A stretch of DNA of 64,000 nucleotides from Sphingorhabdus sp. M41 (lineage in GTDB: Bacteria > Pseudomonadota > Alphaproteobacteria > Sphingomonadales > Sphingomonadaceae). The notes under the pieces are model-generated. The model did no database searches. It was not told the DNA's origin and saw only the letters and a list, made by a program, of their open reading frames with translations. Both the position numbers and the translations under genes were made by a program. Positions 1 to 64,000 of this stretch are shown here, piece by piece (position 1 is the stretch's first letter; each line of letters starts with the position of its first letter). The DNA lies in contig NZ_CP014545.1 of assembly GCF_001586275.1 (NCBI RefSeq), positions 2,754,501 through 2,818,500 of the forward strand, read 5' to 3'.

Positions 1-741
1 CGCGGCCAGATCCGGGACAATCTACCGCAGCGGATCAGCGACTATAACGCGACCTATTATGCCAACCGCCCCGAGAAAAGGACCGATCATCTGGTCTGGT
101 ATGGCACGTTTACCGACGAAATCGCCAAGCTGCTCGGCATTCGCCCGTCGCGCAAAGAGGTGGCGGCAAAAAGCGGCCTGATGCGTTATTTCATGTTTCC
201 GAACAATGTGTTCCGATTTCGCGAGACCGGCCGCTATGCGGTCGAAGGCGTCAGCGAACTGATCGAACATACCGCAAAACAATATCATGATTACAAAGTG
301 CTGGCGTTACTGGTGATCCGCTATCCGTTTTTCGAGCTGCTTGCGCTCGGCACAATCCTGCTCGCGCCGGTCCCCTGGTGGCTAAAAATACCCGCAGCAA
401 TCATTCACAACCGGCTGCCCTTCACCGCGATTCTGGTAGGAAAATTCGGCCTGCCAACGCGGGATAGCAAAGCTATTTTCAACTATCGCAAGGCAATCAG
501 CTTCCCGGTGCTGGCCTACCCGTTACTGGCCGCAATCATCTGGGCAACGGCAGGCATGAATGCAGCGTTCGGCTTTTCCGCGGGTTTGCTCGCCTATGTA
601 TACGCCATGATCCACCTCGGCACGGCCAAGGGCTGGAACCGCAAATTTTTCAATGACATGAAGAGCAAGCGTTCACCGGAAATGGTCAGGTTTTTTGAGC
701 GGTATCGGGAGGCTTTTCGGCGGGTTTCTAGCAAAAAATAA
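1..741 (+). CDS. C-terminal part of an unrecognised membrane-associated protein (partial at window edge)
   Basis: The reading frame is open from base 1 to the TAA at 739-741, so only the last 246 codons are seen and the start lies outside the window. The first 60 residues are polar and contain aromatic clusters (ATYYANRPEKRTDHLVWYG). They are followed by PNNVFRFRETGRYAVEG, then by two hydrophobic stretches that could span the membrane (roughly 300-400 and 490-610 in nucleotide terms), and a basic tail ending RVSSKK. I do not recognise the family. A flavin-dependent oxidoreductase with a C-terminal membrane anchor is a guess only. Confidence 0.7.
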   Translation, partial: RGQIRDNLPQRISDYNATYYANRPEKRTDHLVWYGTFTDEIAKLLGIRPSRKEVAAKSGLMRYFMFPNNVFRFRETGRYAVEGVSELIEHTAKQYHDYKVLALLVIRYPFFELLALGTILLAPVPWWLKIPAAIIHNRLPFTAILVGKFGLPTRDSKAIFNYRKAISFPVLAYPLLAAIIWATAGMNAAFGFSAGLLAYVYAMIHLGTAKGWNRKFFNDMKSKRSPEMVRFFERYREAFRRVSSKK

Positions 742-901
742 TCTCCGTCCCACCGTGAGCACCATCACGCGCACCACAATCTATCCTGCCTTATCTCCAT
801 CCCTCATCAAGCGGCGATATTTTGAGGATAGGTAATATTGTGTTACCAATTACGAAACCAAAAAATGGTCGCTATCGGAAACAATGGATTGGGGGCAGTC
901 T

Positions 902-1921
902 ATGAAGCGGCTATTGCATTCTACTATTTTAAGAACACCTGTTTTGGCAGTCGCGCTTGGCGCGGTTGGTTTGAGTGGGTGTGCGACCATGAGGGGTGCG
1001 CCGATCAATGTACTGGATGAGTCTAACGCCGCCCTCATAGCGGCACCTGACAAATCCCTGACTACTAGAGAGGAAATCATCACTCACTATGTAGGGATCG
1101 ATAACGATGATCGAAAACGGGAGTTTCGCAACCGCGTCGTTGACCATTATATGGGTCAAATCGACAAACAATATGAAAAATACTCAACGCGACTGTTTTC
1201 TGAAGGAATAGAGCTGGCCCTTGGCTTCGATGCTGCAATTATCGGACTGGCTTCAACCGCATCTCTGTTCGAGGAAGTGGCGGACGATTTAGCGACCGTC
1301 ATATCTGGTTTTGCCGGACTAAGGTCCGCCATAGACAAAAACCTCTATTTTGATCGAACTCTTCCAGCACTGATCGTCACGATGGACGCCGGACGAACAA
1401 GAGTTGAAACCGAGATCATTGCGAAGAAGCAGCAATCCGCGGCTGACTACACCATTGAGGCTGCCATTCGCGACTTGCGACGTTACCAGCATGTTGGGAC
1501 ATTGATGAGGGCTGTAACGCGGGTTACCGAGACGGCCAGCCAAGAACTTGCAGCCGCGGAAACGGATCGAATGAATATCGTGGAATACAAGTGCGAGCCA
1601 AATGCTGTGCTACGCCCGAAGCTTATCTCGATCCAAAAGCTAATCGGACCAACTATAAAAGCAGCCGAGTCCGGCAGGACACCTGCGGAAAAGCGTGCAG
1701 GTCGTGAAGGACTAGCCAAGCTTGCGGAGCCGTTTGGCATCTCTGTGCCACCCGGGTTTGCCTTCGCCGGGACGCAAGAGGACATCGACAAAATCTCCCT
1801 TGCGATGGCATCGGCCATGATCGGTAGCGGTGCGGAACGTAATTTCTGCACAGCAGCCGAGATTGAAGCTCTCGAGAAAGAGCTCGCGAAACTCGGATTC
1901 TCAACCCCCATACAACCATAG
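902..1921 (+). CDS. Predicted outer-membrane or periplasmic lipoprotein, function unknown
   Basis: The 339-residue product begins with a lipoprotein signal: a basic start (MKRLLHS), a hydrophobic core and the lipobox LSGC at about residues 21-24. An in-frame ATG 18 bases upstream (884) is possible, but 902 is preferred because GGGGCAG sits just before it and the signal peptide then starts normally. The mature part is mostly helical-looking and acidic, with a hydrophobic segment (ALGFDAAIIGLASTASLF) in the middle and two Cys residues in the second half (KCEPN, NFCTAAE) that might pair. No known domain is recognised. The 98-codon gene that follows after 9 bases is probably co-transcribed. Confidence 0.75.
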   Translation: MKRLLHSTILRTPVLAVALGAVGLSGCATMRGAPINVLDESNAALIAAPDKSLTTREEIITHYVGIDNDDRKREFRNRVVDHYMGQIDKQYEKYSTRLFSEGIELALGFDAAIIGLASTASLFEEVADDLATVISGFAGLRSAIDKNLYFDRTLPALIVTMDAGRTRVETEIIAKKQQSAADYTIEAAIRDLRRYQHVGTLMRAVTRVTETASQELAAAETDRMNIVEYKCEPNAVLRPKLISIQKLIGPTIKAAESGRTPAEKRAGREGLAKLAEPFGISVPPGFAFAGTQEDIDKISLAMASAMIGSGAERNFCTAAEIEALEKELAKLGFSTPIQP

Positions 1922-1930
1922 GAGTTCAAT

Positions 1931-2227
1931 ATGCAGGTCACGGTCCCGCATGATGCCAATCTCACACTCGAGAAGCTAGAAGAGCGAATTAACGATGTCG
2001 AATCCCGAATCGGGCGGATTGTCGATCTTCAGGCCGTCGATGTCGAGGAAGACGGAGAATCAAATCTTCAAACTTTTTCTGCCCACCTTCTTTGGAATCC
2101 ACCGCCCGATGTTGTGATTTTAAAAAGAGAAGGAGAGGCGGCACCGGACGGCAAAGAACTTGTCATTGCGGGCACGGCCTTTATCGAAGGCGTAGAGGGC
2201 AAGGCGGTAATTAAAGTTTATCGCTAG
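1931..2227 (+). CDS. Small hypothetical protein paired with the upstream lipoprotein
   Basis: This is a 98-residue soluble protein with no signal peptide or membrane segment. A strong Shine-Dalgarno (AGGAG) lies 7 bases before the ATG. The N-terminal third looks like an amphipathic helix or short coiled coil (LEKLEERINDVESRIGRI), and the rest looks like beta strands ending in AVIKVYR. It starts 9 bases after the lipoprotein stop, so the two are very likely one transcript. Function unknown; it may be a partner of the lipoprotein, but nothing in the sequence proves this. Confidence 0.7.
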   Translation: MQVTVPHDANLTLEKLEERINDVESRIGRIVDLQAVDVEEDGESNLQTFSAHLLWNPPPDVVILKREGEAAPDGKELVIAGTAFIEGVEGKAVIKVYR

Positions 2228-2426
2228 CCCTTTTATTTCAGCGACTCAGGCTGGATAAAAACCAATTCAATATAAGTCGTGAAAACGAGGCAAGCTTGGT
2301 GAGGTTCGTCATAACTGTACACACGCACCTTGCCAAATGATCGGCCAAGAAGGGTGCCCGCTTTACACGCTATCGCTAGAGATGAATCATGTTCGGGTCG
2401 TTCCGGATATCTCCCCCTTGAAAACA

Positions 2427-2441
2427 GAACAAACATTGAAC
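2427..2441 (+). promoter_or_regulatory. LexA (SOS) box upstream of uvrA
   Basis: GAAC, seven bases, GAAC: the exact direct-repeat form of the alphaproteobacterial LexA operator. It ends 69 bases before the uvrA ATG, a normal place for an operator overlapping the promoter. uvrA is a classic SOS gene, so position and form agree. Confidence 0.8.
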
Positions 2442-2510
2442 ATATAGCGCGGACCACCCTGTCCTTTTGGCCCGCTGGACTCTCTCCGGCATCTTCTGCA
2501 AAGCACGCTC

Positions 2511-5500
2511 ATGAGTCTGACCCACATCAAAGTAAAAGGCGCCCGCGAGCATAATCTCAAGGGCGTGGATATCGAGCTTCCGCGCGAAAAGCTGATCGTG
2601 ATCACCGGCCTGTCCGGCTCCGGCAAATCGAGCCTTGCGTTCGATACCATCTATGCCGAGGGGCAGCGACGCTATGTCGAGAGCCTCAGCGCTTACGCGC
2701 GCCAGTTTCTCGAGATGATGCAGAAGCCCGATGTCGAGCATATCGAGGGCCTGTCGCCGGCGATCTCGATCGAGCAGAAAACCACGAGCCGCAATCCGCG
2801 CTCGACCGTCGCCACCGTGACCGAGATTTACGACTATATGCGGCTGCTCTGGGCGCGGACCGGAATCCCCTATTCGCCCGCGACCGGCCTGCCGATCACC
2901 GCTCAAACGGTGTCCCAGATGGTCGACCGGGTGATGACCCTGCCCGAAAAGACCCGCTTCTTCCTGCTCGCGCCCGTGGTCCGTGGCCGCAAGGGCGAGT
3001 ATCGCAAGGAATTGCTCGAGTGGCAGAAGGCCGGCTTTACCCGGGTGCGGGTCGATGGCGAATTTTACGATATCGAGGAAACACCGAAGCTCGACAAGAA
3101 ATACAAGCATGACATCGAGGTGGTGGTCGACCGTCTCGTGGTGCGCGAAGGCATGGAGCAAAGGCTGGCCGACAGTTTCGAGACCGCGTTGCGGCTGGCG
3201 GACGGGCTGGCGTTTGTGGATTTGGCTGATGGTACGGTTGAGGAGGCGCTCGCCAATCGTACTTCGACAAGCTCAGCACGAACGGAGAGTGAAGACGATA
3301 GTGCGGGAACGAAACCCATTCGTCCTGAGCCTGTCGAAGGACCCGGCGTCGCAGAAGCACAAACACCGTTCGTGTCGAGCGTAGTCGAGACACGCCTCTC
3401 GACTACGCTCGAGGCGAACGGACAGAATCCGAATTCCCCGCAAGGCAAGATGAAAGGCACCGGCCTCCCGCCGAACCGCATCGTCTTTTCTGAACGCTTC
3501 GCCTGCCCGGTCAGCGGCTTCACCATCGAGGAAATCGCGCCGCGGCTGTTCTCGTTCAACGCCCCGCAAGGCGCCTGCCCGTCCTGCGACGGCCTCGGCG
3601 AGAAGCTCCATTTCGATACGCAGCTGATTGTCCCCAATCCGGCGCTGAGCATCAAGAAGGGCGCGGTCGTGCCCTGGGCCAAGTCCAACCCGCCCTCGCC
3701 TTATTATATGCAGGTGCTCGGCAGCCTCGCGCGCCATTTCGAATTTGATCTGGAAACCCCCTGGAATGAGTTGAGCGAGCATCATCAGGATGTCATTCTC
3801 AATGGCACGCAGGGCCTTCCCGTAACCCTCCGCTTTCAGGACGGCCGCAAATCCTATGAAGTGAAGAAGCCGTTCGAGGGCGTCGTCGGCAATCTCAAGC
3901 GGCGTATGCTGCAGACTGAAAGCGCCTGGATGCAGGAAGAGCTGGCCAAGTTCCAGGCCGCGGCTCCCTGCGAAACCTGCCACGGCGCGCGGCTCAAGCC
4001 GGAAGCGCTGGCGGTCAAGATTGCGGGAGAGGATATTAGTATATCAACCCGACGCAGCGTCGGCGATGCCCTGGAATTTTTCGAGGGTCTCGGCGCACAG
4101 CTGAACAAGACCCAGAGCCAGATCGCCGAACCGATCCTCAAGGAAATAATCGAGCGTCTCGGTTTCCTCAACAATGTCGGCCTCGACTATCTCAATCTTG
4201 ACCGGACCAGCGGCACATTATCTGGCGGCGAAAGCCAGCGCATCCGTCTCGCCAGCCAGATCGGCTCTGGCCTGAGCGGCGTGCTCTATGTACTCGACGA
4301 ACCGAGCATCGGCCTGCACCAGCGCGACAATGACCGGCTGCTGACCACGCTCAAGCGGCTGCGCGATCTCGGCAATACGGTGATCGTGGTCGAGCATGAC
4401 GAAGACGCCATTCGCACCGCAGACTGGGTTGTCGACATGGGCCCGGGCGCCGGTGTCCATGGCGGCGAGGTCGTTGCCGAAGGAACGCTCAAGCAGATCC
4501 TGAAATCGAAGAAATCGCTGACCGCTGCCTATCTCAACGGCACGCGCGAAATCGAGGTTCCGGCCAAGCGGCGCAAGGGCAATGGCAAGAAGCTGACCGT
4601 ACACGGCGCGACCGCCAACAATCTGCAGAATGTCACCGCCTCGATCCCGCTCGGCACTTTCACCTGCATCACCGGCCTGTCGGGCTCGGGCAAAAGCTCG
4701 CTGACCATCGACACGCTCTACGCATCGGCGGCACGGACGCTCAATGGTGCGCGGGTGATTGCTGGCGCGCATGAGAAAATTACCGGCCTGCAATATTGCG
4801 ACAAGGTCATCGATATCGACCAGTCCCCTATCGGCCGTACACCGCGTTCCAACCCGGCGACCTATACCGGCGCTTTCACCAATATCCGTGACTGGTTCGC
4901 CGGCCTGCCCGAAGCGCAGGTCCGCGGCTACAAACCGGGCCGGTTCAGCTTCAACGTCAAGGGCGGCCGCTGCGAAGTCTGCCGCGGCGACGGGCTGATC
5001 AAGATCGAGATGCACTTCCTGCCCGATGTCTATGTGACCTGCGAGGAATGCGGCGGCAAACGCTATAATCGCGAGACACTGGAAGTGAAGTTCAAGGGCA
5101 AATCGATCGCCGATATTCTCGACATGACGGTCGAGGATGCGGTGAGCTTTTTCAAGGCGGTCCCGCCGATCCGTGACAAGATGGCCATGCTCTACGAAGT
5201 AGGCCTCGGCTATGTAAAGGTTGGCCAGCAGGCGACCACCCTGTCCGGCGGCGAGGCGCAGCGGGTCAAGCTGGCCAAGGAATTGTCGAAACGGTCAACC
5301 GGACAGACGCTCTATATTCTCGACGAACCGACCACCGGCCTGCATTTCGAGGATGTGCGCAAGCTGCTGCAGGTGCTCCACCAGCTGGTCGAACAGGGCA
5401 ATAGCGTGGTCGTGATCGAGCATAATCTCGACGTCATCAAGACCGCCGACCATATTATCGATCTCGGCCCCGAAGGCGGCGTGCGCGGCGGCGAAATCGT

Positions 5501-5582
5501 CGCGCAAGGCACGCCGGAAGAGGTCGCCAAGGTCAAGGCAAGCTATACCGGCAGCTATCTGAAGGACATGCTCGCGAAGTGA
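2511..5582 (+). CDS. uvrA: Excinuclease ABC subunit UvrA with an in-frame repeat-encoded insert
   Basis: UvrA is the DNA-damage sensor of nucleotide excision repair, an ABC-type ATPase that loads UvrB. Both nucleotide-binding halves are complete: Walker [10 protein letters not shown] twice, signature LSGGESQR and LSGGEAQR, and D-loops LDEPSIGLH and LDEPTTGLH. Zinc-binding Cys clusters are present, including CEVCRGDG and CEECGGKR in the second half. At 1023 residues it is about 80 longer than the E. coli protein (940). Most of the excess is residues 250-304, encoded by two palindromic repeats placed between [11 protein letters not shown] and [18 protein letters not shown], just before the first zinc module. 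The frame stays open, so the gene is probably functional. A LexA box lies upstream. The stop overlaps the start of the next gene. Confidence 0.97.
3259..3342. repeat. Type-1 palindromic repeat inside uvrA coding sequence
   Basis: The two arms, acttcgacaagctcagcacg (3261-3280) and the inverse form attcgtcctgagcctgtcga (3318-3337), are the same arms found in the intergenic copy at 54695-54766, here in the opposite order. In the uvrA frame they read STSSART and RPEPVEGP. The arms have diverged slightly from the intergenic copy (cagcacg for caggacg), which suggests the insertion is not recent. Confidence 0.85.
3366..3421. repeat. Type-2 palindromic repeat inside uvrA coding sequence
   Basis: The left arm ccgttcgtgtcgagcgtagt (from 3366) pairs with the right arm actacgctcgaggcgaacgg (to 3421), with a short loop. 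It is the same family as 53393-53464 and 54599-54670. In uvrA it is read as [18 protein letters not shown]. It sits 23 bases after the type-1 element, so the two form one composite insert. Confidence 0.85.
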
Positions 5583-5914
5583 GCGGCCATACTGCGCAGC
5601 TTCTGTTTGTCTGTTCCCGCAACCGACTGCGCAGTCCGACCGCCGAAGCGGTGCTGAACGGCGTGGAGGCAGTGACGGCCATCTCGGCCGGCACAAACAA
5701 CGATGCCGAGACGCCGCTATCCGGTGATCTGATTATCTGGGCGGACCGGATCTTTGTGATGGAGACCGCCCACAGGAAAAAGATCACGCAGAAATTCGGC
5801 GGACTGCTGAAGGACAAGCCGGTTCGCAACCTGGCCATTCCGGACAATTACAAGTTCATGAACCCGGACCTGGTGGCGATCATCAAATCCAGATTTCCGG
5901 AATATTTCTCCTAA
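5579..5914 (+). CDS. Small protein-tyrosine-phosphatase-like protein
   Basis: The 111-residue protein has the phosphatase P-loop form C-x5-R near its start ([14 protein letters not shown], Cys12), as in the short predicted protein-tyrosine phosphatases related to low-molecular-weight PTPs. [12 protein letters not shown] follows in the middle. Translation starts at GTG 5579, whose last two bases form the uvrA stop (GTGA overlap), so it is translationally coupled to uvrA and should share its SOS control. The 3' end overlaps by 4 bases the convergent DUF4345 gene. The substrate is unknown. Distal acid-loop residues cannot be assigned by eye. Confidence 0.8.
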
Positions 5915-6282
5915 TAACGGAGCGCCTTGGCCTGCCAGAGCAGTAGCAACGGTGACAGCAGTTCAACAGCCATCGCGGCAATCTGTTCGGTCGGCGGGGG
6001 CCCCACGGTAAGATAGGACACGGCTCTCGCGCAGCCGCCGATGAAGAAGAACAGCATCGCAAAGCGGAACAGATTGGCCCGGCGCCGCAGATCGCCAGCG
6101 CTGTGGAATATCATGATGGCGACGCCAATATAGACGCCCGAAAGATAGCGATACTGGTTGTCCATCGCATTGCTGAACGGTTCCGCACCCATATGTTCGG
6201 TCGCACCCCAAAATATACCGTTCACTCCGAACCAGAGCGGGATTAGGCCGATCAATATCGTGACAATGCGAAATGCTACCAT
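5911..6282 (-). CDS. DUF4345-type small membrane protein
   Basis: A 123-residue protein with four hydrophobic segments: residues 4-25, 48-62, 73-91 and 103-118. The first helix ends PLWFGVNGIFWG, and an acidic-polar loop containing DNQYRYLSGVYIG leads into the second. This layout fits the DUF4345 family of four-helix inner-membrane proteins, whose function is not known. It is transcribed alone from a 220-base upstream gap and converges on the phosphatase gene with a 4-base overlap, so the two share their terminator region. Confidence 0.7.
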   Translation of the reverse strand: MVAFRIVTILIGLIPLWFGVNGIFWGATEHMGAEPFSNAMDNQYRYLSGVYIGVAIMIFHSAGDLRRRANLFRFAMLFFFIGGCARAVSYLTVGPPPTEQIAAMAVELLSPLLLLWQAKALRY

Positions 6283-6505
6283 TTTGTTTTTCCCCTATTG
6301 TGCCTTTTCCCCTCAAGGAAAAAGGCTCATTGCAACCCTAGGCCCCCGGAATCGGCTGGACGATATATCCGAAAAAATATCATGATCCCCCGTGCTTAGA
6401 CCTTAAGAGTGACACGGCAGGGTCAGGCTGTCAATTTCGCTCTCCCCTGCCGGGCCAGCAAATTTTTCCAATGATCGCCGCCAGATAGCGGACCCGGCTC
6501 CGCGA

Positions 6506-7903
6506 CTAAAGCCGCTCGAGTCGCACCGGCAGCCCGTCTCTCGGTTGCGGGATCGGGAAGACCTGCCAATTGGGTTCGTAATCCGGCCCGCCTTGCAGAA
6601 CCACACGATGCTGGGTCAGCATCGCGTGCATCAATATCTTGATCTGCATATAGGCGAAATGAAGTCCCAGGCACATATGCGCGCCGCCGCCAAACGGCAC
6701 CCAGGCATATTTGTGCCGACCGGCCGAATTCTCCGGCGTGAAACGCAACGGATCGAACTTGTCCGGGTCGGGCCAATGCTTTTCCATCTTGTGGACAAAT
6801 TGCGGGCTGATGCCAATATTGGTGCCCGCGGGGATCGTATAGTTGCGGAACGTAAAATCCTTTAGCGCACGGCGCGGGATACTCGGCACTGGCGGAATCA
6901 TGCGCAGCGCTTCCTTGAACGCCATTTCGGTCAGTTGCAGCTTGCCCAGCTGTTCAATGGTGAGCACCGTGCCGGCCGGTGCAACCGACAGGCATTCCTC
7001 GCGCAAGCGGTCCTGCCATTCGGGATGCTTGGCAAGCAGATAGGTCATGCTGGTCGCCGAAGAGGTGATCGTGTCATGCGCCGCCATCATCAGGAAGTTC
7101 ATGTGATCGACGACTTCGTCCTCGGTCAGCAACTCGCCATTTTCATGGGTTGCAAGACAGATCTGGGTGAAGATATCCTCGCCGCCCTTGGCGCGCCGTT
7201 CTTTCACCTGCGGCGTGAAATATTCGAGCAGATATTCGCGCGCTTTCACGCCCTTCCACATCTTGGTGAACGGGATGGGCTTGCGAACAACACCGATCGA
7301 AGCCTGCACTTCGTCGACAAAGGCCTCGTTGATCTTGTCCGCTTCCGGTCCCCAGGGAATGCCGAGAATGGCGCTCGCTGCAGTATCAAGCGACAGCGAC
7401 TTGATTGCCGGATAAAATTCGAATTCGGTACCGCTCCAGTCACCAACGCGGTCCAGGATGCCGGTGCCGAGTACCTCGCAATGATGTTTCATCGGGCCGG
7501 GTTTGAAGGCCACGGAGAGCGCTTTTCGATCGGCTCTGTGCCGCTCGAAATCCATCAGCATCAATCCGCGCGGGAAAAGATTGTTGAGCACTGGTCCCCA
7601 GCCCTGTTCACTGGAAAAAATCTTGTCCTTGTTGAACATCACCAGTTCGGTCGCGTCGGCACCGAGCATCATGACATTCTGCTTGCCGAAGCTATAAGTG
7701 CGATAGACCGAGCCATAGCGCTGGAACATATATTGACCGAACCCGATCGGATCCTTGATGACCTTCAATGTGGTTCCAACGATCGGCAAGCCCTGTTCCC
7801 CGGGGATATGTGCCAGCTGTTCTTGGCTCGGCGGCTTCACCCAATGCGGGTTGGCGCTTTCCTGATAGGGATATCCATGCGGTTTTTCTGCGATAGTGGC
7901 CAA
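6506..7903 (-). CDS. Cytochrome P450
   Basis: A soluble bacterial P450 of 465 residues, a heme-thiolate monooxygenase needing a ferredoxin/reductase pair that is not encoded nearby. The heme-binding loop is FGGGAHMCLG with Cys411 as the axial ligand. The K-helix ExxR motif is KEALRMIPPVP, and the I-helix oxygen-activation motif is AAHDTITS. The N-terminal GEQGLPIVGTTLKVIKD proline-rich region is typical of soluble P450s resembling the eukaryotic fold. The substrate cannot be told from sequence; terpenoid, sterol or fatty-acid-like hydrophobic compounds are usual in sphingomonads. It is divergent from the Tyr/Gly-rich lipoprotein gene across a 168-base promoter region. Confidence 0.93.
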   Translation of the reverse strand: MATIAEKPHGYPYQESANPHWVKPPSQEQLAHIPGEQGLPIVGTTLKVIKDPIGFGQYMFQRYGSVYRTYSFGKQNVMMLGADATELVMFNKDKIFSSEQGWGPVLNNLFPRGLMLMDFERHRADRKALSVAFKPGPMKHHCEVLGTGILDRVGDWSGTEFEFYPAIKSLSLDTAASAILGIPWGPEADKINEAFVDEVQASIGVVRKPIPFTKMWKGVKAREYLLEYFTPQVKERRAKGGEDIFTQICLATHENGELLTEDEVVDHMNFLMMAAHDTITSSATSMTYLLAKHPEWQDRLREECLSVAPAGTVLTIEQLGKLQLTEMAFKEALRMIPPVPSIPRRALKDFTFRNYTIPAGTNIGISPQFVHKMEKHWPDPDKFDPLRFTPENSAGRHKYAWVPFGGGAHMCLGLHFAYMQIKILMHAMLTQHRVVLQGGPDYEPNWQVFPIPQPRDGLPVRLERL

Positions 7904-8071
7904 GGGAGAGCTCCTAAACTGTTATTTAATCGACTCATTAACTACTTTCACCAGTGTCAGCAAGTGACTCCATTCATAAGCTATTCAATCGCGATGAATT
8001 AAGTCTCGTACCAATATTAAAATCGAACCCTTTGTAGCCGAAGGCGCAGGCCCGATTTCTAGGAAATGACC

Positions 8072-8803
8072 ATGAGCAAATTTGCGATGCCCCGACTATT
8101 GAAGTCTGTTGTGGCGGCTGGCGCATTGTTGAGCCTGAGCGGCTGCATCTATGGCGGCGCCGGCTATTATGGCGACGGCTATGTCAACAACGCAGGCTAT
8201 GACTGCGATCCCTACGCGCCGTTCGACGACTATTATGCCTGCGACTATGGCTATGGCTTTGCCAATATCGGCTATGGCGGCGGCTGGTATGATCAATATT
8301 ATTATCCCGGATACGGCATCTATATCTTCGATCGTGGGGGCAGGCGGCTTGCGATGCGCGACAATGACCGGCGTTATTGGGCCCGGCAGCGCGCCACATA
8401 TGGTGGACGATATTTCAGAGAACGCCACTCGAACCCGAACCGGCACGCCGAGCGGCGTGACCATCGCTATGAGCGGGGCGACGGCGTCGGAGGGCAAAGG
8501 CGCAGCAATTATCGCGGCAATGACAATGTCCGTGACAATCGCGCTACCCGCGACCAACGCAGCAATCGCCCGACGACGAGAATAGTCAGGCCCGACAGCT
8601 CCGCGCAGACCACCCAGGATCGCAACCGCGGTGATCGGACGGGCCGTCCAGATCGCCGTCCGGCACAAGCCGTCGAACAGCGGCAGGCCCGCCCACAGCC
8701 GGCTCCCCCGCCCGTTCAGACATCCAGACCTCCCCGTCCGGAACGTCCCCGCTATTCACCCAGAACGAGCCGCAGCGAGCGCGAACGCATCAGCGACGAA
8801 TAG
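8072..8803 (+). CDS. Tyr/Gly-rich then Arg-rich low-complexity lipoprotein
   Basis: The 243-residue product has a lipoprotein signal (MSKFAMPRLLKSVVAAGALL, lipobox LSGC). ATG 8072 is preferred over 8066 because AGGA is 7 bases upstream of it. After Cys comes a Tyr/Gly/Asp-rich stretch (IYGGAGYYGDGYVNNAGYD and more) to about residue 80. Then follow a basic segment rich in Arg, Asn and Asp, and a Pro/Arg tail. Such composition suggests an intrinsically disordered envelope protein exposed to the periplasm or surface. No catalytic motif is seen and I do not recognise a named family. Confidence 0.75.
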   Translation: MSKFAMPRLLKSVVAAGALLSLSGCIYGGAGYYGDGYVNNAGYDCDPYAPFDDYYACDYGYGFANIGYGGGWYDQYYYPGYGIYIFDRGGRRLAMRDNDRRYWARQRATYGGRYFRERHSNPNRHAERRDHRYERGDGVGGQRRSNYRGNDNVRDNRATRDQRSNRPTTRIVRPDSSAQTTQDRNRGDRTGRPDRRPAQAVEQRQARPQPAPPPVQTSRPPRPERPRYSPRTSRSERERISDE

Positions 8804-9139
8804 CTCGTCCTGACGTTTATTAGCCGAGACCCCCGTCCCGTGCATGAGCCGTGCCGGCAAGTTTGTCCCTGGGACTTCTGCTATGTTTCGCGAAAAGTGC
8901 CGGGACGGACCCGCCTTAGTATAGCAGCGGAATCGTTCAACCTGATTCCCGGTTCGGGACCGATCGCCGCATCTTGGCATCTCATCTTGATTCCCAGCGA
9001 ATGGCTAAATCAACTGAGCAAATCTGCGCAGAATGAACGGCTTTCTGCCACGAGAGCGGGCGAATGGTTAAGACAATTGTAATCATCGTAAATAGCCTAT
9101 ATCCTAAGGTTCCCTCTCAGGTTTCGAGGAATATGGTCG
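8804..9139. other. Intergenic stretch of 336 bases without a recognised gene
   Basis: It lies between the low-complexity lipoprotein and the desaturase gene. It must hold the lipoprotein terminator and the desaturase promoter. Short open frames exist but lack a ribosome-binding site and plausible composition. The last 80 bases are more AT-rich, consistent with a promoter for the desaturase gene. Confidence 0.5.
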
Positions 9140-10225
9140 ATGGCAACTGCATTTAGCGACATTCAACCCGACGAATACACCCCGTCGGAAAAGCATCCAC
9201 AGCATGGCGTCATCATTGGCGGACCGGCTGCGCGGGCGAAGCGGCTCGAATATGGCATATTGCTCTCTTCGATGGTGCTGGGCTCTCTTGGCGCCCTGTA
9301 CTGGACCCTCACCCATGCTACCGGCTGGGTCGAATGGTCTGCCTTTCTGTTCGGTTTTGCACTGATCAACATGGGCGTCGGCATCGGCTATCACCGCTAT
9401 TTCACTCACCGCGCCTTTGAGGCCGGGCCAAAAATGCGCCTCGCGATTGGCATCATGGCACAAATGGCCTGTCAGGCTTCGGTACTGAAATGGGCCGCAG
9501 ACCATCGCCGCCATCATGCTTTCGCCGATGATGTTGGCGATGTGCACAGCCCCTATGTCGACGGCCACGGCAAGAAAATGGGAAAACTCAAAGGGCTCGG
9601 CATCGCTCATTTCGGCTGGCTGTTCGATAATACGACATCAGACATGAAGGTTTACGGCAAGGGCCTGATCGACGATCCGCAAGTATTATGGTGCCACAAG
9701 CATCGCTGGTCGATCGCGATTTTCTCGAGCATTATCTTGCCCGCTTTGTGGGCGCTGGCCTTCGGCGGACCGGAACATATCATCGGCACCATCCTGATCG
9801 GCGGCTTTTTTCGGAACTTCTTCTTCCTGAATTTCGTCATGGGCGTGAACAGCATCGGTCATGTCTTTGGCTCGCAGCGGTTCGAGACCAAGGACGGGTC
9901 ACGCAACAACTGGTTCATGGCCTGGATGACCTTTGGCGATGGCTGGCACAACAACCATCACCAGCACCCGCGCGCCGCATCATCGAAAATCGCATGGTGG
10001 GAATTCGATCTTAACGGCCAGATCATCTATGCATGGGAAAAAATGGGGTTGGTCTGGAACGTCCAGCGGGCACCAGCCTATATTCGCAATGAAAAGGGCG
10101 AATGGATCCTGAAAAACGCGAAGGTCGCAAAAGCCAATATGGCCGAACCGGAAGTGATGTCAGCCGACGATGGCGGCGTGATGTTCCCTGCAACCAGACT
10201 GCGTCACACCGAACCCGCCGAGTGA
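9140..10225 (+). CDS. Acyl-CoA desaturase-type membrane fatty acid desaturase
   Basis: Integral-membrane di-iron desaturase of 361 residues, probably inserting a delta-9 double bond into acyl-CoA or phospholipid acyl chains for membrane fluidity. All three histidine boxes are intact: HRYFTH (85-90), HRRHH (122-126) and HNNHH (in WHNNHHQHPRAA). Four transmembrane stretches alternate with the boxes as in the stearoyl-CoA desaturase family. No fused cytochrome b5 or ferredoxin domain is present, so an external electron donor is needed. It stands alone, converging on gspM with a 19-base gap. Confidence 0.93.
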   Translation: MATAFSDIQPDEYTPSEKHPQHGVIIGGPAARAKRLEYGILLSSMVLGSLGALYWTLTHATGWVEWSAFLFGFALINMGVGIGYHRYFTHRAFEAGPKMRLAIGIMAQMACQASVLKWAADHRRHHAFADDVGDVHSPYVDGHGKKMGKLKGLGIAHFGWLFDNTTSDMKVYGKGLIDDPQVLWCHKHRWSIAIFSSIILPALWALAFGGPEHIIGTILIGGFFRNFFFLNFVMGVNSIGHVFGSQRFETKDGSRNNWFMAWMTFGDGWHNNHHQHPRAASSKIAWWEFDLNGQIIYAWEKMGLVWNVQRAPAYIRNEKGEWILKNAKVAKANMAEPEVMSADDGGVMFPATRLRHTEPAE

Positions 10226-10244
10226 TAGGACAAAATCGCTACCG

Positions 10245-10718
10245 CTAGTGGGACCGCAAAGTCAGCGTCGCCGAGATGGTTCCATTGCCGGTCGGATTTA
10301 CGCTGAGCGCCTCGACCGCGATTCCCTCCCGTTCGACCCGGGCCAGCCAGCCGAACAGCGCGGTCGGCTTGGCTGATTCAACTACCAAATTCACTCGACC
10401 TTCCGACTGCAGGACCACGGAGCCGACGGCGATCCCGGTCTCGCCGGCGCTCTGACTGACGAAGCTATCGATCGCGCCACCAAATTTTGCTACTTTCCCG
10501 TCTACAGGTTGCTGGAGCGCAGCGACTTTAGCCTCAATCCGGGCCTGCCGTTCAACCGCACCGACATAGCGCTCTTCAGCGGATGTCATCGCGCCGAACA
10601 TCGGCCGTGCGACACCATAATAGCCGACCAGTCCCGCCAACAGCAGAGCGGCGACCCCGACCAATATCCTTTCCCGCTGGCTGAGCCCGACAAACCAGTT
10701 TCTTGCATTGTCAATCAT
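10245..10718 (-). CDS. gspM: Type II secretion system protein M
   Basis: The 157-residue bitopic inner-membrane protein has a short cytoplasmic N-terminus (NARNWFVGLSQRERI), one membrane helix (LVGVAALLLAGLVGYYGV, about 20-37) and a periplasmic domain with a helical stem and a ferredoxin-like fold region. This is the GspM layout; GspM anchors GspL, GspE and GspC in the T2SS assembly platform. The start overlaps the gspL stop by 4 bases. It is the last gene of the operon; no gspN follows. Confidence 0.85.
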   Translation of the reverse strand: MIDNARNWFVGLSQRERILVGVAALLLAGLVGYYGVARPMFGAMTSAEERYVGAVERQARIEAKVAALQQPVDGKVAKFGGAIDSFVSQSAGETGIAVGSVVLQSEGRVNLVVESAKPTALFGWLARVEREGIAVEALSVNPTGNGTISATLTLRSH

Positions 10719-11839
10719 GGCGCCCTCACCGTAATATCCGCCTGCGCCGAACCTGTTGCATCGGTGCGCGGGGTTGCGGTGATGACGAATCCCGCTTCCT
10801 GCAGTGCCAGCAGCGCCGGATTGATATCCTCGTTACGAACAGCGGACAACGTAGCCGACACGATCCCGTTGTCTGCATAAGCCATGCGGGTGATCGACAC
10901 GCTGGGCACCCGTTGCAGCGCGGAATAGAGTGCCGAGGCCGGAACCGGAAACATGATATTGCCGCGATTTTCGGCGATCAGCCGCTGGTCCAGCGCCCGT
11001 TCGGCGCTGTCCGGATTCTCCTGCTCGCCGACCACAGACGCAGCACTGGCCAGAGCCGCTTCATCCGCCGTGCTGGCCACCCAGTGATATTGGGCCAGCT
11101 GGACCAGCGGAATGGCCAGCGAGACGACGACCAGCGCTGCCACCATCCAGCCGAGCCAACGCTTTTGCTTCGCATCCATCGCCCGCTGCGTCTTTTTCGC
11201 AAACGGCCCGCTGCGAAAGTTAAGGTCGCTTTTCTTGGAGGCACCGACCAGCATCATATCAAAAGCATCGCCGGCAATCGGCTGGACAGTCCGGTCGGCA
11301 AAAAGAAACTCCCTGAGCGCAGGATCGTCCACGGCAATGATATTTTCCGCACGGACAACGCGGTCAAACCCGAAATCCGCAGACACCGCTCCCTCGCTGG
11401 CCGCCGGCAGCAGCCAGCCGGAAGGCATGATCGCATCGGGATCGAGATTCAGTGCCTGCAGGCGAACCAGACCGGATGACAATATATCCCGTCCGACCGA
11501 TGCGGTGACCAAGTCCCCCGCGCTATCGACCGTCGCAACGATATGAACCTTCTCGCTTTCCAGGCTCTGGGCTCTGGCGGCCATGATCGCTGCAGCAAGC
11601 GCCTGACTTGGCGTCGCGTCGCTGATCGGATCGTGCGCCATGATCGTGGTCAGATGCGACGGCACCAGCGCGATCACGCTCACATCCGCCTGCGCCACAT
11701 CCGGCCCATAGGCTTGCGAAGCCAGGAGCGGGTCCGGGTCACAACCCCATGCCTGTACCGCGCCATCCTTGACGTGCCACCAATAGAGCGCCTCGTCATC
11801 GGTGGCCGGAAAGGCAATCAGGAGAATATCAGGGTTCAC
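10715..11839 (-). CDS. gspL: Type II secretion system protein L
   Basis: The 374-residue protein has a cytoplasmic N-terminal domain of about 240 residues of the actin-like GspL fold, which binds GspE. One membrane helix (WLGWMVAALVVVSLAIPLV, about 248-266) and a periplasmic part follow. The N-terminus (LLIAFPATDDEALYWW) and the position between gspG and gspM support the call. In the usual order gspH, I, J and K would lie between gspG and gspL, but here only 12 bases separate those two genes. Confidence 0.88.
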   Translation of the reverse strand: MNPDILLIAFPATDDEALYWWHVKDGAVQAWGCDPDPLLASQAYGPDVAQADVSVIALVPSHLTTIMAHDPISDATPSQALAAAIMAARAQSLESEKVHIVATVDSAGDLVTASVGRDILSSGLVRLQALNLDPDAIMPSGWLLPAASEGAVSADFGFDRVVRAENIIAVDDPALREFLFADRTVQPIAGDAFDMMLVGASKKSDLNFRSGPFAKKTQRAMDAKQKRWLGWMVAALVVVSLAIPLVQLAQYHWVASTADEAALASAASVVGEQENPDSAERALDQRLIAENRGNIMFPVPASALYSALQRVPSVSITRMAYADNGIVSATLSAVRNEDINPALLALQEAGFVITATPRTDATGSAQADITVRAP

Positions 11840-11851
11840 GCGCTGCTGGTC

Positions 11852-12325
11852 TTATTCGGCGTAAATATCGGCATTGTCATCTTCGCCGCCCGGCGCCCCG
11901 TCGGCCCCCAGCGAGTAAAGATCAAAACCGGGACCCTGACGGCCGGGATTGTCATATTGATAAGGCCGTCCCCACGGATCCTCGGGCAGCTTCTTGATAT
12001 AGCCACCCTGCCGATAGCGCGCGGTGGTCGCCAGCGAAGCCGGTGGCGCAATCAACGCCTGCAGGCCGTCAGAGGAAGTAGGATAGCCGAGATTGTCGAG
12101 CCGGTACATTTCCAGCGCCTGGCCGAGCGTTGCAATATCCGCCCGCGCCTTCTGCACCATCGCGCGGTCCTGGCTGGGCAGCACATTGATCACGACAATC
12201 GTCGTCAGCAGGCCGAGGATGAAGATCACCACCATCAGCTCGACCAGAGTGAAGCCATTGCGCTTTTTGCGCGGCTTTGCTTCCGGGGTCCGCTGCTCTT
12301 CATGATTGTCGATTTCGGTCGTCAT
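11852..12325 (-). CDS. gspG: Type II secretion major pseudopilin G
   Basis: This is the major subunit of the periplasmic pseudopilus. The class III signal (KKRNGFTLVELMVVIFILG) shows the prepilin peptidase site between Gly and Phe, Phe+1 and the invariant Glu+5. The C-terminus carries the GspG-type calcium-loop region: DPWGRPYQY and DLYSLGADGAPGGEDDNADI. The 24-residue polar leader before the cleavage site is longer than usual. Length (157) otherwise fits. The prepilin peptidase gene is not in the window. Confidence 0.95.
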   Translation of the reverse strand: MTTEIDNHEEQRTPEAKPRKKRNGFTLVELMVVIFILGLLTTIVVINVLPSQDRAMVQKARADIATLGQALEMYRLDNLGYPTSSDGLQALIAPPASLATTARYRQGGYIKKLPEDPWGRPYQYDNPGRQGPGFDLYSLGADGAPGGEDDNADIYAE

Positions 12326-12346
12326 TTTAATTCCTTCATTCCGCCC

Positions 12347-13570
12347 CTATAATCCGGCAAGATTCTGTAACTGCAGGATCGGCAATAATATCGCCAATAT
12401 CACCACCGCGACCAGTCCGCCAAGCGCCACGATGATGATTGGCTCGAGCAGCGACAAGGCGGTGGAACTAAAATTGTCAAATTCCCGCTCCAGATAGCCC
12501 GCCGCCCGCGCCAGCATGTCGTCAAGTTGCCCCGATGCCTCGCCGCTGGAAGTCATATAGACCAGCATCGGTGGGAAAACCCCTGTATTCTTGAGCGCCG
12601 TGGACAGGCTCCCGCCACCTCTTATGGCTTCCACCATATCTTCCGAAGCCTTGCGCAATACGCTGTTATGGATCGTCTCGGTGGTCAGCCGCAGCCCCTC
12701 GATGATCGGCAGGCGGCTGGCAACCATAGTCGACAGCGTTCGCGCCAGACGCGCCGCGTGCAAATCGCGCAGCAGCCGGCCAAAAAACGGCAGGCGCAGC
12801 AGGAAAGCATCGAAACGATATTTCAGTTTCGGCTCTTTCAGCGCACGCCAACCGACCAGCAGCGCAACGCCGATCACTATGGCAATCGCCCACCACCAAT
12901 CGGCAAGAAAGCCGGAAATGCCGATGACAATGCGCGTGACCATCGGCAGTTGCTGGTTCACATCGTCAAACTGCTCGACCACTTTCGGCACCACCGCGAT
13001 CATCAGCAGCGCGACGACGATGATCGAAACCAGCGCCAGCACCGCCGGATAGGCCAATGTGCCGATCAGCTTGCCGCGCAATTCGGCCTGTCGCTCGAGC
13101 AGGTCGGCCAGTCTTTCGGTAATGTCGGGCAGCGTGCCGGAGCTTTCCCCCGCAGCAATCATCGCCCGGTAGAGCGGCGGAAAGCTTTTCGGTTCGCGGC
13201 GCATGGCCTCGGACAGTCGCTGCCCCTCGATGACTCCCCCATGCACCGTGGCAATCCGCTGCTGCACATGTGGCTTTTCATTCTGGTTGCCGATCAGCCG
13301 CAGCGCTTCTTCCAGTGGGCTGACTTGTGCCAGTGACGATAATTGCCGGGTGAACAGGGTCAGCTCTTTCGATGTCAGCCTTTTCGGACCGAACAAACCG
13401 GCAGATTCCTTTGCCTGCTTGCCATTCCTGCCCTGCGCCGCTTCCATCTTCACGACATAGAAATTGCGCTCGGTCAGCTTCGCCCGCGCCGCGTCATCAC
13501 TGGCAGCGGCCAGACGCCCGGTCTTTTCCCGCCCCTTGGGATCGATCGCTATATAGGCAAATTCAGGCAT
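12347..13570 (-). CDS. gspF: Type II secretion inner-membrane protein F
   Basis: The polytopic platform protein has 407 residues, the standard GspF length. It has two T2SSF domains, one before the first membrane helix (LAYPAVLALVSIIVVALLMI) and one ending SLLEPIIIVALGGLVAVV with the last helix. The typical motif LRLIGNQNEKP occurs in the N-terminal part and the GESSGTLPDITERLADLLE region in the first domain. Its start overlaps the gspE stop by 8 bases. Confidence 0.95.
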   Translation of the reverse strand: MPEFAYIAIDPKGREKTGRLAAASDDAARAKLTERNFYVVKMEAAQGRNGKQAKESAGLFGPKRLTSKELTLFTRQLSSLAQVSPLEEALRLIGNQNEKPHVQQRIATVHGGVIEGQRLSEAMRREPKSFPPLYRAMIAAGESSGTLPDITERLADLLERQAELRGKLIGTLAYPAVLALVSIIVVALLMIAVVPKVVEQFDDVNQQLPMVTRIVIGISGFLADWWWAIAIVIGVALLVGWRALKEPKLKYRFDAFLLRLPFFGRLLRDLHAARLARTLSTMVASRLPIIEGLRLTTETIHNSVLRKASEDMVEAIRGGGSLSTALKNTGVFPPMLVYMTSSGEASGQLDDMLARAAGYLEREFDNFSSTALSLLEPIIIVALGGLVAVVILAILLPILQLQNLAGL

Positions 13571-15113
13571 CGACCGCTTCGCTTTCGCGCCGAGATATGC
13601 GGATAGCTTCCTCGGGCGTCGTCAACCCATCGCGGACCAGCGCTCTTGCGGCGATACCCAGATGGGGCTGGTTGCGGAAGGCATGGGCCGTAATGGCGGC
13701 CTCGTCTCCGCCATCGTTGATCAGCTTTCTGAGCGTGTCATCGATGCGGATCGCCTCGAACACCCCGATCCGGCCCTGAAAGCCGGTCTGGTTACAATGG
13801 TCGCAGCCGGTCTCGCGGTAGACCACCGTGCCATTGTCAAAGCCGAGTAGAGAGGCAAGGCTGCCATCAGCCTGGATCGGCGTGCGGCAATGTTCGCAAA
13901 GCTTGCGCACCAGACGCTGGGCAATCACCGCGCGCAAGGTGGAGGCGAGCAGAAACGGCTCCACTTTCATGTCGCGCATCCGGGTGATCGCGCCAACGGC
14001 ATCATTGGTGTGCACGGTCGACAGCACCAGATGGCCGGTAAGACTGGCCTGCACCGCAATCTCGGCCGTCTCGCGGTCGCGGATCTCGCCGATCATCACC
14101 ACATCGGGGTCCTGCCGCAGGATCGCGCGCAGCCCCGCTGCAAAGGTCAGTCCGACCTTGGCGTTGACCTGCGTCTGGCCGATCCCCTCGATCGCATATT
14201 CCACCGGATCCTCGACGGTCAGGATATTGCGGCTGCCGTCGTTGAGCTGCTTGAGCCCGGCATAAAGCGTGGTGGTCTTGCCCGAGCCAGTCGGTCCGGT
14301 GACAAGGATGATCCCATTGGGTTCGCTGAGCGCATCGGTGAGGATAGCATGCGTCGTTTCCGACATGCCGAGCAAATCGTGCGAGATGCCCGCACTTTCC
14401 TTGTCGAGAATCCGCATCACCACCCGCTCGCTCGCCCGGTTGGGCAAGGTCGAGACGCGCACATCGAGCAATTTCCCGCCCAGCGTCAGGCTGATGCGGC
14501 CGTCCTGCGGAATTCGTCTTTCGGCAATATCCAGCCGCGCCATCACCTTGATCCGGTTGACGATTACGCCCGCGACATGCGGCGGCATTCTGAGCTTCTC
14601 GGTCAGCACACCGTCGACCCGCATCCGCACGACAAGGCCGGTCTCATAAGGCTCGATATGGATATCCGAAGCGCCCTGCCTAGCGGCTTCGGCGATAATC
14701 CCGTTGATCAGCCTTATGGTCGGCGCATCGTCGGCGCTGTCGAGCAAATCCTCTGCGCTTGGGATATCGCCTGCAATATCGTCCAGTCCTTCGCCGGCCA
14801 GCGCCATGTCACCCGCCATGGCAGCGGCGCTGCCGTCCATCGCATAATGAGCGCTGAGCAGCTTCTCGAACGCCGGCCCGTCGACCGGTTCCACGTCAAA
14901 GGGCAAAGCCAGATAGCGGCGCACCTCGAGCAAGGCCGAGGGATCGGAGCCCGTGCGCATGGCAAGCGATAGCCGTTCACCGCTGCGATCCTGCACCAAC
15001 AGGCCATGATCGCGGGCATATGCATAAGGCAGGTCCTTGACCGCCGCCTGCGTCCCATGTCCGCCATCCGCTTCGGAGACATTCGCTGCTGTTCCCCGGG
15101 CGATCTCCATCAC
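13563..15113 (-). CDS. gspE: Type II secretion ATPase E
   Basis: Cytoplasmic hexameric secretion ATPase of 516 residues. Seen in order: an N-terminal GspL-binding domain, then SDIHIEPYETGLVVRMRVDG, Walker A GPTGSGKTTTLYAG, Asp-box/Walker B DPDVVMIGEIRDRETAE, the His box TGHLVLSTVHTND, and a zinc-binding pair CEHC / CDHC in the C-terminal domain as in GspE proteins. It overlaps gspD by 4 bases (ATGA) and gspF by 8, so translation is coupled. It powers pseudopilus extension. Confidence 0.97.
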   Translation of the reverse strand: MMEIARGTAANVSEADGGHGTQAAVKDLPYAYARDHGLLVQDRSGERLSLAMRTGSDPSALLEVRRYLALPFDVEPVDGPAFEKLLSAHYAMDGSAAAMAGDMALAGEGLDDIAGDIPSAEDLLDSADDAPTIRLINGIIAEAARQGASDIHIEPYETGLVVRMRVDGVLTEKLRMPPHVAGVIVNRIKVMARLDIAERRIPQDGRISLTLGGKLLDVRVSTLPNRASERVVMRILDKESAGISHDLLGMSETTHAILTDALSEPNGIILVTGPTGSGKTTTLYAGLKQLNDGSRNILTVEDPVEYAIEGIGQTQVNAKVGLTFAAGLRAILRQDPDVVMIGEIRDRETAEIAVQASLTGHLVLSTVHTNDAVGAITRMRDMKVEPFLLASTLRAVIAQRLVRKLCEHCRTPIQADGSLASLLGFDNGTVVYRETGCDHCNQTGFQGRIGVFEAIRIDDTLRKLINDGGDEAAITAHAFRNQPHLGIAARALVRDGLTTPEEAIRISRRESEAVDA

Positions 15114-17257
15114 GGCTTCCCGCTGGTCTCGCTCGCCGGCAACGGAGTCTGCTGGATCATGCCATTATCCCTGACCGCCGGCATATCACCCGGCGCGTAG
15201 ATGATCTGGTCATCCGGGCGCGCCTCGACCGTTGGCGGCACGGTGCCGAGATAGTCGCGGACCAGAGCGTCAATCGACGGTTCCTGATCAGGATTGCGGC
15301 TGAGCTGCCGGTCGCGGATATAGCCGTAGCGCGCGCTCGAGAAGCGCCGTGCGTCATTGGGGTCTTTCAGGATCGTCGGGCGGATGAAGACCATCAAATT
15401 GGTCTTGACCCGCGACTTGCCGCGCGACCGGAACAACTCGCCAAGAACCGGAATATCTCCCAGAAACGGTACTTTCTGGATCGTGCGCCGTTCGTTGTCA
15501 TCGAGCAGCCCGCCAAGCGCGATAATCTCGCCGTCACCCACGGTCACCGTCGTGTTGATCTCGCGCTTGTTGATGATCAGCTCGTTGAAATCGTCGGAAA
15601 CCGGCCCGGCAATAGAGCTTACCTGCTGCCGCAATTCCATCCGCACTTCATCACCCGCATTGATCTGTGGCGTCACTTCCAGCTCGATCCCGACATTCTG
15701 CCGCTGGATCGTGCGGAACGCATTGTCGAAATTGCCCGACAGGGCCTCGCCGGTCGAGACCGGAATTTCCTGACCGAACAAGATGCTGCCCTTGAGATTA
15801 TTGTTCACCGTCAGCGAAGGCGTCGACAGCACATTGCTGTTGCTGTCCGACTGCACCGCATTGATGATCGCACCGAGCACGGCACTGCCGCCCAGGCTGG
15901 TGGCAAAGCCGCCAAAACCACCGCGCGCGGCAAGTACCGCATCCGCTGCATTCTGACGCAACGCATCGCCGACCGCGCTATTGGTGGTCACGGTGGTAGC
16001 GGTATCGGTCGTGGTGGTCGTGGTCGTGTCAAACTGGTCCGCCAGCAAACCGCCGGCAACATCGACGATATTGGGCGAGGCGTTGGAGAAATTGGTCACC
16101 GCAAAGGGCACGTCCTTGCCGCCGACCAGCCATTGCACGCCCAGCTCCCGGGCCAGCGTTTCCGAAATCTCGACGATGATCGCTTCGACAACCACCTGTT
16201 CCTGCCGCGTATCGAGCTGCCGGATCAGTTCGCCAATCATCCGCTGCACATCGGGATTGGCCGCGACAATGATCGCATTGGTCCCTTCCAGACGGGTGAC
16301 AATCGATGGCCCGCGACTGGCAATGCCATTGCTGCCGCCACTGGCAGCGGGAGCCGGTGCGCCCTCGCCACCGGCTGGCGCAACCGTCGCCGAGCCGCCT
16401 CCCGTACCTTTGCTGCCCAGCAAATTCTCGATCACCGGCAGGAGATGCTCGGCATTGGCATAGTCGAGCCGGTGGACGCGTATCTCGGTTCCCGATTCCG
16501 CGCCCTTGTCCAGTTCCCGCGCCATTTGCGCAAAGCGCGAAACCGCGCCGGGGTCGCCGCGCAGGGCAATGCTGTTGCTGCTGTCGATCGGCACCACGGT
16601 CACCGGCGCACGCAGCCCCTCGCCGCCACCCTGTGCGGCCAGCGCCTGCAGCGAGGTTGCGATTTCCCGGGCCCCGGCATTTTTCAGCGTGATGATCGTG
16701 CTGGCGGCGCTGTCGCGGTCTATCTCGCCGACCAGACTGCGGATCCTGCGAATGTTGTCGGCATAATCCACGATTACCAGACTGTTCGCATTGCGGTTGG
16801 AGGTAATGGACCCCTGTTTGCTGACCAGCGGACGCAGCGTTTCCAGTGCCTCGGTCGCAACAATCGACTTGAGCCGCACCACCTCTGTCACCAGCTGATT
16901 GCCTTCGGCACCGCGCGAACCGATCCTGCTGGGCTGCGTAGCCGCACCATCGGCGGGCTGGATGCGATAGGCGCCGCGGGTCGTCGGAATTGCGACCAGA
17001 TTATTGGCGCGCAGGGTCGACAGGAAAATTTCGAAATATTCCGAGCGGCTGAGCGGACGGTCGGTGACCACCGAGACCTTGCCCTGCACCCGGCTGTCCA
17101 GAATGAAGGTACGACCGGTCACCTTTGCCGCGTCCTGGACAAAGGCACGGATATCGGCGTCGCGGACATTGAGCGTATGCTGGGCCGACACTGGCGCGGC
17201 CCACAGGCCGGCACAAAGAGCAAGCACGGCCATGATCCGGGCGAATAGACTAGGCAT
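15110..17257 (-). CDS. gspD: Type II secretion secretin D
   Basis: The outer-membrane secretin has 715 residues. A signal peptide ends at VSAQ (about residue 25). N0 and N1-N3 domains follow, the N-domains separated by a Gly/Ala/Pro-rich linker near residues 285-310. The secretin domain carries the hallmark VPFLGDIPVLGELFRSR near residue 615. A short Thr-rich run (TTTTTTDTATTVTTNS) interrupts the secretin domain and is probably an extracellular or lumenal loop. The C-terminus ends in a low-complexity tail. Start overlaps the gspC stop (TAATG). Confidence 0.96.
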   Translation of the reverse strand: MPSLFARIMAVLALCAGLWAAPVSAQHTLNVRDADIRAFVQDAAKVTGRTFILDSRVQGKVSVVTDRPLSRSEYFEIFLSTLRANNLVAIPTTRGAYRIQPADGAATQPSRIGSRGAEGNQLVTEVVRLKSIVATEALETLRPLVSKQGSITSNRNANSLVIVDYADNIRRIRSLVGEIDRDSAASTIITLKNAGAREIATSLQALAAQGGGEGLRAPVTVVPIDSSNSIALRGDPGAVSRFAQMARELDKGAESGTEIRVHRLDYANAEHLLPVIENLLGSKGTGGGSATVAPAGGEGAPAPAASGGSNGIASRGPSIVTRLEGTNAIIVAANPDVQRMIGELIRQLDTRQEQVVVEAIIVEISETLARELGVQWLVGGKDVPFAVTNFSNASPNIVDVAGGLLADQFDTTTTTTTDTATTVTTNSAVGDALRQNAADAVLAARGGFGGFATSLGGSAVLGAIINAVQSDSNSNVLSTPSLTVNNNLKGSILFGQEIPVSTGEALSGNFDNAFRTIQRQNVGIELEVTPQINAGDEVRMELRQQVSSIAGPVSDDFNELIINKREINTTVTVGDGEIIALGGLLDDNERRTIQKVPFLGDIPVLGELFRSRGKSRVKTNLMVFIRPTILKDPNDARRFSSARYGYIRDRQLSRNPDQEPSIDALVRDYLGTVPPTVEARPDDQIIYAPGDMPAVRDNGMIQQTPLPASETSGKP

Positions 17258-18078
17258 TATTGAGCTCCCAGATTGACAGCGACCGGAACCGTATCGGCTC
17301 CGCGCTCGACTTCGACGGACAGGCGTGCGCCGGGCCGGACTTGGCTTTTCAGCGATTCAATATCGCTGGCCGAACCAACCGGATTGCCGTTGATCGACAC
17401 GATGATATCGCCATTGCGGAAACCGGCGCTCTTGAACAGGCTGCCGTCTCCCAGGGGCGAGAGCACGATACCGGTGACCCGGCCCTGATCATTGCGTGGT
17501 GCCAGCGATGCGACACCGGGTATTTCGTTGCTTTCCAGGGACAGAGAGGCCGGAGCGACGGGATCCTCGGTGCCAACCGTTTGCGCGGGGATCGACTGGT
17601 CGAGATAGAGGCTCTCGAGCACGCCGCCGCGACTGATGATCACATGATCAAATTCCACGCTGTCCAGCGTGACACCGGACATTATCTCTTCGCCGACGCC
17701 GTAATTTGTCTGCACGCCGTCCGGACCGGACAATATGGCCGAACCCAGTCCCGATGCCTCGTTCATGCGAATGCCGAAAAGCGTCAGCTGCAGTGATGTC
17801 ACGACATTGGCGCTCTGCGCTGCACCGGTGCGGAAGAACGGGTCGAAGCTGCTGAACAGGGTCAGGCGCGACTGTGGTGACAGGATCTCGACATCATTGG
17901 CGCGATAATCGCCAACCGGTCCCAATGGAGTCAGCACCAGCCAGATCAGTCTGGTCGCCTGAACCAGCAACAGAGCGGCCAATATGGTGAAAAGGACAGG
18001 ATAGGGACCCTGCTGGTTATACCAGCGGGTCATCATGCCAAATCTGTCCGAAAAGCTGTTACCCACGAATCCCCGCAA
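17257..18078 (-). CDS. gspC: Type II secretion system protein C with PDZ domain
   Basis: GspC links the inner-membrane platform to the secretin and selects substrates. The 273-residue product has an N-terminal membrane helix (YPVLFTILAALLLVQATRLI), a homology region for the GspD N0 contact, and a C-terminal PDZ domain (SAGFRNGDIIVSINGNPVG). It is the first gene of the gspCDEFGLM operon. The start is uncertain: the ATG at 18078 or the ATGATG near 18036, the latter giving a shorter cytoplasmic tail. Confidence 0.9.
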   Translation of the reverse strand: MRGFVGNSFSDRFGMMTRWYNQQGPYPVLFTILAALLLVQATRLIWLVLTPLGPVGDYRANDVEILSPQSRLTLFSSFDPFFRTGAAQSANVVTSLQLTLFGIRMNEASGLGSAILSGPDGVQTNYGVGEEIMSGVTLDSVEFDHVIISRGGVLESLYLDQSIPAQTVGTEDPVAPASLSLESNEIPGVASLAPRNDQGRVTGIVLSPLGDGSLFKSAGFRNGDIIVSINGNPVGSASDIESLKSQVRPGARLSVEVERGADTVPVAVNLGAQ

Positions 18079-18182
18079 CCTTGCAACCTTGCAATCCCCG
18101 TCGCGCTATAGCGATTTCACGACCATTCGACGACTCATTGATGACGAATATATTACAGGTTTAATCGGATTCGCACAAAGCA

Positions 18183-18830
18183 TCAGGGCAATTGCATGTT
18201 CAGCAGAGCGCCAAGATCGTCGAGCGCCTGCTGCTCGGCCGACACCTTGATTGCCGCCATACCAAGGGCCGCTGCCGGTTTGCAGTTGATCCCGAGATCA
18301 TCGAGATAGATGCATTGCGCCGGATCGGCGTCCAGCGCCTCGCACATCATCTGGTAAATTCGCGGATCGGGTTTGCGCACACCCGCCTTGCTGCTCTCGA
18401 TAATATGATCGAAACGCTGCATGATATCCTTCACCGCTGCCGCCTTCTCGTCATCCATCGCCATGCCCGCGCCCTTGCCGGCCGGCACATTGTTGGTGAT
18501 GCACGATATGGTGAAGCCTTCGACCTTCAACCGGTCCAGCGTTGCCACCATATTGGGACGCACATCACCGGCGAGCCGCGCCAGCACATCGGCGCCGCGC
18601 AATTCGATGCCGATGGCGCGCGCTTCCGCAGCAAAAGCTTCATCGAAGCCGGCGCTGTCCAGCTCGGCCCGTTCGAACCGTGCCCAGGCATTGTCATCGG
18701 GATTGGCACTGTTGATCCGTCGGACGCTGTCTTTCGGCACGCCTTTTTCGGCTTCCAGCCGGTTGAACGCTTCAAAAGGCGAGGATGTAATCACCCCGCC
18801 AAAATCAAAAATTACAGTTTCATATGTCAT
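18183..18830 (-). CDS. HAD-superfamily phosphatase, soluble epoxide hydrolase N-domain-like
   Basis: The 215-residue protein starts with MTYETVIFDFGGV, motif I with the nucleophile Asp but Gly where many HAD phosphatases have a second Asp. Motif II is CITNN, motif III lies in GVRKPDPRIY, and motif IV is YLDDLGINCKPA. HIIESSKAGVRKPDPRIY and the LDDLG...KPA end closely resemble the N-terminal phosphatase domain of mammalian soluble epoxide hydrolase and YihX-like HADs. An ATGA overlap joins it to the VIT1 gene. A longer frame up to 18854 exists, but ATG 18830 fits the domain start. The substrate is unknown. Confidence 0.85.
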   Translation of the reverse strand: MTYETVIFDFGGVITSSPFEAFNRLEAEKGVPKDSVRRINSANPDDNAWARFERAELDSAGFDEAFAAEARAIGIELRGADVLARLAGDVRPNMVATLDRLKVEGFTISCITNNVPAGKGAGMAMDDEKAAAVKDIMQRFDHIIESSKAGVRKPDPRIYQMMCEALDADPAQCIYLDDLGINCKPAAALGMAAIKVSAEQQALDDLGALLNMQLP

Positions 18831-19525
18831 GCAACAGCAGCTCCAAAAATCCATCCAATAGCGGCGGTGGCAGCCATGGCAGCAGCCCCCCAGAAAGTCA
18901 CGCGAACGACAGGCCGCAAAACCGGCGCGCCGCCGAGCATCGCCCCGGTCGCTCCCAGCACGGCGAGCAATAATAGCGCCGCACCCGAAACCACCCAGAT
19001 CAGCAACTCACCACTCAACAGCGCCGCAAGAATCACGGGCAATATCGCCCCGGCCGCAAAGGCCAGCGCAGAAGCAGCAGCCGCCTGCAGCGGCTTGGCG
19101 GAAAAATGGGCGGTCAGCCCAAGCTCGTCGCGCAAATGCGTGCCCAGCGCGTCATGCGCCGTCATCTGGTCGGCTACCTGTTCTGCAAGGTCTGCCGTCA
19201 AGCCGCGGTTCTTGTAGATCGATATCAGCTCGAGACGCTCGGCCTTGGGCTGGTTTTCCAGCTCCCAGGCTTCCTTGGCGCGCTCCGCCTTTTCGCTATC
19301 CGCCTGCGAACTGACCGACACATATTCGCCCGCAGCCATAGACATCGCCCCGGCCACCAGCCCGGCGAAAGCGGTGAGCATTATGGTTTCCTGGGATGTG
19401 GCAGCTGCCGCCACCCCGACCACCAGACTGGCAGTCGAGACAATACCGTCATTGGCTCCCAATACCGCCGCGCGCAACCAGCCAACCCGGTCAAGCCGAT
19501 GGGGTTCATTATGCAATCTTGACAA
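18827..19525 (-). CDS. VIT1/CCC1-family metal transporter
   Basis: The 232-residue inner-membrane protein resembles the vacuolar iron/manganese transporter family. It opens with NEPHRLDRVGWLRAAVLGANDGIVSTASLVVG, which holds the conserved GANDGIVS metal-pathway motif. Five hydrophobic segments are visible, with a charged cytoplasmic stretch (about 75-140, EKAERAKEAWELENQPKAER) between helices 2 and 3, the metal-binding region of the family. It likely exports Fe2+ or Mn2+. It forms an operon with the SMP-30-like gene (9 bases upstream) and the HAD gene (ATGA overlap). Confidence 0.9.
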   Translation of the reverse strand: MSRLHNEPHRLDRVGWLRAAVLGANDGIVSTASLVVGVAAAATSQETIMLTAFAGLVAGAMSMAAGEYVSVSSQADSEKAERAKEAWELENQPKAERLELISIYKNRGLTADLAEQVADQMTAHDALGTHLRDELGLTAHFSAKPLQAAAASALAFAAGAILPVILAALLSGELLIWVVSGAALLLLAVLGATGAMLGGAPVLRPVVRVTFWGAAAMAATAAIGWIFGAAVA

Positions 19526-19534
19526 TGGCCGATC

Positions 19535-20455
19535 CTATTTGTTGAGATATTCCAGTTTCAGTCCCGGCCGTTTCCAGCGGGTCTTGACCAGTTTCCCGGT
19601 CGCTGACAGGCATATCCACGCATCCATCATATCATCGCCGCCAAAGCAGATATTGGTGGTAAAGATATCCGGCGTCGGAACAAATTCGACCAGCTCGCCC
19701 TCGGGTGAAACCACGCTGATGCCGCTTTCACCGATGGTGGCGACGCAGATATTGCCGCATTCCTCCATCGCCAGACTGTCGAAAAATTTATAGCCGGAGG
19801 GCCGATAAAGCGGGATGCCCGGGCCACCGGGACCGGCATCGGGCGCGACCTTGCCGGGCGCAGTGATATTGAACTTCATCAACCGGCAGGTGAAGGTCTC
19901 GGCGGCGTAGAGCGTCTTGCCATCCGGGGAAATGCCGACGCCATTGGGATTGTTCGACGGGAAAATCACTTCTTCGAGATGGCTGCCGTCAGCCTTGGCA
20001 TAGAAGATGCCGACAATGTCATGACAGCGTTTTTCATAGTCGGTCTTGCCATGATCGGTGAACCAGAAGCCTCCATGGGCATCGAACTGGATGTCATTAG
20101 GGCCGCGCAATATGCAGCCGAAATCGCCGTCATTATAGAGCGTCTCGACTTCACCGGTCTCGGGATCGACCCGCTGGATGCTGCCACCGACATAGTCCTT
20201 GGCGATACCGGCGGGGGTCAGAAAACCATTTTCATCATGATATTCAAAGCCACCGTTGTTGCAGACATAGATTTTGCCATCCGGGCCCATTGCGGCACCA
20301 TTGGGACCACCACCGGTTTTCGCGACCAGCTGCTTGGTACCATCGGGCAGGACGCGGGTGAGCTGCTGCGCCTCGATCTCGACCAATATGACGCTACCAT
20401 CCGGCATTGCTATCGGGCCTTCGGGAAAGCGCAGCCCTTCGGTGACTATCTCCAT
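19535..20455 (-). CDS. SMP-30/gluconolactonase-like beta-propeller protein
   Basis: The 306-residue protein has the SMP-30/gluconolaconase/LRE propeller pattern. The metal-ligand positions are visible: Glu in LRFPEGPI, Asn in GPNDIQFD and Asp in FFDSLAMEECGNICVAT. The repeats GPDGKIYVCNNGG and SPDGKTLYAAE are blade signatures. Such enzymes are Ca/Zn-dependent lactonases of sugar acids or other lactones. It is the first gene of a three-gene operon and is divergent from the aldehyde dehydrogenase gene across about 86 bases, which suggests shared control of a small catabolic unit. Confidence 0.88.
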   Translation of the reverse strand: MEIVTEGLRFPEGPIAMPDGSVILVEIEAQQLTRVLPDGTKQLVAKTGGGPNGAAMGPDGKIYVCNNGGFEYHDENGFLTPAGIAKDYVGGSIQRVDPETGEVETLYNDGDFGCILRGPNDIQFDAHGGFWFTDHGKTDYEKRCHDIVGIFYAKADGSHLEEVIFPSNNPNGVGISPDGKTLYAAETFTCRLMKFNITAPGKVAPDAGPGGPGIPLYRPSGYKFFDSLAMEECGNICVATIGESGISVVSPEGELVEFVPTPDIFTTNICFGGDDMMDAWICLSATGKLVKTRWKRPGLKLEYLNK

Positions 20456-20541
20456 GAATAACTCCTCTCATTATTTGTCACAGTCATTGCGGGATTTCCG
20501 CTACAAGTCTAGTGCTTAGGCAGAAGGTTACAGGAGCAACT

Positions 20542-21975
20542 ATGTCCAACGCTTATCCCCGAAAATTGCAATTCCATATTGATGGCGAATGGATCGACGG
20601 CGAGGACCGCGCGGTCCACGAGGTCGTCAATCCGGCGACCGGCGAAGCGATTGCCGATCTGCCCAAGGCGACGACAGCCGATCTCGACCGCGCCCTGAAC
20701 GCAGCCGACCGCGCCTTCCCGGTCTGGCGCGACACACCGGTGGCCGAGCGCGCCGCAATATTGCACAGAGCCGCTGACCTGATGCGCGAGCGGGCGCCGG
20801 AAATCGGCCGCCTGATGACCTTCGAACAAGGCAAGCCGCTGGCCCAGGCGATCGGCGAAGTCACCGCTTCGGCCAGCCATTTCGATATCATGGCCGAGGA
20901 AGCCAAGCGTTGCTATGGCCGCGTCCTGGTGCGCCCGGCTGGCCAGAACAGTTTTGTCAAATATCAGCCAGTCGGACCGGTGGCGGCGTTCAGTCCATGG
21001 AATTTCCCGGTCTTCACCCCGGTGCGCAAGCTGGCCCCGGCGATTGCCGCCGGCTGCTCGATCATTCTGAAGCCCGCAGAAGAAACCCCGGCCAGCCCGA
21101 TCGAAATGATCCGCTGTCTGATCGACGCGGGCCTGCCTTCCGGCGTTGCCCAGGTCGTCTTTGGCGATCCGGCGCAAGTCTCCAGCCATCTCATTGCCTC
21201 GCCGGTGATCCGCAAGATCAGCTTCACCGGCTCGGTGCCGGTTGGCAAGCATCTGATGAAACTGGCCGCCGAAGGCATGAAGCGCACGACCATGGAACTG
21301 GGCGGCCATGCGCCGGTGCTGGTCTTTGACGATTGCGATATCGAAAAGACGCTTGATCTGGTGGTCACCGGCAAATTCCGCAACGCCGGTCAGGTCTGCG
21401 TCTCGCCGACCCGCTTCTATGTCCAGTCCGGCATTTATGACCGGTTCGAAAAAGCCTTTACCGAACGCGCGCAGAAGATCAGCGTCGGCGACGGTTTCGA
21501 CTCGGTCGACATGGGCCCGCTCGCCAATCCGCGCCGGCCGAGCGCCATGGGTGCGATGATCGACGATGCACGGACCAAGGGTGCCGACGTCAGGCTCGGC
21601 GGCGAACGGCGCGGCGACAAGGGGTTTTTCTTTGACCCCACCGTGCTGTCCCACGTCCCGCTCGATGCCAATATCATGAACGAGGAACCGTTCGGCCCGG
21701 TCGCCGTGATGCGGCCGTTCGACACGCTCGACGAAGCGATTGACCAGGCCAACCGCCTGCCGCTGGGTCTGGCGGCCTATGCCTTCACCGAGAGCTTGCG
21801 CACCGCCAATATGGTTGGTGACAAGATCGAAGCGGGCATGGTGGCGATCAACAATCTCACCGTCAGCCCCGGCGACGCACCCTTTGGCGGCGTCAAGGAA
21901 AGCGGCCACGGGTCGGAAGACGGGCCGGACGGGCTGAAAGCCTATATGGTGACCAAGGCGATCCATCAGGCTTGA
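20542..21975 (+). CDS. NAD(P)-dependent aldehyde dehydrogenase, succinate-semialdehyde type
   Basis: The 477-residue ALDH has all core motifs: PWNFPVF cofactor entry, the active-site Glu in TMELGGHAPVLV, and the catalytic Cys286 in NAGQVCVSP. KYQPVGPVAAFSPWNFP and the C-terminal GVKESGHGSEDGPDGL end resemble the NAD-dependent succinate-semialdehyde and related dehydrogenases. ATG 20542 is chosen because ACAGGAGCA lies just upstream; a longer GTG start at 20512 is less likely. It is divergent from the SMP-30 operon. The real substrate is uncertain. Confidence 0.93.
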   Translation: MSNAYPRKLQFHIDGEWIDGEDRAVHEVVNPATGEAIADLPKATTADLDRALNAADRAFPVWRDTPVAERAAILHRAADLMRERAPEIGRLMTFEQGKPLAQAIGEVTASASHFDIMAEEAKRCYGRVLVRPAGQNSFVKYQPVGPVAAFSPWNFPVFTPVRKLAPAIAAGCSIILKPAEETPASPIEMIRCLIDAGLPSGVAQVVFGDPAQVSSHLIASPVIRKISFTGSVPVGKHLMKLAAEGMKRTTMELGGHAPVLVFDDCDIEKTLDLVVTGKFRNAGQVCVSPTRFYVQSGIYDRFEKAFTERAQKISVGDGFDSVDMGPLANPRRPSAMGAMIDDARTKGADVRLGGERRGDKGFFFDPTVLSHVPLDANIMNEEPFGPVAVMRPFDTLDEAIDQANRLPLGLAAYAFTESLRTANMVGDKIEAGMVAINNLTVSPGDAPFGGVKESGHGSEDGPDGLKAYMVTKAIHQA

Positions 21976-22026
21976 ATAATATAATCTATTCGCTTCCGCG
22001 CATGCGGAACATGCTTTTCTATTTTG

Positions 22027-22100
22027 TCACGCGAAGCCGCGAAGGCGCAAAGAGGTTGGGACATGACGAAATTTCTTCGTGTCTTCGCGGCTTCGCGTGA
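22027..22100. repeat. Palindromic REP-like element with 18-base perfect arms
   Basis: tcacgcgaagccgcgaag (22027-22044) and cttcgcggcttcgcgtga (22083-22100) are exact inverse complements separated by 38 bases. The element lies right after the aldehyde dehydrogenase gene, where it could also act as a transcript stabiliser or terminator. It is of a different family from the type-1 and type-2 repeats elsewhere in the window. Confidence 0.85.
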
Positions 22101-22134
22101 TAACTATGTGATGATGTTTGAAGAGTGAGGGATA

Positions 22135-22152
22135 TCCCCGCTTTCGCGGGGA
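22135..22152. repeat. Short hairpin repeat before the ThDP enzyme gene
   Basis: tccccgctttcgcgggga forms a 6-7 base-pair GC stem. It sits 19 bases before the ATG of the ThDP enzyme and 35 bases after the 18-base palindrome. It could hinder or tune access to the ribosome-binding site (GAGGG at about 22157-22161). Confidence 0.55.
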
Positions 22153-22170
22153 GGTTGAGGGAATATCGAT

Positions 22171-23820
22171 ATGACAAAACGCACCGGAGCACAGATTCTC
22201 GTCGACCAGCTAGTCATCCAGGGCACCGACCGCATCTTCACCGTCCCCGGCGAAAGCTTTCTCTCCGTCCTCGACGCTCTGCACGACTGCGGCACGATCC
22301 AGACCGTCTCCACCCGTCAGGATGGCAGCGCCGCCTTCATGGCGGAAGCCGACGGCAAGATGACCGGCCAGCCCGGCATTGCCTTTGTCACCCGCGGCCC
22401 CGGCGCGACCAATGCCAGCATCGGCGTCCACACCGCGATGCAGGACAGCACGCCGATGATCCTGTTCATTGGCGACGTCGCCCGCGAAGACCGCGATCGC
22501 GAAGGCTTTCAGGAAGTCGATTTCACCGCGATGTTCACACCGCTCGCCAAATGGGCCGCGCGGATCGACAATGCCGCGCGCATTCCGGAATATATCGCGC
22601 GCGCCTTTGATACCGCCAGTTCCGGACGCCCCGGACCCGTTGTACTGTCCCTGCCCGAGGATATGCTGCGCGACGAGGTCGAAACGCTCAACCGGCCGAA
22701 GGTGATCGCCCCCGCCCAGCCGCTCTGTCCCGATGCGATGACCACGCTCACCGATATGCTGCGCGATGCCACCGATCCGATTGCAATCATCGGCGGTGCG
22801 GGTTGGAGCGAGAAGGCGAAGCATTATTTCGCCCAATATGCCGAGCGTATTGGCCTGCCGGTCGCGGTCGCCTTCCGCCGTCAGGATAATTTCCCCAACG
22901 AGAGCCCGGTCTACGCCGGCAATCTCGGCTATGGCCCCAACCCGAAGCTTACCCAGCGGATCAGGGACGCCGATCTGGTGCTCGCGGTCGGCGCTCGGCT
23001 CGGCGAGGCGACCACCGACGGTTACACATTGATCACCCCCGATCACCCCGACCAGATATTGGTCCACGTCCATCCCGACCCCGACGAACTCAACCATGTC
23101 TATCGCACCGACCTGCCGATATGCGCCGAGATGGGCGAATTTGCCGAACAGGTGGCGCTGTGGGACGACGACCTGCTGCCGTTCGACGCCGGCAAGGCGG
23201 CGCATCAGGACTATCTCAAATGGTCCACCCCCCAGCCGACCGAAGCGAAGCTCGACCTCGGCCTGTGCGTCGCGGCGATGCAGCAACAGCTCCCCGCCGA
23301 TGCGATCATTTGCAACGGAGCCGGCAATTTCTCCGGCTGGTGGCACCGCTACTGGAAATATGGTGCTTTCCCCAGCCAGCTCGCCCCGACATCCGGTGCC
23401 ATGGGCTATGGCGTCCCCGCATCGGTCGCCGCCGCCCTGCGCTTCCCCGACCGCGTCTCGGTGGTGATTGCCGGCGATGGCGACTTCATGATGAACGGCC
23501 AGGAACTCGCCACCGCGATCCAATATGACGCCAACCTGCTGGTGCTGGTCATCGACAATGGCAGCTTCGGCACCATCCGTCTGCATCAGGAGCGCGAATA
23601 TCCGGCAAGGCTTTCGGCGACCTCTCTCAGGAACCCCGATTTTGCCATGCTGGCCAAAGCCTATGGCGGCTGGAGCGCGACGGTCGAAAGCACCGCTGAA
23701 TTTGCCCCCGCGCTGGCAAAGGCGATACAGCGCAAAGGGTTGCGCTTGCTGCATCTGAAAACCGATGTGGAATTTCTGACTGCGGCGGGAGCGACGGTGA
23801 GCGGGTTGCGAGCGAAATAG
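22171..23820 (+). CDS. Thiamine diphosphate-dependent enzyme, acetolactate synthase-like
   Basis: The 549-residue protein has the three-domain AHAS/pyruvate-oxidase layout. The N-terminal Pyr domain contains VPGESFLSVLDAL, the middle domain contains GGAGWS, and the C-terminal PP domain has the ThDP motif from GDGDFMMNGQE to NGSFGTI (Mg-binding Asp and Asn). The position of the catalytic Glu (RHEQGAA in AHAS) reads RQDGSAA, so Asp51 replaces Glu. No small regulatory subunit gene follows, and no ilvC is nearby, so a role in branched-chain synthesis is unlikely; a decarboxylase or lyase of a 2-oxo acid is more probable. Substrate unknown. Confidence 0.9.
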   Translation: MTKRTGAQILVDQLVIQGTDRIFTVPGESFLSVLDALHDCGTIQTVSTRQDGSAAFMAEADGKMTGQPGIAFVTRGPGATNASIGVHTAMQDSTPMILFIGDVAREDRDREGFQEVDFTAMFTPLAKWAARIDNAARIPEYIARAFDTASSGRPGPVVLSLPEDMLRDEVETLNRPKVIAPAQPLCPDAMTTLTDMLRDATDPIAIIGGAGWSEKAKHYFAQYAERIGLPVAVAFRRQDNFPNESPVYAGNLGYGPNPKLTQRIRDADLVLAVGARLGEATTDGYTLITPDHPDQILVHVHPDPDELNHVYRTDLPICAEMGEFAEQVALWDDDLLPFDAGKAAHQDYLKWSTPQPTEAKLDLGLCVAAMQQQLPADAIICNGAGNFSGWWHRYWKYGAFPSQLAPTSGAMGYGVPASVAAALRFPDRVSVVIAGDGDFMMNGQELATAIQYDANLLVLVIDNGSFGTIRLHQEREYPARLSATSLRNPDFAMLAKAYGGWSATVESTAEFAPALAKAIQRKGLRLLHLKTDVEFLTAAGATVSGLRAK

Positions 23821-23826
23821 CCCCGG

Positions 23827-24387
23827 TCAGCCGCCGCAAAACTGCTGCATCACAAATATCTTGATCCCCAGCCCGATCAGGATCAGCCCGCCCAGCACCT
23901 CGGCCCATTTGCCGATGCGGGCACCGACCAGTGCCCCCAGATAGACGCCCGGCCAGGTCAGCAGCGCCGTGGTCAGCCCGATCACCGCGCAGGCCACCGC
24001 AATCGGCGCGCCAATGCTCGGCAGGGTGATCCCCGCAATCGCTGCATCGATGCTGGTGGCGATCGCCACGACCAGCAGCGGCCACAGCGACAGCTCCTTC
24101 AACGGCTCGTCCGGGTCACGGTCCAGCCCTTCCCGGATCATCCGCAGCCCCAGCCCGCCGAGCAGCACCAGCGCGATCCAGTGGGCCACCGATTCGATGG
24201 AGGCAGCAAAGGCAATCCCCAGCCCCCAGCCCAGCAGCGGCATGATCGCCTGGGCAAGGCCAAAGGCGAGGCTCATCCGCAGGGCCATCGACCGGTTGGG
24301 GCGACTGGAAGCGCCCTGCGCCATCGCCGCCGCAAAGGCATCCATCGCCAGACCCAGGGAGAGCAGAATCAGGGAGAGCATGATCAT
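23827..24387 (-). CDS. mntP: Manganese efflux pump MntP
   Basis: The 186-residue protein has six predicted membrane helices in two similar halves. The family signature Asp residues lie in helices 1 and 4: LGLAMDAFAAAMAQG and AIATSIDAAIAG. Other family patches are GWGLGIAF and GLGIKIFV at the end. MntP exports Mn2+. No yybP-ykoY manganese riboswitch is apparent, as only 48 bases separate it from the EVE gene upstream on the same strand. It may be co-transcribed with that gene. The two convergent genes here (ThDP enzyme and mntP) are 6 bases apart. Confidence 0.9.
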   Translation of the reverse strand: MIMLSLILLSLGLAMDAFAAAMAQGASSRPNRSMALRMSLAFGLAQAIMPLLGWGLGIAFAASIESVAHWIALVLLGGLGLRMIREGLDRDPDEPLKELSLWPLLVVAIATSIDAAIAGITLPSIGAPIAVACAVIGLTTALLTWPGVYLGALVGARIGKWAEVLGGLILIGLGIKIFVMQQFCGG

Positions 24388-24435
24388 GGCGATGCCTTGA
24401 AAGCATTGCCGAAAAAACTCAACCGCCCAATAGGC

Positions 24436-24846
24436 TTATTCGCCCGCCATCACCAATATCGCGGCCCATTCCCGCTCCCCCACCGGCGCCACCGAAAGTC
24501 GCGTCTGCCTGAGGATCGCCAGGTCCTTGAGCTCCGGATTCTGCTTCATCGCCTTCAGCGGCACCGGCTTGGCCAGTTTCCGCACCGGCTTCACCTTAAC
24601 CACCACCCATCGATCCGGGTCAGTCGTGACATCGGGAGAAGCCTCTTCGCTCACTTCCATGACGCCAACCACTTCCAGCCCGGTGCGCGAGTGGTAGAAA
24701 AAGACCTGATCGCCTTTCTTCATCGCTTTCATATTGTTGGACGCTTGCGCATTTTTGACGCCGTCCCAGGTGCCTTCGCCCTCGGCGACCAGGTCATCCC
24801 AGCCATATTCGTCCGGCTCCGATTTCATCAGCCAATATTGCGGCAT
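24436..24846 (-). CDS. EVE-domain protein
   Basis: The 136-residue protein starts MPQYWLMKSEPDEYGWDDL and continues GTWDGVKNAQASNNMKAMKKGDQVFFYHS, the start of EVE (PUA-like) domains, also called thymocyte nuclear protein 1-like. EVE domains are thought to read modified bases in DNA or RNA. A longer open frame to 24933 exists, but ATG 24846 has GAGAAGGAG 6 bases upstream and gives the canonical N-terminus. No restriction or modification gene is adjacent, so a housekeeping role is more likely than defence. Confidence 0.93.
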   Translation of the reverse strand: MPQYWLMKSEPDEYGWDDLVAEGEGTWDGVKNAQASNNMKAMKKGDQVFFYHSRTGLEVVGVMEVSEEASPDVTTDPDRWVVVKVKPVRKLAKPVPLKAMKQNPELKDLAILRQTRLSVAPVGEREWAAILVMAGE

Positions 24847-24894
24847 GTTTCGCTCCTTCTCTGCTCGGGTCATGCTAGCCGACAGCGCCGCAAC

Positions 24895-24924
24895 AAAAAA
24901 GGCCCCGCAATCTTGCGAGGCCTT
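24895..24924 (-). terminator. Rho-independent terminator of the first FAS1 gene
   Basis: On the minus strand the sequence aaggcctcgcaagattgcgg is followed by ggccttttttg: a GC stem with a short loop and a T run. It is located 23 bases after the stop of the FAS1 lipoprotein gene (24947). Confidence 0.85.
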
Positions 24925-24946
24925 GCTTGTCATTCGGTTTCCGAAT

Positions 24947-25516
24947 CTATTTGGGCATCAGCACAGCATCGATGATGTGAAGCGTTCCGTTGCTCGATTC
25001 CACATCGGCTTGCGTCACATTGGCCTTGTTGCCGGCGCCGTCTTCCAGAACGATCTTGTCGCCGTCCATGCTCGCCTTGATCACGCCGCCCTGCAAGGTG
25101 GTGATGCTGGCGGTGCCGCCGCCATCGGTGATCGCCTTGGCAATATCGGCAGAGGTCATGCTGCCCTCGACCAGACCGAATTTCGTGATGCCGGCCAGTT
25201 CATCCTTGTTGTCCGCATGCATCAGCTCGCTCAGCTTTTCTGCGTCCATCTTGTTGTAGACTTCGTTGATCGTCGCAAATGCGGTATAGGAACCTTCGCC
25301 GTCGAGCTCGGCGCCAACGCCGGAGAGACCGAGCAAGGTGCTCGCGGTGCTGAGGTCGGGATTGGCCTGCAGAACAGCGATCAAGTTGGTAGGCTGTTTT
25401 TCATCGGCGATCCGCGTGTCGAGGATTTCCTGTTCCTCCTTGCTCAGTTCCGAAGAACAGGCCGGTACCAATGCCAGCAGGGTAGATGCCAGAATAATCT
25501 TGGGGGCGTTAAACAT
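24947..25516 (-). CDS. FAS1 (fasciclin) domain lipoprotein, divergent copy
   Basis: The 189-residue product has a lipoprotein signal (MFNAPKIILASTLLALVPAC, lipobox VPAC). One FAS1 domain ends with the family hallmark NGTLHIIDAVLMP. It is a paralogue of the next gene: both share TDGGGTAS/TI/LTT, QG..IKAS and LED.AG.K. The H1 region is degenerate (SYTAFATINEVYNK where the other has PFTVFAPTNDAFAK), and the second copy's TYHVV motif is absent. FAS1 proteins usually mediate adhesion in envelopes. It has its own terminator. Confidence 0.88.
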   Translation of the reverse strand: MFNAPKIILASTLLALVPACSSELSKEEQEILDTRIADEKQPTNLIAVLQANPDLSTASTLLGLSGVGAELDGEGSYTAFATINEVYNKMDAEKLSELMHADNKDELAGITKFGLVEGSMTSADIAKAITDGGGTASITTLQGGVIKASMDGDKIVLEDGAGNKANVTQADVESSNGTLHIIDAVLMPK

Positions 25517-25632
25517 GAATTTCCTTTCCTGTGATCAATCCGTTCGCCGCACCTTGCGATCAAACGGTGATGAAATTCGTAGGCGCGAACTAGGCCGCCC
25601 GGCAGCAGAAAGAAACCCACAATAGTCCTAAT

Positions 25633-25666
25633 AAAAAAGGGCCCCGCCAGTTGGCGAAGCCCTTTC
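25633..25666 (-). terminator. Rho-independent terminator of the second FAS1 gene
   Basis: On the minus strand a stem from aagggcttcgcc and ggcggggccctt with a 4-base loop is followed by a T run. It is 29 bases downstream of the FAS1 stop at 25695. A second terminator between the two FAS1 genes means that they are separate transcripts despite being tandem. Confidence 0.85.
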
Positions 25667-25694
25667 CAGTTCATCCTAGTTCGGGGGATGAAAA

Positions 25695-26276
25695 CTAGCC
25701 TGGCATGACAACCGTGTCGATCGCGTGGATCACACCGTTGGAAGCCTCGACATCGGTCAATATGACGGTCGATTTTCCGCCAGCAGCATCTTCCAGAATA
25801 ACGGAATCGCCTTCCAGAGAGGCTTTAATCTGCGCGCCTTGCACGGTTGTCAGCGTCGCGGTGCCGCCACCATCGGTGATCGCTTTTACGACATCGGCCG
25901 CTTTCAGTTCACCGGCAACCACATGATAGGTCAGCAATGCCGTCAGATCAGCCTTCTTTTCCGGGGTCAGCAGAGCGCTCAAGGTAGCCGGGTCAACCTT
26001 GGCAAAAGCATCATTGGTCGGTGCGAACACGGTGAACGGACCCTCGCTGCTCAGGGTTGCCCCGAGATCAGCAGCGGTCACCGCGGTTACAAGGGTTGAG
26101 AAATCAGCATTGCCAGCAGCAACATCGACAATCGTGCCGGTCTCCGCGGTCGTCGCTGAATCCATCATGGCGTCGGCAGAACTTTCGTCAACGGCGGCCT
26201 GAGGGGCTTCGGTCGAGCAAGCTGCAAGAGCGATGACAGCAGTGGTCGTCAATATCATTTTAGGGGAAATACGCAT
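25695..26276 (-). CDS. FAS1 (fasciclin) domain lipoprotein
   Basis: The 193-residue product begins MRISPKMILTTTAVIALAAC (lipobox LAAC). A 60-residue acidic/Ala-rich linker follows (EAPQAAVDESSADAMMD), then a canonical FAS1 domain: H1 FTVFAPTNDAFAKV, LLTYHVVAGEL, and H2 NGVIHAIDTVVMP. Translation could run up to 26435, but ATG 26276 with AAAGG upstream gives the clean signal peptide. It is probably anchored in the outer membrane or periplasm and exposed for adhesion or matrix contact. Confidence 0.92.
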   Translation of the reverse strand: MRISPKMILTTTAVIALAACSTEAPQAAVDESSADAMMDSATTAETGTIVDVAAGNADFSTLVTAVTAADLGATLSSEGPFTVFAPTNDAFAKVDPATLSALLTPEKKADLTALLTYHVVAGELKAADVVKAITDGGGTATLTTVQGAQIKASLEGDSVILEDAAGGKSTVILTDVEASNGVIHAIDTVVMPG

Positions 26277-26400
26277 GATAAGCCTTTCAAAATTGCAAAT
26301 GCATCCCTGCCAGCCGCAATGACGACCGACATTCGGGTTTTTACAAGATGGGCCATATCCGGACGGGTTCAAACCTGTCCTTTGGGGCGTATCGGGGATT

Positions 26401-27168
26401 TCAGTCCTTGCCGAGGTGAACAAAGTCGCGGTCAAAGCCCTTCAGACTGGCCCCGCCATCGACATAGATGATCTGGCCGGTAACAGCATTGGCCCCCGCC
26501 AGATAGACTATGGCATCGGCAATATCTTCCGGATCAGGAAGTCGTTCGAGCGGCATCATCGCGGTGATATTGGCCAGCTGATCTGCACCATATTCTCCCG
26601 CTGTCAGAGTCAGGCCCGGAGCGACACCGTTGACACGGATCCGGTCTGCGCAGGCGACTGCCAGCGAGCGCACCGATCCGGCCAGAGCCTGTTTGGAAAG
26701 CGTGTAGCTCAGCTGGTCCTGATTGGGATTACGGATACGCTGATCGAGAACATGGATGACGCACGCCCGTTCGCTGTTTTCAGGCCGGCGATGATGGAGA
26801 GCAGTGGTCAGCAATACCGGAACAAGGCTGTTGACCCGGAAATGCGCCTGCAGATCCTTTTCGAGGATTTGGCCGACATTATCCTGTCCGAAAATCGAGG
26901 CGCTGTTGATCACCAGATCCGGCGTCCGACCGAAGTGACCGACAACCGCATCCATCAAAGCTTCTGCTGCCCCCTCATCGAGAAAATCCTGCTGAAACCC
27001 GGACCATATACAGCCCGTTTCCTGCAGCCTTGCAGTCAACTGCTCATCGGGAATGGCATCGCTATTGCCGTGCAGCGCCAGCGCATAGCCGACATCGGCC
27101 AATCGTGCGGCAATCGCGGCCCCAACCCGCTTTACGCCGCCGGTGACGAGCGCGAGCGGTCGGGTCAT
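26401..27168 (-). CDS. Short-chain dehydrogenase of pteridine-reductase (FolM/PTR1) type
   Basis: The 255-residue SDR has the cofactor loop TGGVKRVG, with the basic residues that favour NADPH as in PTR1 and FolM. The NAG motif reads VINSAS. The usual catalytic Ser is replaced by Asp in HVLDQR, and the Tyr-Lys pair is SYTLSKQAL, exactly the Asp/Tyr/Lys arrangement of PTR1-like pteridine reductases. Its start overlaps folB by 4 bases, which points to dihydromonapterin or dihydrofolate reduction. Whether the host lacks a normal folA cannot be told from this window. Confidence 0.87.
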   Translation of the reverse strand: MTRPLALVTGGVKRVGAAIAARLADVGYALALHGNSDAIPDEQLTARLQETGCIWSGFQQDFLDEGAAEALMDAVVGHFGRTPDLVINSASIFGQDNVGQILEKDLQAHFRVNSLVPVLLTTALHHRRPENSERACVIHVLDQRIRNPNQDQLSYTLSKQALAGSVRSLAVACADRIRVNGVAPGLTLTAGEYGADQLANITAMMPLERLPDPEDIADAIVYLAGANAVTGQIIYVDGGASLKGFDRDFVHLGKD

Positions 27169-27536
27169 TTCCTGCTCCGGCTTAGCGTGATACCGATCTG
27201 CTCCCCTTTTTCGGAGATCAGCAATTTGACGATCTTCACGGTAACCCGCAACACATCCTGATCCTGCAGAAACAGCGTCTCGATGATATGGTCGGCTACC
27301 GCCTCGATCAGCTTGAAATGCACGCCCTCGGGCAGTGCCGTGGTAGCGGCATGTTTGAGATCCATGTAATTTTTGGAATGATCAAGCGAGGTGTCCGCTT
27401 CATAGCGTTCCTGTATCTTGAGCTCCGCCGCGATCGAAATGCGCAAAGGCTGCGGCAAATGGGTTTCTTCGGAATAGATGCCGGTGAGTACGTCAACATC
27501 GAGATCGTTGACTTCCAGGAGCAATGTGTCTGTCAT
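27165..27536 (-). CDS. folB: Dihydroneopterin aldolase
   Basis: The 123-residue protein follows the FolB pattern. LDVDVLTGIYSEETHLPQPL is the N-terminal strand and loop, DLKHAATTA is the start of the helix after the active-site region, and KLIEAVADHIIETLFLQD and the C-terminal VKIVKL strand complete it. FolB makes 6-hydroxymethyl-dihydropterin in folate synthesis and works as an octamer. It overlaps the pteridine-reductase gene, so the two act in one pterin module. The next gene upstream (27574) is on the same strand 37 bases away. Confidence 0.88.
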   Translation of the reverse strand: MTDTLLLEVNDLDVDVLTGIYSEETHLPQPLRISIAAELKIQERYEADTSLDHSKNYMDLKHAATTALPEGVHFKLIEAVADHIIETLFLQDQDVLRVTVKIVKLLISEKGEQIGITLSRSRK

Positions 27537-27573
27537 AGATATTCTCTGACCATGTTAGCGGGAAAATGGCAAG

Positions 27574-28458
27574 TCAGGCCGACCAGCGGGCGAAAATCGC
27601 GGTCGGCAAAAGCAGTCCCCGCGCTTCCTCGCGCACCGCCAGTTCACCCACCTCGATCGTGCCGCCAAGATGGGCCAGCTTCTCGTTGAGCAGCGAACCC
27701 AGCGCCAGCGCCGACATGCGCACGGCATAAACGGTCAGGAACAGGCAGCGACTGTCGGCGTCGAGCAGCTTCCCGCAATTCTCGACCAGTCCGGCCAGAT
27801 GCTCTTCCAGTCGCCAGATTTCACCATCCGGGCCGCGACCATATTTAGGCGGGTCGAGCAGGATCGCATCATAGCGCCGTTCGCGCCGCACTTCGCGGGC
27901 CGCAAATTTGGCCGCGTCGTCAATAATCCAGCGGATCGGACGATCGCTCATTCCCGACAGAGCCGCATTGTCGCGCGCTGCCGTCACCGATTTCTTCGAG
28001 GCATCGACATGCACCAGATTGGCTCCGGCTGCGGACAGCGCCAGCGTACCGACTCCGGTATAGCCAAACAGATTCATCATCTGCGGCGATTCGAGCGCCT
28101 TCAGATTGCCGCGGAACCAGCGCCAGACCGGGTCCATGTCGGGAAAATAGGCGAGATGCCGGAAAGGTGTGCACTGGGCGGTGAAAGTCACCTCCTCCCA
28201 GTTCATCTGCCAGCCTTCTTCCGGGACATTGGCGTTCAGATGCCAGCGTCCTCCGCCATCCTCGTCCGACGCGGGAATGAATTCGCCATCGGCCTGCCAG
28301 TCGTCCTTGGCCGGTGCCCACATCGCCTGCGGCTCCGGGCGGATGAAATGATATTTTCCATATCGCTCCAGCTTGCGGCCATGTCCGGAATCGATCAGCG
28401 CATAGTCGCTGCGCGGATCGCTGATCATCAATATCGGAACGAGGCTGGATTCAGCCAT
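27574..28458 (-). CDS. Class I SAM-dependent RNA methyltransferase (RlmI-like)
   Basis: The 294-residue protein has an N-terminal region (about 1-110, WQMNWEEVTFTAQCTPFRHLAYFP) typical of RlmI-like methyltransferases without the PUA domain. The Rossmann domain follows: motif I NLFGYTGVGTLALSAAGA, motif II VHVDASKKSV, and motif IV DPPKYGRGPDGE (DPPK as in 5-methylcytosine-type enzymes). The target is probably 23S rRNA or another RNA base, not provable here. It overlaps thrC by 8 bases and forms the last gene of the long cta-thrC operon. Confidence 0.82.
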   Translation of the reverse strand: MAESSLVPILMISDPRSDYALIDSGHGRKLERYGKYHFIRPEPQAMWAPAKDDWQADGEFIPASDEDGGGRWHLNANVPEEGWQMNWEEVTFTAQCTPFRHLAYFPDMDPVWRWFRGNLKALESPQMMNLFGYTGVGTLALSAAGANLVHVDASKKSVTAARDNAALSGMSDRPIRWIIDDAAKFAAREVRRERRYDAILLDPPKYGRGPDGEIWRLEEHLAGLVENCGKLLDADSRCLFLTVYAVRMSALALGSLLNEKLAHLGGTIEVGELAVREEARGLLLPTAIFARWSA

Positions 28459-29854
28459 CGGTCGGCGTGGCGTTGGACATGATAAATTCCTTCACCGCTT
28501 CATAAGTTCCAGGGAGCTTGGTATATTTTTCCTCCCGGTCAAACAGATCCCCCACGCGGCGCGGCAACGCCGGACGAATGCCGGTTGCCCGTTCCACGGC
28601 ATCGGGGAATTTCGCCGGATGGGCGGTGGCCAGTGTCACCACCGGTACCGCGGGATCGAGATCGGCATGCTGCGCGGCCGACAGACCGATGGCGCTATGC
28701 GGATCGATCACTTGACCGGCGCGGTCCTGCGCCCAGCGCATTGCCAGCGCCATATCGTCCGCATCGACACGGTGACTGGTAAACAGCGAAGCCGCAGCCT
28801 CCCGCATGCCGGACTCCAGCTGCATGTTATGGCTCTTTTCAAAGTTGGCCATGCGCGCAGCGGTTTTGCCGCCGTCGCGGCCTTCGAGATCAAACAAAAG
28901 CCGTTCGAAATTGCTGCTGATCTGAATATCCATCGAAGGCGCGGCGGTAGGGGTCACGGTTCCGGTGGAATAATCACCTGCACTCAATGCCCGGTGGAGG
29001 ATGTCATTGACGTTGGTCGCCACGATCAGCCGCTCGACCGGCAGTCCCATTTTCGAGGCGACATAACCGGCGAAAACATCTCCGAAATTGCCTGTCGGCA
29101 CGGAAAAGGCGATCTTGCGATGCGGAGCGCCCAATTGGCTCGCGGCGTAGAAATAATAAACGACCTGCGCCATCAGCCGCGCCCAGTTGATCGAATTTAC
29201 CGCCGAGATCGAGAAACGATTGGTCACTTCCTGATCGGCAAACATCCGCTTCACCATCGCCTGGGCATCATCGAAACTGCCATCGATCGCGATATTGTGA
29301 ACATTAGGCGCGCGCACCGTGGTCATCTGCCGACGCTGGACATCGGAAATCCGGCCATCGGGATGGATCATGAAGATATCGACCTTGTCCCGTCCCGCCA
29401 GCGCGTCAATTGCGGCTGAACCGGTGTCGCCGGAAGTCGCCCCGACAACCGTCAGATGCTTGTCCTGACGGGCGAGAAATTTCTCGAAAAACAAGCCCAG
29501 CAGCTGCAAAGCCACGTCCTTGAACGCGAGTGTCGGCCCGTGGAAAAGCTCGAGCAGCCATTGCCGCCCGTCGAGCTGTACCAACGGCGTTACCGCTTCA
29601 TGCGAGAACCGGCCATAAGCCTGTTCACAAATGTCACGCAGTTCCGCTTCATCAAGCGCATCGCCGACAAACGGCTGCATCACCCGGACGGCAACCTCGA
29701 CATAGGAAAGACCCGCCATCGCTGAAATTTCTGCGGGGCTGAACGACGGCCAGGATTCCGGCACATATAATCCGCCATCGCCAGCCAGACCGGCCAGGGT
29801 TACTTGTTCGAAATTCAGTGCAGGCGCTGCGCCTCTGGTAGAAATATAATCCAT
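28451..29854 (-). CDS. thrC: Threonine synthase
   Basis: Pyridoxal-phosphate enzyme converting O-phosphohomoserine to threonine. The 467-residue length fits the longer bacterial class. MDYISTRG and GDGGLYVPESWP are the family N-terminus, and the PLP Lys112 lies in HGPTLAFKDVALQ. GATSGDTGSAAIDAL is the phosphate-binding loop and SVPTGNFGDVFAGY the substrate region. ATG 29854 is chosen over a possible start at 29893 because it gives the normal N-terminus. It follows the SURF1 gene by 13 bases in the same transcript. Confidence 0.96.
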   Translation of the reverse strand: MDYISTRGAAPALNFEQVTLAGLAGDGGLYVPESWPSFSPAEISAMAGLSYVEVAVRVMQPFVGDALDEAELRDICEQAYGRFSHEAVTPLVQLDGRQWLLELFHGPTLAFKDVALQLLGLFFEKFLARQDKHLTVVGATSGDTGSAAIDALAGRDKVDIFMIHPDGRISDVQRRQMTTVRAPNVHNIAIDGSFDDAQAMVKRMFADQEVTNRFSISAVNSINWARLMAQVVYYFYAASQLGAPHRKIAFSVPTGNFGDVFAGYVASKMGLPVERLIVATNVNDILHRALSAGDYSTGTVTPTAAPSMDIQISSNFERLLFDLEGRDGGKTAARMANFEKSHNMQLESGMREAAASLFTSHRVDADDMALAMRWAQDRAGQVIDPHSAIGLSAAQHADLDPAVPVVTLATAHPAKFPDAVERATGIRPALPRRVGDLFDREEKYTKLPGTYEAVKEFIMSNATPTDG

Positions 29855-29867
29855 GATGGCGAGCGGG

Positions 29868-30473
29868 TTAGGACAAGTTGCCGGATTGGGCAACGCCCTT
29901 GTTGCGCCCCCGGAGCGCGATCAGAAAAATGATCAACGCAATGCCGGCGAAGAGAAACCACTGGACTGCGTAGGACAGATGATTGTTCGGAACGTCCTCC
30001 AGCGCGGGCGGCTGGCTTTTCTGCAACCCTGCAACCGGTTCGCTGGCGACCAGACGAATGATATACTGGCTGTCCGGCGCGATAATGCCGTCGACGATTC
30101 CGCCATCCCATTCCGGGTCATCCGGTCTCTCCGACCAGCCGGCTACGACTTGCGCGCCAGGGCCCTCAGCGCCTGCGGTGCGGCACTGGGCAATATGCGC
30201 CCAGCCCGACTGGCCGTTGGCGCTGCGCCCGCTGGTGGATCGCCAGCCGATAACTTCCAGACAGTTGACGGTCGACTTGCGGAAATAGGGCGCGTCCTCT
30301 GCGCTCGGCACGGCGGGATAAGCAATGGCAGGCATATCCGACGCCGCCGCATAGGTTGCCAGCAACCCGTTCTTCCAGTCTGCGCGCTGCAATTGCCAAA
30401 TGCCGAGACCGGCCATGGTGGCCACGGCAGCCAGAACGAGGATGGTAACGAATATCGGAAGCCGCTTGATCAT
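29868..30473 (-). CDS. SURF1-family cytochrome c oxidase assembly protein
   Basis: The 201-residue protein has two transmembrane helices, at the N-terminus (LPIFVTILVLAAVATMAGLG) and the C-terminus (WFLFAGIALIIFLIAL), with a periplasmic domain between. This is the SURF1/Shy1 layout. GLGIWQLQRADWK is the signature after helix 1 and NNHLSYAVQWF the one before helix 2. It helps insert heme a into subunit I. It overlaps the DUF983 gene by 4 bases (ATGA) and lies in the cta operon as in other alphaproteobacteria. Confidence 0.9.
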   Translation of the reverse strand: MIKRLPIFVTILVLAAVATMAGLGIWQLQRADWKNGLLATYAAASDMPAIAYPAVPSAEDAPYFRKSTVNCLEVIGWRSTSGRSANGQSGWAHIAQCRTAGAEGPGAQVVAGWSERPDDPEWDGGIVDGIIAPDSQYIIRLVASEPVAGLQKSQPPALEDVPNNHLSYAVQWFLFAGIALIIFLIALRGRNKGVAQSGNLS

Positions 30474-30862
30474 GGACAGTCGCTTCCGTCAATAGTGCCT
30501 TCGCGGGCCTGATTGCGATGCTCCAGAATCAGCAACAATGCCTTCGACACCCTGAGCGATCCGACAACCGCCGCCACGGTCAATGGTACCCAGAGCATTA
30601 TATGAATCCAGATCGGCGGATGAAAATTCGCCTCCACCGCCAAGGCCAGGCCGAGGATAATCGCGCCGACTATCAATGTCAGAAAAGCGGCCGGACCGTC
30701 GCCGACATTATATTGGCTGAAGTCGAGTCCGCAGGCTCGGCATTTGTCCGAGAATTTTGTCAGATTTGCGAACAATGTCTTTTGTCCGCAATTGGGGCAA
30801 AGACCAAAAAGGGCAGCAGGAAGAACCTCCGGCTGCCCTTTTTCATTTTCGGTTTTGGTCAA
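30470..30862 (-). CDS. DUF983 zinc-ribbon membrane protein
   Basis: A 130-residue protein whose first part carries two Cys pairs (CPNCG and CRACG) forming a likely zinc ribbon. Two membrane helices follow (about 59-77 and 85-100). It matches the DUF983 family, often located beside cytochrome oxidase genes, and so presumably helps assemble or tune the oxidase. Its position between ctaE (9 bases upstream) and SURF1 (4-base overlap) supports that. Confidence 0.85.
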   Translation of the reverse strand: MTKTENEKGQPEVLPAALFGLCPNCGQKTLFANLTKFSDKCRACGLDFSQYNVGDGPAAFLTLIVGAIILGLALAVEANFHPPIWIHIMLWVPLTVAAVVGSLRVSKALLLILEHRNQAREGTIDGSDCP

Positions 30863-30871
30863 CGCAATGGC

Positions 30872-31732
30872 CTAGTGGACCGCAGCGCCCCAGCCGCCCC
30901 AGACATAGACGACGATGAACAGGAACAACCAGACGACATCGACAAAATGCCAATACCAGGCAGCCGCTTCAAAGCCGAAATGCTGTTGCGGGGTGAAATG
31001 CCCCTTATAGGCCCGTGCCAGACAGACGATCAGGAAGATCGTGCCGACCAGAACGTGGAATCCGTGGAATCCGGTCGCCATATAGAATGCCGAGCTGTAA
31101 TTGAGACCAGCAAACGGGAATGGCGCAACACTATATTCATAGGCCTGAATGCACGAGAAGACCGCGCCAAGGATGATCGTCAGCCACAGACCGGTGATCA
31201 GGCCTTTCCGGTCACCGTGGATCAGCGAGTGGTGAGCCCAGGTAACGGTGGTGCCGGAGCACAGCAGGATCATCGTATTAAGCAGCGGCAGTTCAAAGGC
31301 GTTGAGAACCTCGATGCCCTTGGGTGGCCATTGCAGCAGCGCGGCGGCGCCATCCTGTCCGATATAATTTGTGACAATGCCATCAACCATTTCAAGCGGC
31401 TGAGGGAAAAGGGCGAAATCAAACCAGGCCCAGAACCAGCCCACGAAGAACATGACTTCCGATGCAATGAACAGAATCATCCCGTAGCGCAGATGCAACT
31501 GCACCACCGGTGTGTGATCACCCGCATGGGCTTCCTTGATCACATTGGACCACCAGGCGTAAAATGTCAGGCCGACAGCCGCCAGACCAACATAGAAAAT
31601 CAATGCACCAAATGCCATGTCGTGCATCCAGCGGATGCCGCCGATTGCCATGACAAACGCGGAAAACGAACCGACCAGCGGCCAGATGTCTGGCGGCAGA
31701 ATGTGATAATCATGATTTTTGGCACCGGCCAT
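30872..31732 (-). CDS. ctaE: Cytochrome c oxidase subunit III
   Basis: The 286-residue protein has seven membrane helices, the standard length and layout of subunit III of the aa3-type oxidase. It begins NHDYHILPPDIWPLVGSFSAF, the usual subunit III N-terminus, and has EVMFFVGWFWAWFDFALFP and the C-terminal WYWHFVDVVWLFLFIVVYVWG signature. It sits 31 bases after ctaG in the oxidase operon. Confidence 0.97.
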   Translation of the reverse strand: MAGAKNHDYHILPPDIWPLVGSFSAFVMAIGGIRWMHDMAFGALIFYVGLAAVGLTFYAWWSNVIKEAHAGDHTPVVQLHLRYGMILFIASEVMFFVGWFWAWFDFALFPQPLEMVDGIVTNYIGQDGAAALLQWPPKGIEVLNAFELPLLNTMILLCSGTTVTWAHHSLIHGDRKGLITGLWLTIILGAVFSCIQAYEYSVAPFPFAGLNYSSAFYMATGFHGFHVLVGTIFLIVCLARAYKGHFTPQQHFGFEAAAWYWHFVDVVWLFLFIVVYVWGGWGAAVH

Positions 31733-31763
31733 ATTATTTCCCTAACCTTGACTTGAATTTCTC

Positions 31764-32351
31764 TTAGCTATCGCCCGTACCGGCGTCTACTGCCGGCTCG
31801 TTCGTGGAGCGATAAAAGGTATAGCTAAGCGTAATTTCCTTGATATCTTTAGTTTCCGGATCATCCATGATCGCCGGGTCAACATAATAGAGCACCGGCA
31901 TCCGCATCGTCTGACCGGGCTTGAGCAACTGCTCACTGAAGCAGAAACATTGGATCTTGTTGAAATATTGACCGGCCAGTAGCGGGGTCACATTGAACGT
32001 GGCGGTACCGACAACCGGCTGGTCCGAGTCATTGGTGGCAATAAAAACCGCCATGTCGCGCGCGCCGACGGTGACATGGTCAACCGGCTGCTCCGGCTTG
32101 AAGGACCAGGGAAGCGCGGAATTGACATTCGAATCGAAACGGATCGACATCACCCGGTTGGTGGCATGGACTGTTGCGGCCTCTGCTTCACCGACGCGCT
32201 GGGTGGTTCCGGCATAGCCGGTCACGCGGCAGAACACCTCGTATAGCGGCACGGCGGCAAAACCCAGGCCGAGCATGCCGAGTCCCATCGCGCCCGCCAT
32301 CATGGCGCTGCGGCGGTTCTTGCCGGAAAGGGAGGTCTTTGTGATCGCCAT
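31764..32351 (-). CDS. ctaG: Cytochrome c oxidase assembly protein CtaG (Cox11)
   Basis: Copper chaperone for the CuB centre of subunit I. The 195-residue protein has one N-terminal membrane helix (about 15-37, MAGAMGLGMLGLGFAAVPLY) and a periplasmic Ig-like domain. The copper-binding motif CFCF occurs in FNKIQCFCFSEQLL, and FDSNVNSALPW and VLYYVDPAI are family patches. The ATG overlaps the stop of the 53-codon gene upstream by one base. Confidence 0.95.
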   Translation of the reverse strand: MAITKTSLSGKNRRSAMMAGAMGLGMLGLGFAAVPLYEVFCRVTGYAGTTQRVGEAEAATVHATNRVMSIRFDSNVNSALPWSFKPEQPVDHVTVGARDMAVFIATNDSDQPVVGTATFNVTPLLAGQYFNKIQCFCFSEQLLKPGQTMRMPVLYYVDPAIMDDPETKDIKEITLSYTFYRSTNEPAVDAGTGDS

Positions 32352-32512
32352 CAGGAACCCGACCCGATTTTGACGATCGTAATGAAGTAAAACAGCACAA
32401 CCATGAACAGCAGCAGCCCGGCCATGATAACCGCGCGATGCTTTTGCCGGGCCTGATAGAGCTTCTGCTGTTCCGGCGTCATCGGAGCTTTTTCACTGTC
32501 AATCTCGCTCAT
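32351..32512 (-). CDS. Small single-pass membrane protein between ctaB and ctaG
   Basis: A 53-residue protein too short for most gene callers. The polar N-terminus has a possible short helix ([20 protein letters not shown]) and one hydrophobic stretch ([20 protein letters not shown]). It starts at ATG 32512, overlapping the ctaB stop (ATGA), and its TGA overlaps the ctaG ATG by one base. Such tight double overlap strongly suggests a real, translated gene. Small membrane ORFs are known at this place in other alphaproteobacterial cta operons and are thought to serve oxidase assembly. The function here is inferred from position only. Confidence 0.8.
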
Positions 32513-33414
32513 GCCAATATCATCCGGTCCGCGACAATCGCTGCGAACAGCGAAAATAGATAAAGGATCGAAAATTTGAACAGCCGCTTTTCAGCCGTCA
32601 TCTCATCTGGCCGGGTCGTTGTACTGCGCGACACCCGCCATGAAAGAACACAGAAAATGAGGCTCAGAATGATCGCGGCGGTGCCATAGATCACACCGGC
32701 CAGCCCCAGCGCAAAGGGCGCGATGGCGATTGCTGCCAGTATCAGACTATAACCAAAAATCTGGAGACGAGTCGATTGCCGACCGGCAACCACCGGCATC
32801 ATCGGCACACCGGCTTTGGAATAGTCGCTGTTCATGAACAGGGCGAGCGCCCAGAAATGCGGCGGCGTCCAGAAGAAAATAATCGCAAACAGCAGGAACG
32901 GCATCACCGTCATGTCGCCGGTAACCGCAGCCCATCCTATCGCTGGTGGGAACGCCCCGGCGGCGCCGCCAATCACGATATTTTGCGGCGTGCTGCGCTT
33001 CAGCCAGATAGTATAGACCACGGCGTAGAAGAAGATCGAAAAGGCCAGGAATATGGCGCTGAACCAGTTTACGGCCACGCCCATCAGCAGAACCGAGAAA
33101 ACCGACATTCCGATACCGAAATGCAGCGCGGTTTCGCGGTCCATCCGGCCAGCCGGCAGCGGCCTCTGGCTGGTCCGCTTCATGATCGCATCGATATCCG
33201 ATTCATACCACTGGTTGAGCGCAGCCGAAGCCCCTGCCCCGAGGCTGATCGCGAGGATCGCGGTAAAGCCGATCACCGGGTGGATTGTTCCCGGCGCCGC
33301 CAGCAATCCGCAAAGCGCCGTGAATATAACCAGCGACATCACGCGCGGCTTGGTCAGCGCGAAGAGATCCTTCGCGCTGGCCAGGCCTTGTATTGTCTGT
33401 GACGCAGTGGTCAT
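32509..33414 (-). CDS. ctaB: Protoheme IX farnesyltransferase (heme O synthase)
   Basis: Membrane prenyltransferase of the UbiA superfamily, adding farnesyl to heme B for the aa3 oxidase. The 301-residue product has the first Asp-rich site [20 protein letters not shown], with the family KRTxxRPLP-type motif, and the second site [12 protein letters not shown]. Nine membrane helices are visible. ATG 33414 is chosen (GGAAAG 6 bases upstream); a TTG at 33426 is in frame but less likely. ctaD ends 32 bases upstream. Confidence 0.95.
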
Positions 33415-33446
33415 TTTTCTTTCCAAACTTCCGGCTGATTCTCAGA

Positions 33447-35108
33447 TCACTTGATCTGAGGCAGCGTTTCGAACTGGTGGAACGGCGGCGGGCTGGACAA
33501 TGTCCATTCCAGCGTCGTCGCGCCTTCGCCCCAGTAATTGCCTTCCACTCGACGGCCAGCCAGCAAGGCGTAGCCGATGTTCACGAAGAAGATCAGCACA
33601 CCGACCAGCATCACGGCATAGCCGATCGAGCTGATCTGGTTCCAGTAAGCAAACTGCTCCGGATAGTCGGCATAGCGACGTGGCATGCCCTGCTGTCCGA
33701 GGAAGTGCTGCGGGAAGAACAGGATGTTCACGCCGATGAAGAAGATCCAGAAATGGAGCTGCCCCAGCAATTCGCTGTACATCCGGCCCGACATTTTCGG
33801 GAACCAGTAGTAGAAGCCGGCAAAGATCGAGAAGACCGCACCCAGCGACAGCACATAGTGGAAGTGAGCAACCACATAATATGTGTCATGGAGATTGTCG
33901 TCGATACCGCCATTGGCCAGCACAACACCGGTCACGCCACCAACGGTGAACATGAAGATGAAGCCAAGCGCCCACATCATCGGTGTCTTGAAGGACATCG
34001 AGCCGCCCCACATGGTCGCGATCCACGAGAAGATCTTGATGCCGGTCGGCACCGCGATCACCATGGTGGCTGCGGTGAAGTACATTTTCACGTTAACCGA
34101 CATGCCGGTGGTGAACATATGGTGCGCCCAGACCACGAAGCCGACCACGCCGATGGCAACCATCGCATAGGCCATGCCGAGATAGCCGAACACCGGCTTG
34201 CGGCTGAAAGTCGCGACGATATGGCTGATCATGCCGAAACCGGGCAGGATCATGATGTAGACTTCGGGGTGACCGAAGAACCAGAACAGATGCTGGTACA
34301 GAACCGGATCACCGCCACCGGCAGCGTCATAGAAAGTCGTACCGAAGTTACGGTCGGTTAGCAGCATCGTGATTGCAGCAGCCAGCACCGGAAGCGCCAG
34401 AAGCAGCAGAAATGCGGTAACCAGAACCGACCAGACAAATAGCGGCATTTTGTGCAGGGTCATACCCGGCGCGCGCATGTTGAAAATGGTGGTGATGAAG
34501 TTGATTGCGCCAAGGATGGAGGACGCACCCGCCAGATGGAGCGACAGAATCGCCATGTCCACCGCCGGACCAACCGACCCGCTGGTCGAGAGCGGCGCAT
34601 AGACCGTCCAGCCGGTGCCCGCACCATTGCCGGTGCCGCCGGGGACAAAGGATGACCCCAAAAGCAACAGAAACGCAGGGACAAGCAACCAGAAACTGAC
34701 ATTGTTCATCCGCGGAAAGGCCATGTCCGGCGCACCGATCATCAGCGGCACGAACCAGTTACCGAAACCGCCAATCATCGCCGGCATGACCATGAAGAAG
34801 ACCATGATCAGACCATGTGCGGTAATCAGCACGTTCCAGAGGTGGTAGGCTTGATCCAGCGACGCTTCGCTGCCGTTGGAAATGCTTGCCCAGGCCTGCA
34901 GATACTGGATACCCGGCTCAGCCAGCTCCAGACGCATCAGACCGGAAATCGCACCACCGATGATGCCCGCGATAATCGCGAAAATCAGATAGAGAGTGCC
35001 GATGTCCTTGTGGTTGGTCGACATGAACCAGCGCTGGAAAAAGGCCGGCTTGTGATCCGCATCATGCGCGTGATCATCAATATGGCCATCTGCTGTGATA
35101 GTTGTCAT
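33447..35108 (-). CDS. ctaD: Cytochrome c oxidase subunit I
   Basis: The catalytic subunit of an aa3-type cytochrome c oxidase, 553 residues with 12 membrane helices. The heme-copper ligands are in [20 protein letters not shown] (low-spin heme His), [17 protein letters not shown] (CuB His with the cross-linked Tyr), [11 protein letters not shown] (CuB His pair) and [15 protein letters not shown] (high-spin and low-spin heme His). The proton-pumping D-channel Asp is in [16 protein letters not shown], preceded by [10 protein letters not shown]. It lies 11 bases after ctaC. Confidence 0.97.
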
Positions 35109-35119
35109 TGCTCTAACCC

Positions 35120-36148
35120 TCAGTTGGTCGCAGCGGCTGCAACGGCAGGCGCAATTTCGGTTGTCGTGTCATTGACTGCAGCGACTTCGGCGACAGCAGG
35201 CTCTGCTGCTTCGCCTTTCACCGTGCCGCCATTGGCGCGAACCCAGTTGTTGAATTTTTCTTGCGAGAGAACTTCAACCGTGATCGGCATGAAGCCGTGA
35301 CGCGCTCCGCAAAGCTCCGAACACTGGCCATAATATACGCCTTCACGGTCGATCTGCAGAACCTTTTCATTGATTCTTCCGGGAACCGCATCAAGCTTGA
35401 ACCAGGCCGAAGGAATGGCGAAGCTGTGGATGACGTCCGCTGCGGTGATCAGCAGCTTGACCGGCTTGCCGACCGGGATAACCATACGGTTGTCGGCGGC
35501 CAGCTGATGGGGTTCGCCCCGCGCAGCCGCATCTTCTTCCGACAGCATGTTGGAAATGACTTCGAAATCGCCATTGTCGGGATAGCTATAGCCCCAATAC
35601 CACTGATATCCGGTTACCTTCACGGTCAGCGCATCTTCTGGCGCTGGCTCAAACTGGCGGGCAAGCAGACTGATCGAAGGCACCGCGATGACGACCAGGA
35701 TCAGAACCGGAATGACCGTCCAGATAATTTCGATGAATGTATTGTGCGTGGTTTTCGACGGCTCGGGATTGGCACCGCGACGAAAGCGGAAGACGACCCA
35801 GAACAAAAGAAAGAGAACCAGCAAGCTGACACCAACCATCATCGGGACGAGGATCGCATTGTTGATCCAATGTGCGGTCTGGCCGGTTTCGCTGAACTGC
35901 TGCTGAAAATCAATGCCGCCATCGACCGGCATGCCGATGCCTGGCGTAGGTTTCATCGGGGTATAAAGGGCTGGATCAAGTCCGGATGCGGTCGCTTCCG
36001 CCGCCGCTGGTACATCCGCCGCTTCAACTGCGCTGGCCGCTGCCGGATCTACGACTGGCGCTGCCGGCAATGCTTCCTGCGCCGACAATGCTGCCGGCGT
36101 GAGAATCAGGCCGATGGCCAGAATCCAAGCTTTAACAAAATGAGTCAT
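35120..36148 (-). CDS. ctaC: Cytochrome c oxidase subunit II
   Basis: Periplasmic CuA subunit, 342 residues. A signal peptide ends near LSAQ (residue 24). An Ala/Pro-rich linker with an [13 protein letters not shown] run comes before the first helix. The two membrane helices lie around 99-120 and 143-163. The CuA site is complete: [17 protein letters not shown] and [13 protein letters not shown] (two Cys, His, Met). It is the first gene of the operon ctaC-D-B-53aa-G-E-DUF983-SURF1-thrC-methyltransferase. The C-terminus is an Ala-rich, low-complexity extension of about 40 residues. Confidence 0.96.
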
Positions 36149-36386
36149 ATATTGCTCAACCCTATCTTACCCCAAGTTTCGGTAGTTTTCCGGCGATGGC
36201 CCGACATCTGGAATCAGCGAGCCCGGCCTGAAATAGTCCGATTGTGGCGGCTTATAGGCATGGTTGCTGCAAGCCTCAAGCTACCGAATAGATATTTTTT
36301 CAGTTTTTTGACTTTAATTTTTCTGGCAATGCAGCAGCAATATGCCCATTTGGGCAGAAAGAAGCAAAATAGAGCAGGATGAAACA

Positions 36387-36980
36387 TTGACAGAAGACGA
36401 GATTTTAGCCGAATTCCGAAGCTGTGATGCCTTGCTGGAAGGCCATTTCATCCTCTCGTCCGGTCGCCATGGCGCCCAATATTTACAATGCGCGCGGTTG
36501 TTGATGGACCCGGCGCGGGCCTCGCGGATGGCTGAAGCGCTGGTCACCAAGATTCCGCAGAATATCAGGCGTTCAATCGATATTGTAGTGTCGCCGGCGA
36601 TGGGCGGTGTGATTATCGGCCATGAAATGGGGCGAGCACTGGGTCTCGAGGCGCTGTTCCTCGAACGGCCCGACGGCACGTTCGAACTGCGCCGCGGTTT
36701 CCGACTGAAGCCGGGCCAGAAGGTGCTGATGATGGAAGATGTCGTTACCACCGGCCTGTCGTCGCGCGAAGCGATTCAGGCAATCCGGGATGCAGGCGGC
36801 GACGTGATTGCCGCCGGCGCGCTGATTGACCGATCCAATGGTGCCGCGCAATTTGATGTGCCCTTCTTCCCGCTGGTGACGCTGGACGTGCCATCCTATG
36901 CCGCCGATGAACTGCCACCCGAACTGGCCGCGATACCAGCCACCAAGCCCGGCAGCCGCGCCGGGATTCCAGCCGGGTGA
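36387..36980 (+). CDS. pyrE: Orotate phosphoribosyltransferase
   Basis: Makes orotidine 5'-phosphate from orotate and PRPP in pyrimidine synthesis. The PRPP motif is VLMMEDVVTTGLSS, with ALLEGHFILSSGRH the orotate region and SPAMGGVIIGHE typical of the family. The TTG at 36387 is chosen because it has AGAGCAGGA 7 bases upstream and gives the family N-terminus (TEDEILAEFRSC). The in-frame ATG at 36342 would add 15 atypical residues and has no clear ribosome-binding site. The stop overlaps the pdxJ start (GTGA). Confidence 0.93.
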   Translation: MTEDEILAEFRSCDALLEGHFILSSGRHGAQYLQCARLLMDPARASRMAEALVTKIPQNIRRSIDIVVSPAMGGVIIGHEMGRALGLEALFLERPDGTFELRRGFRLKPGQKVLMMEDVVTTGLSSREAIQAIRDAGGDVIAAGALIDRSNGAAQFDVPFFPLVTLDVPSYAADELPPELAAIPATKPGSRAGIPAG

Positions 36981-37711
36981 ACATTTCACACCCACTCAGG
37001 CTCGGCGTCAATATCGACCATGTTGCCACTATCCGTAATGCGCGCGGCGGCGATCATCCCGAACCGGTACGCGCAGCTCTGGTGGCTGCCGAAGCCGGCG
37101 CCGACGGCATAACCGCCCATCTGCGCGAAGACCGTCGCCACATCCGCGATGATGATCTGACCGTCCTGATGGACAAGCTCACCATCCCGCTGAATCTGGA
37201 AATGGCGGCGACCGACGAGATGCTGCAAATCGCCCTGCGCCACAAGCCGCACGCCGCCTGCATCGTACCGGAAAACCGCGAGGAGCGGACGACCGAGGGC
37301 GGGCTGGACGCCGCTGGCCTGCACAATAAGCTGGCCGATTTTGTCGGTCAGCTGAGGGAAGCGAATATCCGCGTCAGCCTGTTCATCGAACCCGACCCGC
37401 GCCAGATCGAAGCCGCCATCCGCCTCGGCGCGCCGGTGGTCGAATTTCATACCGGCCGTTATGCCGAACTTACCGGTACCGAGCGCGAAGCCGAACTGCG
37501 CCGGATAGCCGATGCAGCAGCCCTGGCCGCAAAAAACGGCATCGAACCCCATGCCGGCCATGGCCTGACCTTCGACAATGTCATTCCGATCGCGGCCATC
37601 CCGCAGCTCAAGGAACTGAACATCGGCCATTTCCTGATCGGCGAAGCGATTTTCAGCGGCCTCGACGGAAGTATAAGACAGATGCGCGAACTGATGGATG
37701 ATGCGCGGTGA
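36977..37711 (+). CDS. pdxJ: Pyridoxine 5'-phosphate synthase
   Basis: Last step of the DXP-dependent vitamin B6 pathway; a 244-residue TIM barrel. It begins [19 protein letters not shown], and active-site patches [17 protein letters not shown] and GHGL(T) are all present. It starts at GTG 36977 overlapping the pyrE stop by 4 bases. It is followed by a 157-base gap largely filled by a palindromic repeat, then acpS. The pyrE-pdxJ-acpS-lepB order is a common arrangement in Sphingomonadales. Confidence 0.96.
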
Positions 37712-37727
37712 GAATGGTGCCGCAACT

Positions 37728-37863
37728 TTCCTCCCCATCGCAGATGGGGAGGGGGACCGCCCGAAGGGTGGTGGAGGGGTGCCTGCCGCTATGCACCAAT
37801 TCCGCTTTCGGCCCCTCCGTCGCCTTCGGCGCCACCTCCCCACAGCTTCGCTGCAGGGAGGAA
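37728..37863. repeat. Composite palindromic repeat between pdxJ and acpS
   Basis: The left half starts ttcctccccatcgcagatgg and has an inner hairpin (37731-37751). It is followed by ggtggtggagggg, whose inverse (cccctccgtcg...ccacctcccc) forms the right half. The right end contains gcagggaggaa, the Shine-Dalgarno of acpS. The element has the appearance of the common sphingomonad intergenic palindromes with cctcccc / ggggagg arms. Confidence 0.75.
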
Positions 37864-37868
37864 AAGAT

Positions 37869-38270
37869 ATGATCATCGGCCTCGGCTCCGACCTCTGCAA
37901 TATCGAGCGCATCCAGAATTCGCTCGACCGCTTCGGCGAGCGGTTTGAAAAGCGTGTCTTCACCGAACTGGAACGCGCCAAGGCGGCCCGGCGGCCATTT
38001 ACCAAGGCCGGAACCTACGCCAAACGCTTCGCTGCCAAGGAAGCTTATTCCAAAGCGGTCGGCACCGGTTTCCGCGCCGGCGTCTTCATGAAGGATATCG
38101 GCGTCATCAATGCCAAGAGCGGAGCACCGACGCTCGCGCTCACCGGCGGCGCGAAAAAACGCCTCGACGCGCTGACACCGGCGGGATATGGGGTGACCGT
38201 TCATCTCACACTCACCGACGATCATCCATGGGCGCAAGCATTCGTGATCATTGAAGCCCATCCGCTATAG
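37869..38270 (+). CDS. acpS: Holo-[acyl-carrier-protein] synthase
   Basis: Transfers the phosphopantetheine arm from CoA to acyl carrier protein. The 133-residue protein has both hallmark motifs: [12 protein letters not shown] (Mg-binding Asp8) and [17 protein letters not shown] (Mg-binding Glu and Lys). ATG 37869 is preferred over an in-frame start at 37698, because the region before it is repeat sequence and the domain starts exactly here. The Shine-Dalgarno AGGGAGGA is the right arm of the palindromic repeat. The lepB gene starts 14 bases after the stop. Confidence 0.95.
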
Positions 38271-38284
38271 GAAACGCGCGTCGC

Positions 38285-39178
38285 ATGGACCAGGAAAACA
38301 AAGACAAGAATATGGCTCTAGACAATATCGCCGGCAGCGACACCGCCAAGAAACCGGAAAAGGAAAAGACCGACTGGATCGGCGAGATCAAGAGCATCGC
38401 CCTGCTGTTGCTGGCGGTTCTGGCGTTCCACAGCCTGGTCGCGAAGCCATTTTATATCCCATCGGTATCGATGATGCCCGGTCTGCTTGTCGGCGACCGG
38501 CTGATTGTCAGCAAATATGCTTATGGCTGGTCCTGGGTATCCCCGACCTTCCATATCGTCCCACGCGTATCGGGTCGCTTGTTCGGAAGTCTGCCGGAAC
38601 GCGGCGACGTCGTCATCCTGACCCCGCGAGAGCAAAGCAGCGACTATATCAAGCGGGTGATCGGCCTGCCCGGCGACACGATCGAACTGCGCGGCGGTCA
38701 GGTGTTTCTCAACGGCATCGGCGTAAGACAGGACGTACAGCCCGATCTGCAGGTGCCGATCGATGCCAACTCTCCCTGCGGAGTCCACGAATTTCCCGGT
38801 GCACGCGGTGTGGATGCCGACGGCAATCCGGTTTGCAACCTGCCGATCGTGCGTGAAACTCTGCCCAATGGCGTGAGCTATGATATTATCGATCTCGGTC
38901 CGCAATATACCGATGACGTGGCACCGGTCGAAATTCCGGAAGGACAAGTCTATCTGCTGGGCGACAATCGCGATCTCAGCGCCGACAGCCGGGTGGCCAG
39001 TCCGCTCGGTCTCGGTGGCCCCATTCCCTGGGAGAATATTGGCGGACGGGCCGAATTCATCACCTTCTCGCTGGATGGAACCACGACGCTCAATCCCTTG
39101 AGCTGGTGGGGTGCCTTCCGCAGCGGACGGGCCGGCACCAGCCTGCGTCCTGCCAAAGCGGTTTCAGCCAGCAAATAG
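38285..39178 (+). CDS. lepB: Signal peptidase I
   Basis: Inner-membrane protease that removes signal peptides. The 297-residue product has an N-terminal polar tail of about 30 residues, one membrane helix (IALLLLAVLAFHSLVAKPF), the catalytic Ser62 in PSVSMMPGLLVGD and Lys123 in YIKRVIGLPGD, and box E YLLGDNRDLSADSR. A Cys pair in the periplasmic insertion (NSPCGVHE and GNPVCNLP) may form a disulfide. The usual downstream rnc and era genes of this operon type are absent; argC converges instead. Confidence 0.96.
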   Translation: MDQENKDKNMALDNIAGSDTAKKPEKEKTDWIGEIKSIALLLLAVLAFHSLVAKPFYIPSVSMMPGLLVGDRLIVSKYAYGWSWVSPTFHIVPRVSGRLFGSLPERGDVVILTPREQSSDYIKRVIGLPGDTIELRGGQVFLNGIGVRQDVQPDLQVPIDANSPCGVHEFPGARGVDADGNPVCNLPIVRETLPNGVSYDIIDLGPQYTDDVAPVEIPEGQVYLLGDNRDLSADSRVASPLGLGGPIPWENIGGRAEFITFSLDGTTTLNPLSWWGAFRSGRAGTSLRPAKAVSASK

Positions 39179-39186
39179 GCAGAAGC

Positions 39187-40116
39187 CTAGAGCTGCAGCC
39201 CTGCGGTCTCGTCGAGACCTGCCATGATATTGAGATTCTGCACCGCTGCGCCCGACGCACCCTTGCCGAGATTGTCCAGCCGCGCAATCAGGCGGGCATG
39301 ATAGCCTTCGGCGTTACCACATACAAACAGCTCCAGCCGGTCGGTTGGCGCGTCATTCTCGCTGATCAACAATTCCGTCAGGTCACCCCTGCCCTGAACC
39401 GAAACAATCTTCGAACCGGCGTAAAAGGAGCTAAGCTCTGCCAATAGCTGTTCTGCCCGCACCGAGCCCATGGCTCCGAGGTGAAACGGCACGTCGACCA
39501 GCATCCCGCGAAAAGCGCGGATCACGGAGGGCGCAAAAATGACATCATGGCTCAGACCGGCATAGGTCTTCATTTCCGGCAGATGTTTATGGTCGAAGTT
39601 CAGGCCATAGCTACGAAAACCCAGATCGGGTTCCTGCGCAAAGCGCTCGATCAGCGCCTTGCCGCCGCCGGAATAGCCCGACACCGCATTCATCACATAG
39701 GGCCAGTCGGCCGGCAGCAGTCCCCTGGCAATCAGCGGCGCAATCAGCGCCAGAAAGCCGGTCGGATAGCAGCCCGGGTTCGACACGAAGCGCGCCGCCG
39801 CAATGGCATCGCGCTGACCATCGCGAAATTCGGCAAAACCATAAGCCCAGCCTTCGGCCGTCCGGTGCGCCGTCGAGGCGTCGATAATCCGCGTGCGGTC
39901 ATTGTCGACCAGCGCAACCGCTTCCCGCGCCGCATCATCGGGCAGGCACAATATGACAAAATCGCTATCATTGATCGCTTCGCGCCGCGCCGCAAGATCC
40001 TTGCGCTTTTCGTCCGGCAGCCGGACCATCGCAAATTCTTCCCGCCCGAAAAGCCGGTCGGCGATCTCGAGGCCAGTGGTACCCACCGCGCCGTCAATGA
40101 AAACAGTTTTCGTCAT
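39187..40116 (-). CDS. argC: N-acetyl-gamma-glutamyl-phosphate reductase, short form
   Basis: Third enzyme of arginine synthesis. The 309-residue length and sequence fit the short (type 2) ArgC class. The NADP motif is FIDGAVGTTGLEI, and the catalytic Cys116 is in SNPGCYPTGFLAL, with HKHLPEM further on. An open frame extends upstream to 40413, but that is antiparallel overlap with the next gene; ATG 40116 gives the proper N-terminus. It lies 8 bases after the NlpC/P60 gene and converges on lepB. Confidence 0.95.
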   Translation of the reverse strand: MTKTVFIDGAVGTTGLEIADRLFGREEFAMVRLPDEKRKDLAARREAINDSDFVILCLPDDAAREAVALVDNDRTRIIDASTAHRTAEGWAYGFAEFRDGQRDAIAAARFVSNPGCYPTGFLALIAPLIARGLLPADWPYVMNAVSGYSGGGKALIERFAQEPDLGFRSYGLNFDHKHLPEMKTYAGLSHDVIFAPSVIRAFRGMLVDVPFHLGAMGSVRAEQLLAELSSFYAGSKIVSVQGRGDLTELLISENDAPTDRLELFVCGNAEGYHARLIARLDNLGKGASGAAVQNLNIMAGLDETAGLQL

Positions 40117-40124
40117 AGTCAGTC

Positions 40125-41051
40125 TCAGGAAAGCCGTTTGCGCGCCAAAACCGGTTGGTCCGATAATTTGGCAAAGCGGGCAACCGTGTCGGCCAGAGGC
40201 TCGATAATTACCTGCATCATGTGCGAAGTGGAATGGATGATCCGGTCCTTGTCGACCATCAGGCCGACATGGTTCGGGAAGAACACCAGATCGCCGCGCC
40301 GCAGCTCTTCGTCTTCCGCAATATCTTCGCCCAGCGCCTCTAGCTGCTGGTCGCTGTCGCGCGGAGCCGCAACGCCGGTCAGCATCAATATCATCTGGAT
40401 CAGCCCCGAACAATCGAGCCCGTCACCGCTGCGGCCACCCCAGAGATAGGGCGCGCCGATCAATTGTTCGGCGAGCGCCGCGGTGCCGTTGCTGCCGTCA
40501 AACACGACCTTGGTGCCAATCGGCTGGACATGGCGGACATGGACGTAGCCCTTGCCGCTTTTCAGATAATTGCCGCATTCGCTGGCTTCGCCACAGGCGA
40601 TCCGCGCGCCCATCGGCAGCCGCTTCATCACGCCCGATTTGAAATCCGGCTCGATGAAAATCAGCGCCGCGCGGGCAAAGATCAAATGAGTCGGCTCGGG
40701 TGTCTTCTTCTGATGTTGCAGCGCATGGACCGGCACATAGCCGACATAGCCGTCATTGCCGCAATAGCCCCAGGCCCAGTCACCGGCGATATCCAGCACA
40801 TGAAAATCCTCGCCGTGCAACAATTCGGAAATCGCTTCATGATCCTTGCCCGGCTGCTTGCGCAGCATCGCCTTGGGCGCGGAACAGCGCATCGGCATCG
40901 GCGCAGCATAATGCGGCGCAAACATCTTGCCGGCCAGCGCAATATCCGCCAGGTCGCCGCGATGCGCGGTGATCCGGGGATCGAAATCCCCTTCAGGACC
41001 ATTGAGCACGAATTTCGCGTGCGCGCCTGTATCTGCAGTTTCCATGTCCAT
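40125..41051 (-). CDS. NlpC/P60-type cell-wall endopeptidase with SH3-like domains
   Basis: The 308-residue protein has two SH3-like N-terminal segments (AISELLHGEDFHVLDIAGD and EASECGNYLKSGKGYVHVRH) and a C-terminal C40 peptidase domain. Cys is in DGLDCSGLIQM, His in FPNHVGLM, and the third polar residue in DRIIHSTSH. It probably cuts gamma-D-Glu to diaminopimelate links in peptidoglycan. No signal peptide is seen with any start, so a cytoplasmic role (recycling of murein peptides) is likely. The start is uncertain: ATG 41051 is chosen, with open sequence up to 41117. Confidence 0.85.
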   Translation of the reverse strand: MDMETADTGAHAKFVLNGPEGDFDPRITAHRGDLADIALAGKMFAPHYAAPMPMRCSAPKAMLRKQPGKDHEAISELLHGEDFHVLDIAGDWAWGYCGNDGYVGYVPVHALQHQKKTPEPTHLIFARAALIFIEPDFKSGVMKRLPMGARIACGEASECGNYLKSGKGYVHVRHVQPIGTKVVFDGSNGTAALAEQLIGAPYLWGGRSGDGLDCSGLIQMILMLTGVAAPRDSDQQLEALGEDIAEDEELRRGDLVFFPNHVGLMVDKDRIIHSTSHMMQVIIEPLADTVARFAKLSDQPVLARKRLS

Positions 41052-41229
41052 GCGTTTAGAAATCCCAATAGCGATAAAAAATGTCCGTGACTCTGCGGCT
41101 AGTGCGCCATGTGACAAAGCGATGACAATCGACCGCCTTTAGACGACCCGGGGGCGGTTAATCAAGCGGTGTCGCTGCTGTCTGGAATCTGTACACAAAT
41201 TTTCGCTATGGATCGGGTTCGCCGCCTAA

Positions 41230-41988
41230 TTAGGCGATAATCCCCCACTTGCCGTCAAAGCGCCCCCAATAGGAGCCACTGCTCCATTCATAGGAACCAT
41301 TCTCGTCCTTGTAGACCACGCGTATGGGAGGTTCCATATTTGCGTCGAGAACCTGATATACCCGGCCGCCAAGCACCGGCGTGATGGTATAGCTTTCGGC
41401 GATTTTCGTGGCCCCCTTGGTCACAACCTCGCGGGCAAAGGCGCGGGCGATATCGACCGGATATCCGCGCCTTTTCGCATCCCGGAACAGCGGTGCCTGC
41501 AAGGCGAAGATGGCATCTATGTCGCGCGCCACGGCGGCTTTGTGGAAGCTTTCAATCGCCTCCGCCAGGCCCTCTTCCCCGGCAATTTCGGCGCTGAGAT
41601 ATTCGTCCTCGACGGGACGATCATGGATAAAGCTCAGCGTCTTGGTGCCGGGCGCATCAAATATTGCCTGATCGACATATTCGTCGTCGGGCATTTCATC
41701 TCGGCAGCCTTGGGTGATCGAAAATTGAGCGTCGTCGCCGTCATATTCGATACGGATCTTGTTCTGACCTTGGACGAGCCAGTCCGTAAACGTACCACCC
41801 CCGCTAGACGGTCCCTGTTCAGCGCGAAAAAACACGCCATTTACGAATATTTTGGCACTACCCGATCCCAGCTTGTCCTGCAGGCCATGTTCGGTAACGC
41901 AACTTTGCGCGCCTTCCGTATCGGTCGCGGCGGTTGTGGTCAGGGCGATCACGGCGGCGAGCAAGCCGCGTTGGACTTTGTTCATCAT
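41230..41988 (-). CDS. Hypothetical secreted protein
   Basis: A 252-residue product with a signal peptide (LLAAVIALTTTAATDTEGAQ, cleavage near residue 27). The mature part has two Cys (AQSCVTEH and TQGCRDEM) that could pair. Beta-rich stretches in the first half (AKIFVNGVFFRAEQG, DWLVQGQNKIRIEYDGDD) and a helical middle (EGLAEAIESFHKAAVARDID) suggest two domains, ending SYWGRFDGKWGI. The family is not recognised; the first part might be a carbohydrate- or metal-binding sandwich, which is a guess. It stands alone between the NlpC/P60 and M17 genes. Confidence 0.75.
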   Translation of the reverse strand: MMNKVQRGLLAAVIALTTTAATDTEGAQSCVTEHGLQDKLGSGSAKIFVNGVFFRAEQGPSSGGGTFTDWLVQGQNKIRIEYDGDDAQFSITQGCRDEMPDDEYVDQAIFDAPGTKTLSFIHDRPVEDEYLSAEIAGEEGLAEAIESFHKAAVARDIDAIFALQAPLFRDAKRRGYPVDIARAFAREVVTKGATKIAESYTITPVLGGRVYQVLDANMEPPIRVVYKDENGSYEWSSGSYWGRFDGKWGIIA

Positions 41989-42066
41989 GACGCGGGATAC
42001 TCCTCCTGAATTTTCTTCCCGTCAAGCTGTTCTGGGAGAATTAACCAACCACGGTCCCGCTATTAC

Positions 42067-43485
42067 CTACTTCCCGTAACGCCCCTGCAAATAGCGCCAG
42101 CTCGCCCGCAGGCCCAGCGCTTCGCCACCGATCGGCCGACCCGGCTTGGCCGCCGGTCGCCAGGCAAAAGTGTCGAAATGCGCCCAGGGCACGGACTCCG
42201 GCGCAAATTTCTTCAGGAACAAAGCCGCGGTGATGCAGCCGGCAAAGCCGCCCGACGCGCTGTTCACGCAATCGGCGATACTGCTATTGAGCATTGCGTC
42301 ATAGCCGGACCATAGAGGCATTTGCCAAAGCGGGTCGCTTTCATCGTCACCAGCCTGCAGCAGCCCATCTGCCATCTCCTTGTCATCGCAGAACATTGCC
42401 GGCATGTCCGGCCCAAGAGCAACGCGCGCGGCACCGGTCAGTGTCGCGAAATCGATCATCAATTCCGGCTCTTGTTCACCGGCCAATGTCAGCGCATCGC
42501 CCAGCACCAGCCGCCCTTCGGCATCAGTATTGGTAATTTCGACGGTCAGCCCCTTGCGGCTGTGCAATATGTCGCCGGGTCGCAGGGCGTTGCCGTCGAT
42601 TGCATTTTCCACCGCCGGAACCAGCAGGTGCAGATGCACCGGCAGTTTCGCCTCCATCACCAGTCTGGCCAGGGCAATGGCATGGGCAGCACCGCCCATA
42701 TCCTTTTTCATCAGCATCATGCCGGCAGGAGACTTCATCGAAAGCCCGCCGCTGTCAAAGGTCACGCCCTTGCCGACAATCGCGATTTTCGGATGGTCGG
42801 CCTTGCCCCATTTCAGTTCGAGCAGGCGCGGCGCATGGGCGCGCATCGCCGCCTTGCCGACGCCGTGGATCATCGGGAAATGTTCTTCCAGCGTATCGCC
42901 GCGCGTCACTTTCAGCTCTGCGCCGTGCTGAGCCGCCAGCTTGTCGACAATGTCTTCCAGCCTGTCCGGCCCCATATCGGCAGCCGGCGTGTTGACCATG
43001 TCACGGACCATCGCGCTGGCCTCGGCCTGGCGCAGTGCTTCCTCGCGCTGGCCGATCGCGTCCTTGACCAGCAACACGCTCGGTCCCTGCCGGTCGGGCA
43101 ATTCCTTGTAGCGGTCAAACTCGTGCTGCGAGATCAGCCAGCCGAACAGCGCGCCCTTGGCGCTGATGTCCTGCAGCCGGTAATTGCCCTCGGGCAGGCT
43201 GCTGCCGAGCTTGGCCAGCGACCAGGCATCGAGCTTGCCATGATCCGCCACGCCGGCAACCACCGAAAAATCGGTCGCCAGCGATTTGTCATCGCTCTTG
43301 CCGCCGACCGGAGGCAGCAGCAGATAGGTGTCGGCTTTTCCGGCGAATTGATAGGCCGCCGCCAGCGCCCTTATGCTCTCCGGTTGCCCTTTCAGCCAGT
43401 CTTCGAAATTGCCCGCATTCACTATCTGGATGGAGCGAGCGGTCTGGCCGGTATCAGCCTCAATCAATGCCTTAAAATCAGTCAT
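42067..43485 (-). CDS. Leucyl aminopeptidase family (M17) protein
   Basis: A 472-residue M17 metallopeptidase. The catalytic domain has the two-metal site GKGVTFDSGGLSMK, KKDMGGAAHAIALARL and the signature NTDAEGRLVLGDAL. The general-base area lies in FATLTGAARVALG. The N-terminal domain (about 1-170) is the usual macro-like M17 domain. These cytosolic hexamers remove N-terminal residues from peptides. The family is intact, so an active enzyme is expected. The gene is alone, 39 bases from the next. Confidence 0.95.
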   Translation of the reverse strand: MTDFKALIEADTGQTARSIQIVNAGNFEDWLKGQPESIRALAAAYQFAGKADTYLLLPPVGGKSDDKSLATDFSVVAGVADHGKLDAWSLAKLGSSLPEGNYRLQDISAKGALFGWLISQHEFDRYKELPDRQGPSVLLVKDAIGQREEALRQAEASAMVRDMVNTPAADMGPDRLEDIVDKLAAQHGAELKVTRGDTLEEHFPMIHGVGKAAMRAHAPRLLELKWGKADHPKIAIVGKGVTFDSGGLSMKSPAGMMLMKKDMGGAAHAIALARLVMEAKLPVHLHLLVPAVENAIDGNALRPGDILHSRKGLTVEITNTDAEGRLVLGDALTLAGEQEPELMIDFATLTGAARVALGPDMPAMFCDDKEMADGLLQAGDDESDPLWQMPLWSGYDAMLNSSIADCVNSASGGFAGCITAALFLKKFAPESVPWAHFDTFAWRPAAKPGRPIGGEALGLRASWRYLQGRYGK

Positions 43486-43524
43486 TTGATCGCTATAGCC
43501 ATGAAATCTGCCGAGCGCGAGAGT

Positions 43525-45039
43525 CTATTCAGCAGCGATGGCTTCCGCTTCGACCGGTTGTGCTGGCAGACGAGCCGCGACCGCACCGGGCTTGGAAAAG
43601 ACGATAACCCCATCATCGACCGCCTTGTACCGCAGATTGATGATATCCTTGGGATAGTTCTGATTGAGTCGCCACGGTTTGCGATCGCCCTGTTTTGGCA
43701 AATTCTTGATCGCCCGCTGGACATAGCCGGAACTGAAGTCGAGCATTGGTTCGGTGCCGATCAGGCCGTCGGCCGGCAAGGTCGGGGTTGCGATCGGCGT
43801 TCCATTCTTGTCCATGAAATTGATCAGGCGGCAGACATATTCGCTCGTCAGATCGGCTTTCAGGGTCCAGCTGGCATTGGTATAGCCCATGGTCATGCCA
43901 AAATTGGGAATGCCGGAGAACATGACACCCTTGTAATTGATTTTTTCGCCAAATTTGACCAATTGACCATCTACTGAAATTTTCGCGCTACCGCCGGTGA
44001 TCATTTTCAGACCGGTAGCGGTGACAATGATATCCGCCTCGAGCATCTTGCCGGATTTCAGCTTGATACCGTCTTTGGTAAATCTCTCGACATGATCGGT
44101 GACGATCGACGCCTTGCCCGACTTGATCGATTCGAACAGATCGCTGTCGGGAACCAGACACAGCCGCTGATCCCACGGATTATAGCTGGGGGTGAAATTT
44201 GCCATGTCAACGTCGGGGCCCATTTCCTCGCGCACCATCTCGAGCAGCCGGCCCTTGAAGCCCTCGGGTTTCTTGCGAGCCAGATTGAACATGAAAATGC
44301 CCATCAGCACATTTTTCCATCGAGTCAGCAGATAGGCGAGCTTGCCCGGCAGGAATTTGCGCAACCGCAGGGCCCATTTATCCTCGCCCGGCCGCGATAC
44401 GATATAGGTCGGAGAGCGCTGCAACATGGTGACATGCTCTGCCGTTGCCGCCATCGAGGGAATCAGTGTCACGGCGGTCGCGCCGCTGCCAATAACCACC
44501 ACCTTCTTGCCGGCATAGTCGAGATCTTCGGGCCAGAATTGCGGATGGACAATCGGACCGGCAAATTCGGATTTGCCGGGGAAGTCTGGGTTATGGCCTT
44601 CTTCATAGCTATAATAGCCAGAGCACATATGGAGAAAATTGCACTGGATGGTGCTGAGCGAGCCATCGCCATGCTGGAGACTGACCGTCCACAGCGCCTC
44701 TGCACTCGACCAACTCGCATCAACCACCTTGTGGTTGAACAGGATTTTATCCTGCAAGCCATATTCGTCGACGGTTTCGTTGAGATAATTCAGGATCGAT
44801 GGCGCATCTGCAATTGCCTTGCGCGCGGTCCAGGGTTTGAAATTATAACCCAGAGTATACATGTCGCTGTCGGATCGGATACCGGGATAGCGGAAAATGT
44901 CCCAGGTCCCGCCGAGCCGCTCTCGCCCCTCGACTATGGCAAAGCTTTTGCCGGGGCATTTTTTGGTCAGATGGACCGCTGCGCCAATACCGGACAGGCC
45001 GGCACCGACAATCAGGACGTCAAGAATCTTATTTTCCAT
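43525..45039 (-). CDS. Baeyer-Villiger-type flavin monooxygenase, first paralogue
   Basis: A 504-residue FAD/NADPH monooxygenase. The FAD Rossmann site is VLIVGAGLSGIGAAVHL, the BVMO fingerprint FAGPIVHPQFWP matches FxGxxxHxxxW, and the NADPH Rossmann site is VVVIGSGATAVTLIPSM. It oxidises ketones to esters or lactones, or acts as an FMO on N or S atoms. The C-terminus has an Ala/Glu tail (PVEAEAIAAE). It shares most of its N-terminal half with the paralogue at 45517-47046. Start ATG 45039 is preceded by a purine-rich segment. Confidence 0.93.
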   Translation of the reverse strand: MENKILDVLIVGAGLSGIGAAVHLTKKCPGKSFAIVEGRERLGGTWDIFRYPGIRSDSDMYTLGYNFKPWTARKAIADAPSILNYLNETVDEYGLQDKILFNHKVVDASWSSAEALWTVSLQHGDGSLSTIQCNFLHMCSGYYSYEEGHNPDFPGKSEFAGPIVHPQFWPEDLDYAGKKVVVIGSGATAVTLIPSMAATAEHVTMLQRSPTYIVSRPGEDKWALRLRKFLPGKLAYLLTRWKNVLMGIFMFNLARKKPEGFKGRLLEMVREEMGPDVDMANFTPSYNPWDQRLCLVPDSDLFESIKSGKASIVTDHVERFTKDGIKLKSGKMLEADIIVTATGLKMITGGSAKISVDGQLVKFGEKINYKGVMFSGIPNFGMTMGYTNASWTLKADLTSEYVCRLINFMDKNGTPIATPTLPADGLIGTEPMLDFSSGYVQRAIKNLPKQGDRKPWRLNQNYPKDIINLRYKAVDDGVIVFSKPGAVAARLPAQPVEAEAIAAE

Positions 45040-45105
45040 CCCGCCGTCTTACTGACATTGCTGTCAGTTGGCAAGTGAGTGGTTTTGCTAGGCCCTGGCA
45101 CGGGG

Positions 45106-45438
45106 CTATTCGCTGATCAGGGTCAGTCTGCGGAACAGGGTGGAGTCCAGCTTTTCGTCAAAACGGCAGCCGATATGGCCATCTTTGCACCACATCGCGG
45201 TCGCCGAGACTGGGCTGCTGTCTGCAAACCGCAGCCAGACGCGGATACCCTCGTCAAATATGCTTTCGCTCGCGATCCGGCAGCCGTAGATTGAAACATC
45301 AATCAGTTCGCCTGCTTTCGCCGCTTTGCCATGCTGCCTGATAGCGGCCTTACGAATCTGCACCGGATGACGATACACCTTGCGATGCTCGATCAGCGCC
45401 GGCTTCACCGTGCGATACTGCGAATTCATATAGCCCAT
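45106..45438 (-). CDS. PilZ-domain protein (putative cyclic di-GMP receptor)
   Basis: The 110-residue protein has the PilZ cyclic di-GMP-binding motifs: the Arg-rich stretch EHRKVYRHPVQIRKA (R-x4-R-like) and DVSIYGCRI, the D-x-S-x-x-G box. No other domain is present, so it is a stand-alone adaptor. The ATG 45438 has AGAGG 7 bases upstream. It lies between two BVMO genes and 1.8 kb from the GGDEF-EAL gene. Since cyclic di-GMP effectors act on motility, cell cycle or exopolysaccharide, a direct link with the BVMOs is not evident. Confidence 0.85.
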   Translation of the reverse strand: MGYMNSQYRTVKPALIEHRKVYRHPVQIRKAAIRQHGKAAKAGELIDVSIYGCRIASESIFDEGIRVWLRFADSSPVSATAMWCKDGHIGCRFDEKLDSTLFRRLTLISE

Positions 45439-45516
45439 AATCTACCTCTTGCAGAGAGGCTTAGCCAATTCTGGTCAACAAACGGTTAATCAACCTGAGG
45501 CAAGGGCTGGAGCCGA

Positions 45517-47046
45517 TTATTCTGCAGCTTCCAGAGCAGGCTCGCTGTCGCCAGCCCCTTGCTGAGAATTGGGGCCGTAAAATTGCATCACCCCGTCATC
45601 CACCGGATCGTGGAGCAATATCTTCTTGTCGAACAGATAATCCTGATTGAGCTTCCATGGCATCGCAGTGCTGTTGCGCGGCAGTTCATTGATCGACCGC
45701 TGGATATAACCGGACGAGAAATCGAACAGCTGTTCCTGCTCCAATTCCTTGTTCAGCACCGGATTGGCGATCCGCGTCGATGTCGCGTCCATATGGTTCA
45801 GCACGCGGCAGGCAAATTCCGACACGATATCCGCCTTCAGCGTCCAGCTGGCGTTGAGATAGCCGAAGACGATCGCCAGATTGGGAATGTCGGAGAACAT
45901 GCAGCCCTTGTAATAATAATGATCGGGCCAGTTGACCGGCTTGCCATCGACCTCGAACGCGACCTTGCCGGCGACCGCCAGCTTCAGACCCGTCGCGGTG
46001 ACAATCACATCCGCGTCGAGCGTTTCCCCCGATTTCAGCTTGATGCCGCTCTCGGTTACCGTCTCGATATGACCGGTCTTCAGATCGGCCTTGCCTGCGG
46101 CAATCGCCTTGAACATGTCACCGTCGGGCACCAGGCACAGACGCTGCTCCCACGGGCCATATGGCGGCGTGTAATCTTCCTTCACATATTTGTCGCCGAG
46201 CTCTTTCTTCATCGGCTTTTCAAGCTTGTCGATGACCTTCTGCGGATTGTCACGCGCGGTGCGGAAGGTGAGATCCTGCATCTTCACATTCTTCCAGCGG
46301 GTGATCTTGTAGGCCCATTTGTCCGGCAATATCTTGCGCAGGCTGTTGGCAAGCCAGTCTTTCGACGGCGCCGAGGCATACCAGGTCGGCGTGCGCTGCA
46401 ACATCGTCACATGGCTGGCTTTTTCCGCCAGTACTGGCACGATCGTCACGGCGGTCGCACCGCTGCCAATGATCACCACTTTCTTGCCGGTATAGTCAAA
46501 ATCCTTGGGCCAGAATTGCGGGTGCACCACATCGCCCTTGAAATTGGCCAGCCCTTCTATTTGCGCGTCATAGGGATTGTCATAGTCATAATAGCCGGCG
46601 CCCATATAGACGAAATTGGCGTGCATTGTGACATGGCTGCCGTCGGATTTCTCTGCCGTGACGGTCCAGCGCGCATCCTCGCTCGACCAGCTGGCCGACA
46701 GCACTTTATGGCCGAAATGGATATGTTTCTCCAGATCATGCTTGGCCTTGATCCGGTGGAGATATTTGATGATCGAGGGACCGTCGGCAATCGACTTCTG
46801 CTCGGTCCACGGTTCGAAGCTGAAGCCCAATGTGTGCATGTCGCTGTCGCTGCGGATGCCGGGATATTGGAACAGGTTCCAGGTGCCGCCAATATCATCG
46901 CGGCGCTCGACTATGGCAAAGCTCTTGCCCGGACATTTGTCCCGCAAATGCACTGCCATGCCGATGCCGGAAATACCCGCGCCGACGATCAATACGTCGA
47001 CCGATTCTATTGCTGCACTGCTTTTGTTTACGATCTGAGTCGCCAT
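45517..47046 (-). CDS. Baeyer-Villiger-type flavin monooxygenase, second paralogue
   Basis: A 509-residue FAD/NADPH enzyme nearly parallel to the first: FAD motif VLIVGAGISGIGMAVHL, BVMO fingerprint FKGDVVHPQFWP, NADPH motif VVIIGSGATAVTIVPVL. It carries an N-terminal extension (MATQIVNKSSAAIESVD) and ends EPALEAAE. ATG 47046 is preferred (GGGAGAG upstream) over an ATG at 47100. The two BVMOs lie on the same strand with the PilZ gene between. Substrates are unknown, but different specificities are likely because the C-terminal halves have diverged more. Confidence 0.93.
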   Translation of the reverse strand: MATQIVNKSSAAIESVDVLIVGAGISGIGMAVHLRDKCPGKSFAIVERRDDIGGTWNLFQYPGIRSDSDMHTLGFSFEPWTEQKSIADGPSIIKYLHRIKAKHDLEKHIHFGHKVLSASWSSEDARWTVTAEKSDGSHVTMHANFVYMGAGYYDYDNPYDAQIEGLANFKGDVVHPQFWPKDFDYTGKKVVIIGSGATAVTIVPVLAEKASHVTMLQRTPTWYASAPSKDWLANSLRKILPDKWAYKITRWKNVKMQDLTFRTARDNPQKVIDKLEKPMKKELGDKYVKEDYTPPYGPWEQRLCLVPDGDMFKAIAAGKADLKTGHIETVTESGIKLKSGETLDADVIVTATGLKLAVAGKVAFEVDGKPVNWPDHYYYKGCMFSDIPNLAIVFGYLNASWTLKADIVSEFACRVLNHMDATSTRIANPVLNKELEQEQLFDFSSGYIQRSINELPRNSTAMPWKLNQDYLFDKKILLHDPVDDGVMQFYGPNSQQGAGDSEPALEAAE

Positions 47047-47249
47047 TGCCGTCTCTCCCAGCTTTTGGGATGTTATGCCATTGCCGACGAAGAGTTGCAA
47101 TTAGAGATTTAATTGGGCGGTTAAGGGCGGTCAGAAACCGGCAACTTTTCTTTAGCCGCAAAGCGAGCAGAGGCCCGGCCGATACCAAGGAAACGCTGGC
47201 CTGATCCTGTGCTTCGATAAATTTGAACTTCGTCGTTCACAGATCCAGA

Positions 47250-49637
47250 TTATCCGATTCTGCGTTTGGCAGGTTCGAAATTGGCTTCCGCTTCCTGAAT
47301 ATTTTCCAGAGCGACGAATTCGGGCGGCGCTTCTGCTATTCGGCCCGCGATTCCGCTCGCCGGAATGGGTTTGCTAAACAAATAGCCTTGTACCTGCTTG
47401 CACCCTGCCCGCTTCACCTGCAGCAACTGGCCATCGCGCTCGATGCCTTCTGCTGTCGTGATCATGCCCAGACTGGACGCCAGACCGGTGACCGCTCGGA
47501 TGATCGCCTGACAATCTTCCCGGCTATCAACATCTTCGACAAAGCAGCGGTCGATCTTGATCTTGTTGAACGGAAAGCTGCGCAAATAGTTGAGCGAGCT
47601 ATAGCCGGTGCCGAAATCGTCCAGGGCGATCTTCACTCCGAGCGAGTGAATCTTGTTCAAAAGTTCGAAATTGGCCCGGTTGTTGCTCATGATCACCGTT
47701 TCGGTGATTTCCAGTTCCAGCCGATGCGCGTCGACGCCGGCTGAGGCCAGGCCATGGATGATGGTCGACAACAGATTCGGGCTGCGCATCTGCGCCGGAG
47801 ACAGGTTGACCGAAACGCCCAGATGTTCCGGCCAGTTTTTCAGTTCGAGAAGAGCCGTCCGGAGCACCCATTCACCCAGCTGGATAATCAATCCGGTCGC
47901 TTCGGCTATCGGAATGAACTCCTTCGGCATGACCATGCCCCTGGTCGGATGATTCCAGCGGACCAGTGCTTCATAGCCCAGCGGTTTCTCGGTCTGGACG
48001 TCGAATACCGGTTGATAGTAAAGTTCAAGCTCATCGCGCTTCAATGCGGCCTGCAGGTCCAGCTCCATCGCGCGCCGGTCCAGCTGCGCTTGCAGCATTT
48101 CCGGCTTGAAGAGCGTCACTCGCCCGCGTCCATTATCCTTCGACTTGTACAGCGCGATATCCGCATTGTGCAGCAGGCCTTCGGCGGTTTCGGACTTGTC
48201 ATTCGAGACAACAATGCCGACACTTATTCCCGGAACAATCTTGTGACCGTCAATCATGAAGGGTTCGGACACGATATTGACGATATCCGACGCGATCTCA
48301 GCAATATCATCGCTATTCCCTACGCTGCTCAGGCAGATCGCAAATTCGTCGCCGCTCAGTCGGGCGACAATATCCTCATCGCCTGTGGCCGCTGCCAGCC
48401 GATTGCCGACCATTTGCAATACCTGGTCTCCGGCATTGTGACCCATTGTGTCATTGATCGCCTTGAACCGGTCAATATCCAGATAGAGCACAGCGATATT
48501 GCGATCGCCTTTGAGCCCGGCAAGCGCGCTTTCCAGCTTTTCATTGAACAGGGCGCGATTGGGCAGATCGGTCAGACTGTCATAATGCGCCAGATGGGCA
48601 ACCTGATCTTTCGCCTGTTTTTCGTTGGTGACATCGGTGGCCGCTCCTCGAAGCGATTTAGACGGTCCCTCCGACGTGTCCATCGGCCGACAGGAAATTC
48701 TCCACCAACGCTCTTCACCGTCGACCGATATTGGCAGCACCAGACCGCGGATCGACTTGCCCAGGCCTATCTGCTGCAACAGGAAATCCCGCTCATCACC
48801 CTCGGTGAACAGATCGGCAATATGCTTGCCGTTCAACTCCTCGACAGCCAGGCCGGCGACATTGGCAAAACGGCCTGATGCCTGAACAATCCGATGCTCC
48901 TCGTCGGTTTCCCACAGCCAGTCCGAACTTTGCTCGGCATAGTCATTGAGCAAAAGCTTGACGGTTTCAGCAGCCTCTTTTTGCTTGGCGGCATAAATAT
49001 GGCGCTTGGCAAAGTTGAAAAAGAACAGCCGATATATCGAGTCGATACAGATGGCGAAAAAGACCAGCAGCAAAACGGATTGAAATGCCGCGACGCCTTT
49101 GACCGAGAAGAAAGCGAGCGCCAGCAATGCGGTCGGTATCGCGATAGACAATGTCTGCGCGCGCGGGATGCTGCCATAGGTAAAACCGCCGATCACGATG
49201 CTCCCCAGGATCAGGATCACGCTATTCTCGTCAAATGGAATCTGGCCAAAAGCCAGGGGAAAAGAGAGGCTCAGATTCACCGCCAGAGCCACGATGATGC
49301 TTTCAAGGCAGAACTGGCGCCGCAACACATAAAAATATGCAAGGTCAAAATCCCGCGGATTTTGCCGGCTGAAATTTCTCATCGATATAAATATGATGAC
49401 CGCCAGCCCGAAGAGGCCTGCCGCTATGAAGGGGGCGCTGGCATGGATGAACAGATTGGCCATCATGTAGCTCGCGACCGGTATCATGGCGATGGCAATG
49501 ATGCGGGACACGTCGGCAATCAGCTTGAGTTGCTGCCGGGCAATCAATTCTATGGTCAATGGATCATGGTCAGCGCGGAAGGTCCAAAATTCTCGTTGAA
49601 TTTCGAACAGACGCTGCATCATCTGATTTGCGGCCAT
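47250..49637 (-). CDS. Membrane-anchored PAS-GGDEF-EAL cyclic di-GMP enzyme
   Basis: The 795-residue protein begins with about six membrane helices (residues 35-205), a sensor module of unknown ligand. A PAS domain follows (about 225-350, WLWETDEEHRIVQASGRF), then a GGDEF domain with RLSGDEFAICL and an EAL domain with GYEALVRWNHP and DDFGTGYSSLNYLR. The EAL residues for metal binding appear intact (YEAL, ETVIM, DDFG), so phosphodiesterase activity is expected. The GGDEF motif is SGDEF, a variant also seen in active enzymes. ATG 49637 (GGTGGAG upstream) is preferred over the GTG at 49646. Confidence 0.93.
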   Translation of the reverse strand: MAANQMMQRLFEIQREFWTFRADHDPLTIELIARQQLKLIADVSRIIAIAMIPVASYMMANLFIHASAPFIAAGLFGLAVIIFISMRNFSRQNPRDFDLAYFYVLRRQFCLESIIVALAVNLSLSFPLAFGQIPFDENSVILILGSIVIGGFTYGSIPRAQTLSIAIPTALLALAFFSVKGVAAFQSVLLLVFFAICIDSIYRLFFFNFAKRHIYAAKQKEAAETVKLLLNDYAEQSSDWLWETDEEHRIVQASGRFANVAGLAVEELNGKHIADLFTEGDERDFLLQQIGLGKSIRGLVLPISVDGEERWWRISCRPMDTSEGPSKSLRGAATDVTNEKQAKDQVAHLAHYDSLTDLPNRALFNEKLESALAGLKGDRNIAVLYLDIDRFKAINDTMGHNAGDQVLQMVGNRLAAATGDEDIVARLSGDEFAICLSSVGNSDDIAEIASDIVNIVSEPFMIDGHKIVPGISVGIVVSNDKSETAEGLLHNADIALYKSKDNGRGRVTLFKPEMLQAQLDRRAMELDLQAALKRDELELYYQPVFDVQTEKPLGYEALVRWNHPTRGMVMPKEFIPIAEATGLIIQLGEWVLRTALLELKNWPEHLGVSVNLSPAQMRSPNLLSTIIHGLASAGVDAHRLELEITETVIMSNNRANFELLNKIHSLGVKIALDDFGTGYSSLNYLRSFPFNKIKIDRCFVEDVDSREDCQAIIRAVTGLASSLGMITTAEGIERDGQLLQVKRAGCKQVQGYLFSKPIPASGIAGRIAEAPPEFVALENIQEAEANFEPAKRRIG

Positions 49638-49861
49638 TAGCTCCACCTCGTTAATCCCGAATCCGAACCGAATTTTCCGACTATCGACCGCAATTCTTCC
49701 ACGATGCGAACCCGGGCTAGTAACGGTTGCGATCGATCAGATTTAAGGGGAGTGGCTTTAAGACTCCTTAATATGCCGGGCGGGGCCGATTGCCCTCGCC
49801 TGGTTCGGCCAGCGGAATGCGGCCCATGGCATCGCCGGCAAAATTATTGTAATCACACCCG

Positions 49862-50482
49862 ATGAGCAGCATCCCGATCACCCGCAACCCGGTCCCTGAG
49901 GCCAAGGCCACGGCGATCAGAGCCGCGGTCACCGCCGCCACATCGATTGCCACCGACAGCGATATGTCCCGCCTGGCGCAGCTCGACGACGCAGCGATCT
50001 TCCACGAATTTCTCAGCGACCCGCAGATTCACGCACCCATCTACACCCTGCCCCGACCGCTGACCGTCGAAACGGTGCGCGCCTTCATCGCCGACCATCA
50101 GCAGCAGCGCGAACAGGGCACCGGCCTGCTGTTCCTCAACTTCGACGCGCAGGGCCGGATCGGCGGCTATAGCGATATCTGCGTCTGGCCCGAATGGGCA
50201 GCCGGCGAGCTCGGCGGCGCCATCCACCCCGACCGCCAGGGCCAGCGCCGCGGCGTCGACGGCGCAAGGCAGAGCTTCGCCTGGATGTTCGACCATCTCG
50301 GCCTCGACCTGATCTGCGAAACCGCCTCGCTCGACAACCACCGCACCGCGCATCTGCTCGACGGGCTCGGCTTCCAGCGCATGGGCGAAATAGTGAGCAA
50401 ACGCGCCGACGGCACCACGAGACAGTCACTGGTGTGGGAAATATCGCGGGCAGAATGGGAGGCAAAACACCTTCTCCCGTGA
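49862..50482 (+). CDS. GNAT-family N-acetyltransferase, 3' end supplied by a repeat
   Basis: A 206-residue GNAT protein: GRIGGYSDICVW strand, GGAIHPDRQGQRRGVDGARQ for the pyrophosphate loop (R/Q-x-x-G-x-G/A variant, poorly conserved here), and ETASLDNHRTAHLLDGLGFQRMG as the AANE-like helix. The start is uncertain: ATG 49862 has no strong Shine-Dalgarno, and ATG 49964 is possible. The last residues and stop (HLLP and TGA, 50470-50482) fall inside a palindromic repeat (cttctcccgtgagggagaag), so the gene end was probably remodelled. Substrate unknown, perhaps an amino acid or ribosomal protein terminus. Confidence 0.8.
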   Translation: MSSIPITRNPVPEAKATAIRAAVTAATSIATDSDMSRLAQLDDAAIFHEFLSDPQIHAPIYTLPRPLTVETVRAFIADHQQQREQGTGLLFLNFDAQGRIGGYSDICVWPEWAAGELGGAIHPDRQGQRRGVDGARQSFAWMFDHLGLDLICETASLDNHRTAHLLDGLGFQRMGEIVSKRADGTTRQSLVWEISRAEWEAKHLLP

Positions 50483-50800
50483 GGGAGAAGGATACGAAGA
50501 CTTGGCGCCGAAGCCTTGGCGAAGGTGGCTAGGCGCAGTTGGATGAGGGTGTTCGGATAGTGGGCTGCTTCGCCACAACGTCCGGTACACCCCGCTCCTT
50601 CTCCCGTGAGGGAGAAGGATACGCAATCTTGCCACCGGAGCGCAGCGAAGGCGGCTAGATGAAGTTGGATGAGGGTGTACCGCTAGTGGGCTGCTCTGCA
50701 ACCAAAGCTCAGTACACCCTCACCCAGCTGCGCCTAGGCAGCAAGCTGCCAAGTCTCCACATCCCTCTCCCGCACGGGAGAGGGTACTTAACACCCTCCC
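50469..50800. repeat. Array of repeat units with cttctcccgtgagggagaag hairpins
   Basis: Two direct copies of ccttctcccgtgagggagaa are followed by ggatacg, at 50470-50496 and 50597-50623. Each is followed after about 40 bases by ttggatgagggtgt (about 50527-50550 and 50664-50677). The third part carries the inverse gtacaccctcaccca and an arm of the form cctctcccgcacgggagagg at 50764-50784, so the stretch can fold into a large cruciform. It starts inside the acetyltransferase gene and runs to just before the small membrane-protein gene. Confidence 0.8.
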
Positions 50801-50840
50801 AAAACCGTGATAGCGCCCGACCATCGAAACGCTCTTCCTC

Positions 50841-51209
50841 TTGATCGGCCTCACCCTCGCGGCAACCGGCCTTGCGCTAATGATCCGCAGCGATCTGCTG
50901 TTCATCCGCAATGGCACCCGCCGCGTGCCCGCCCAGATCGTCCGCCACCAGATCCAGCGGCGCGGCGGCACGACGCTGTACAGCGCAGTGCTGCTGGTGC
51001 CCGACGAGCGCGGCGGCTTCATCGAGGTCCGCGATCCCCTGACCACGCCCTTCCCGACCCCGGTGATCGGCGAGCGGCTCACCGTCGTCCACCCGACCGG
51101 CTACCCCGGCAAAGCGCGCATCCCCTATCCGTGGTTCCGGGCGGGGGTGTACGGGGTGCTGGGCTATGGGTTTGTGGTTTGCCTGTTGGGGGTTACGGGG
51201 TTGGGATAG
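50841..51209 (+). CDS. Small membrane protein with a lost or unusual start
   Basis: A 122-residue protein with a hydrophobic N-terminal helix (MIGLTLAATGLALMI counted from the TTG) and a second helix at the end (YGVLGYGFVVCLLGVTGLG). A basic central part, RNGTRRVPAQIVRHQIQRR, and a short beta-like region lie between them. No in-frame ATG is found; the only start is TTG 50841, and the frame is closed by TAG at 50811. In-frame codons before the TTG read PTIETLFL, so the natural start may have been lost where repeat DNA adjoins. Function unknown; a DUF3592-like signalling membrane protein is a guess. Confidence 0.55.
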   Translation: MIGLTLAATGLALMIRSDLLFIRNGTRRVPAQIVRHQIQRRGGTTLYSAVLLVPDERGGFIEVRDPLTTPFPTPVIGERLTVVHPTGYPGKARIPYPWFRAGVYGVLGYGFVVCLLGVTGLG

Positions 51210-51230
51210 GAGTCTTCGCCCTAAGTGATC

Positions 51231-51857
51231 TCAGTTGTCGTTATCCTCAACCAGATCTTTTGCAAGCTCATCAAACATCATATCCGCGCCCCAAGCTTGA
51301 GCAGCTGAAAATGCAACCTTCCGCTGTTCGATACTGGTAAGATTTCTGATCGACTTATAACCTAAATCGTGATGCGCTTCCGACCATGCATGTTGGAACA
51401 AAGTTTTGATTTGGAGTTCAAAAAAATCTGGGCAGCTTTGCCGCGCTTCACCATCCGGAAGAACATCATCCGGAATATTCAGAATAAAGTGAGTTCCCAC
51501 ATACCCAAATGCCGAGTCATCCTCTGGTTTTTTCTCTTGGATCTCAATGTGATTAAAGTATTTTTCTATCGTCTGTTCAACTTTCTCCACATCGGAGAGA
51601 TAGAAAACGGTGATTCTAGCGCCGATTTGATCTTGGATTTCACTAAATGGGTCTTTGTATTTTCGGGTTCCATCTTCGTTCGTTTTTATCGCTTTCGTTG
51701 CGAACCTGCTTGGCGATTTAGCTCTAACAGTGATTGAATCAATTCTTTCAAACTGACTAAATACTTCTTTTATGTGCAACTCGAGTTCTTTTTCAATATT
51801 CTTCAATTGATTATCGAATATTATCGAATAAGCAGTCTCTATATCAGCAACCATCAT
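51231..51857 (-). CDS. RelA/SpoT-domain alarmone synthetase, small
   Basis: The 208-residue protein is a stand-alone synthetase domain. Recognisable parts: the early RAKSPSRFATKAIK motif, DPFSEIQDQIGARITVFY (metal-binding Asp and GARI), FGYVGTHFILNIP (Tyr-Gly-x-His guanine-binding region), and FELQIKTLFQHAWSEAHHDLGYKS (EVQIRT/Glu-Gln catalytic region). All key residues seem present, so (p)ppGpp or a related product can be expected. There is no hydrolase, TGS or ACT domain. It lies in an AT-rich segment (17 of 60 bases GC in 51781-51840) and 8 bases after the partner gene on the same strand. Candidate toxSAS-like or phage-defence effector. Confidence 0.82.
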   Translation of the reverse strand: MMVADIETAYSIIFDNQLKNIEKELELHIKEVFSQFERIDSITVRAKSPSRFATKAIKTNEDGTRKYKDPFSEIQDQIGARITVFYLSDVEKVEQTIEKYFNHIEIQEKKPEDDSAFGYVGTHFILNIPDDVLPDGEARQSCPDFFELQIKTLFQHAWSEAHHDLGYKSIRNLTSIEQRKVAFSAAQAWGADMMFDELAKDLVEDNDN

Positions 51858-51865
51858 TCTAATAT

Positions 51866-52876
51866 CTACTTCTTAGTCAAACGTTGATCAGAAATGCGGC
51901 CTGATGTTGCATATTCCACTTCGTCACCTTTCCTCTCTCGAACTGTGAAAACCTTTTCGAAATCTTCGCTGGGAGCAGTTAGTATCGCTCCGTTGTCAAT
52001 TTCGACAGTCCGATAAGGCGCTTTATCCTTAAACTCTTTATGATCAAATTTGAACTTTTTCTCAAACAAGGAGGGCTTTTTGAGAAAATTTTTGATCGTC
52101 TGTTGGGTAGAATGACTGAACCCGAAGTGATCGCAAAACTCTTTGATACTGGTGTTTTTATTTTTGAATGTCGTAGGAGCTAATGTCGTTGCTGAAGCAA
52201 TCTGACCTTTGACCTCCAAGTTAGGATTATTCTTGATGGCGTTTTTCAATGCAACAACTAATCTTTTTGTTCCGGCAGCCGCTGTTTCAGTAAAATCAGC
52301 ATCCAAAAAATCTCCAATCCAGTAATCTGAAATATTTTCAGCTGACCCACCAGCCTGTCGATCTGTAACTTTTCCATTCCAGAAATTTGCAGCTGGATTT
52401 TTGTCATCAAGCAACAATGCCTTATATGAAGACATCCTTTTGACGAAAACTCGATCCAAAAATTCGACGTCGAGTCCCGTACTATCTACTTCAGCAAGGA
52501 TTGCTTGGTCAGTAGGAAATCGAGACACGACCAACCGTTCGTTCAAGCCATAATTCCCGCTGATCAAAAAAAGAAGTCCAATTCCACTTCGATTGTCTGT
52601 CATTGACTGAAGCCGCTGAGCAATGGCTCGACCATTTTTCTTTTTTGGATCCTGTTGGTAAGCAATCATAAGGTCTCGGCAATCGTTCTGTTGCGACCCA
52701 CTATTTGAGTTAAATGTAATATCGAAATCCCGCGCATCCGGCCCAGCCGAATATATTGCTTTCAACATTTCAAACAAATCGCCGGTGTTTGGTAGCTTAT
52801 CCCCTGAAATAGCGGTTGCATTCGGATCGTTTTTTCCGGGATGAATTAGGAACGCATGAATCTTGTTAATTGCCAC
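51866..52876 (-). CDS. Unrecognised protein partnered with the alarmone synthetase
   Basis: A 336-residue protein from GTG 52876, which has GGGGGA 8 bases upstream; the frame stays open to a TTG at 52930. No family is recognised. Visible parts are INKIHAFLIHPGK near the start, GIGLLFLISGNYG and FPTDQAILAEVDS (about 103-135), the motif DYWIGDFLDADF (about 190-200), and a basic C-terminal third (TIKNFLKKPSLFEKKFKFD). Overall layout faintly recalls the nucleoid-associated YejK/NdpA proteins, which is only a hint. It is AT-rich like its partner, so transfer is likely. It may sense a phage or nucleic-acid signal, or neutralise the synthetase. Confidence 0.7.
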   Translation of the reverse strand: MAINKIHAFLIHPGKNDPNATAISGDKLPNTGDLFEMLKAIYSAGPDARDFDITFNSNSGSQQNDCRDLMIAYQQDPKKKNGRAIAQRLQSMTDNRSGIGLLFLISGNYGLNERLVVSRFPTDQAILAEVDSTGLDVEFLDRVFVKRMSSYKALLLDDKNPAANFWNGKVTDRQAGGSAENISDYWIGDFLDADFTETAAAGTKRLVVALKNAIKNNPNLEVKGQIASATTLAPTTFKNKNTSIKEFCDHFGFSHSTQQTIKNFLKKPSLFEKKFKFDHKEFKDKAPYRTVEIDNGAILTAPSEDFEKVFTVRERKGDEVEYATSGRISDQRLTKK

Positions 52877-53139
52877 AATACTAGTCCCCCGTGTTCGACA
52901 TAACGATAATAGAGTACTTTTCTCAATCAAGTAAAGAAAACAGAGGCAGATCTGGAATAGCGTAAAAGTTCGACATACTGTTTTAAGTTAGAAACCGAGG
53001 TGCTTTCAAAAATGAATGGGCTCTCCGCTTTCCTACATCACACCAAATAGGTTATATATTTTCCATTTAGCAAACCACCTCTAAACCGCCACACCTATGT
53101 GCTGCGGTCAGGATGGTCACTTTGGAAGGAGTAAAACCT

Positions 53140-53637
53140 ATGACATTTCAGGACGAATTTATTCACCGCTTGCGGGTGGTGCGGGGTGAGGCAACGGGGG
53201 ACGGTGGGGAGGATAGCGGTCCTTCGACAGGCTCAGGACGAACGGACGAGAGGGAGAGTCGTCATCCTGAATTTATTTCAGGACCTCTCGAGGCTGAGCC
53301 GGAAGATCGGGGTGTGGGGGACGGGGTCCTGAACCAAGTTCAGGATGACGATTCTATGCGGTTGCAGGGTGAAGAAAGCGCTCCGGACAAATCCGTTCGT
53401 CTCGAGCGTAGTCGAGAGACTGGTGATGGTGGAGACGTGTCTCGACTTCGCTCGACACGAACGGGTGAGGATGACGAGGACAGCTCGGTTCGGGGCGGAG
53501 AACTGACACCCCCCTCCCGCTTGCGGGAGGGGCCGGGGGTGGGCCGGAACGAAACCAAGAGTGCTGGTGCGGATACAACAGACACCCCCACCCCTAACCC
53601 AGTATCAGGTGGAACTGCCCCCGGCAGTTCCACCTGA
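53140..53637 (+). CDS. Repeat-filled ORF, probably a decayed gene start
   Basis: ATG 53140 has a strong Shine-Dalgarno (GGAAGGAG). The first 18 residues (MTFQDEFIHRLRVVRGEA) look like ordinary protein. The following 147 codons are made almost only of palindromic repeats: type 1 ([11 protein letters not shown]), type 4, type 2 ([21 protein letters not shown]) and a ccctcccgc hairpin. The frame ends at TGA inside a perfect 18-base inverted repeat. It overlaps in another frame the DNA of the next gene. Whether it is translated is uncertain; it is more likely the remnant of the 5' end of the gene at 53561, split by repeats. Confidence 0.5.
   Translation: MTFQDEFIHRLRVVRGEATGDGGEDSGPSTGSGRTDERESRHPEFISGPLEAEPEDRGVGDGVLNQVQDDDSMRLQGEESAPDKSVRLERSRETGDGGDVSRLRSTRTGEDDEDSSVRGGELTPPSRLREGPGVGRNETKSAGADTTDTPTPNPVSGGTAPGSST
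53220..53245. repeat. Half of a type-1 palindromic repeat
   Basis: A single right arm, cttcgacaggctcaggacga (53222-53241) with flanking tc and acgg, of the family at 54695-54766. The inverse arm is missing nearby, so this is a solo arm. Confidence 0.8.
53260..53350. repeat. Type-4 palindromic repeat
   Basis: The left arm cgtcatcctgaatttatttc (from 53260) with aggacct and the right arm ggtcctgaaccaagttcagg followed by atgacg form an imperfect inverted repeat of about 90 bases. The same family is at 54463-54561. Confidence 0.75.
53393..53464. repeat. Type-2 palindromic repeat
   Basis: The left arm ccgttcgtctcgagcgtagt and the right arm ctcgacttcgctcgacacga are followed by acgg; the span is about 72 bases. 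It reads RLERSRET and SRLRSTRT in the 53140 frame. The same family as 3366-3421 and 54599-54670. Confidence 0.85.
53511..53532. repeat. Hairpin repeat, cccctcccgc / gcgggagggg
   Basis: A 10-base GC stem with a two-base loop (53511-53532). It is followed by ccgggggtggg, so it resembles the ends of the larger composite repeats at 37728-37863 and 54859-54992. It is in the coding frame of the repeat-filled ORF. Confidence 0.75.
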
Positions 53638-54376
53638 TACTCGCGAGCGGGAGGGGGAGACAACCCGCCACGACGGCTGGCACCGCGAGCTGCGCGTGAA
53701 ATTCCTCGAAGCCCTCGCCCAGACCGGCAATGTCCAGGCGTCGGCCTATTTTGTCCAGCGCACCCGCCAGTCGGCCTATGACCTCAAACGGCGCGATCCG
53801 GATTTTGCGCGGGCGTGGCTGGCGGCGCTGGTGCTGGCGCGGGAGGAGGCGCAGGACAAGTTGCAGGAGCGGGCCATTGAAGGCGTCGAGGAGGAAGTCT
53901 TTTACCATGGCGAAGTGGTGGCGACGCGGCGGCGCTATGACAGCCGGCTGCTGCTCGCCCACCTGGCGCGGCTCGACAAGATTGCCGAGCAGATTCCGGC
54001 GCAACGCGGGGCAGCGCGCTTTGGCGATATGCTCGACGCGATTGGCAAGGGCGAAGACACCGCCCCGCTGATCGCCACCCCGACCGAGGAGGAACTGGCA
54101 ATACAGGCCGCCGAGGCCGAAACGCACGGGAAGCCTGTGCCGGAGGAAGAAGAAGGCGAGGAATTTTACGCGGTCCGCTTCCCCGACCATGACGGCCCGC
54201 CCGACTATTATCGCATGACCCAAGAAGAAGCCGCCGAAATGCAACGCGAGGTCCCCGGCCTGACCGCAACGCCCACCGGCACCCGCGACGAGGCGGTGAT
54301 CAACGCCCTGCCCTGCAACGCCGAAGCTATGCGCGCTTTCCGGCGGGACGAGGGGAAGCAGGGAAAAAATCTATAA
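53561..54376 (+). CDS. Sphingomonad HTH-like protein with damaged 5' end
   Basis: From residue 38 the protein reads HDGWHRELRVKFLEALAQTG and goes on with NVQASAYFVQRTRQSAYDLKRRDP, the DNA-binding start of a hypothetical family often seen in sphingomonads (helix-turn-helix-like, similar to terminase small subunits). EGVEEEVFYHGEVVATRRRYDSRLLL is a second conserved patch. The only start for this frame is GTG 53561; the first 35 residues are repeat-derived, no ATG occurs, and the frame is closed upstream at 53504. So the true start was probably replaced when repeats entered. A shift relative to the ATG at 53140 would join both parts. Confidence 0.7.
   Translation: MLVRIQQTPPPLTQYQVELPPAVPPDTREREGETTRHDGWHRELRVKFLEALAQTGNVQASAYFVQRTRQSAYDLKRRDPDFARAWLAALVLAREEAQDKLQERAIEGVEEEVFYHGEVVATRRRYDSRLLLAHLARLDKIAEQIPAQRGAARFGDMLDAIGKGEDTAPLIATPTEEELAIQAAEAETHGKPVPEEEEGEEFYAVRFPDHDGPPDYYRMTQEEAAEMQREVPGLTATPTGTRDEAVINALPCNAEAMRAFRRDEGKQGKNL
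53602..53640. repeat. Perfect 18-base inverted repeat with 3-base loop
   Basis: gtatcaggtggaactgcc (53602-53619) and ggcagttccacctgatac (53623-53640) are exact inverse complements with the loop ccc. The TGA of the 53140 ORF and the reading frame of the next gene both pass through it. A perfect hairpin in a transcript could pause ribosomes or act as a terminator-like attenuator here. Confidence 0.9.
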
Positions 54377-54420
54377 CAGTGTAAAGTTTGTCAATTTCGG
54401 GTGCCATGATCGAGTGCATT

Positions 54421-54462
54421 CGTGATCGAAAGCAGCAGCTTCGTGATCGAAAGCAGCAGCTT
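54421..54462. repeat. 21-base tandem duplication
   Basis: Two exact direct copies of a 21-base unit starting cgtgatcgaaagcagcagct, at 54421-54441 and 54442-54462, with partial similarity just before. Slippage of such a unit would give copy-number variation between strains. Confidence 0.9.
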
Positions 54463-54561
54463 CGTCATCCTGAACTCGTTTCAGGACCTCGTGAGATTGC
54501 GCGCTGCCGGTGGAGGTCCTGAGCCGAAGGCCACCGCAAGGTAAATGAATTCAGGATGACG
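54463..54561. repeat. Type-4 palindromic repeat
   Basis: The left arm begins cgtcatcctgaactcgtttc with aggacctc; the right end is aattcaggatgacg. They are the same ends as at 53260-53350. The middle part differs (ggtggaggtcctgagccgaa), which suggests that elements of this family share ends but not cores. Confidence 0.7.
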
Positions 54562-54598
54562 ATTATATACGGATGCAGAGTGATGATGACCACAATAA

Positions 54599-54670
54599 CC
54601 GTTCGTCTCGAGCGCAGTCGAGAGACCGGCGATGGCGGAAAGGTGTCTCGACTTCGCTCGACACGAACGG
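54599..54670. repeat. Type-2 palindromic repeat
   Basis: ccgttcgtctcgagcgcagt at the left and ctcgacttcgctcgacacga with acgg at the right; the same family as 3366-3421 and 53393-53464, from which it differs by few bases. The 53393 and 54599 copies are nearly identical, showing recent spread or gene conversion. Confidence 0.85.
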
Positions 54671-54694
54671 AAGGCGGTGATGGTGACTTTAACA

Positions 54695-54766
54695 CCGTTC
54701 GTCCTGAGCCTGTCGAAGGACCTCTATCGACCGCAAACTGTCCTTCGACAAGCTCAGGACGAACGG
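54695..54766. repeat. Type-1 palindromic repeat, intact intergenic copy
   Basis: The left arm ccgttcgtcctgagcctgtc with gaagga (54695-54720) pairs with the right arm tccttcgacaagctcaggac with gaacgg (54741-54766) at 25 of 26 positions, with a 20-base loop. It is the intact reference for the copies inside uvrA and at 53220. Confidence 0.9.
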
Positions 54767-54804
54767 GAGGGGAGTTAGCCCCTCTTCTGCAGAAGTTTCG
54801 GGTC

Positions 54805-54845
54805 GATCAGTCCCCCGGACTGATCTGGAACGGCCGGGGGCCGTT
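54805..54845. repeat. Two adjoining short hairpins
   Basis: gatcagtcc...ggactgatc (54805-54825) and aacggcc...ggccgtt (54829-54845) are perfect stems with 3-base loops only 3 bases apart. Confidence 0.8.
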
Positions 54846-54858
54846 TCACCCGGAACTG

Positions 54859-54992
54859 GGTTGGGGTGGTGGAGATGCGAAAGCATCGCTCGCGTTAGCG
54901 AAAGGCGGTGGAATGGAGATGGTGAATTGGTAACGCAAACGCAGCGCTCAGAAGAAAGAAACCACCCCAACCCCTCCTTTGAAAAGGAGGGG
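54859..54992. repeat. Composite repeat with ggttggggtggt arms
   Basis: ggttggggtggt (54859-54870) and accaccccaacc (54961-54972) are exact inverse copies about 90 bases apart; right after the second comes a hairpin cccctcc...ggagggg (54971-54992). Confidence 0.8.
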
Positions 54993-55023
54993 CTTAAGTG
55001 ACGATTGGTGCGAAAAGCCCTGC

Positions 55024-55106
55024 CGTCATTGCGAGGAGCGAAGCGACGCGGCAATCCAGTGCGTCGCTCACCTCTCTGGATTGCTTCGCTGCGCTCGCAA
55101 TGACGA
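55024..55106. repeat. Type-3 palindromic repeat (cgtcattgcgag family)
   Basis: Left arm cgtcattgcgaggagcgaag from 55024 and inverse right arm gcttcgctgcgctcgcaatg ending at 55106. The inner parts ggcaatccag and ctggattgc also pair, giving a long cruciform. It ends 26 bases before the rimO stop and may serve as the terminator. Confidence 0.9.
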
Positions 55107-55132
55107 CCAAAATCTGGCCGTTCATGCTGAAC

Positions 55133-56515
55133 CTACCCAGCAGCAACCCCGAACAGATCATGCTCGTCGGCATCCTCGATCACCGCGTCGATGATATCGC
55201 CAACCGCAAGGTCCGCACTCACATTACGCAGGAACACATTGCCATCAATCTCCGGCGCATCGGCCTCGGAGCGCGCGGTCGCGCCAATATCGCCGTCTTC
55301 ATCGGACTCACCAATGTCGTCGATGATCACCGGCAGAGTGCGACCGACCTTGGCCTGCAGCTTGGCGGCGCTGATCCGGGCGGTGACGTCCATGATCCGC
55401 TGGTATCGCTCTTCCTTGACCTCTTCGGGCAATGCTCCGTCGAGCAGATTGGCCGCAGCGCCCTCTACGGGCTCAAAACGGAACGCGCCGACCCGATCGA
55501 GCTGGGCTTCCTCAAGCCAGTCGAGCAGATACTGGAAATCCTCCTCACTCTCGCCGGGGAAACCGACGACAAAGGTCGAGCGGATGGTGAGATCGGGGCA
55601 GATGTCGCGCCAGCTCTTGACCCGCTGCAGCACCTTGGCCTCGTTGGCCGGGCGCTTCATGCGTTTCAACACGTTAGGCGCGGCATGCTGGAACGGGATG
55701 TCGAGATAGGGCGTGATCTTGCGCTCGGCCATCAGCGGGATGACCTTGTCGACATGCGGATAGGGATAGACATAGTGGAGCCGGGTCCACACGCCCTTGC
55801 CTTCCGGCGTCCTGAGCTCGCCAAGAGCGGCGGCGAGATCGGTCATATGGGCGCGGACTTCGCGGCCCTGGCCGGTCGGGCCGTTCCAGACGCGGGACTG
55901 GTGGCGGATATCGACACCATAAGCCGAAGTATCCTGGCTGATCACCAGCAGTTCCTTGGTGCCCGCCTCGACCAGCTTCTCCGCTTCGCGCAGGATCGCG
56001 TCGGGACGGCGGGACACGAGGTCGCCGCGCAGGCTCGGGATTATGCAGAAGGAACAGCGATGGTTGCAGCCTTCGGAAATCTTGAGATAGCTGTAATGGC
56101 GCGGGGTCAGCTTGAGGCCTGCATCAGGCACCAGATCGACAAATGCGCCGCGCGCCGCCGGAGCCGCCGCATGGACCGCAGTCACCACGTCTTCATATTG
56201 ATGCGCGCCGGTGACAGCCAGCACATCGGGGAAGCGCTTCATGATCAGATCGGCTTCATTGCCCATGCAGCCGGTGACGATCACCCGGCCATTCTCGGCC
56301 ATAGCCTCGCCAATCGCCTCGAGGCTCTCTTCCTTGGCGCTGTCGAGAAAACCGCAGGTATTGACCAGCACGACATCGGCGCCGGCATAGTCCGCCGACA
56401 TGTCATAGCCGTCGCTGCGCAGCTGGGTCAGAATCCGTTCGCTGTCGACCAGTGCCTTGGGACAGCCGAGCGAAACCATACCCACTTTGGGCGGAGAAGG
56501 AATTTGGGTAGCCAT
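55133..56515 (-). CDS. rimO: Ribosomal protein S12 methylthiotransferase RimO
   Basis: Radical-SAM enzyme that adds a methylthio group to Asp of ribosomal protein S12. The 460-residue protein has the N-terminal UPF0004 domain with three cluster-binding Cys ([30 protein letters not shown]), the radical-SAM motif [16 protein letters not shown], and a C-terminal TRAM domain. All cluster Cys are present. Start ATG 56515 gives [20 protein letters not shown]. It lies alone between a repeat and the DUF1761 gene. Confidence 0.96.
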
Positions 56516-56735
56516 AGGGCGCGGCCTTTAGGCGCAATTGCCCGGCGAGTCACGATCAATGTTCCGGAGCCCCTGCCCCGCCGCAGACCAGGCCCTGTCT
56601 CGGCGCCGCGTGCCGGGTCGGGAACATGCTCCGGCGCAGACTGCTGCCACCCGGCCGCCGCCGAATTGTCGAAACAACCGGATTCGGCTATAAGAATGGC
56701 GCTCGGCCTGGGCCGGGAAACAGGAGGAGGATCAC

Positions 56736-57149
56736 ATGAACATATTCGATGTCAACTGGATCGCGGTCGTCGTTGCCGCGCTGGCAGGCTTTCTGGTCGG
56801 CGGCATCTGGTACGGGCCGGTCATGGGCAAGAAATGGATGGGCGCGGTCGGCCTGACCGAGGAGCAGATCAAAGCGGGCAGCATGGGCATGATCTACGGC
56901 GGAGCGTTCGCCTTCAGCCTGGTCGCTTCGTGGACGCTGGCGCATACATTTGCGACCTATGCCACCGATCTCGGCTTCGGCGTCAAGGTGCTGACCGCCT
57001 TCGGCATTGCGCTCGGCTTCATCGTGCCAGCCATCGGCACCAATTATCTATTCTCGCAAAAGAGCAAGACCCTGTTCTTCATCGACGCCGGCTACTGGCT
57101 GCTCTTCTACACCGCCATGGGCGTGGTGCACGCATGGTTTGGCGAATAA
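56736..57149 (+). CDS. DUF1761-type small membrane protein
   Basis: A 137-residue protein of four hydrophobic helices: residues 8-27, 47-70, 85-106 and 116-135. It begins NIFDVNWIAVVVAALAGFLVG and has GGIWYGPVMGKKWM, a motif typical of the DUF1761 family. The Gly-rich WYGPxxGxxW element is well conserved in that family, but its role is not known. A clear Shine-Dalgarno (AGGAGGA) precedes the ATG. It stands alone, divergent from rimO. Confidence 0.85.
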   Translation: MNIFDVNWIAVVVAALAGFLVGGIWYGPVMGKKWMGAVGLTEEQIKAGSMGMIYGGAFAFSLVASWTLAHTFATYATDLGFGVKVLTAFGIALGFIVPAIGTNYLFSQKSKTLFFIDAGYWLLFYTAMGVVHAWFGE

Positions 57150-57369
57150 TTTCAAGATGTTGATAGCAATATTAGGAGATAATATGGGCCGTAAAGTCGC
57201 CGGGGTCACCAACAAATGGGAGGGAGAGGCAACGCCCGGCTCATCCTAACAATGATCGAACCGGAGAACCGTTCCACACGGGGCAAAAAAATGTCGGGAG
57301 ATTGAACGATATGCCATGCCCATGCGTTGGCCTTGCATCAAATAGCGATGCAACAGCTGGAGCAACATT

Positions 57370-57630
57370 ATGGAACTGGTCGACATATTGCGATGGACCG
57401 CGAGTATCAGCGGCATGATCGCCGCCGCCATGGTTTCGCTCAATGCAGGAGCCAAGATCAGCGGATACGGTTTTGTCCTGTTCTGCGGATCGTCGATCGT
57501 ATGGGTGACCAGTTCGCTGCTCGACGGCAACAATCCGCTGGCGGTGCAGAATGTGGTCCTGCTGGGGATCAATCTGTTCGGCGTCTACCGCTACCTGTGG
57601 CGCAAGCCGAAGGCCAAGGCGGCGGATTGA
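57370..57630 (+). CDS. Hypothetical small membrane protein
   Basis: An 86-residue protein with three hydrophobic segments (about 10-23, 30-49, 58-74) and a basic tail (WRKPKAKAAD). GGAG lies 9 bases before the ATG. No family is recognised; the layout recalls short three-helix membrane proteins such as the half-transporter type. It converges on the hydrolase gene, with a 15-base gap. The 220 bases before it contain no other convincing gene. Confidence 0.7.
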   Translation: MELVDILRWTASISGMIAAAMVSLNAGAKISGYGFVLFCGSSIVWVTSSLLDGNNPLAVQNVVLLGINLFGVYRYLWRKPKAKAAD

Positions 57631-57645
57631 ACCGGGTGCTGTGGA

Positions 57646-58359
57646 TCAGGCCCGTCCGGCGAGCGTATCGGCGATGATCCGCCACACCCTGGGGTTGAAG
57701 CCCAGGCCCATATGACCGCCATCGACGCGGATATTGCGGGCCTGCGGATTATAGATGTCCTTGGCGATATCGGGCCCGACAATGCCGTCGCGGTTGGAAT
57801 AGAGCACGGTCAGCGGCTGGCTGAAGCCGATGCTGTTGCGTTCGTGGACCTCGCGCTCAAACTGGTCGAGTTTGGCCGACTTGGCGTAGCGCTGACCCGG
57901 CGTGGTATATTTGGGACCGCCAATGATCGGCGTGCCCATGGTGATCACCTCGCGCACCAGATGCGGCGACAGCCGAGCGGTCTCCCGGGCAATGATCCCG
58001 CCCAGCGACCAGCCGATCAGGGTGAATGCTTGCTCGCCATTGTCCGCGAACCGCTCCTCGGCAATCGCGGTAAAGCGCGAGACATCGCGGTCCACCGAGC
58101 CCTTGTTGCGGCCGAGCGACCAGTCGGCGACGTCATAGTTGATCCGGTTGAGAAAGCCTTCCAGCGGTCGCATCGACAATTCGCTGCCGCCATAGCCGGG
58201 GATCAGATAGACCGGCCGACCATCACCGCGCGGCGCCGTGACCAGACGCGGCCACTGCAGGCCAAAGCGCAGCAGATCGAGCGGCAGCGCCATTTCCCCA
58301 AGCTGCGCCAGCCTGTGCGGCGGGCGGAGTCCGGTGGGCATTGTTATCGGTTCGGCCAT
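57646..58359 (-). CDS. Alpha/beta hydrolase, lipase/esterase-like
   Basis: A 237-residue alpha/beta hydrolase. The oxyanion region is PVYLIPGYGG, the nucleophile elbow is IGWSLGGIIA, the acid is probably Asp in YSNRDGIVG, and the His is in VDGGHMGLGFNP. The start at ATG 58359 has AGGAGC 6 bases upstream; an ATG at 58386 is weaker. The absence of a signal peptide suggests a cytoplasmic enzyme acting on lipids or esters. It may be related to PGAP1-like or EstA-type esterases. Substrate unknown. Confidence 0.85.
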   Translation of the reverse strand: MAEPITMPTGLRPPHRLAQLGEMALPLDLLRFGLQWPRLVTAPRGDGRPVYLIPGYGGSELSMRPLEGFLNRINYDVADWSLGRNKGSVDRDVSRFTAIAEERFADNGEQAFTLIGWSLGGIIARETARLSPHLVREVITMGTPIIGGPKYTTPGQRYAKSAKLDQFEREVHERNSIGFSQPLTVLYSNRDGIVGPDIAKDIYNPQARNIRVDGGHMGLGFNPRVWRIIADTLAGRA

Positions 58360-58435
58360 CTTCAAGCTCCTCTGGGGAGTCGCCAAGATAGTAAATTATC
58401 TCGCAGGTGCAATATGAACCAACGAACAGGCGGGT

Positions 58436-59494
58436 TCAGACACTCACCCTGGCCGGCCTGTCGGAACCATTGCCGGGGATGATCTCGACAATGATATCGC
58501 CAGCCTCGAGCATCTTCGCTTCGGTTTCCCAAAAGCCGATCACTGTGTCACCCCGATATATCCGCACCCCCAGCCCCGAACCGACAACTTCGTTCATTGC
58601 CATGCCGACTTCGTCTTCGGTTACCGCCCGCTGCACCAGCTTCACGCGGCCCGTGGCCGATGCAAGGTCGCTGAGATAATCGGAAATCTTGGCGCCTTCG
58701 CAACTGCCTGCGAGCAGCAAACCTGCAAAACTGACCGGATTGATAACGGTCGTCGCTCCGGCCTGTCGTGCCAGCAGTTCATTGTCCGCTGCCTTGATCG
58801 ATACGCTGATCGGCAAATGATAGGCAAGATGCCGGGCGGTGAGTACGATCAATATACTGGTGTCGTCGCGCCCGGCTGAAACGATCAGCGAGCGCGCACG
58901 CGAAATCTTCACGTTCATCAAAGCATTGTCGCGCGTTGCATCGCCATTAATCACCGCGCACCCAAGCTTTTCGGCCAGCGACAAAGCATCATCCGATGTA
59001 TCGATCACGACAATTTCTTCCGGCTTGGTACCGCGCGCAAGCAGTTCCTGAACAGCTTCGCTGCCGCTCGTGCCAAAGCCGGCGATCACGATATGGTCGT
59101 GCAAATTGCTTTGAATCAGTTTCATGCGCCAATTGTCCCAGGTTCGTTTGAAAACAAAATTATAGGCCGTGCCGACAAAGATTAGCACGACGAAGATTCG
59201 AATAGGAGTCACAACCAGCGCGTCGAACATCCGCGCCCTTTCGGTAACCGGCGCAATGTCACCATAGCCGGTTGTGGTGATCGAGATCATGGTGAAATAG
59301 ACCACGTCTAGAAAGCTGACATCACCGTCATAACTGTCCTGCAGGCCATTGCGGTCGAAATAATGCACCGACACAGCCATGCCGATCAGGGCCAGGACGA
59401 AGGTAACTCGCCAGGCAATGTCAGCCCAGATCGGCAGGCTGGAGCGCCGCCGAAGGGTGAAATAGTCAGAAATTTTGCGATCGCTGCTTGCCAT
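58436..59494 (-). CDS. Potassium channel with RCK (TrkA-N/C) domains
   Basis: The 352-residue protein has two membrane helices around the pore: the selectivity filter is ISITTTGYGDIAPVT, with outer and inner helices before (VTFVLALIGMAVSVHYF) and after (IRIFVVLIFVGTAY). The cytoplasmic part has an RCK domain: the NAD-type fold IVIAGFGTSGSEAVQELL, VVIDTSDDAL, and a TrkA-C domain (SGLGVRIYRGDTVIG). It conducts K+ and is gated by a cytoplasmic ligand. ATG 59494 is chosen over a longer open frame to 59641. Confidence 0.93.
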   Translation of the reverse strand: MASSDRKISDYFTLRRRSSLPIWADIAWRVTFVLALIGMAVSVHYFDRNGLQDSYDGDVSFLDVVYFTMISITTTGYGDIAPVTERARMFDALVVTPIRIFVVLIFVGTAYNFVFKRTWDNWRMKLIQSNLHDHIVIAGFGTSGSEAVQELLARGTKPEEIVVIDTSDDALSLAEKLGCAVINGDATRDNALMNVKISRARSLIVSAGRDDTSILIVLTARHLAYHLPISVSIKAADNELLARQAGATTVINPVSFAGLLLAGSCEGAKISDYLSDLASATGRVKLVQRAVTEDEVGMAMNEVVGSGLGVRIYRGDTVIGFWETEAKMLEAGDIIVEIIPGNGSDRPARVSV

Positions 59495-59501
59495 GTCCGG
59501 T

Positions 59502-60566
59502 TCACCCGCGCTTCGGCAGATGGATGTTCGGATCCACCGGCTTCCGATCCTTGCGGATTTCGAAATGCAGTTGCGGTTCCTGTACATAGCCGCTTTCACC
59601 AGCGAGACCAATAACGTCGCCAGCCTTGACTTTCTGGCCACGTGTCACATTCAATTTATCCGCATGCCCATAAGCGGTAACCCAGCCCGCGCCATGGTTG
59701 ATCAAGATCAGACCACCAAAAACGCCGATCTCGTCGCCGCTATAAGCCACCACCCCTTCGGCTGATGCGCGAATTGGCGTACCTTTCGGGACTCCGATGT
59801 TCAGGCCATCATTGACCTTGCCGCCGCCTTTGCTGCCAAAACTGGACAGGACGTTGCCTTCCACTGGCCACTGGAACCTGCCGGAGAAGCTGGCCGGTGT
59901 AGCGATAGTCACATTAGGCGTGATCGCTTTCCGCCAATCGGATGGCTCGCTTGCAGCCGCACCATCGGCCAGCGCTGGCTGGCTGCCGGTAACAATATCG
60001 TCAATATCCAGATCAAAGGAGGCTGCACGTTGTTCGATACTTAAATTTGCGGGATCAGTGGGGGCCGTAGCCGGTAGTAGCAGCTTCTGCCCCACACGCA
60101 GAATATAGGGCTCTTCCAGCGCATTGAGAGCCACTACTTCACGCCATGGCGCGCCATAGGCACGGGCGATTGCAATACCGGTTTCTCCCGCATTCACGGC
60201 ATGATACCGCCCGCCAGTGATTGTGAGCCGCTGGCCCGGATGTATGACATAAGGCTCGACCAATCCATTGGCCAACGCGATGATCTGCGATCCCGCACCT
60301 GTCTTATTGGCAATTCCGCGCAACGTGTCACCCGGCTGCACGATATAGGTACCCGATTCCACCCGCTGAGCGTTGGCGGTGACCGGACCGGCTTGCCATG
60401 TCGAAGCAGGCGCCTGTTCTGGCACGGTACCGAGAGCAGCGGGATCGGTAAGCAGCTGCGGCGCGACTGGCGGCGGGGCATAGTTGTCATGGCCCGGAGG
60501 GATGCAGGCGGTTACCGTCATGAGTAATATGAGGATCACAATATGACGCAAATGGGACCCCATCAA
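59502..60566 (-). CDS. NlpD-like LysM/M23 lipoprotein (likely enzymatically silent)
   Basis: A 354-residue outer-membrane lipoprotein: signal with lipobox VTAC (about 18-21), a Pro-rich linker, two LysM domains (YIVQPGDTLRGIANKTGAG and YHAVNAGETGIAIARAYG) and a C-terminal LytM/M23 domain. The metal-binding HxxxD is replaced by NDGLN and other positions are altered, as in E. coli NlpD, so it probably activates amidases rather than cutting peptidoglycan. It follows surE and serS as in the surE-(pcm)-nlpD order of other proteobacteria; here pcm is missing. Confidence 0.9.
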   Translation of the reverse strand: MMGSHLRHIVILILLMTVTACIPPGHDNYAPPPVAPQLLTDPAALGTVPEQAPASTWQAGPVTANAQRVESGTYIVQPGDTLRGIANKTGAGSQIIALANGLVEPYVIHPGQRLTITGGRYHAVNAGETGIAIARAYGAPWREVVALNALEEPYILRVGQKLLLPATAPTDPANLSIEQRAASFDLDIDDIVTGSQPALADGAAASEPSDWRKAITPNVTIATPASFSGRFQWPVEGNVLSSFGSKGGGKVNDGLNIGVPKGTPIRASAEGVVAYSGDEIGVFGGLILINHGAGWVTAYGHADKLNVTRGQKVKAGDVIGLAGESGYVQEPQLHFEIRKDRKPVDPNIHLPKRG

Positions 60567-60665
60567 CCAACTCCTCCCCTTCCAGAAACGCTATTAGCAA
60601 CAAATGCACTGCTTGCCAGCCCCGCTTCCCAAAGCCTAGTAAATTCGCAGGATTGCGGCGCGAGA

Positions 60666-61433
60666 TCAGAGATATAGCTTCTTCAAGCCTTCCATTGAAT
60701 CATAATGGGTAAGATCCAGATGAAGCGGTGTAATCGAGACAAAGCCATCGGCGATCGCTTCCAGATCGGTGCTATGCGCAGGCGTTTCGACCATTGGTCC
60801 GAGACCGAACCAGTGATATTCAAAGCCGCGCGGGTCGCGGTTGCTGACGATCTGCAGCCGACCGTAGTCGCGTATACCCTGTGATACGACCCGCACACCC
60901 TTTACTTCACTCGCGGGGAGCGCCGGGAAGTTGATATTCACCAGTGTCCGGTGGTCCATACGTTGCTTGATCAGTGGGCGCAGCACACGCTCGCCCCACT
61001 GCACCGCTGCATCAAAGGGCACGTTTGCGCCGATATCCTCACGAGCATAAGCTTGACTGAGCGCAATTGACGGAATTCCCGCCAATGCCCCTTCCATCGC
61101 GGCCGACACGGTGCCCGAGTAGGTGACATCCTCGCCAAGATTGGCGCCACGATTGACGCCGGACAATATGAGATCGGGTGGTCCGTCTTTCATGATTTTG
61201 GCGACCGCCATCATAACACTATCGGTTGGTGTACCGTCGACCGAATATTGCTGGTCACCACGCTTGCGAATACGCAGGGGGCGGGTAATTGTCAGCGAGT
61301 GACCGGCTCCGGAATTTTCATCAGAAGGCGCGACAATCCAGATATCGTTGGAAAAATGCGATGCTACGTCGAGAAGGATTTTCATCCCCGGGGCATCGAA
61401 CCCATCATCGTTGGTCAGCAATATACGCATCAT
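60666..61433 (-). CDS. surE: 5'-nucleotidase SurE
   Basis: Stationary-phase survival phosphatase acting on nucleoside 5'-monophosphates. The 255-residue product begins [17 protein letters not shown], the acidic metal site, followed by SGAGHSLTI and the conserved [19 protein letters not shown] loop. Its start overlaps the serS stop by 4 bases (ATGA). No pcm gene follows; a 99-base gap leads to nlpD-like. Confidence 0.96.
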
Positions 61434-62710
61434 CCCGGCTCCAGTTTGTCGATCCCGCCCATATAGGGCAATAATGCCGGCGGAATTGTGACAGAGCCAT
61501 CCGCCTGCTGGTAATTTTCAAGGACCGCGACCAGTGTCCGGCCGACGGCAAGCCCCGAACCGTTCAAAGTGTGAACGAATTTCGTTCCCTTTTCCTCGCT
61601 GCCTGGCCGGAAACGGGCATTCATCCGCCGCGCCTGAAAGTCGCCGCAATTGGAAATGCTGGAGATTTCGCGATAGGTATTCTGGCCAGGCAGCCAGACC
61701 TCCAGATCAAAGGTCTTGCGCGCCGTTGCTCCCATATCACCTGTGCACAGAAGCACTTTGCGATACGGCAGTGCTAGCGCCTTAAGAATTGATTCCGCCG
61801 CCTCGGTCATCCGCAGATGCTCGGCATCGCTATTGTCAGGATGAGCGATCGCGACCATTTCGACTTTCTCAAACTGATGCTGACGGATCAGACCTTTCGT
61901 ATCCTTGCCAGCAGAGCCAGCTTCGCTACGAAAACAGAGCGTGAGCGCGGTCAATCGTATCGGAAGTTGCGCTTCATCCAGTATTTGCCCGTTAACACTG
62001 TTTGTCAGGCTCACTTCTGCGGTCGGGATTAGCCAGTGACCTTCGGTAGTTTGAAAGGAATCCTCAGAAAACTTGGGCAGTTGGCCAGTGCCAAACATAG
62101 CCTGATCGCGCACCAGCACAGGCGGTGCGCATTCCTGAAAGCCATTCATGGTGGTTTGCTGGTCGAGCATGAATTGTCCAACCGCCCGCTGCAGTCTCGC
62201 GATTTGACCGCGCAGGAAAGCAAAGCGCGCGCCCGACATTTCGACAGCCGTTTCAAAATCCAGCCCCAGCGCCGGACCAATGTCGCTGTGTTCTTTAGGA
62301 TCAAAATCAAATGTACGTGGCTCGCCCCAACGTTCAATCTCGACATTGTCGTCTTCATCTGCGCCTGTCGGGACGTCATCCGCTGGCAGATTTGGCAGCG
62401 CCGCCAGAATATTCTGTAACCGGGCGGCCAACTCCCGCTCTTGCTCTTCAACCTTTGGCATTTTGGTTTTTAGCTCGGCGACTTCCGCCATCAACGCCTG
62501 CGCCGATTCCTCATCGCCCTGCCCCTTGGCCTTTCCAATCGCTTTGGACGCTTCGTTGCGACGTGCCTGCCCATTCTGCAGCTCGGTTTTCAGAGCGCGG
62601 CTTTGCTCGTCCAGAGACAGTAAATTCTGGGCAACAGCTTCGACTCCGCGTTTTGCCAGCGCAGCGTCAAATTCTTCCGGATTTTCGCGAATATACTTTA
62701 TATCATGCAT
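61430..62710 (-). CDS. serS: Seryl-tRNA synthetase
   Basis: Class II aminoacyl-tRNA synthetase of 426 residues. The N-terminal coiled-coil arm (residues 30-100, [20 protein letters not shown]) binds the tRNA-Ser long arm. Motif 2 is [20 protein letters not shown] (typical SerRS), and motif 3 is [18 protein letters not shown]. It starts [22 protein letters not shown]. It is the first gene of serS-surE-nlpD-like and overlaps surE. Confidence 0.97.
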
Positions 62711-62756
62711 AGTGAACGCCTATGCCGAGCGACTGTTTCACTTGCAAGACTGCAAA

Positions 62757-62790
62757 GAAAAAAGCGACCAGATTGCTCCAGCCGCTTTTT
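62757..62790 (-). terminator. Terminator after the Ser-rich PEP-CTERM-like gene
   Basis: On the minus strand aaaaagcggctggagc...ctggtcgctttttt: stem of AAAAAGCG and CGCTTTTT with an inner loop, ending in a T run. It is 22 bases after the stop of the Ser-rich gene and between that gene and serS. Confidence 0.75.
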
Positions 62791-62812
62791 CATTAATCTC
62801 AGCATCAACTGC

Positions 62813-63715
62813 CTAGGCGGTAACTGCCTTTTTCCCTTTGCGGCGGCGGGCGAACAAAGCCGCTGCTGCTGCGCCGAAAAGCAACACCACTGGAGGCGCC
62901 GGCACATCCGTGCCACCGGTCGATCCGCCGGTGCTACCGCCGGAAGACGAGCTTGAACTGCTGCTCGAGGAGCTGGAACTGGAAGAACTGCTCGAAGACC
63001 CGCTTGATGTGCCACCGAAGCTGGAAGAACCGCCCGTCGCACCCGATGAACTGCTGGTAGAACTCCCACCCGAACTCGAGGAAGAGGAGCCGGAGCTGCC
63101 TGAAGAACCTGAGCTTCCATAGCCGCCACTCGAACCGTAGCCCCCACTGGAACCGTGACCCGGCTTGCCACCACTCGATCCAGAAGAACTGGATGAGCTA
63201 CTCGAGGAGCTGCTTGAGGAACTACTGGATGAACTGGACGAGGAAGAACTGCTGCCCGAAGATGTGCTGGTCGAACCACCGCTGCTTGTAGAGGAAATCA
63301 CTACAGTGCCACCACCGGTGCTACCACCGCCAAAAAAGCCACCAAAAAAGCCACCGCTGCTGCCGCCGCTGCTGCCACCGATGACGACCGGGATTGATCC
63401 ACCACTGCTGCTTATAGGCGGAGCGGGTGGAATATATGGAGGCAGAGGTATGGCCTGCGGTACCGGGGTTTGAGCAATTGTGACCACAGACGGTTGGCAA
63501 GCCGTCACCGTTTTGGTCACGGTGCGCCGCGTGCGTTTGATCTTGCGGGCAGGCTCACCCTTTTTTATCGTACGGGCCCGAACCGGCTTCTTCTTTGACA
63601 TCTTTTTGACGTAAGGAGCCGCCGGCGCCTCTGATACATGGACTGCGCCGCCGCCAATCAAGGCCCCGCCGCATGTGCAGGCGCATAATTTCGCCAAAGC
63701 CATCCGTACCGACAT
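62813..63715 (-). CDS. Ser/Gly-rich secreted protein with PEP-CTERM-like sorting tail
   Basis: A 300-residue protein: an N-terminal signal-like segment (MALAKLCACTCGGALIGGG), a basic segment of about 30 residues (KKMSKKKPVRARTIKKGE), a Pro-rich stretch, then long runs of Ser/Gly (residues about 110-265, including two poly-Ser runs of roughly 20 or more). The end DVPAPPVVLLFGAAAAALFA and RRRKGKK is a variant of the PEP-CTERM signal: Pro-rich motif, hydrophobic helix, Arg cluster. Such proteins are processed by an exosortase, which is not in this window. ATG 63715 has AGAGAG upstream. It may be a highly glycosylated extracellular matrix protein. Confidence 0.85.
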   Translation of the reverse strand: MSVRMALAKLCACTCGGALIGGGAVHVSEAPAAPYVKKMSKKKPVRARTIKKGEPARKIKRTRRTVTKTVTACQPSVVTIAQTPVPQAIPLPPYIPPAPPISSSGGSIPVVIGGSSGGSSGGFFGGFFGGGSTGGGTVVISSTSSGGSTSTSSGSSSSSSSSSSSSSSSSSSSSSSSSGSSGGKPGHGSSGGYGSSGGYGSSGSSGSSGSSSSSSGGSSTSSSSGATGGSSSFGGTSSGSSSSSSSSSSSSSSSSSSSGGSTGGSTGGTDVPAPPVVLLFGAAAAALFARRRKGKKAVTA

Positions 63716-63897
63716 AATATCATCTCTCTTCCGCTTTAAGTGGCGACCAGTTCGTCGACTTTTGATGCCGACGGCCTTTTTCGCTGCTCTGAGGTACATC
63801 AGAAAGACAGAACAAATGGTAAATCACAATTGAATTAACCCTGTATCATAATGTAAAACGGAAAAATAGCTTAACAGCAGGTATCCATTATAAGTTA

Positions 63898-64000
63898 ATG
63901 TCCCGATTTGGAACCATTCGAGATAGATTCCTTGAAAAATGGCGGGAAAATTTCGACGCCTTTTTCCACGCTTGGTCAGAACCGCTATGCATTCGAAGGC
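63898..64000 (+). CDS. Possible start of a gene cut by the window end
   Basis: From ATG 63898 the frame is open to the edge (34 codons): MSRFGTIRDRFLEKWRENFD followed by AFFHAWSEPLCIRR. The amphipathic, basic composition is protein-like, but the Shine-Dalgarno is weak (GCAGG about 20 bases upstream). Uncertain; no other open frame of interest is seen in 63716-64000. Confidence 0.35.
   Translation, partial: MSRFGTIRDRFLEKWRENFDAFFHAWSEPLCIRR

Follow-up and report, generated by a model that had tools for sequence, protein, structure and literature searches.

A putative terminase-small-subunit-like gene of Sphingorhabdus sp. M41 whose linker appears to be rewritten by frame-selected palindromes and broken by a displaced, shortened hairpin

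The window that we analysed, a stretch of 64,000 nucleotides from the genome of Sphingorhabdus sp. M41 (G000; one contig, 3.34 Mb), very probably holds one terminase-small-subunit-like (TerS-like) gene whose linker is rewritten by frame-selected REP palindromes and which is broken here by a moved and shortened hairpin. The single frame in ten relatives, the species-varying palindromes in nine of them, the selection on the frame, the predicted disorder of the linker and the point of the break are the established parts of this account.

Results

Two open reading frames make up one gene

On the forward strand, AAGGAG precedes an ATG at 53140 that opens an ORF of 165 codons (53140..53637), made of a start beginning MTFQDEF, which orthologues share, and a REP-encoded linker, and closed by a premature TGA at 53635-53637. 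The downstream ORF (53561..54376, forward strand) is in frame +1 relative to the first and stays open up to the TAA at 54374-54376. Its earliest possible start is GTG 53561, all others lying further 3', and both frames are open across 53561-53634. The conserved domain of this second part runs from RHDGW (53666) to the TAA. A sequence-only reading had described the good start with its ribosome-binding site, the different frames of the two ORFs and the first ORF as nearly all repeats, and we could confirm the observation. The repeats are genuine: REP-arm matches account for 208 nt of the 526-nt segment 53140-53665, compared to 0.35% of 464 kb from this genome (the 64-kb window plus 400 kb of sampled stretches).

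By searching 60 related genomes, we found orthologues 61-92% identical and more distant relatives below that, the named close relatives being Sphingorhabdus sp. 109 and sphingomonad MAGs. Ten of the closest relatives encode both parts as a single open frame, which begins with MTFQDEF, MTYQDEF, MDYQDDF or MGFQDDF and ends in a terminase-small-subunit-like domain. Also, homologues begin like MTFQDEFIHRLRVVRGEA, with G015 and G024 identical across these 18 residues, and no homologues with a different N-terminus were found. As the sequence-only reading had proposed, this comparison indicates that a single gene is split here, with ATG 53140 opening its first part and its second part ending at 54376. 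Eight genomes have rimO next to the gene on the side where it lies in the window, and these rimO copies are 94-99% identical. One of these eight, G014 (L008/L048), has neither an MTFQDEF-type start nor the upstream motif described below, which makes it a second copy damaged at its N-terminus.

The linker is built of palindromes

Along the linker (all coordinates on the forward strand), we could distinguish a REP arm of family F1 (GTCCTTCGACAGGCTCAGGACGAACGG; 53219..53245), whose core has 40 exact copies in the genome, a CGTC-tagged head-to-head REP dimer of family F3 (TCGTCATCCTGAA...TTCAGGATGACGA; 53259..53351; inverted repeat I5), a REP dimer of family F2 (CCGTTCGTCTCGAGC...GCTCGACACGAACGG; 53393..53465; repeat D1), the palindrome P1 (CACCCCCCTCCCGCTTGCGGGAGGGGCCGGGGGTGGGCC; 53507..53545) and, with a nested hairpin inside it, the palindrome P2 (53583..53658), identified by inverted repeats I4 and I11 and by alignment as an inverted copy of P1. 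Folding of this region as RNA gives -265 kcal/mol, with z = -8.4 relative to shuffles; no Rfam match was obtained at the gathering score, and a known structured RNA was rejected on that ground. These REP families form another cluster, without assigned strand, downstream of the gene in the spacer to rimO (54462..55104); it includes a further nested composite palindrome, built in the same way, at about 54783-54870. A total of 38 REP clusters was found in the 464 kb, most of them outside predicted genes.

We compared the families, by reading only, with the CGTC-tagged REP pattern, that is CGTC at one end, an 8-9 bp stem starting AT, a loop of 4-5 nt and a CCA-like tail. F3 (CGTC-ATCCTGAA-CTTGT-TTCAGGAT, in L005) fits this pattern and F4 (CGTC-ATTGCG...CGCAAT-CCA) nearly does; F1 and F2 have CGTC close to an end and a stem unlike that of the pattern, and neither F5-F8 nor the nested hairpin fits. 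Like CGTC-tagged REPs, the elements of this genome are dispersed, mostly intergenic and present as head-to-head dimers. A search for RAYT genes (PF01797) found none in this genome, although 13 of the 32 genus genomes have one, so that here, as for CGTC-tagged REPs, there is no dedicated RAYT-type transposase and mobilisation of the REPs by a RAYT is unsupported. We also considered the TerS-like gene itself as mobiliser of the repeats and found no link, with 10 TerS-like matches and no F1 core in G006 compared to 4 and 40 in G000.

The linker is under selection for translation

Nine of the ten intact relatives contain palindromic elements in the segment that separates the start from RHDGW, with sets that vary among species; among short linkers, L015 holds one arm only and L014 none, and the longest repeat-rich linker reaches about 200 codons (L007). 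First, linker length is a multiple of three in 10 out of 10 intact relatives. Second, over the 1,294 codons of these ten linkers, the coding frame is free of stops, while the two other frames contain 25 and 91. Together, these data show selection for translation of the linker. A translated repeat domain, which the sequence-only reading had offered as its alternative, is thus the normal state of the gene, the frame being held through the repeats in all ten relatives. The linker of the window measures 526 nt (1 modulo 3) and contains one stop.

The same data bear on the proposal that the REP-rich ORF is untranslated, the true start lying downstream and the palindromes acting in a 5' untranslated RNA. 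Di Nocera et al. (2013, PMC3733652) suggest this for many N-terminal REPs and caution that many of them may fall outside the real gene. However, the start peptide is kept here even in distant relatives, and all ten linkers stay open in a single frame while the other two have 25 and 91 stops, which an untranslated RNA would not do; we regard this proposal as very improbable.

In an AlphaFold model made for the intact protein of G015 with an alignment of 11 sequences, a helix spans residues 3-16 and a folded domain follows the linker, while pLDDT is about 30 for most of residues 16-117, and the linker is predicted to be disordered. The protein would thus begin with a short helix (MTFQDEF...), continue with a long linker and end in a TerS-like helical domain. 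We propose that small REP-type palindromes, mostly head-to-head CGTC-type dimers together with nested C/G-rich palindromes, were inserted in this clade, building up and rewriting the linker. Disorder of the linker would make such insertions tolerable, together with the removal by selection of those that shift the frame or bring a stop.

A single hairpin breaks the frame

Aligned with G015 and G028, the P2 of the window has 41 nt (53601-53641), the nested hairpin, where these relatives have CTCC, a net gain of 37 nt that changes the frame to +1 and supplies the TGA stop. The frame change is due to this last palindrome alone, the other palindromes being in frame. Hence, the sequence-only reading was right that several repeats had entered the N-terminal region, but the change of frame that it ascribed to them comes from one hairpin. 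P1 is plain in the window, whereas in G015 and G028 it carries a 64-nt form of the hairpin in frame: replacing 4 nt by 64 adds 60 and keeps the frame, replacing them by 41 adds 37 and loses it. The orientation of the hairpin in P2 of the window is reversed compared to that in P1 of G015 and G028. Among the 32 genus genomes, the arm pair AGTATCAGGT...ACCTGATACT occurs once each in G000, G015 and G028, always in this gene, and the 21-nt core of the hairpin has one further relative, in G025. A fresh insertion of a genome-wide element was rejected as the cause of the break, given that the arms are private to this gene.

We infer instead that the nested hairpin passed from P1 to P2 by exchange between these neighbouring inverted palindromes and lost an inner hairpin of 23 nt, so that a frame-neutral +60 became +37. 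The reversed orientation observed in P2 is the one that such an exchange would produce, and the P1 state, shared by G028 and G015, is likely the older one. We consider this route probable, judging from position and orientation in three genomes. With the frame lost, the full-length protein would not be made, and the domain would be either lost or a low-level product of an internal start such as GTG 53561.

Could the break be an artefact of sequencing or assembling a strong hairpin, the true strain having a single frame like its relatives? Perfect G/C-rich hairpins are error-prone and this one has a perfect 19-bp stem; moreover, the species is represented by one assembly, and the window branch still looks constrained. 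However, no homopolymer slip is seen, the runs beside the hairpin being equal in length in G015 and G028, the genome assembled as one contig, and a hairpin with private arms in the other palindrome and in reverse orientation goes beyond a simple error. We therefore consider such an error unlikely, and keep the displaced, shortened hairpin as our reading.

The domain remains constrained

Between the window and G015, the domain has a dN/dS of 0.20; the window branch carries about 12.5 synonymous and 6.5 non-synonymous changes. The domain is still under purifying selection between the two and may still be translated in the window; these values would fit a recent loss as well as continued use, and the break is probably recent. 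Constraint on the domain could also mean that translation rejoins the frames, by slipping +1 within a C-rich stretch or by a ribosomal bypass of the hairpin, and that the gene works; the overlap of both open frames at 53561-53634 and the perfect hairpin exactly at the junction are compatible with this. However, none of the ten intact relatives needs such an event, and neither a conserved slippery site nor a matched take-off and landing arrangement was found, so that rejoining has only a slight chance of being correct compared to a simple break by the displaced hairpin.

The conserved part matches the terminase small subunit profile phrog_4044 with an E-value of 4.5e-18 over residues 41-137; a Pfam search of this part returned no family. 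Foldseek ranked the TerS of phage Sf6 (3hef) fifth, a weak lead with a probability of 0.63 but an E-value of 0.74. By reading the predicted neighbours in the window and in the rimO-linked loci, we recognised no terL-like gene beside the TerS-like gene, and none of the TerS-like copies looked at has a large terminase alongside. TerS-like matches reach 14 per genus genome (G031 and others). The gene, a chromosomal one, would thus encode a solitary terminase-small-subunit-like protein, a putative TerS by profile. It has in common with gp1 of RcGTA (Sherlock et al. 2019, PMC6854486) and with Sf6 TerS a TerS-type domain, as judged with phrog_4044. Unlike these two, it is solitary, without an adjacent large terminase, carries a long variable linker and belongs to a set of related matches that reaches 14 per genome. 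A search of viral contigs found no relative of the gene with the query used, and a phage origin was rejected for that query.

An upstream motif links TerS-like genes to a lysis operon

A conserved promoter- or operator-like motif, TTTCCTACA-N5-CCANATAGGTTA, lies at 53029..53054 on the forward strand (exact match, 0 expected by chance), 85 nt ahead of ATG 53140. It is present in 1-10 copies in 31 of the 32 genus genomes, and the reversed control gave none. All 55 distinct copies examined stand at most 1.7 kb upstream of either a TerS-like gene (38) or an operon encoding a GH108 endolysin and a gene-transfer-agent (GTA) holin (17, in two of which the holin alone was recognised). Part of the 55 copies came from loci fetched for TerS-like proteins; the loci obtained by motif only (L142-L171) show the same two classes. 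In Pfam searches the lysis operon matched the holin family PF11351 (E 2.9e-31) and GH108 (E 1.2e-23), and a copy of the motif precedes a GH108 endolysin and GTA_holin_3TM operon in many genomes, for instance at L172 4879-4904. Upstream of the GTA structural cluster, a search allowing up to 3 mismatches did not find the motif.

This distribution is suggestive of a link between TerS-like genes and gene transfer agents, and the motif may mark a GTA regulon. At slightly under even chances, these genes would form a genus-wide solitary family with a palindrome-rewritten linker, co-induced with GTA release and having the roughly 27-nt motif in common with the GH108/GTA-holin operon alone; their role would be that of additional small terminases or of DNA-binding regulators in GTA packaging.

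The stretch between the conserved upstream gene (YIRGGTRRVPAQI...) and the TerS-like gene (window 51231-52930) is, in the relatives (upstream of the gene in L042-L050), variable and poor in typical codons, much like an accessory-gene slot.

Discussion

By analogy, our finding belongs with known translated palindromes. Rickettsia palindromic elements (RPEs) are translated within protein genes (Ogata et al. 2000, 2002, as described in PMC2229807, PMC10969869 and PMC3767692). They lie in solvent-exposed parts of proteins, frequently at one site across orthologues, and their mechanism of movement is described as unknown. Both cases concern in-frame translated palindromes in alphaproteobacteria, a likeness of description. 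Unlike RPEs, the palindromes reported here belong to a sphingomonad genus, several families are mixed and nested in one linker and rewritten between species, and one hairpin breaks the frame.

CGTC-tagged REPs are the other relevant group. Di Nocera et al. (2013, PMC3733652) report them as common in alphaproteobacteria, apparently without a dedicated transposase, and describe intragenic copies in repair genes of several bacteria, uvrA among them, and in tRNA-related genes of Sphingopyxis alaskensis. By reading, some of the elements found here resemble them in the CGTC tag and short stems; they also form head-to-head dimers, are mainly intergenic, occur in uvrA and lack a dedicated transposase. 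In contrast, F5-F8 and the nested 41/64-nt hairpin have no CGTC tag, and the linker of L007 is longer than the 43-82 residues given there for clusters. In the parts of the open-licence literature covered, we found no description of a repeat-rich linker of this length rewritten species by species, nor of a frame-breaking hairpin displaced between sister palindromes.

The ten intact relatives and two N-terminally damaged copies form a natural series in which palindromes enter one translated linker, replace each other within it and finally break it. From such a series one can learn how repeats travel when no transposase is present and how they are filtered by selection. In addition, the motif held in common with the GTA lysis operon gives a testable handle on the role of solitary TerS-like genes.

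In-frame palindromes were also seen in other genes, identified by Pfam. UvrA (window 2511-5582) has about 60 residues of in-frame palindrome (3259-3421) just past its interaction domain, and in-frame REP dimers lie in TrmD (L069 18358-18429) and in the GTA-type large terminase gene terL of a GTA-like cluster (L077 9998-10071). As with RPEs, in-frame insertion into conserved protein genes is therefore found in uvrA, trmD, GTA-type terL and the relatives of the present gene. Across the genus, UvrA and TrmD each carry differing palindromes at one site in one species group and none in the others.
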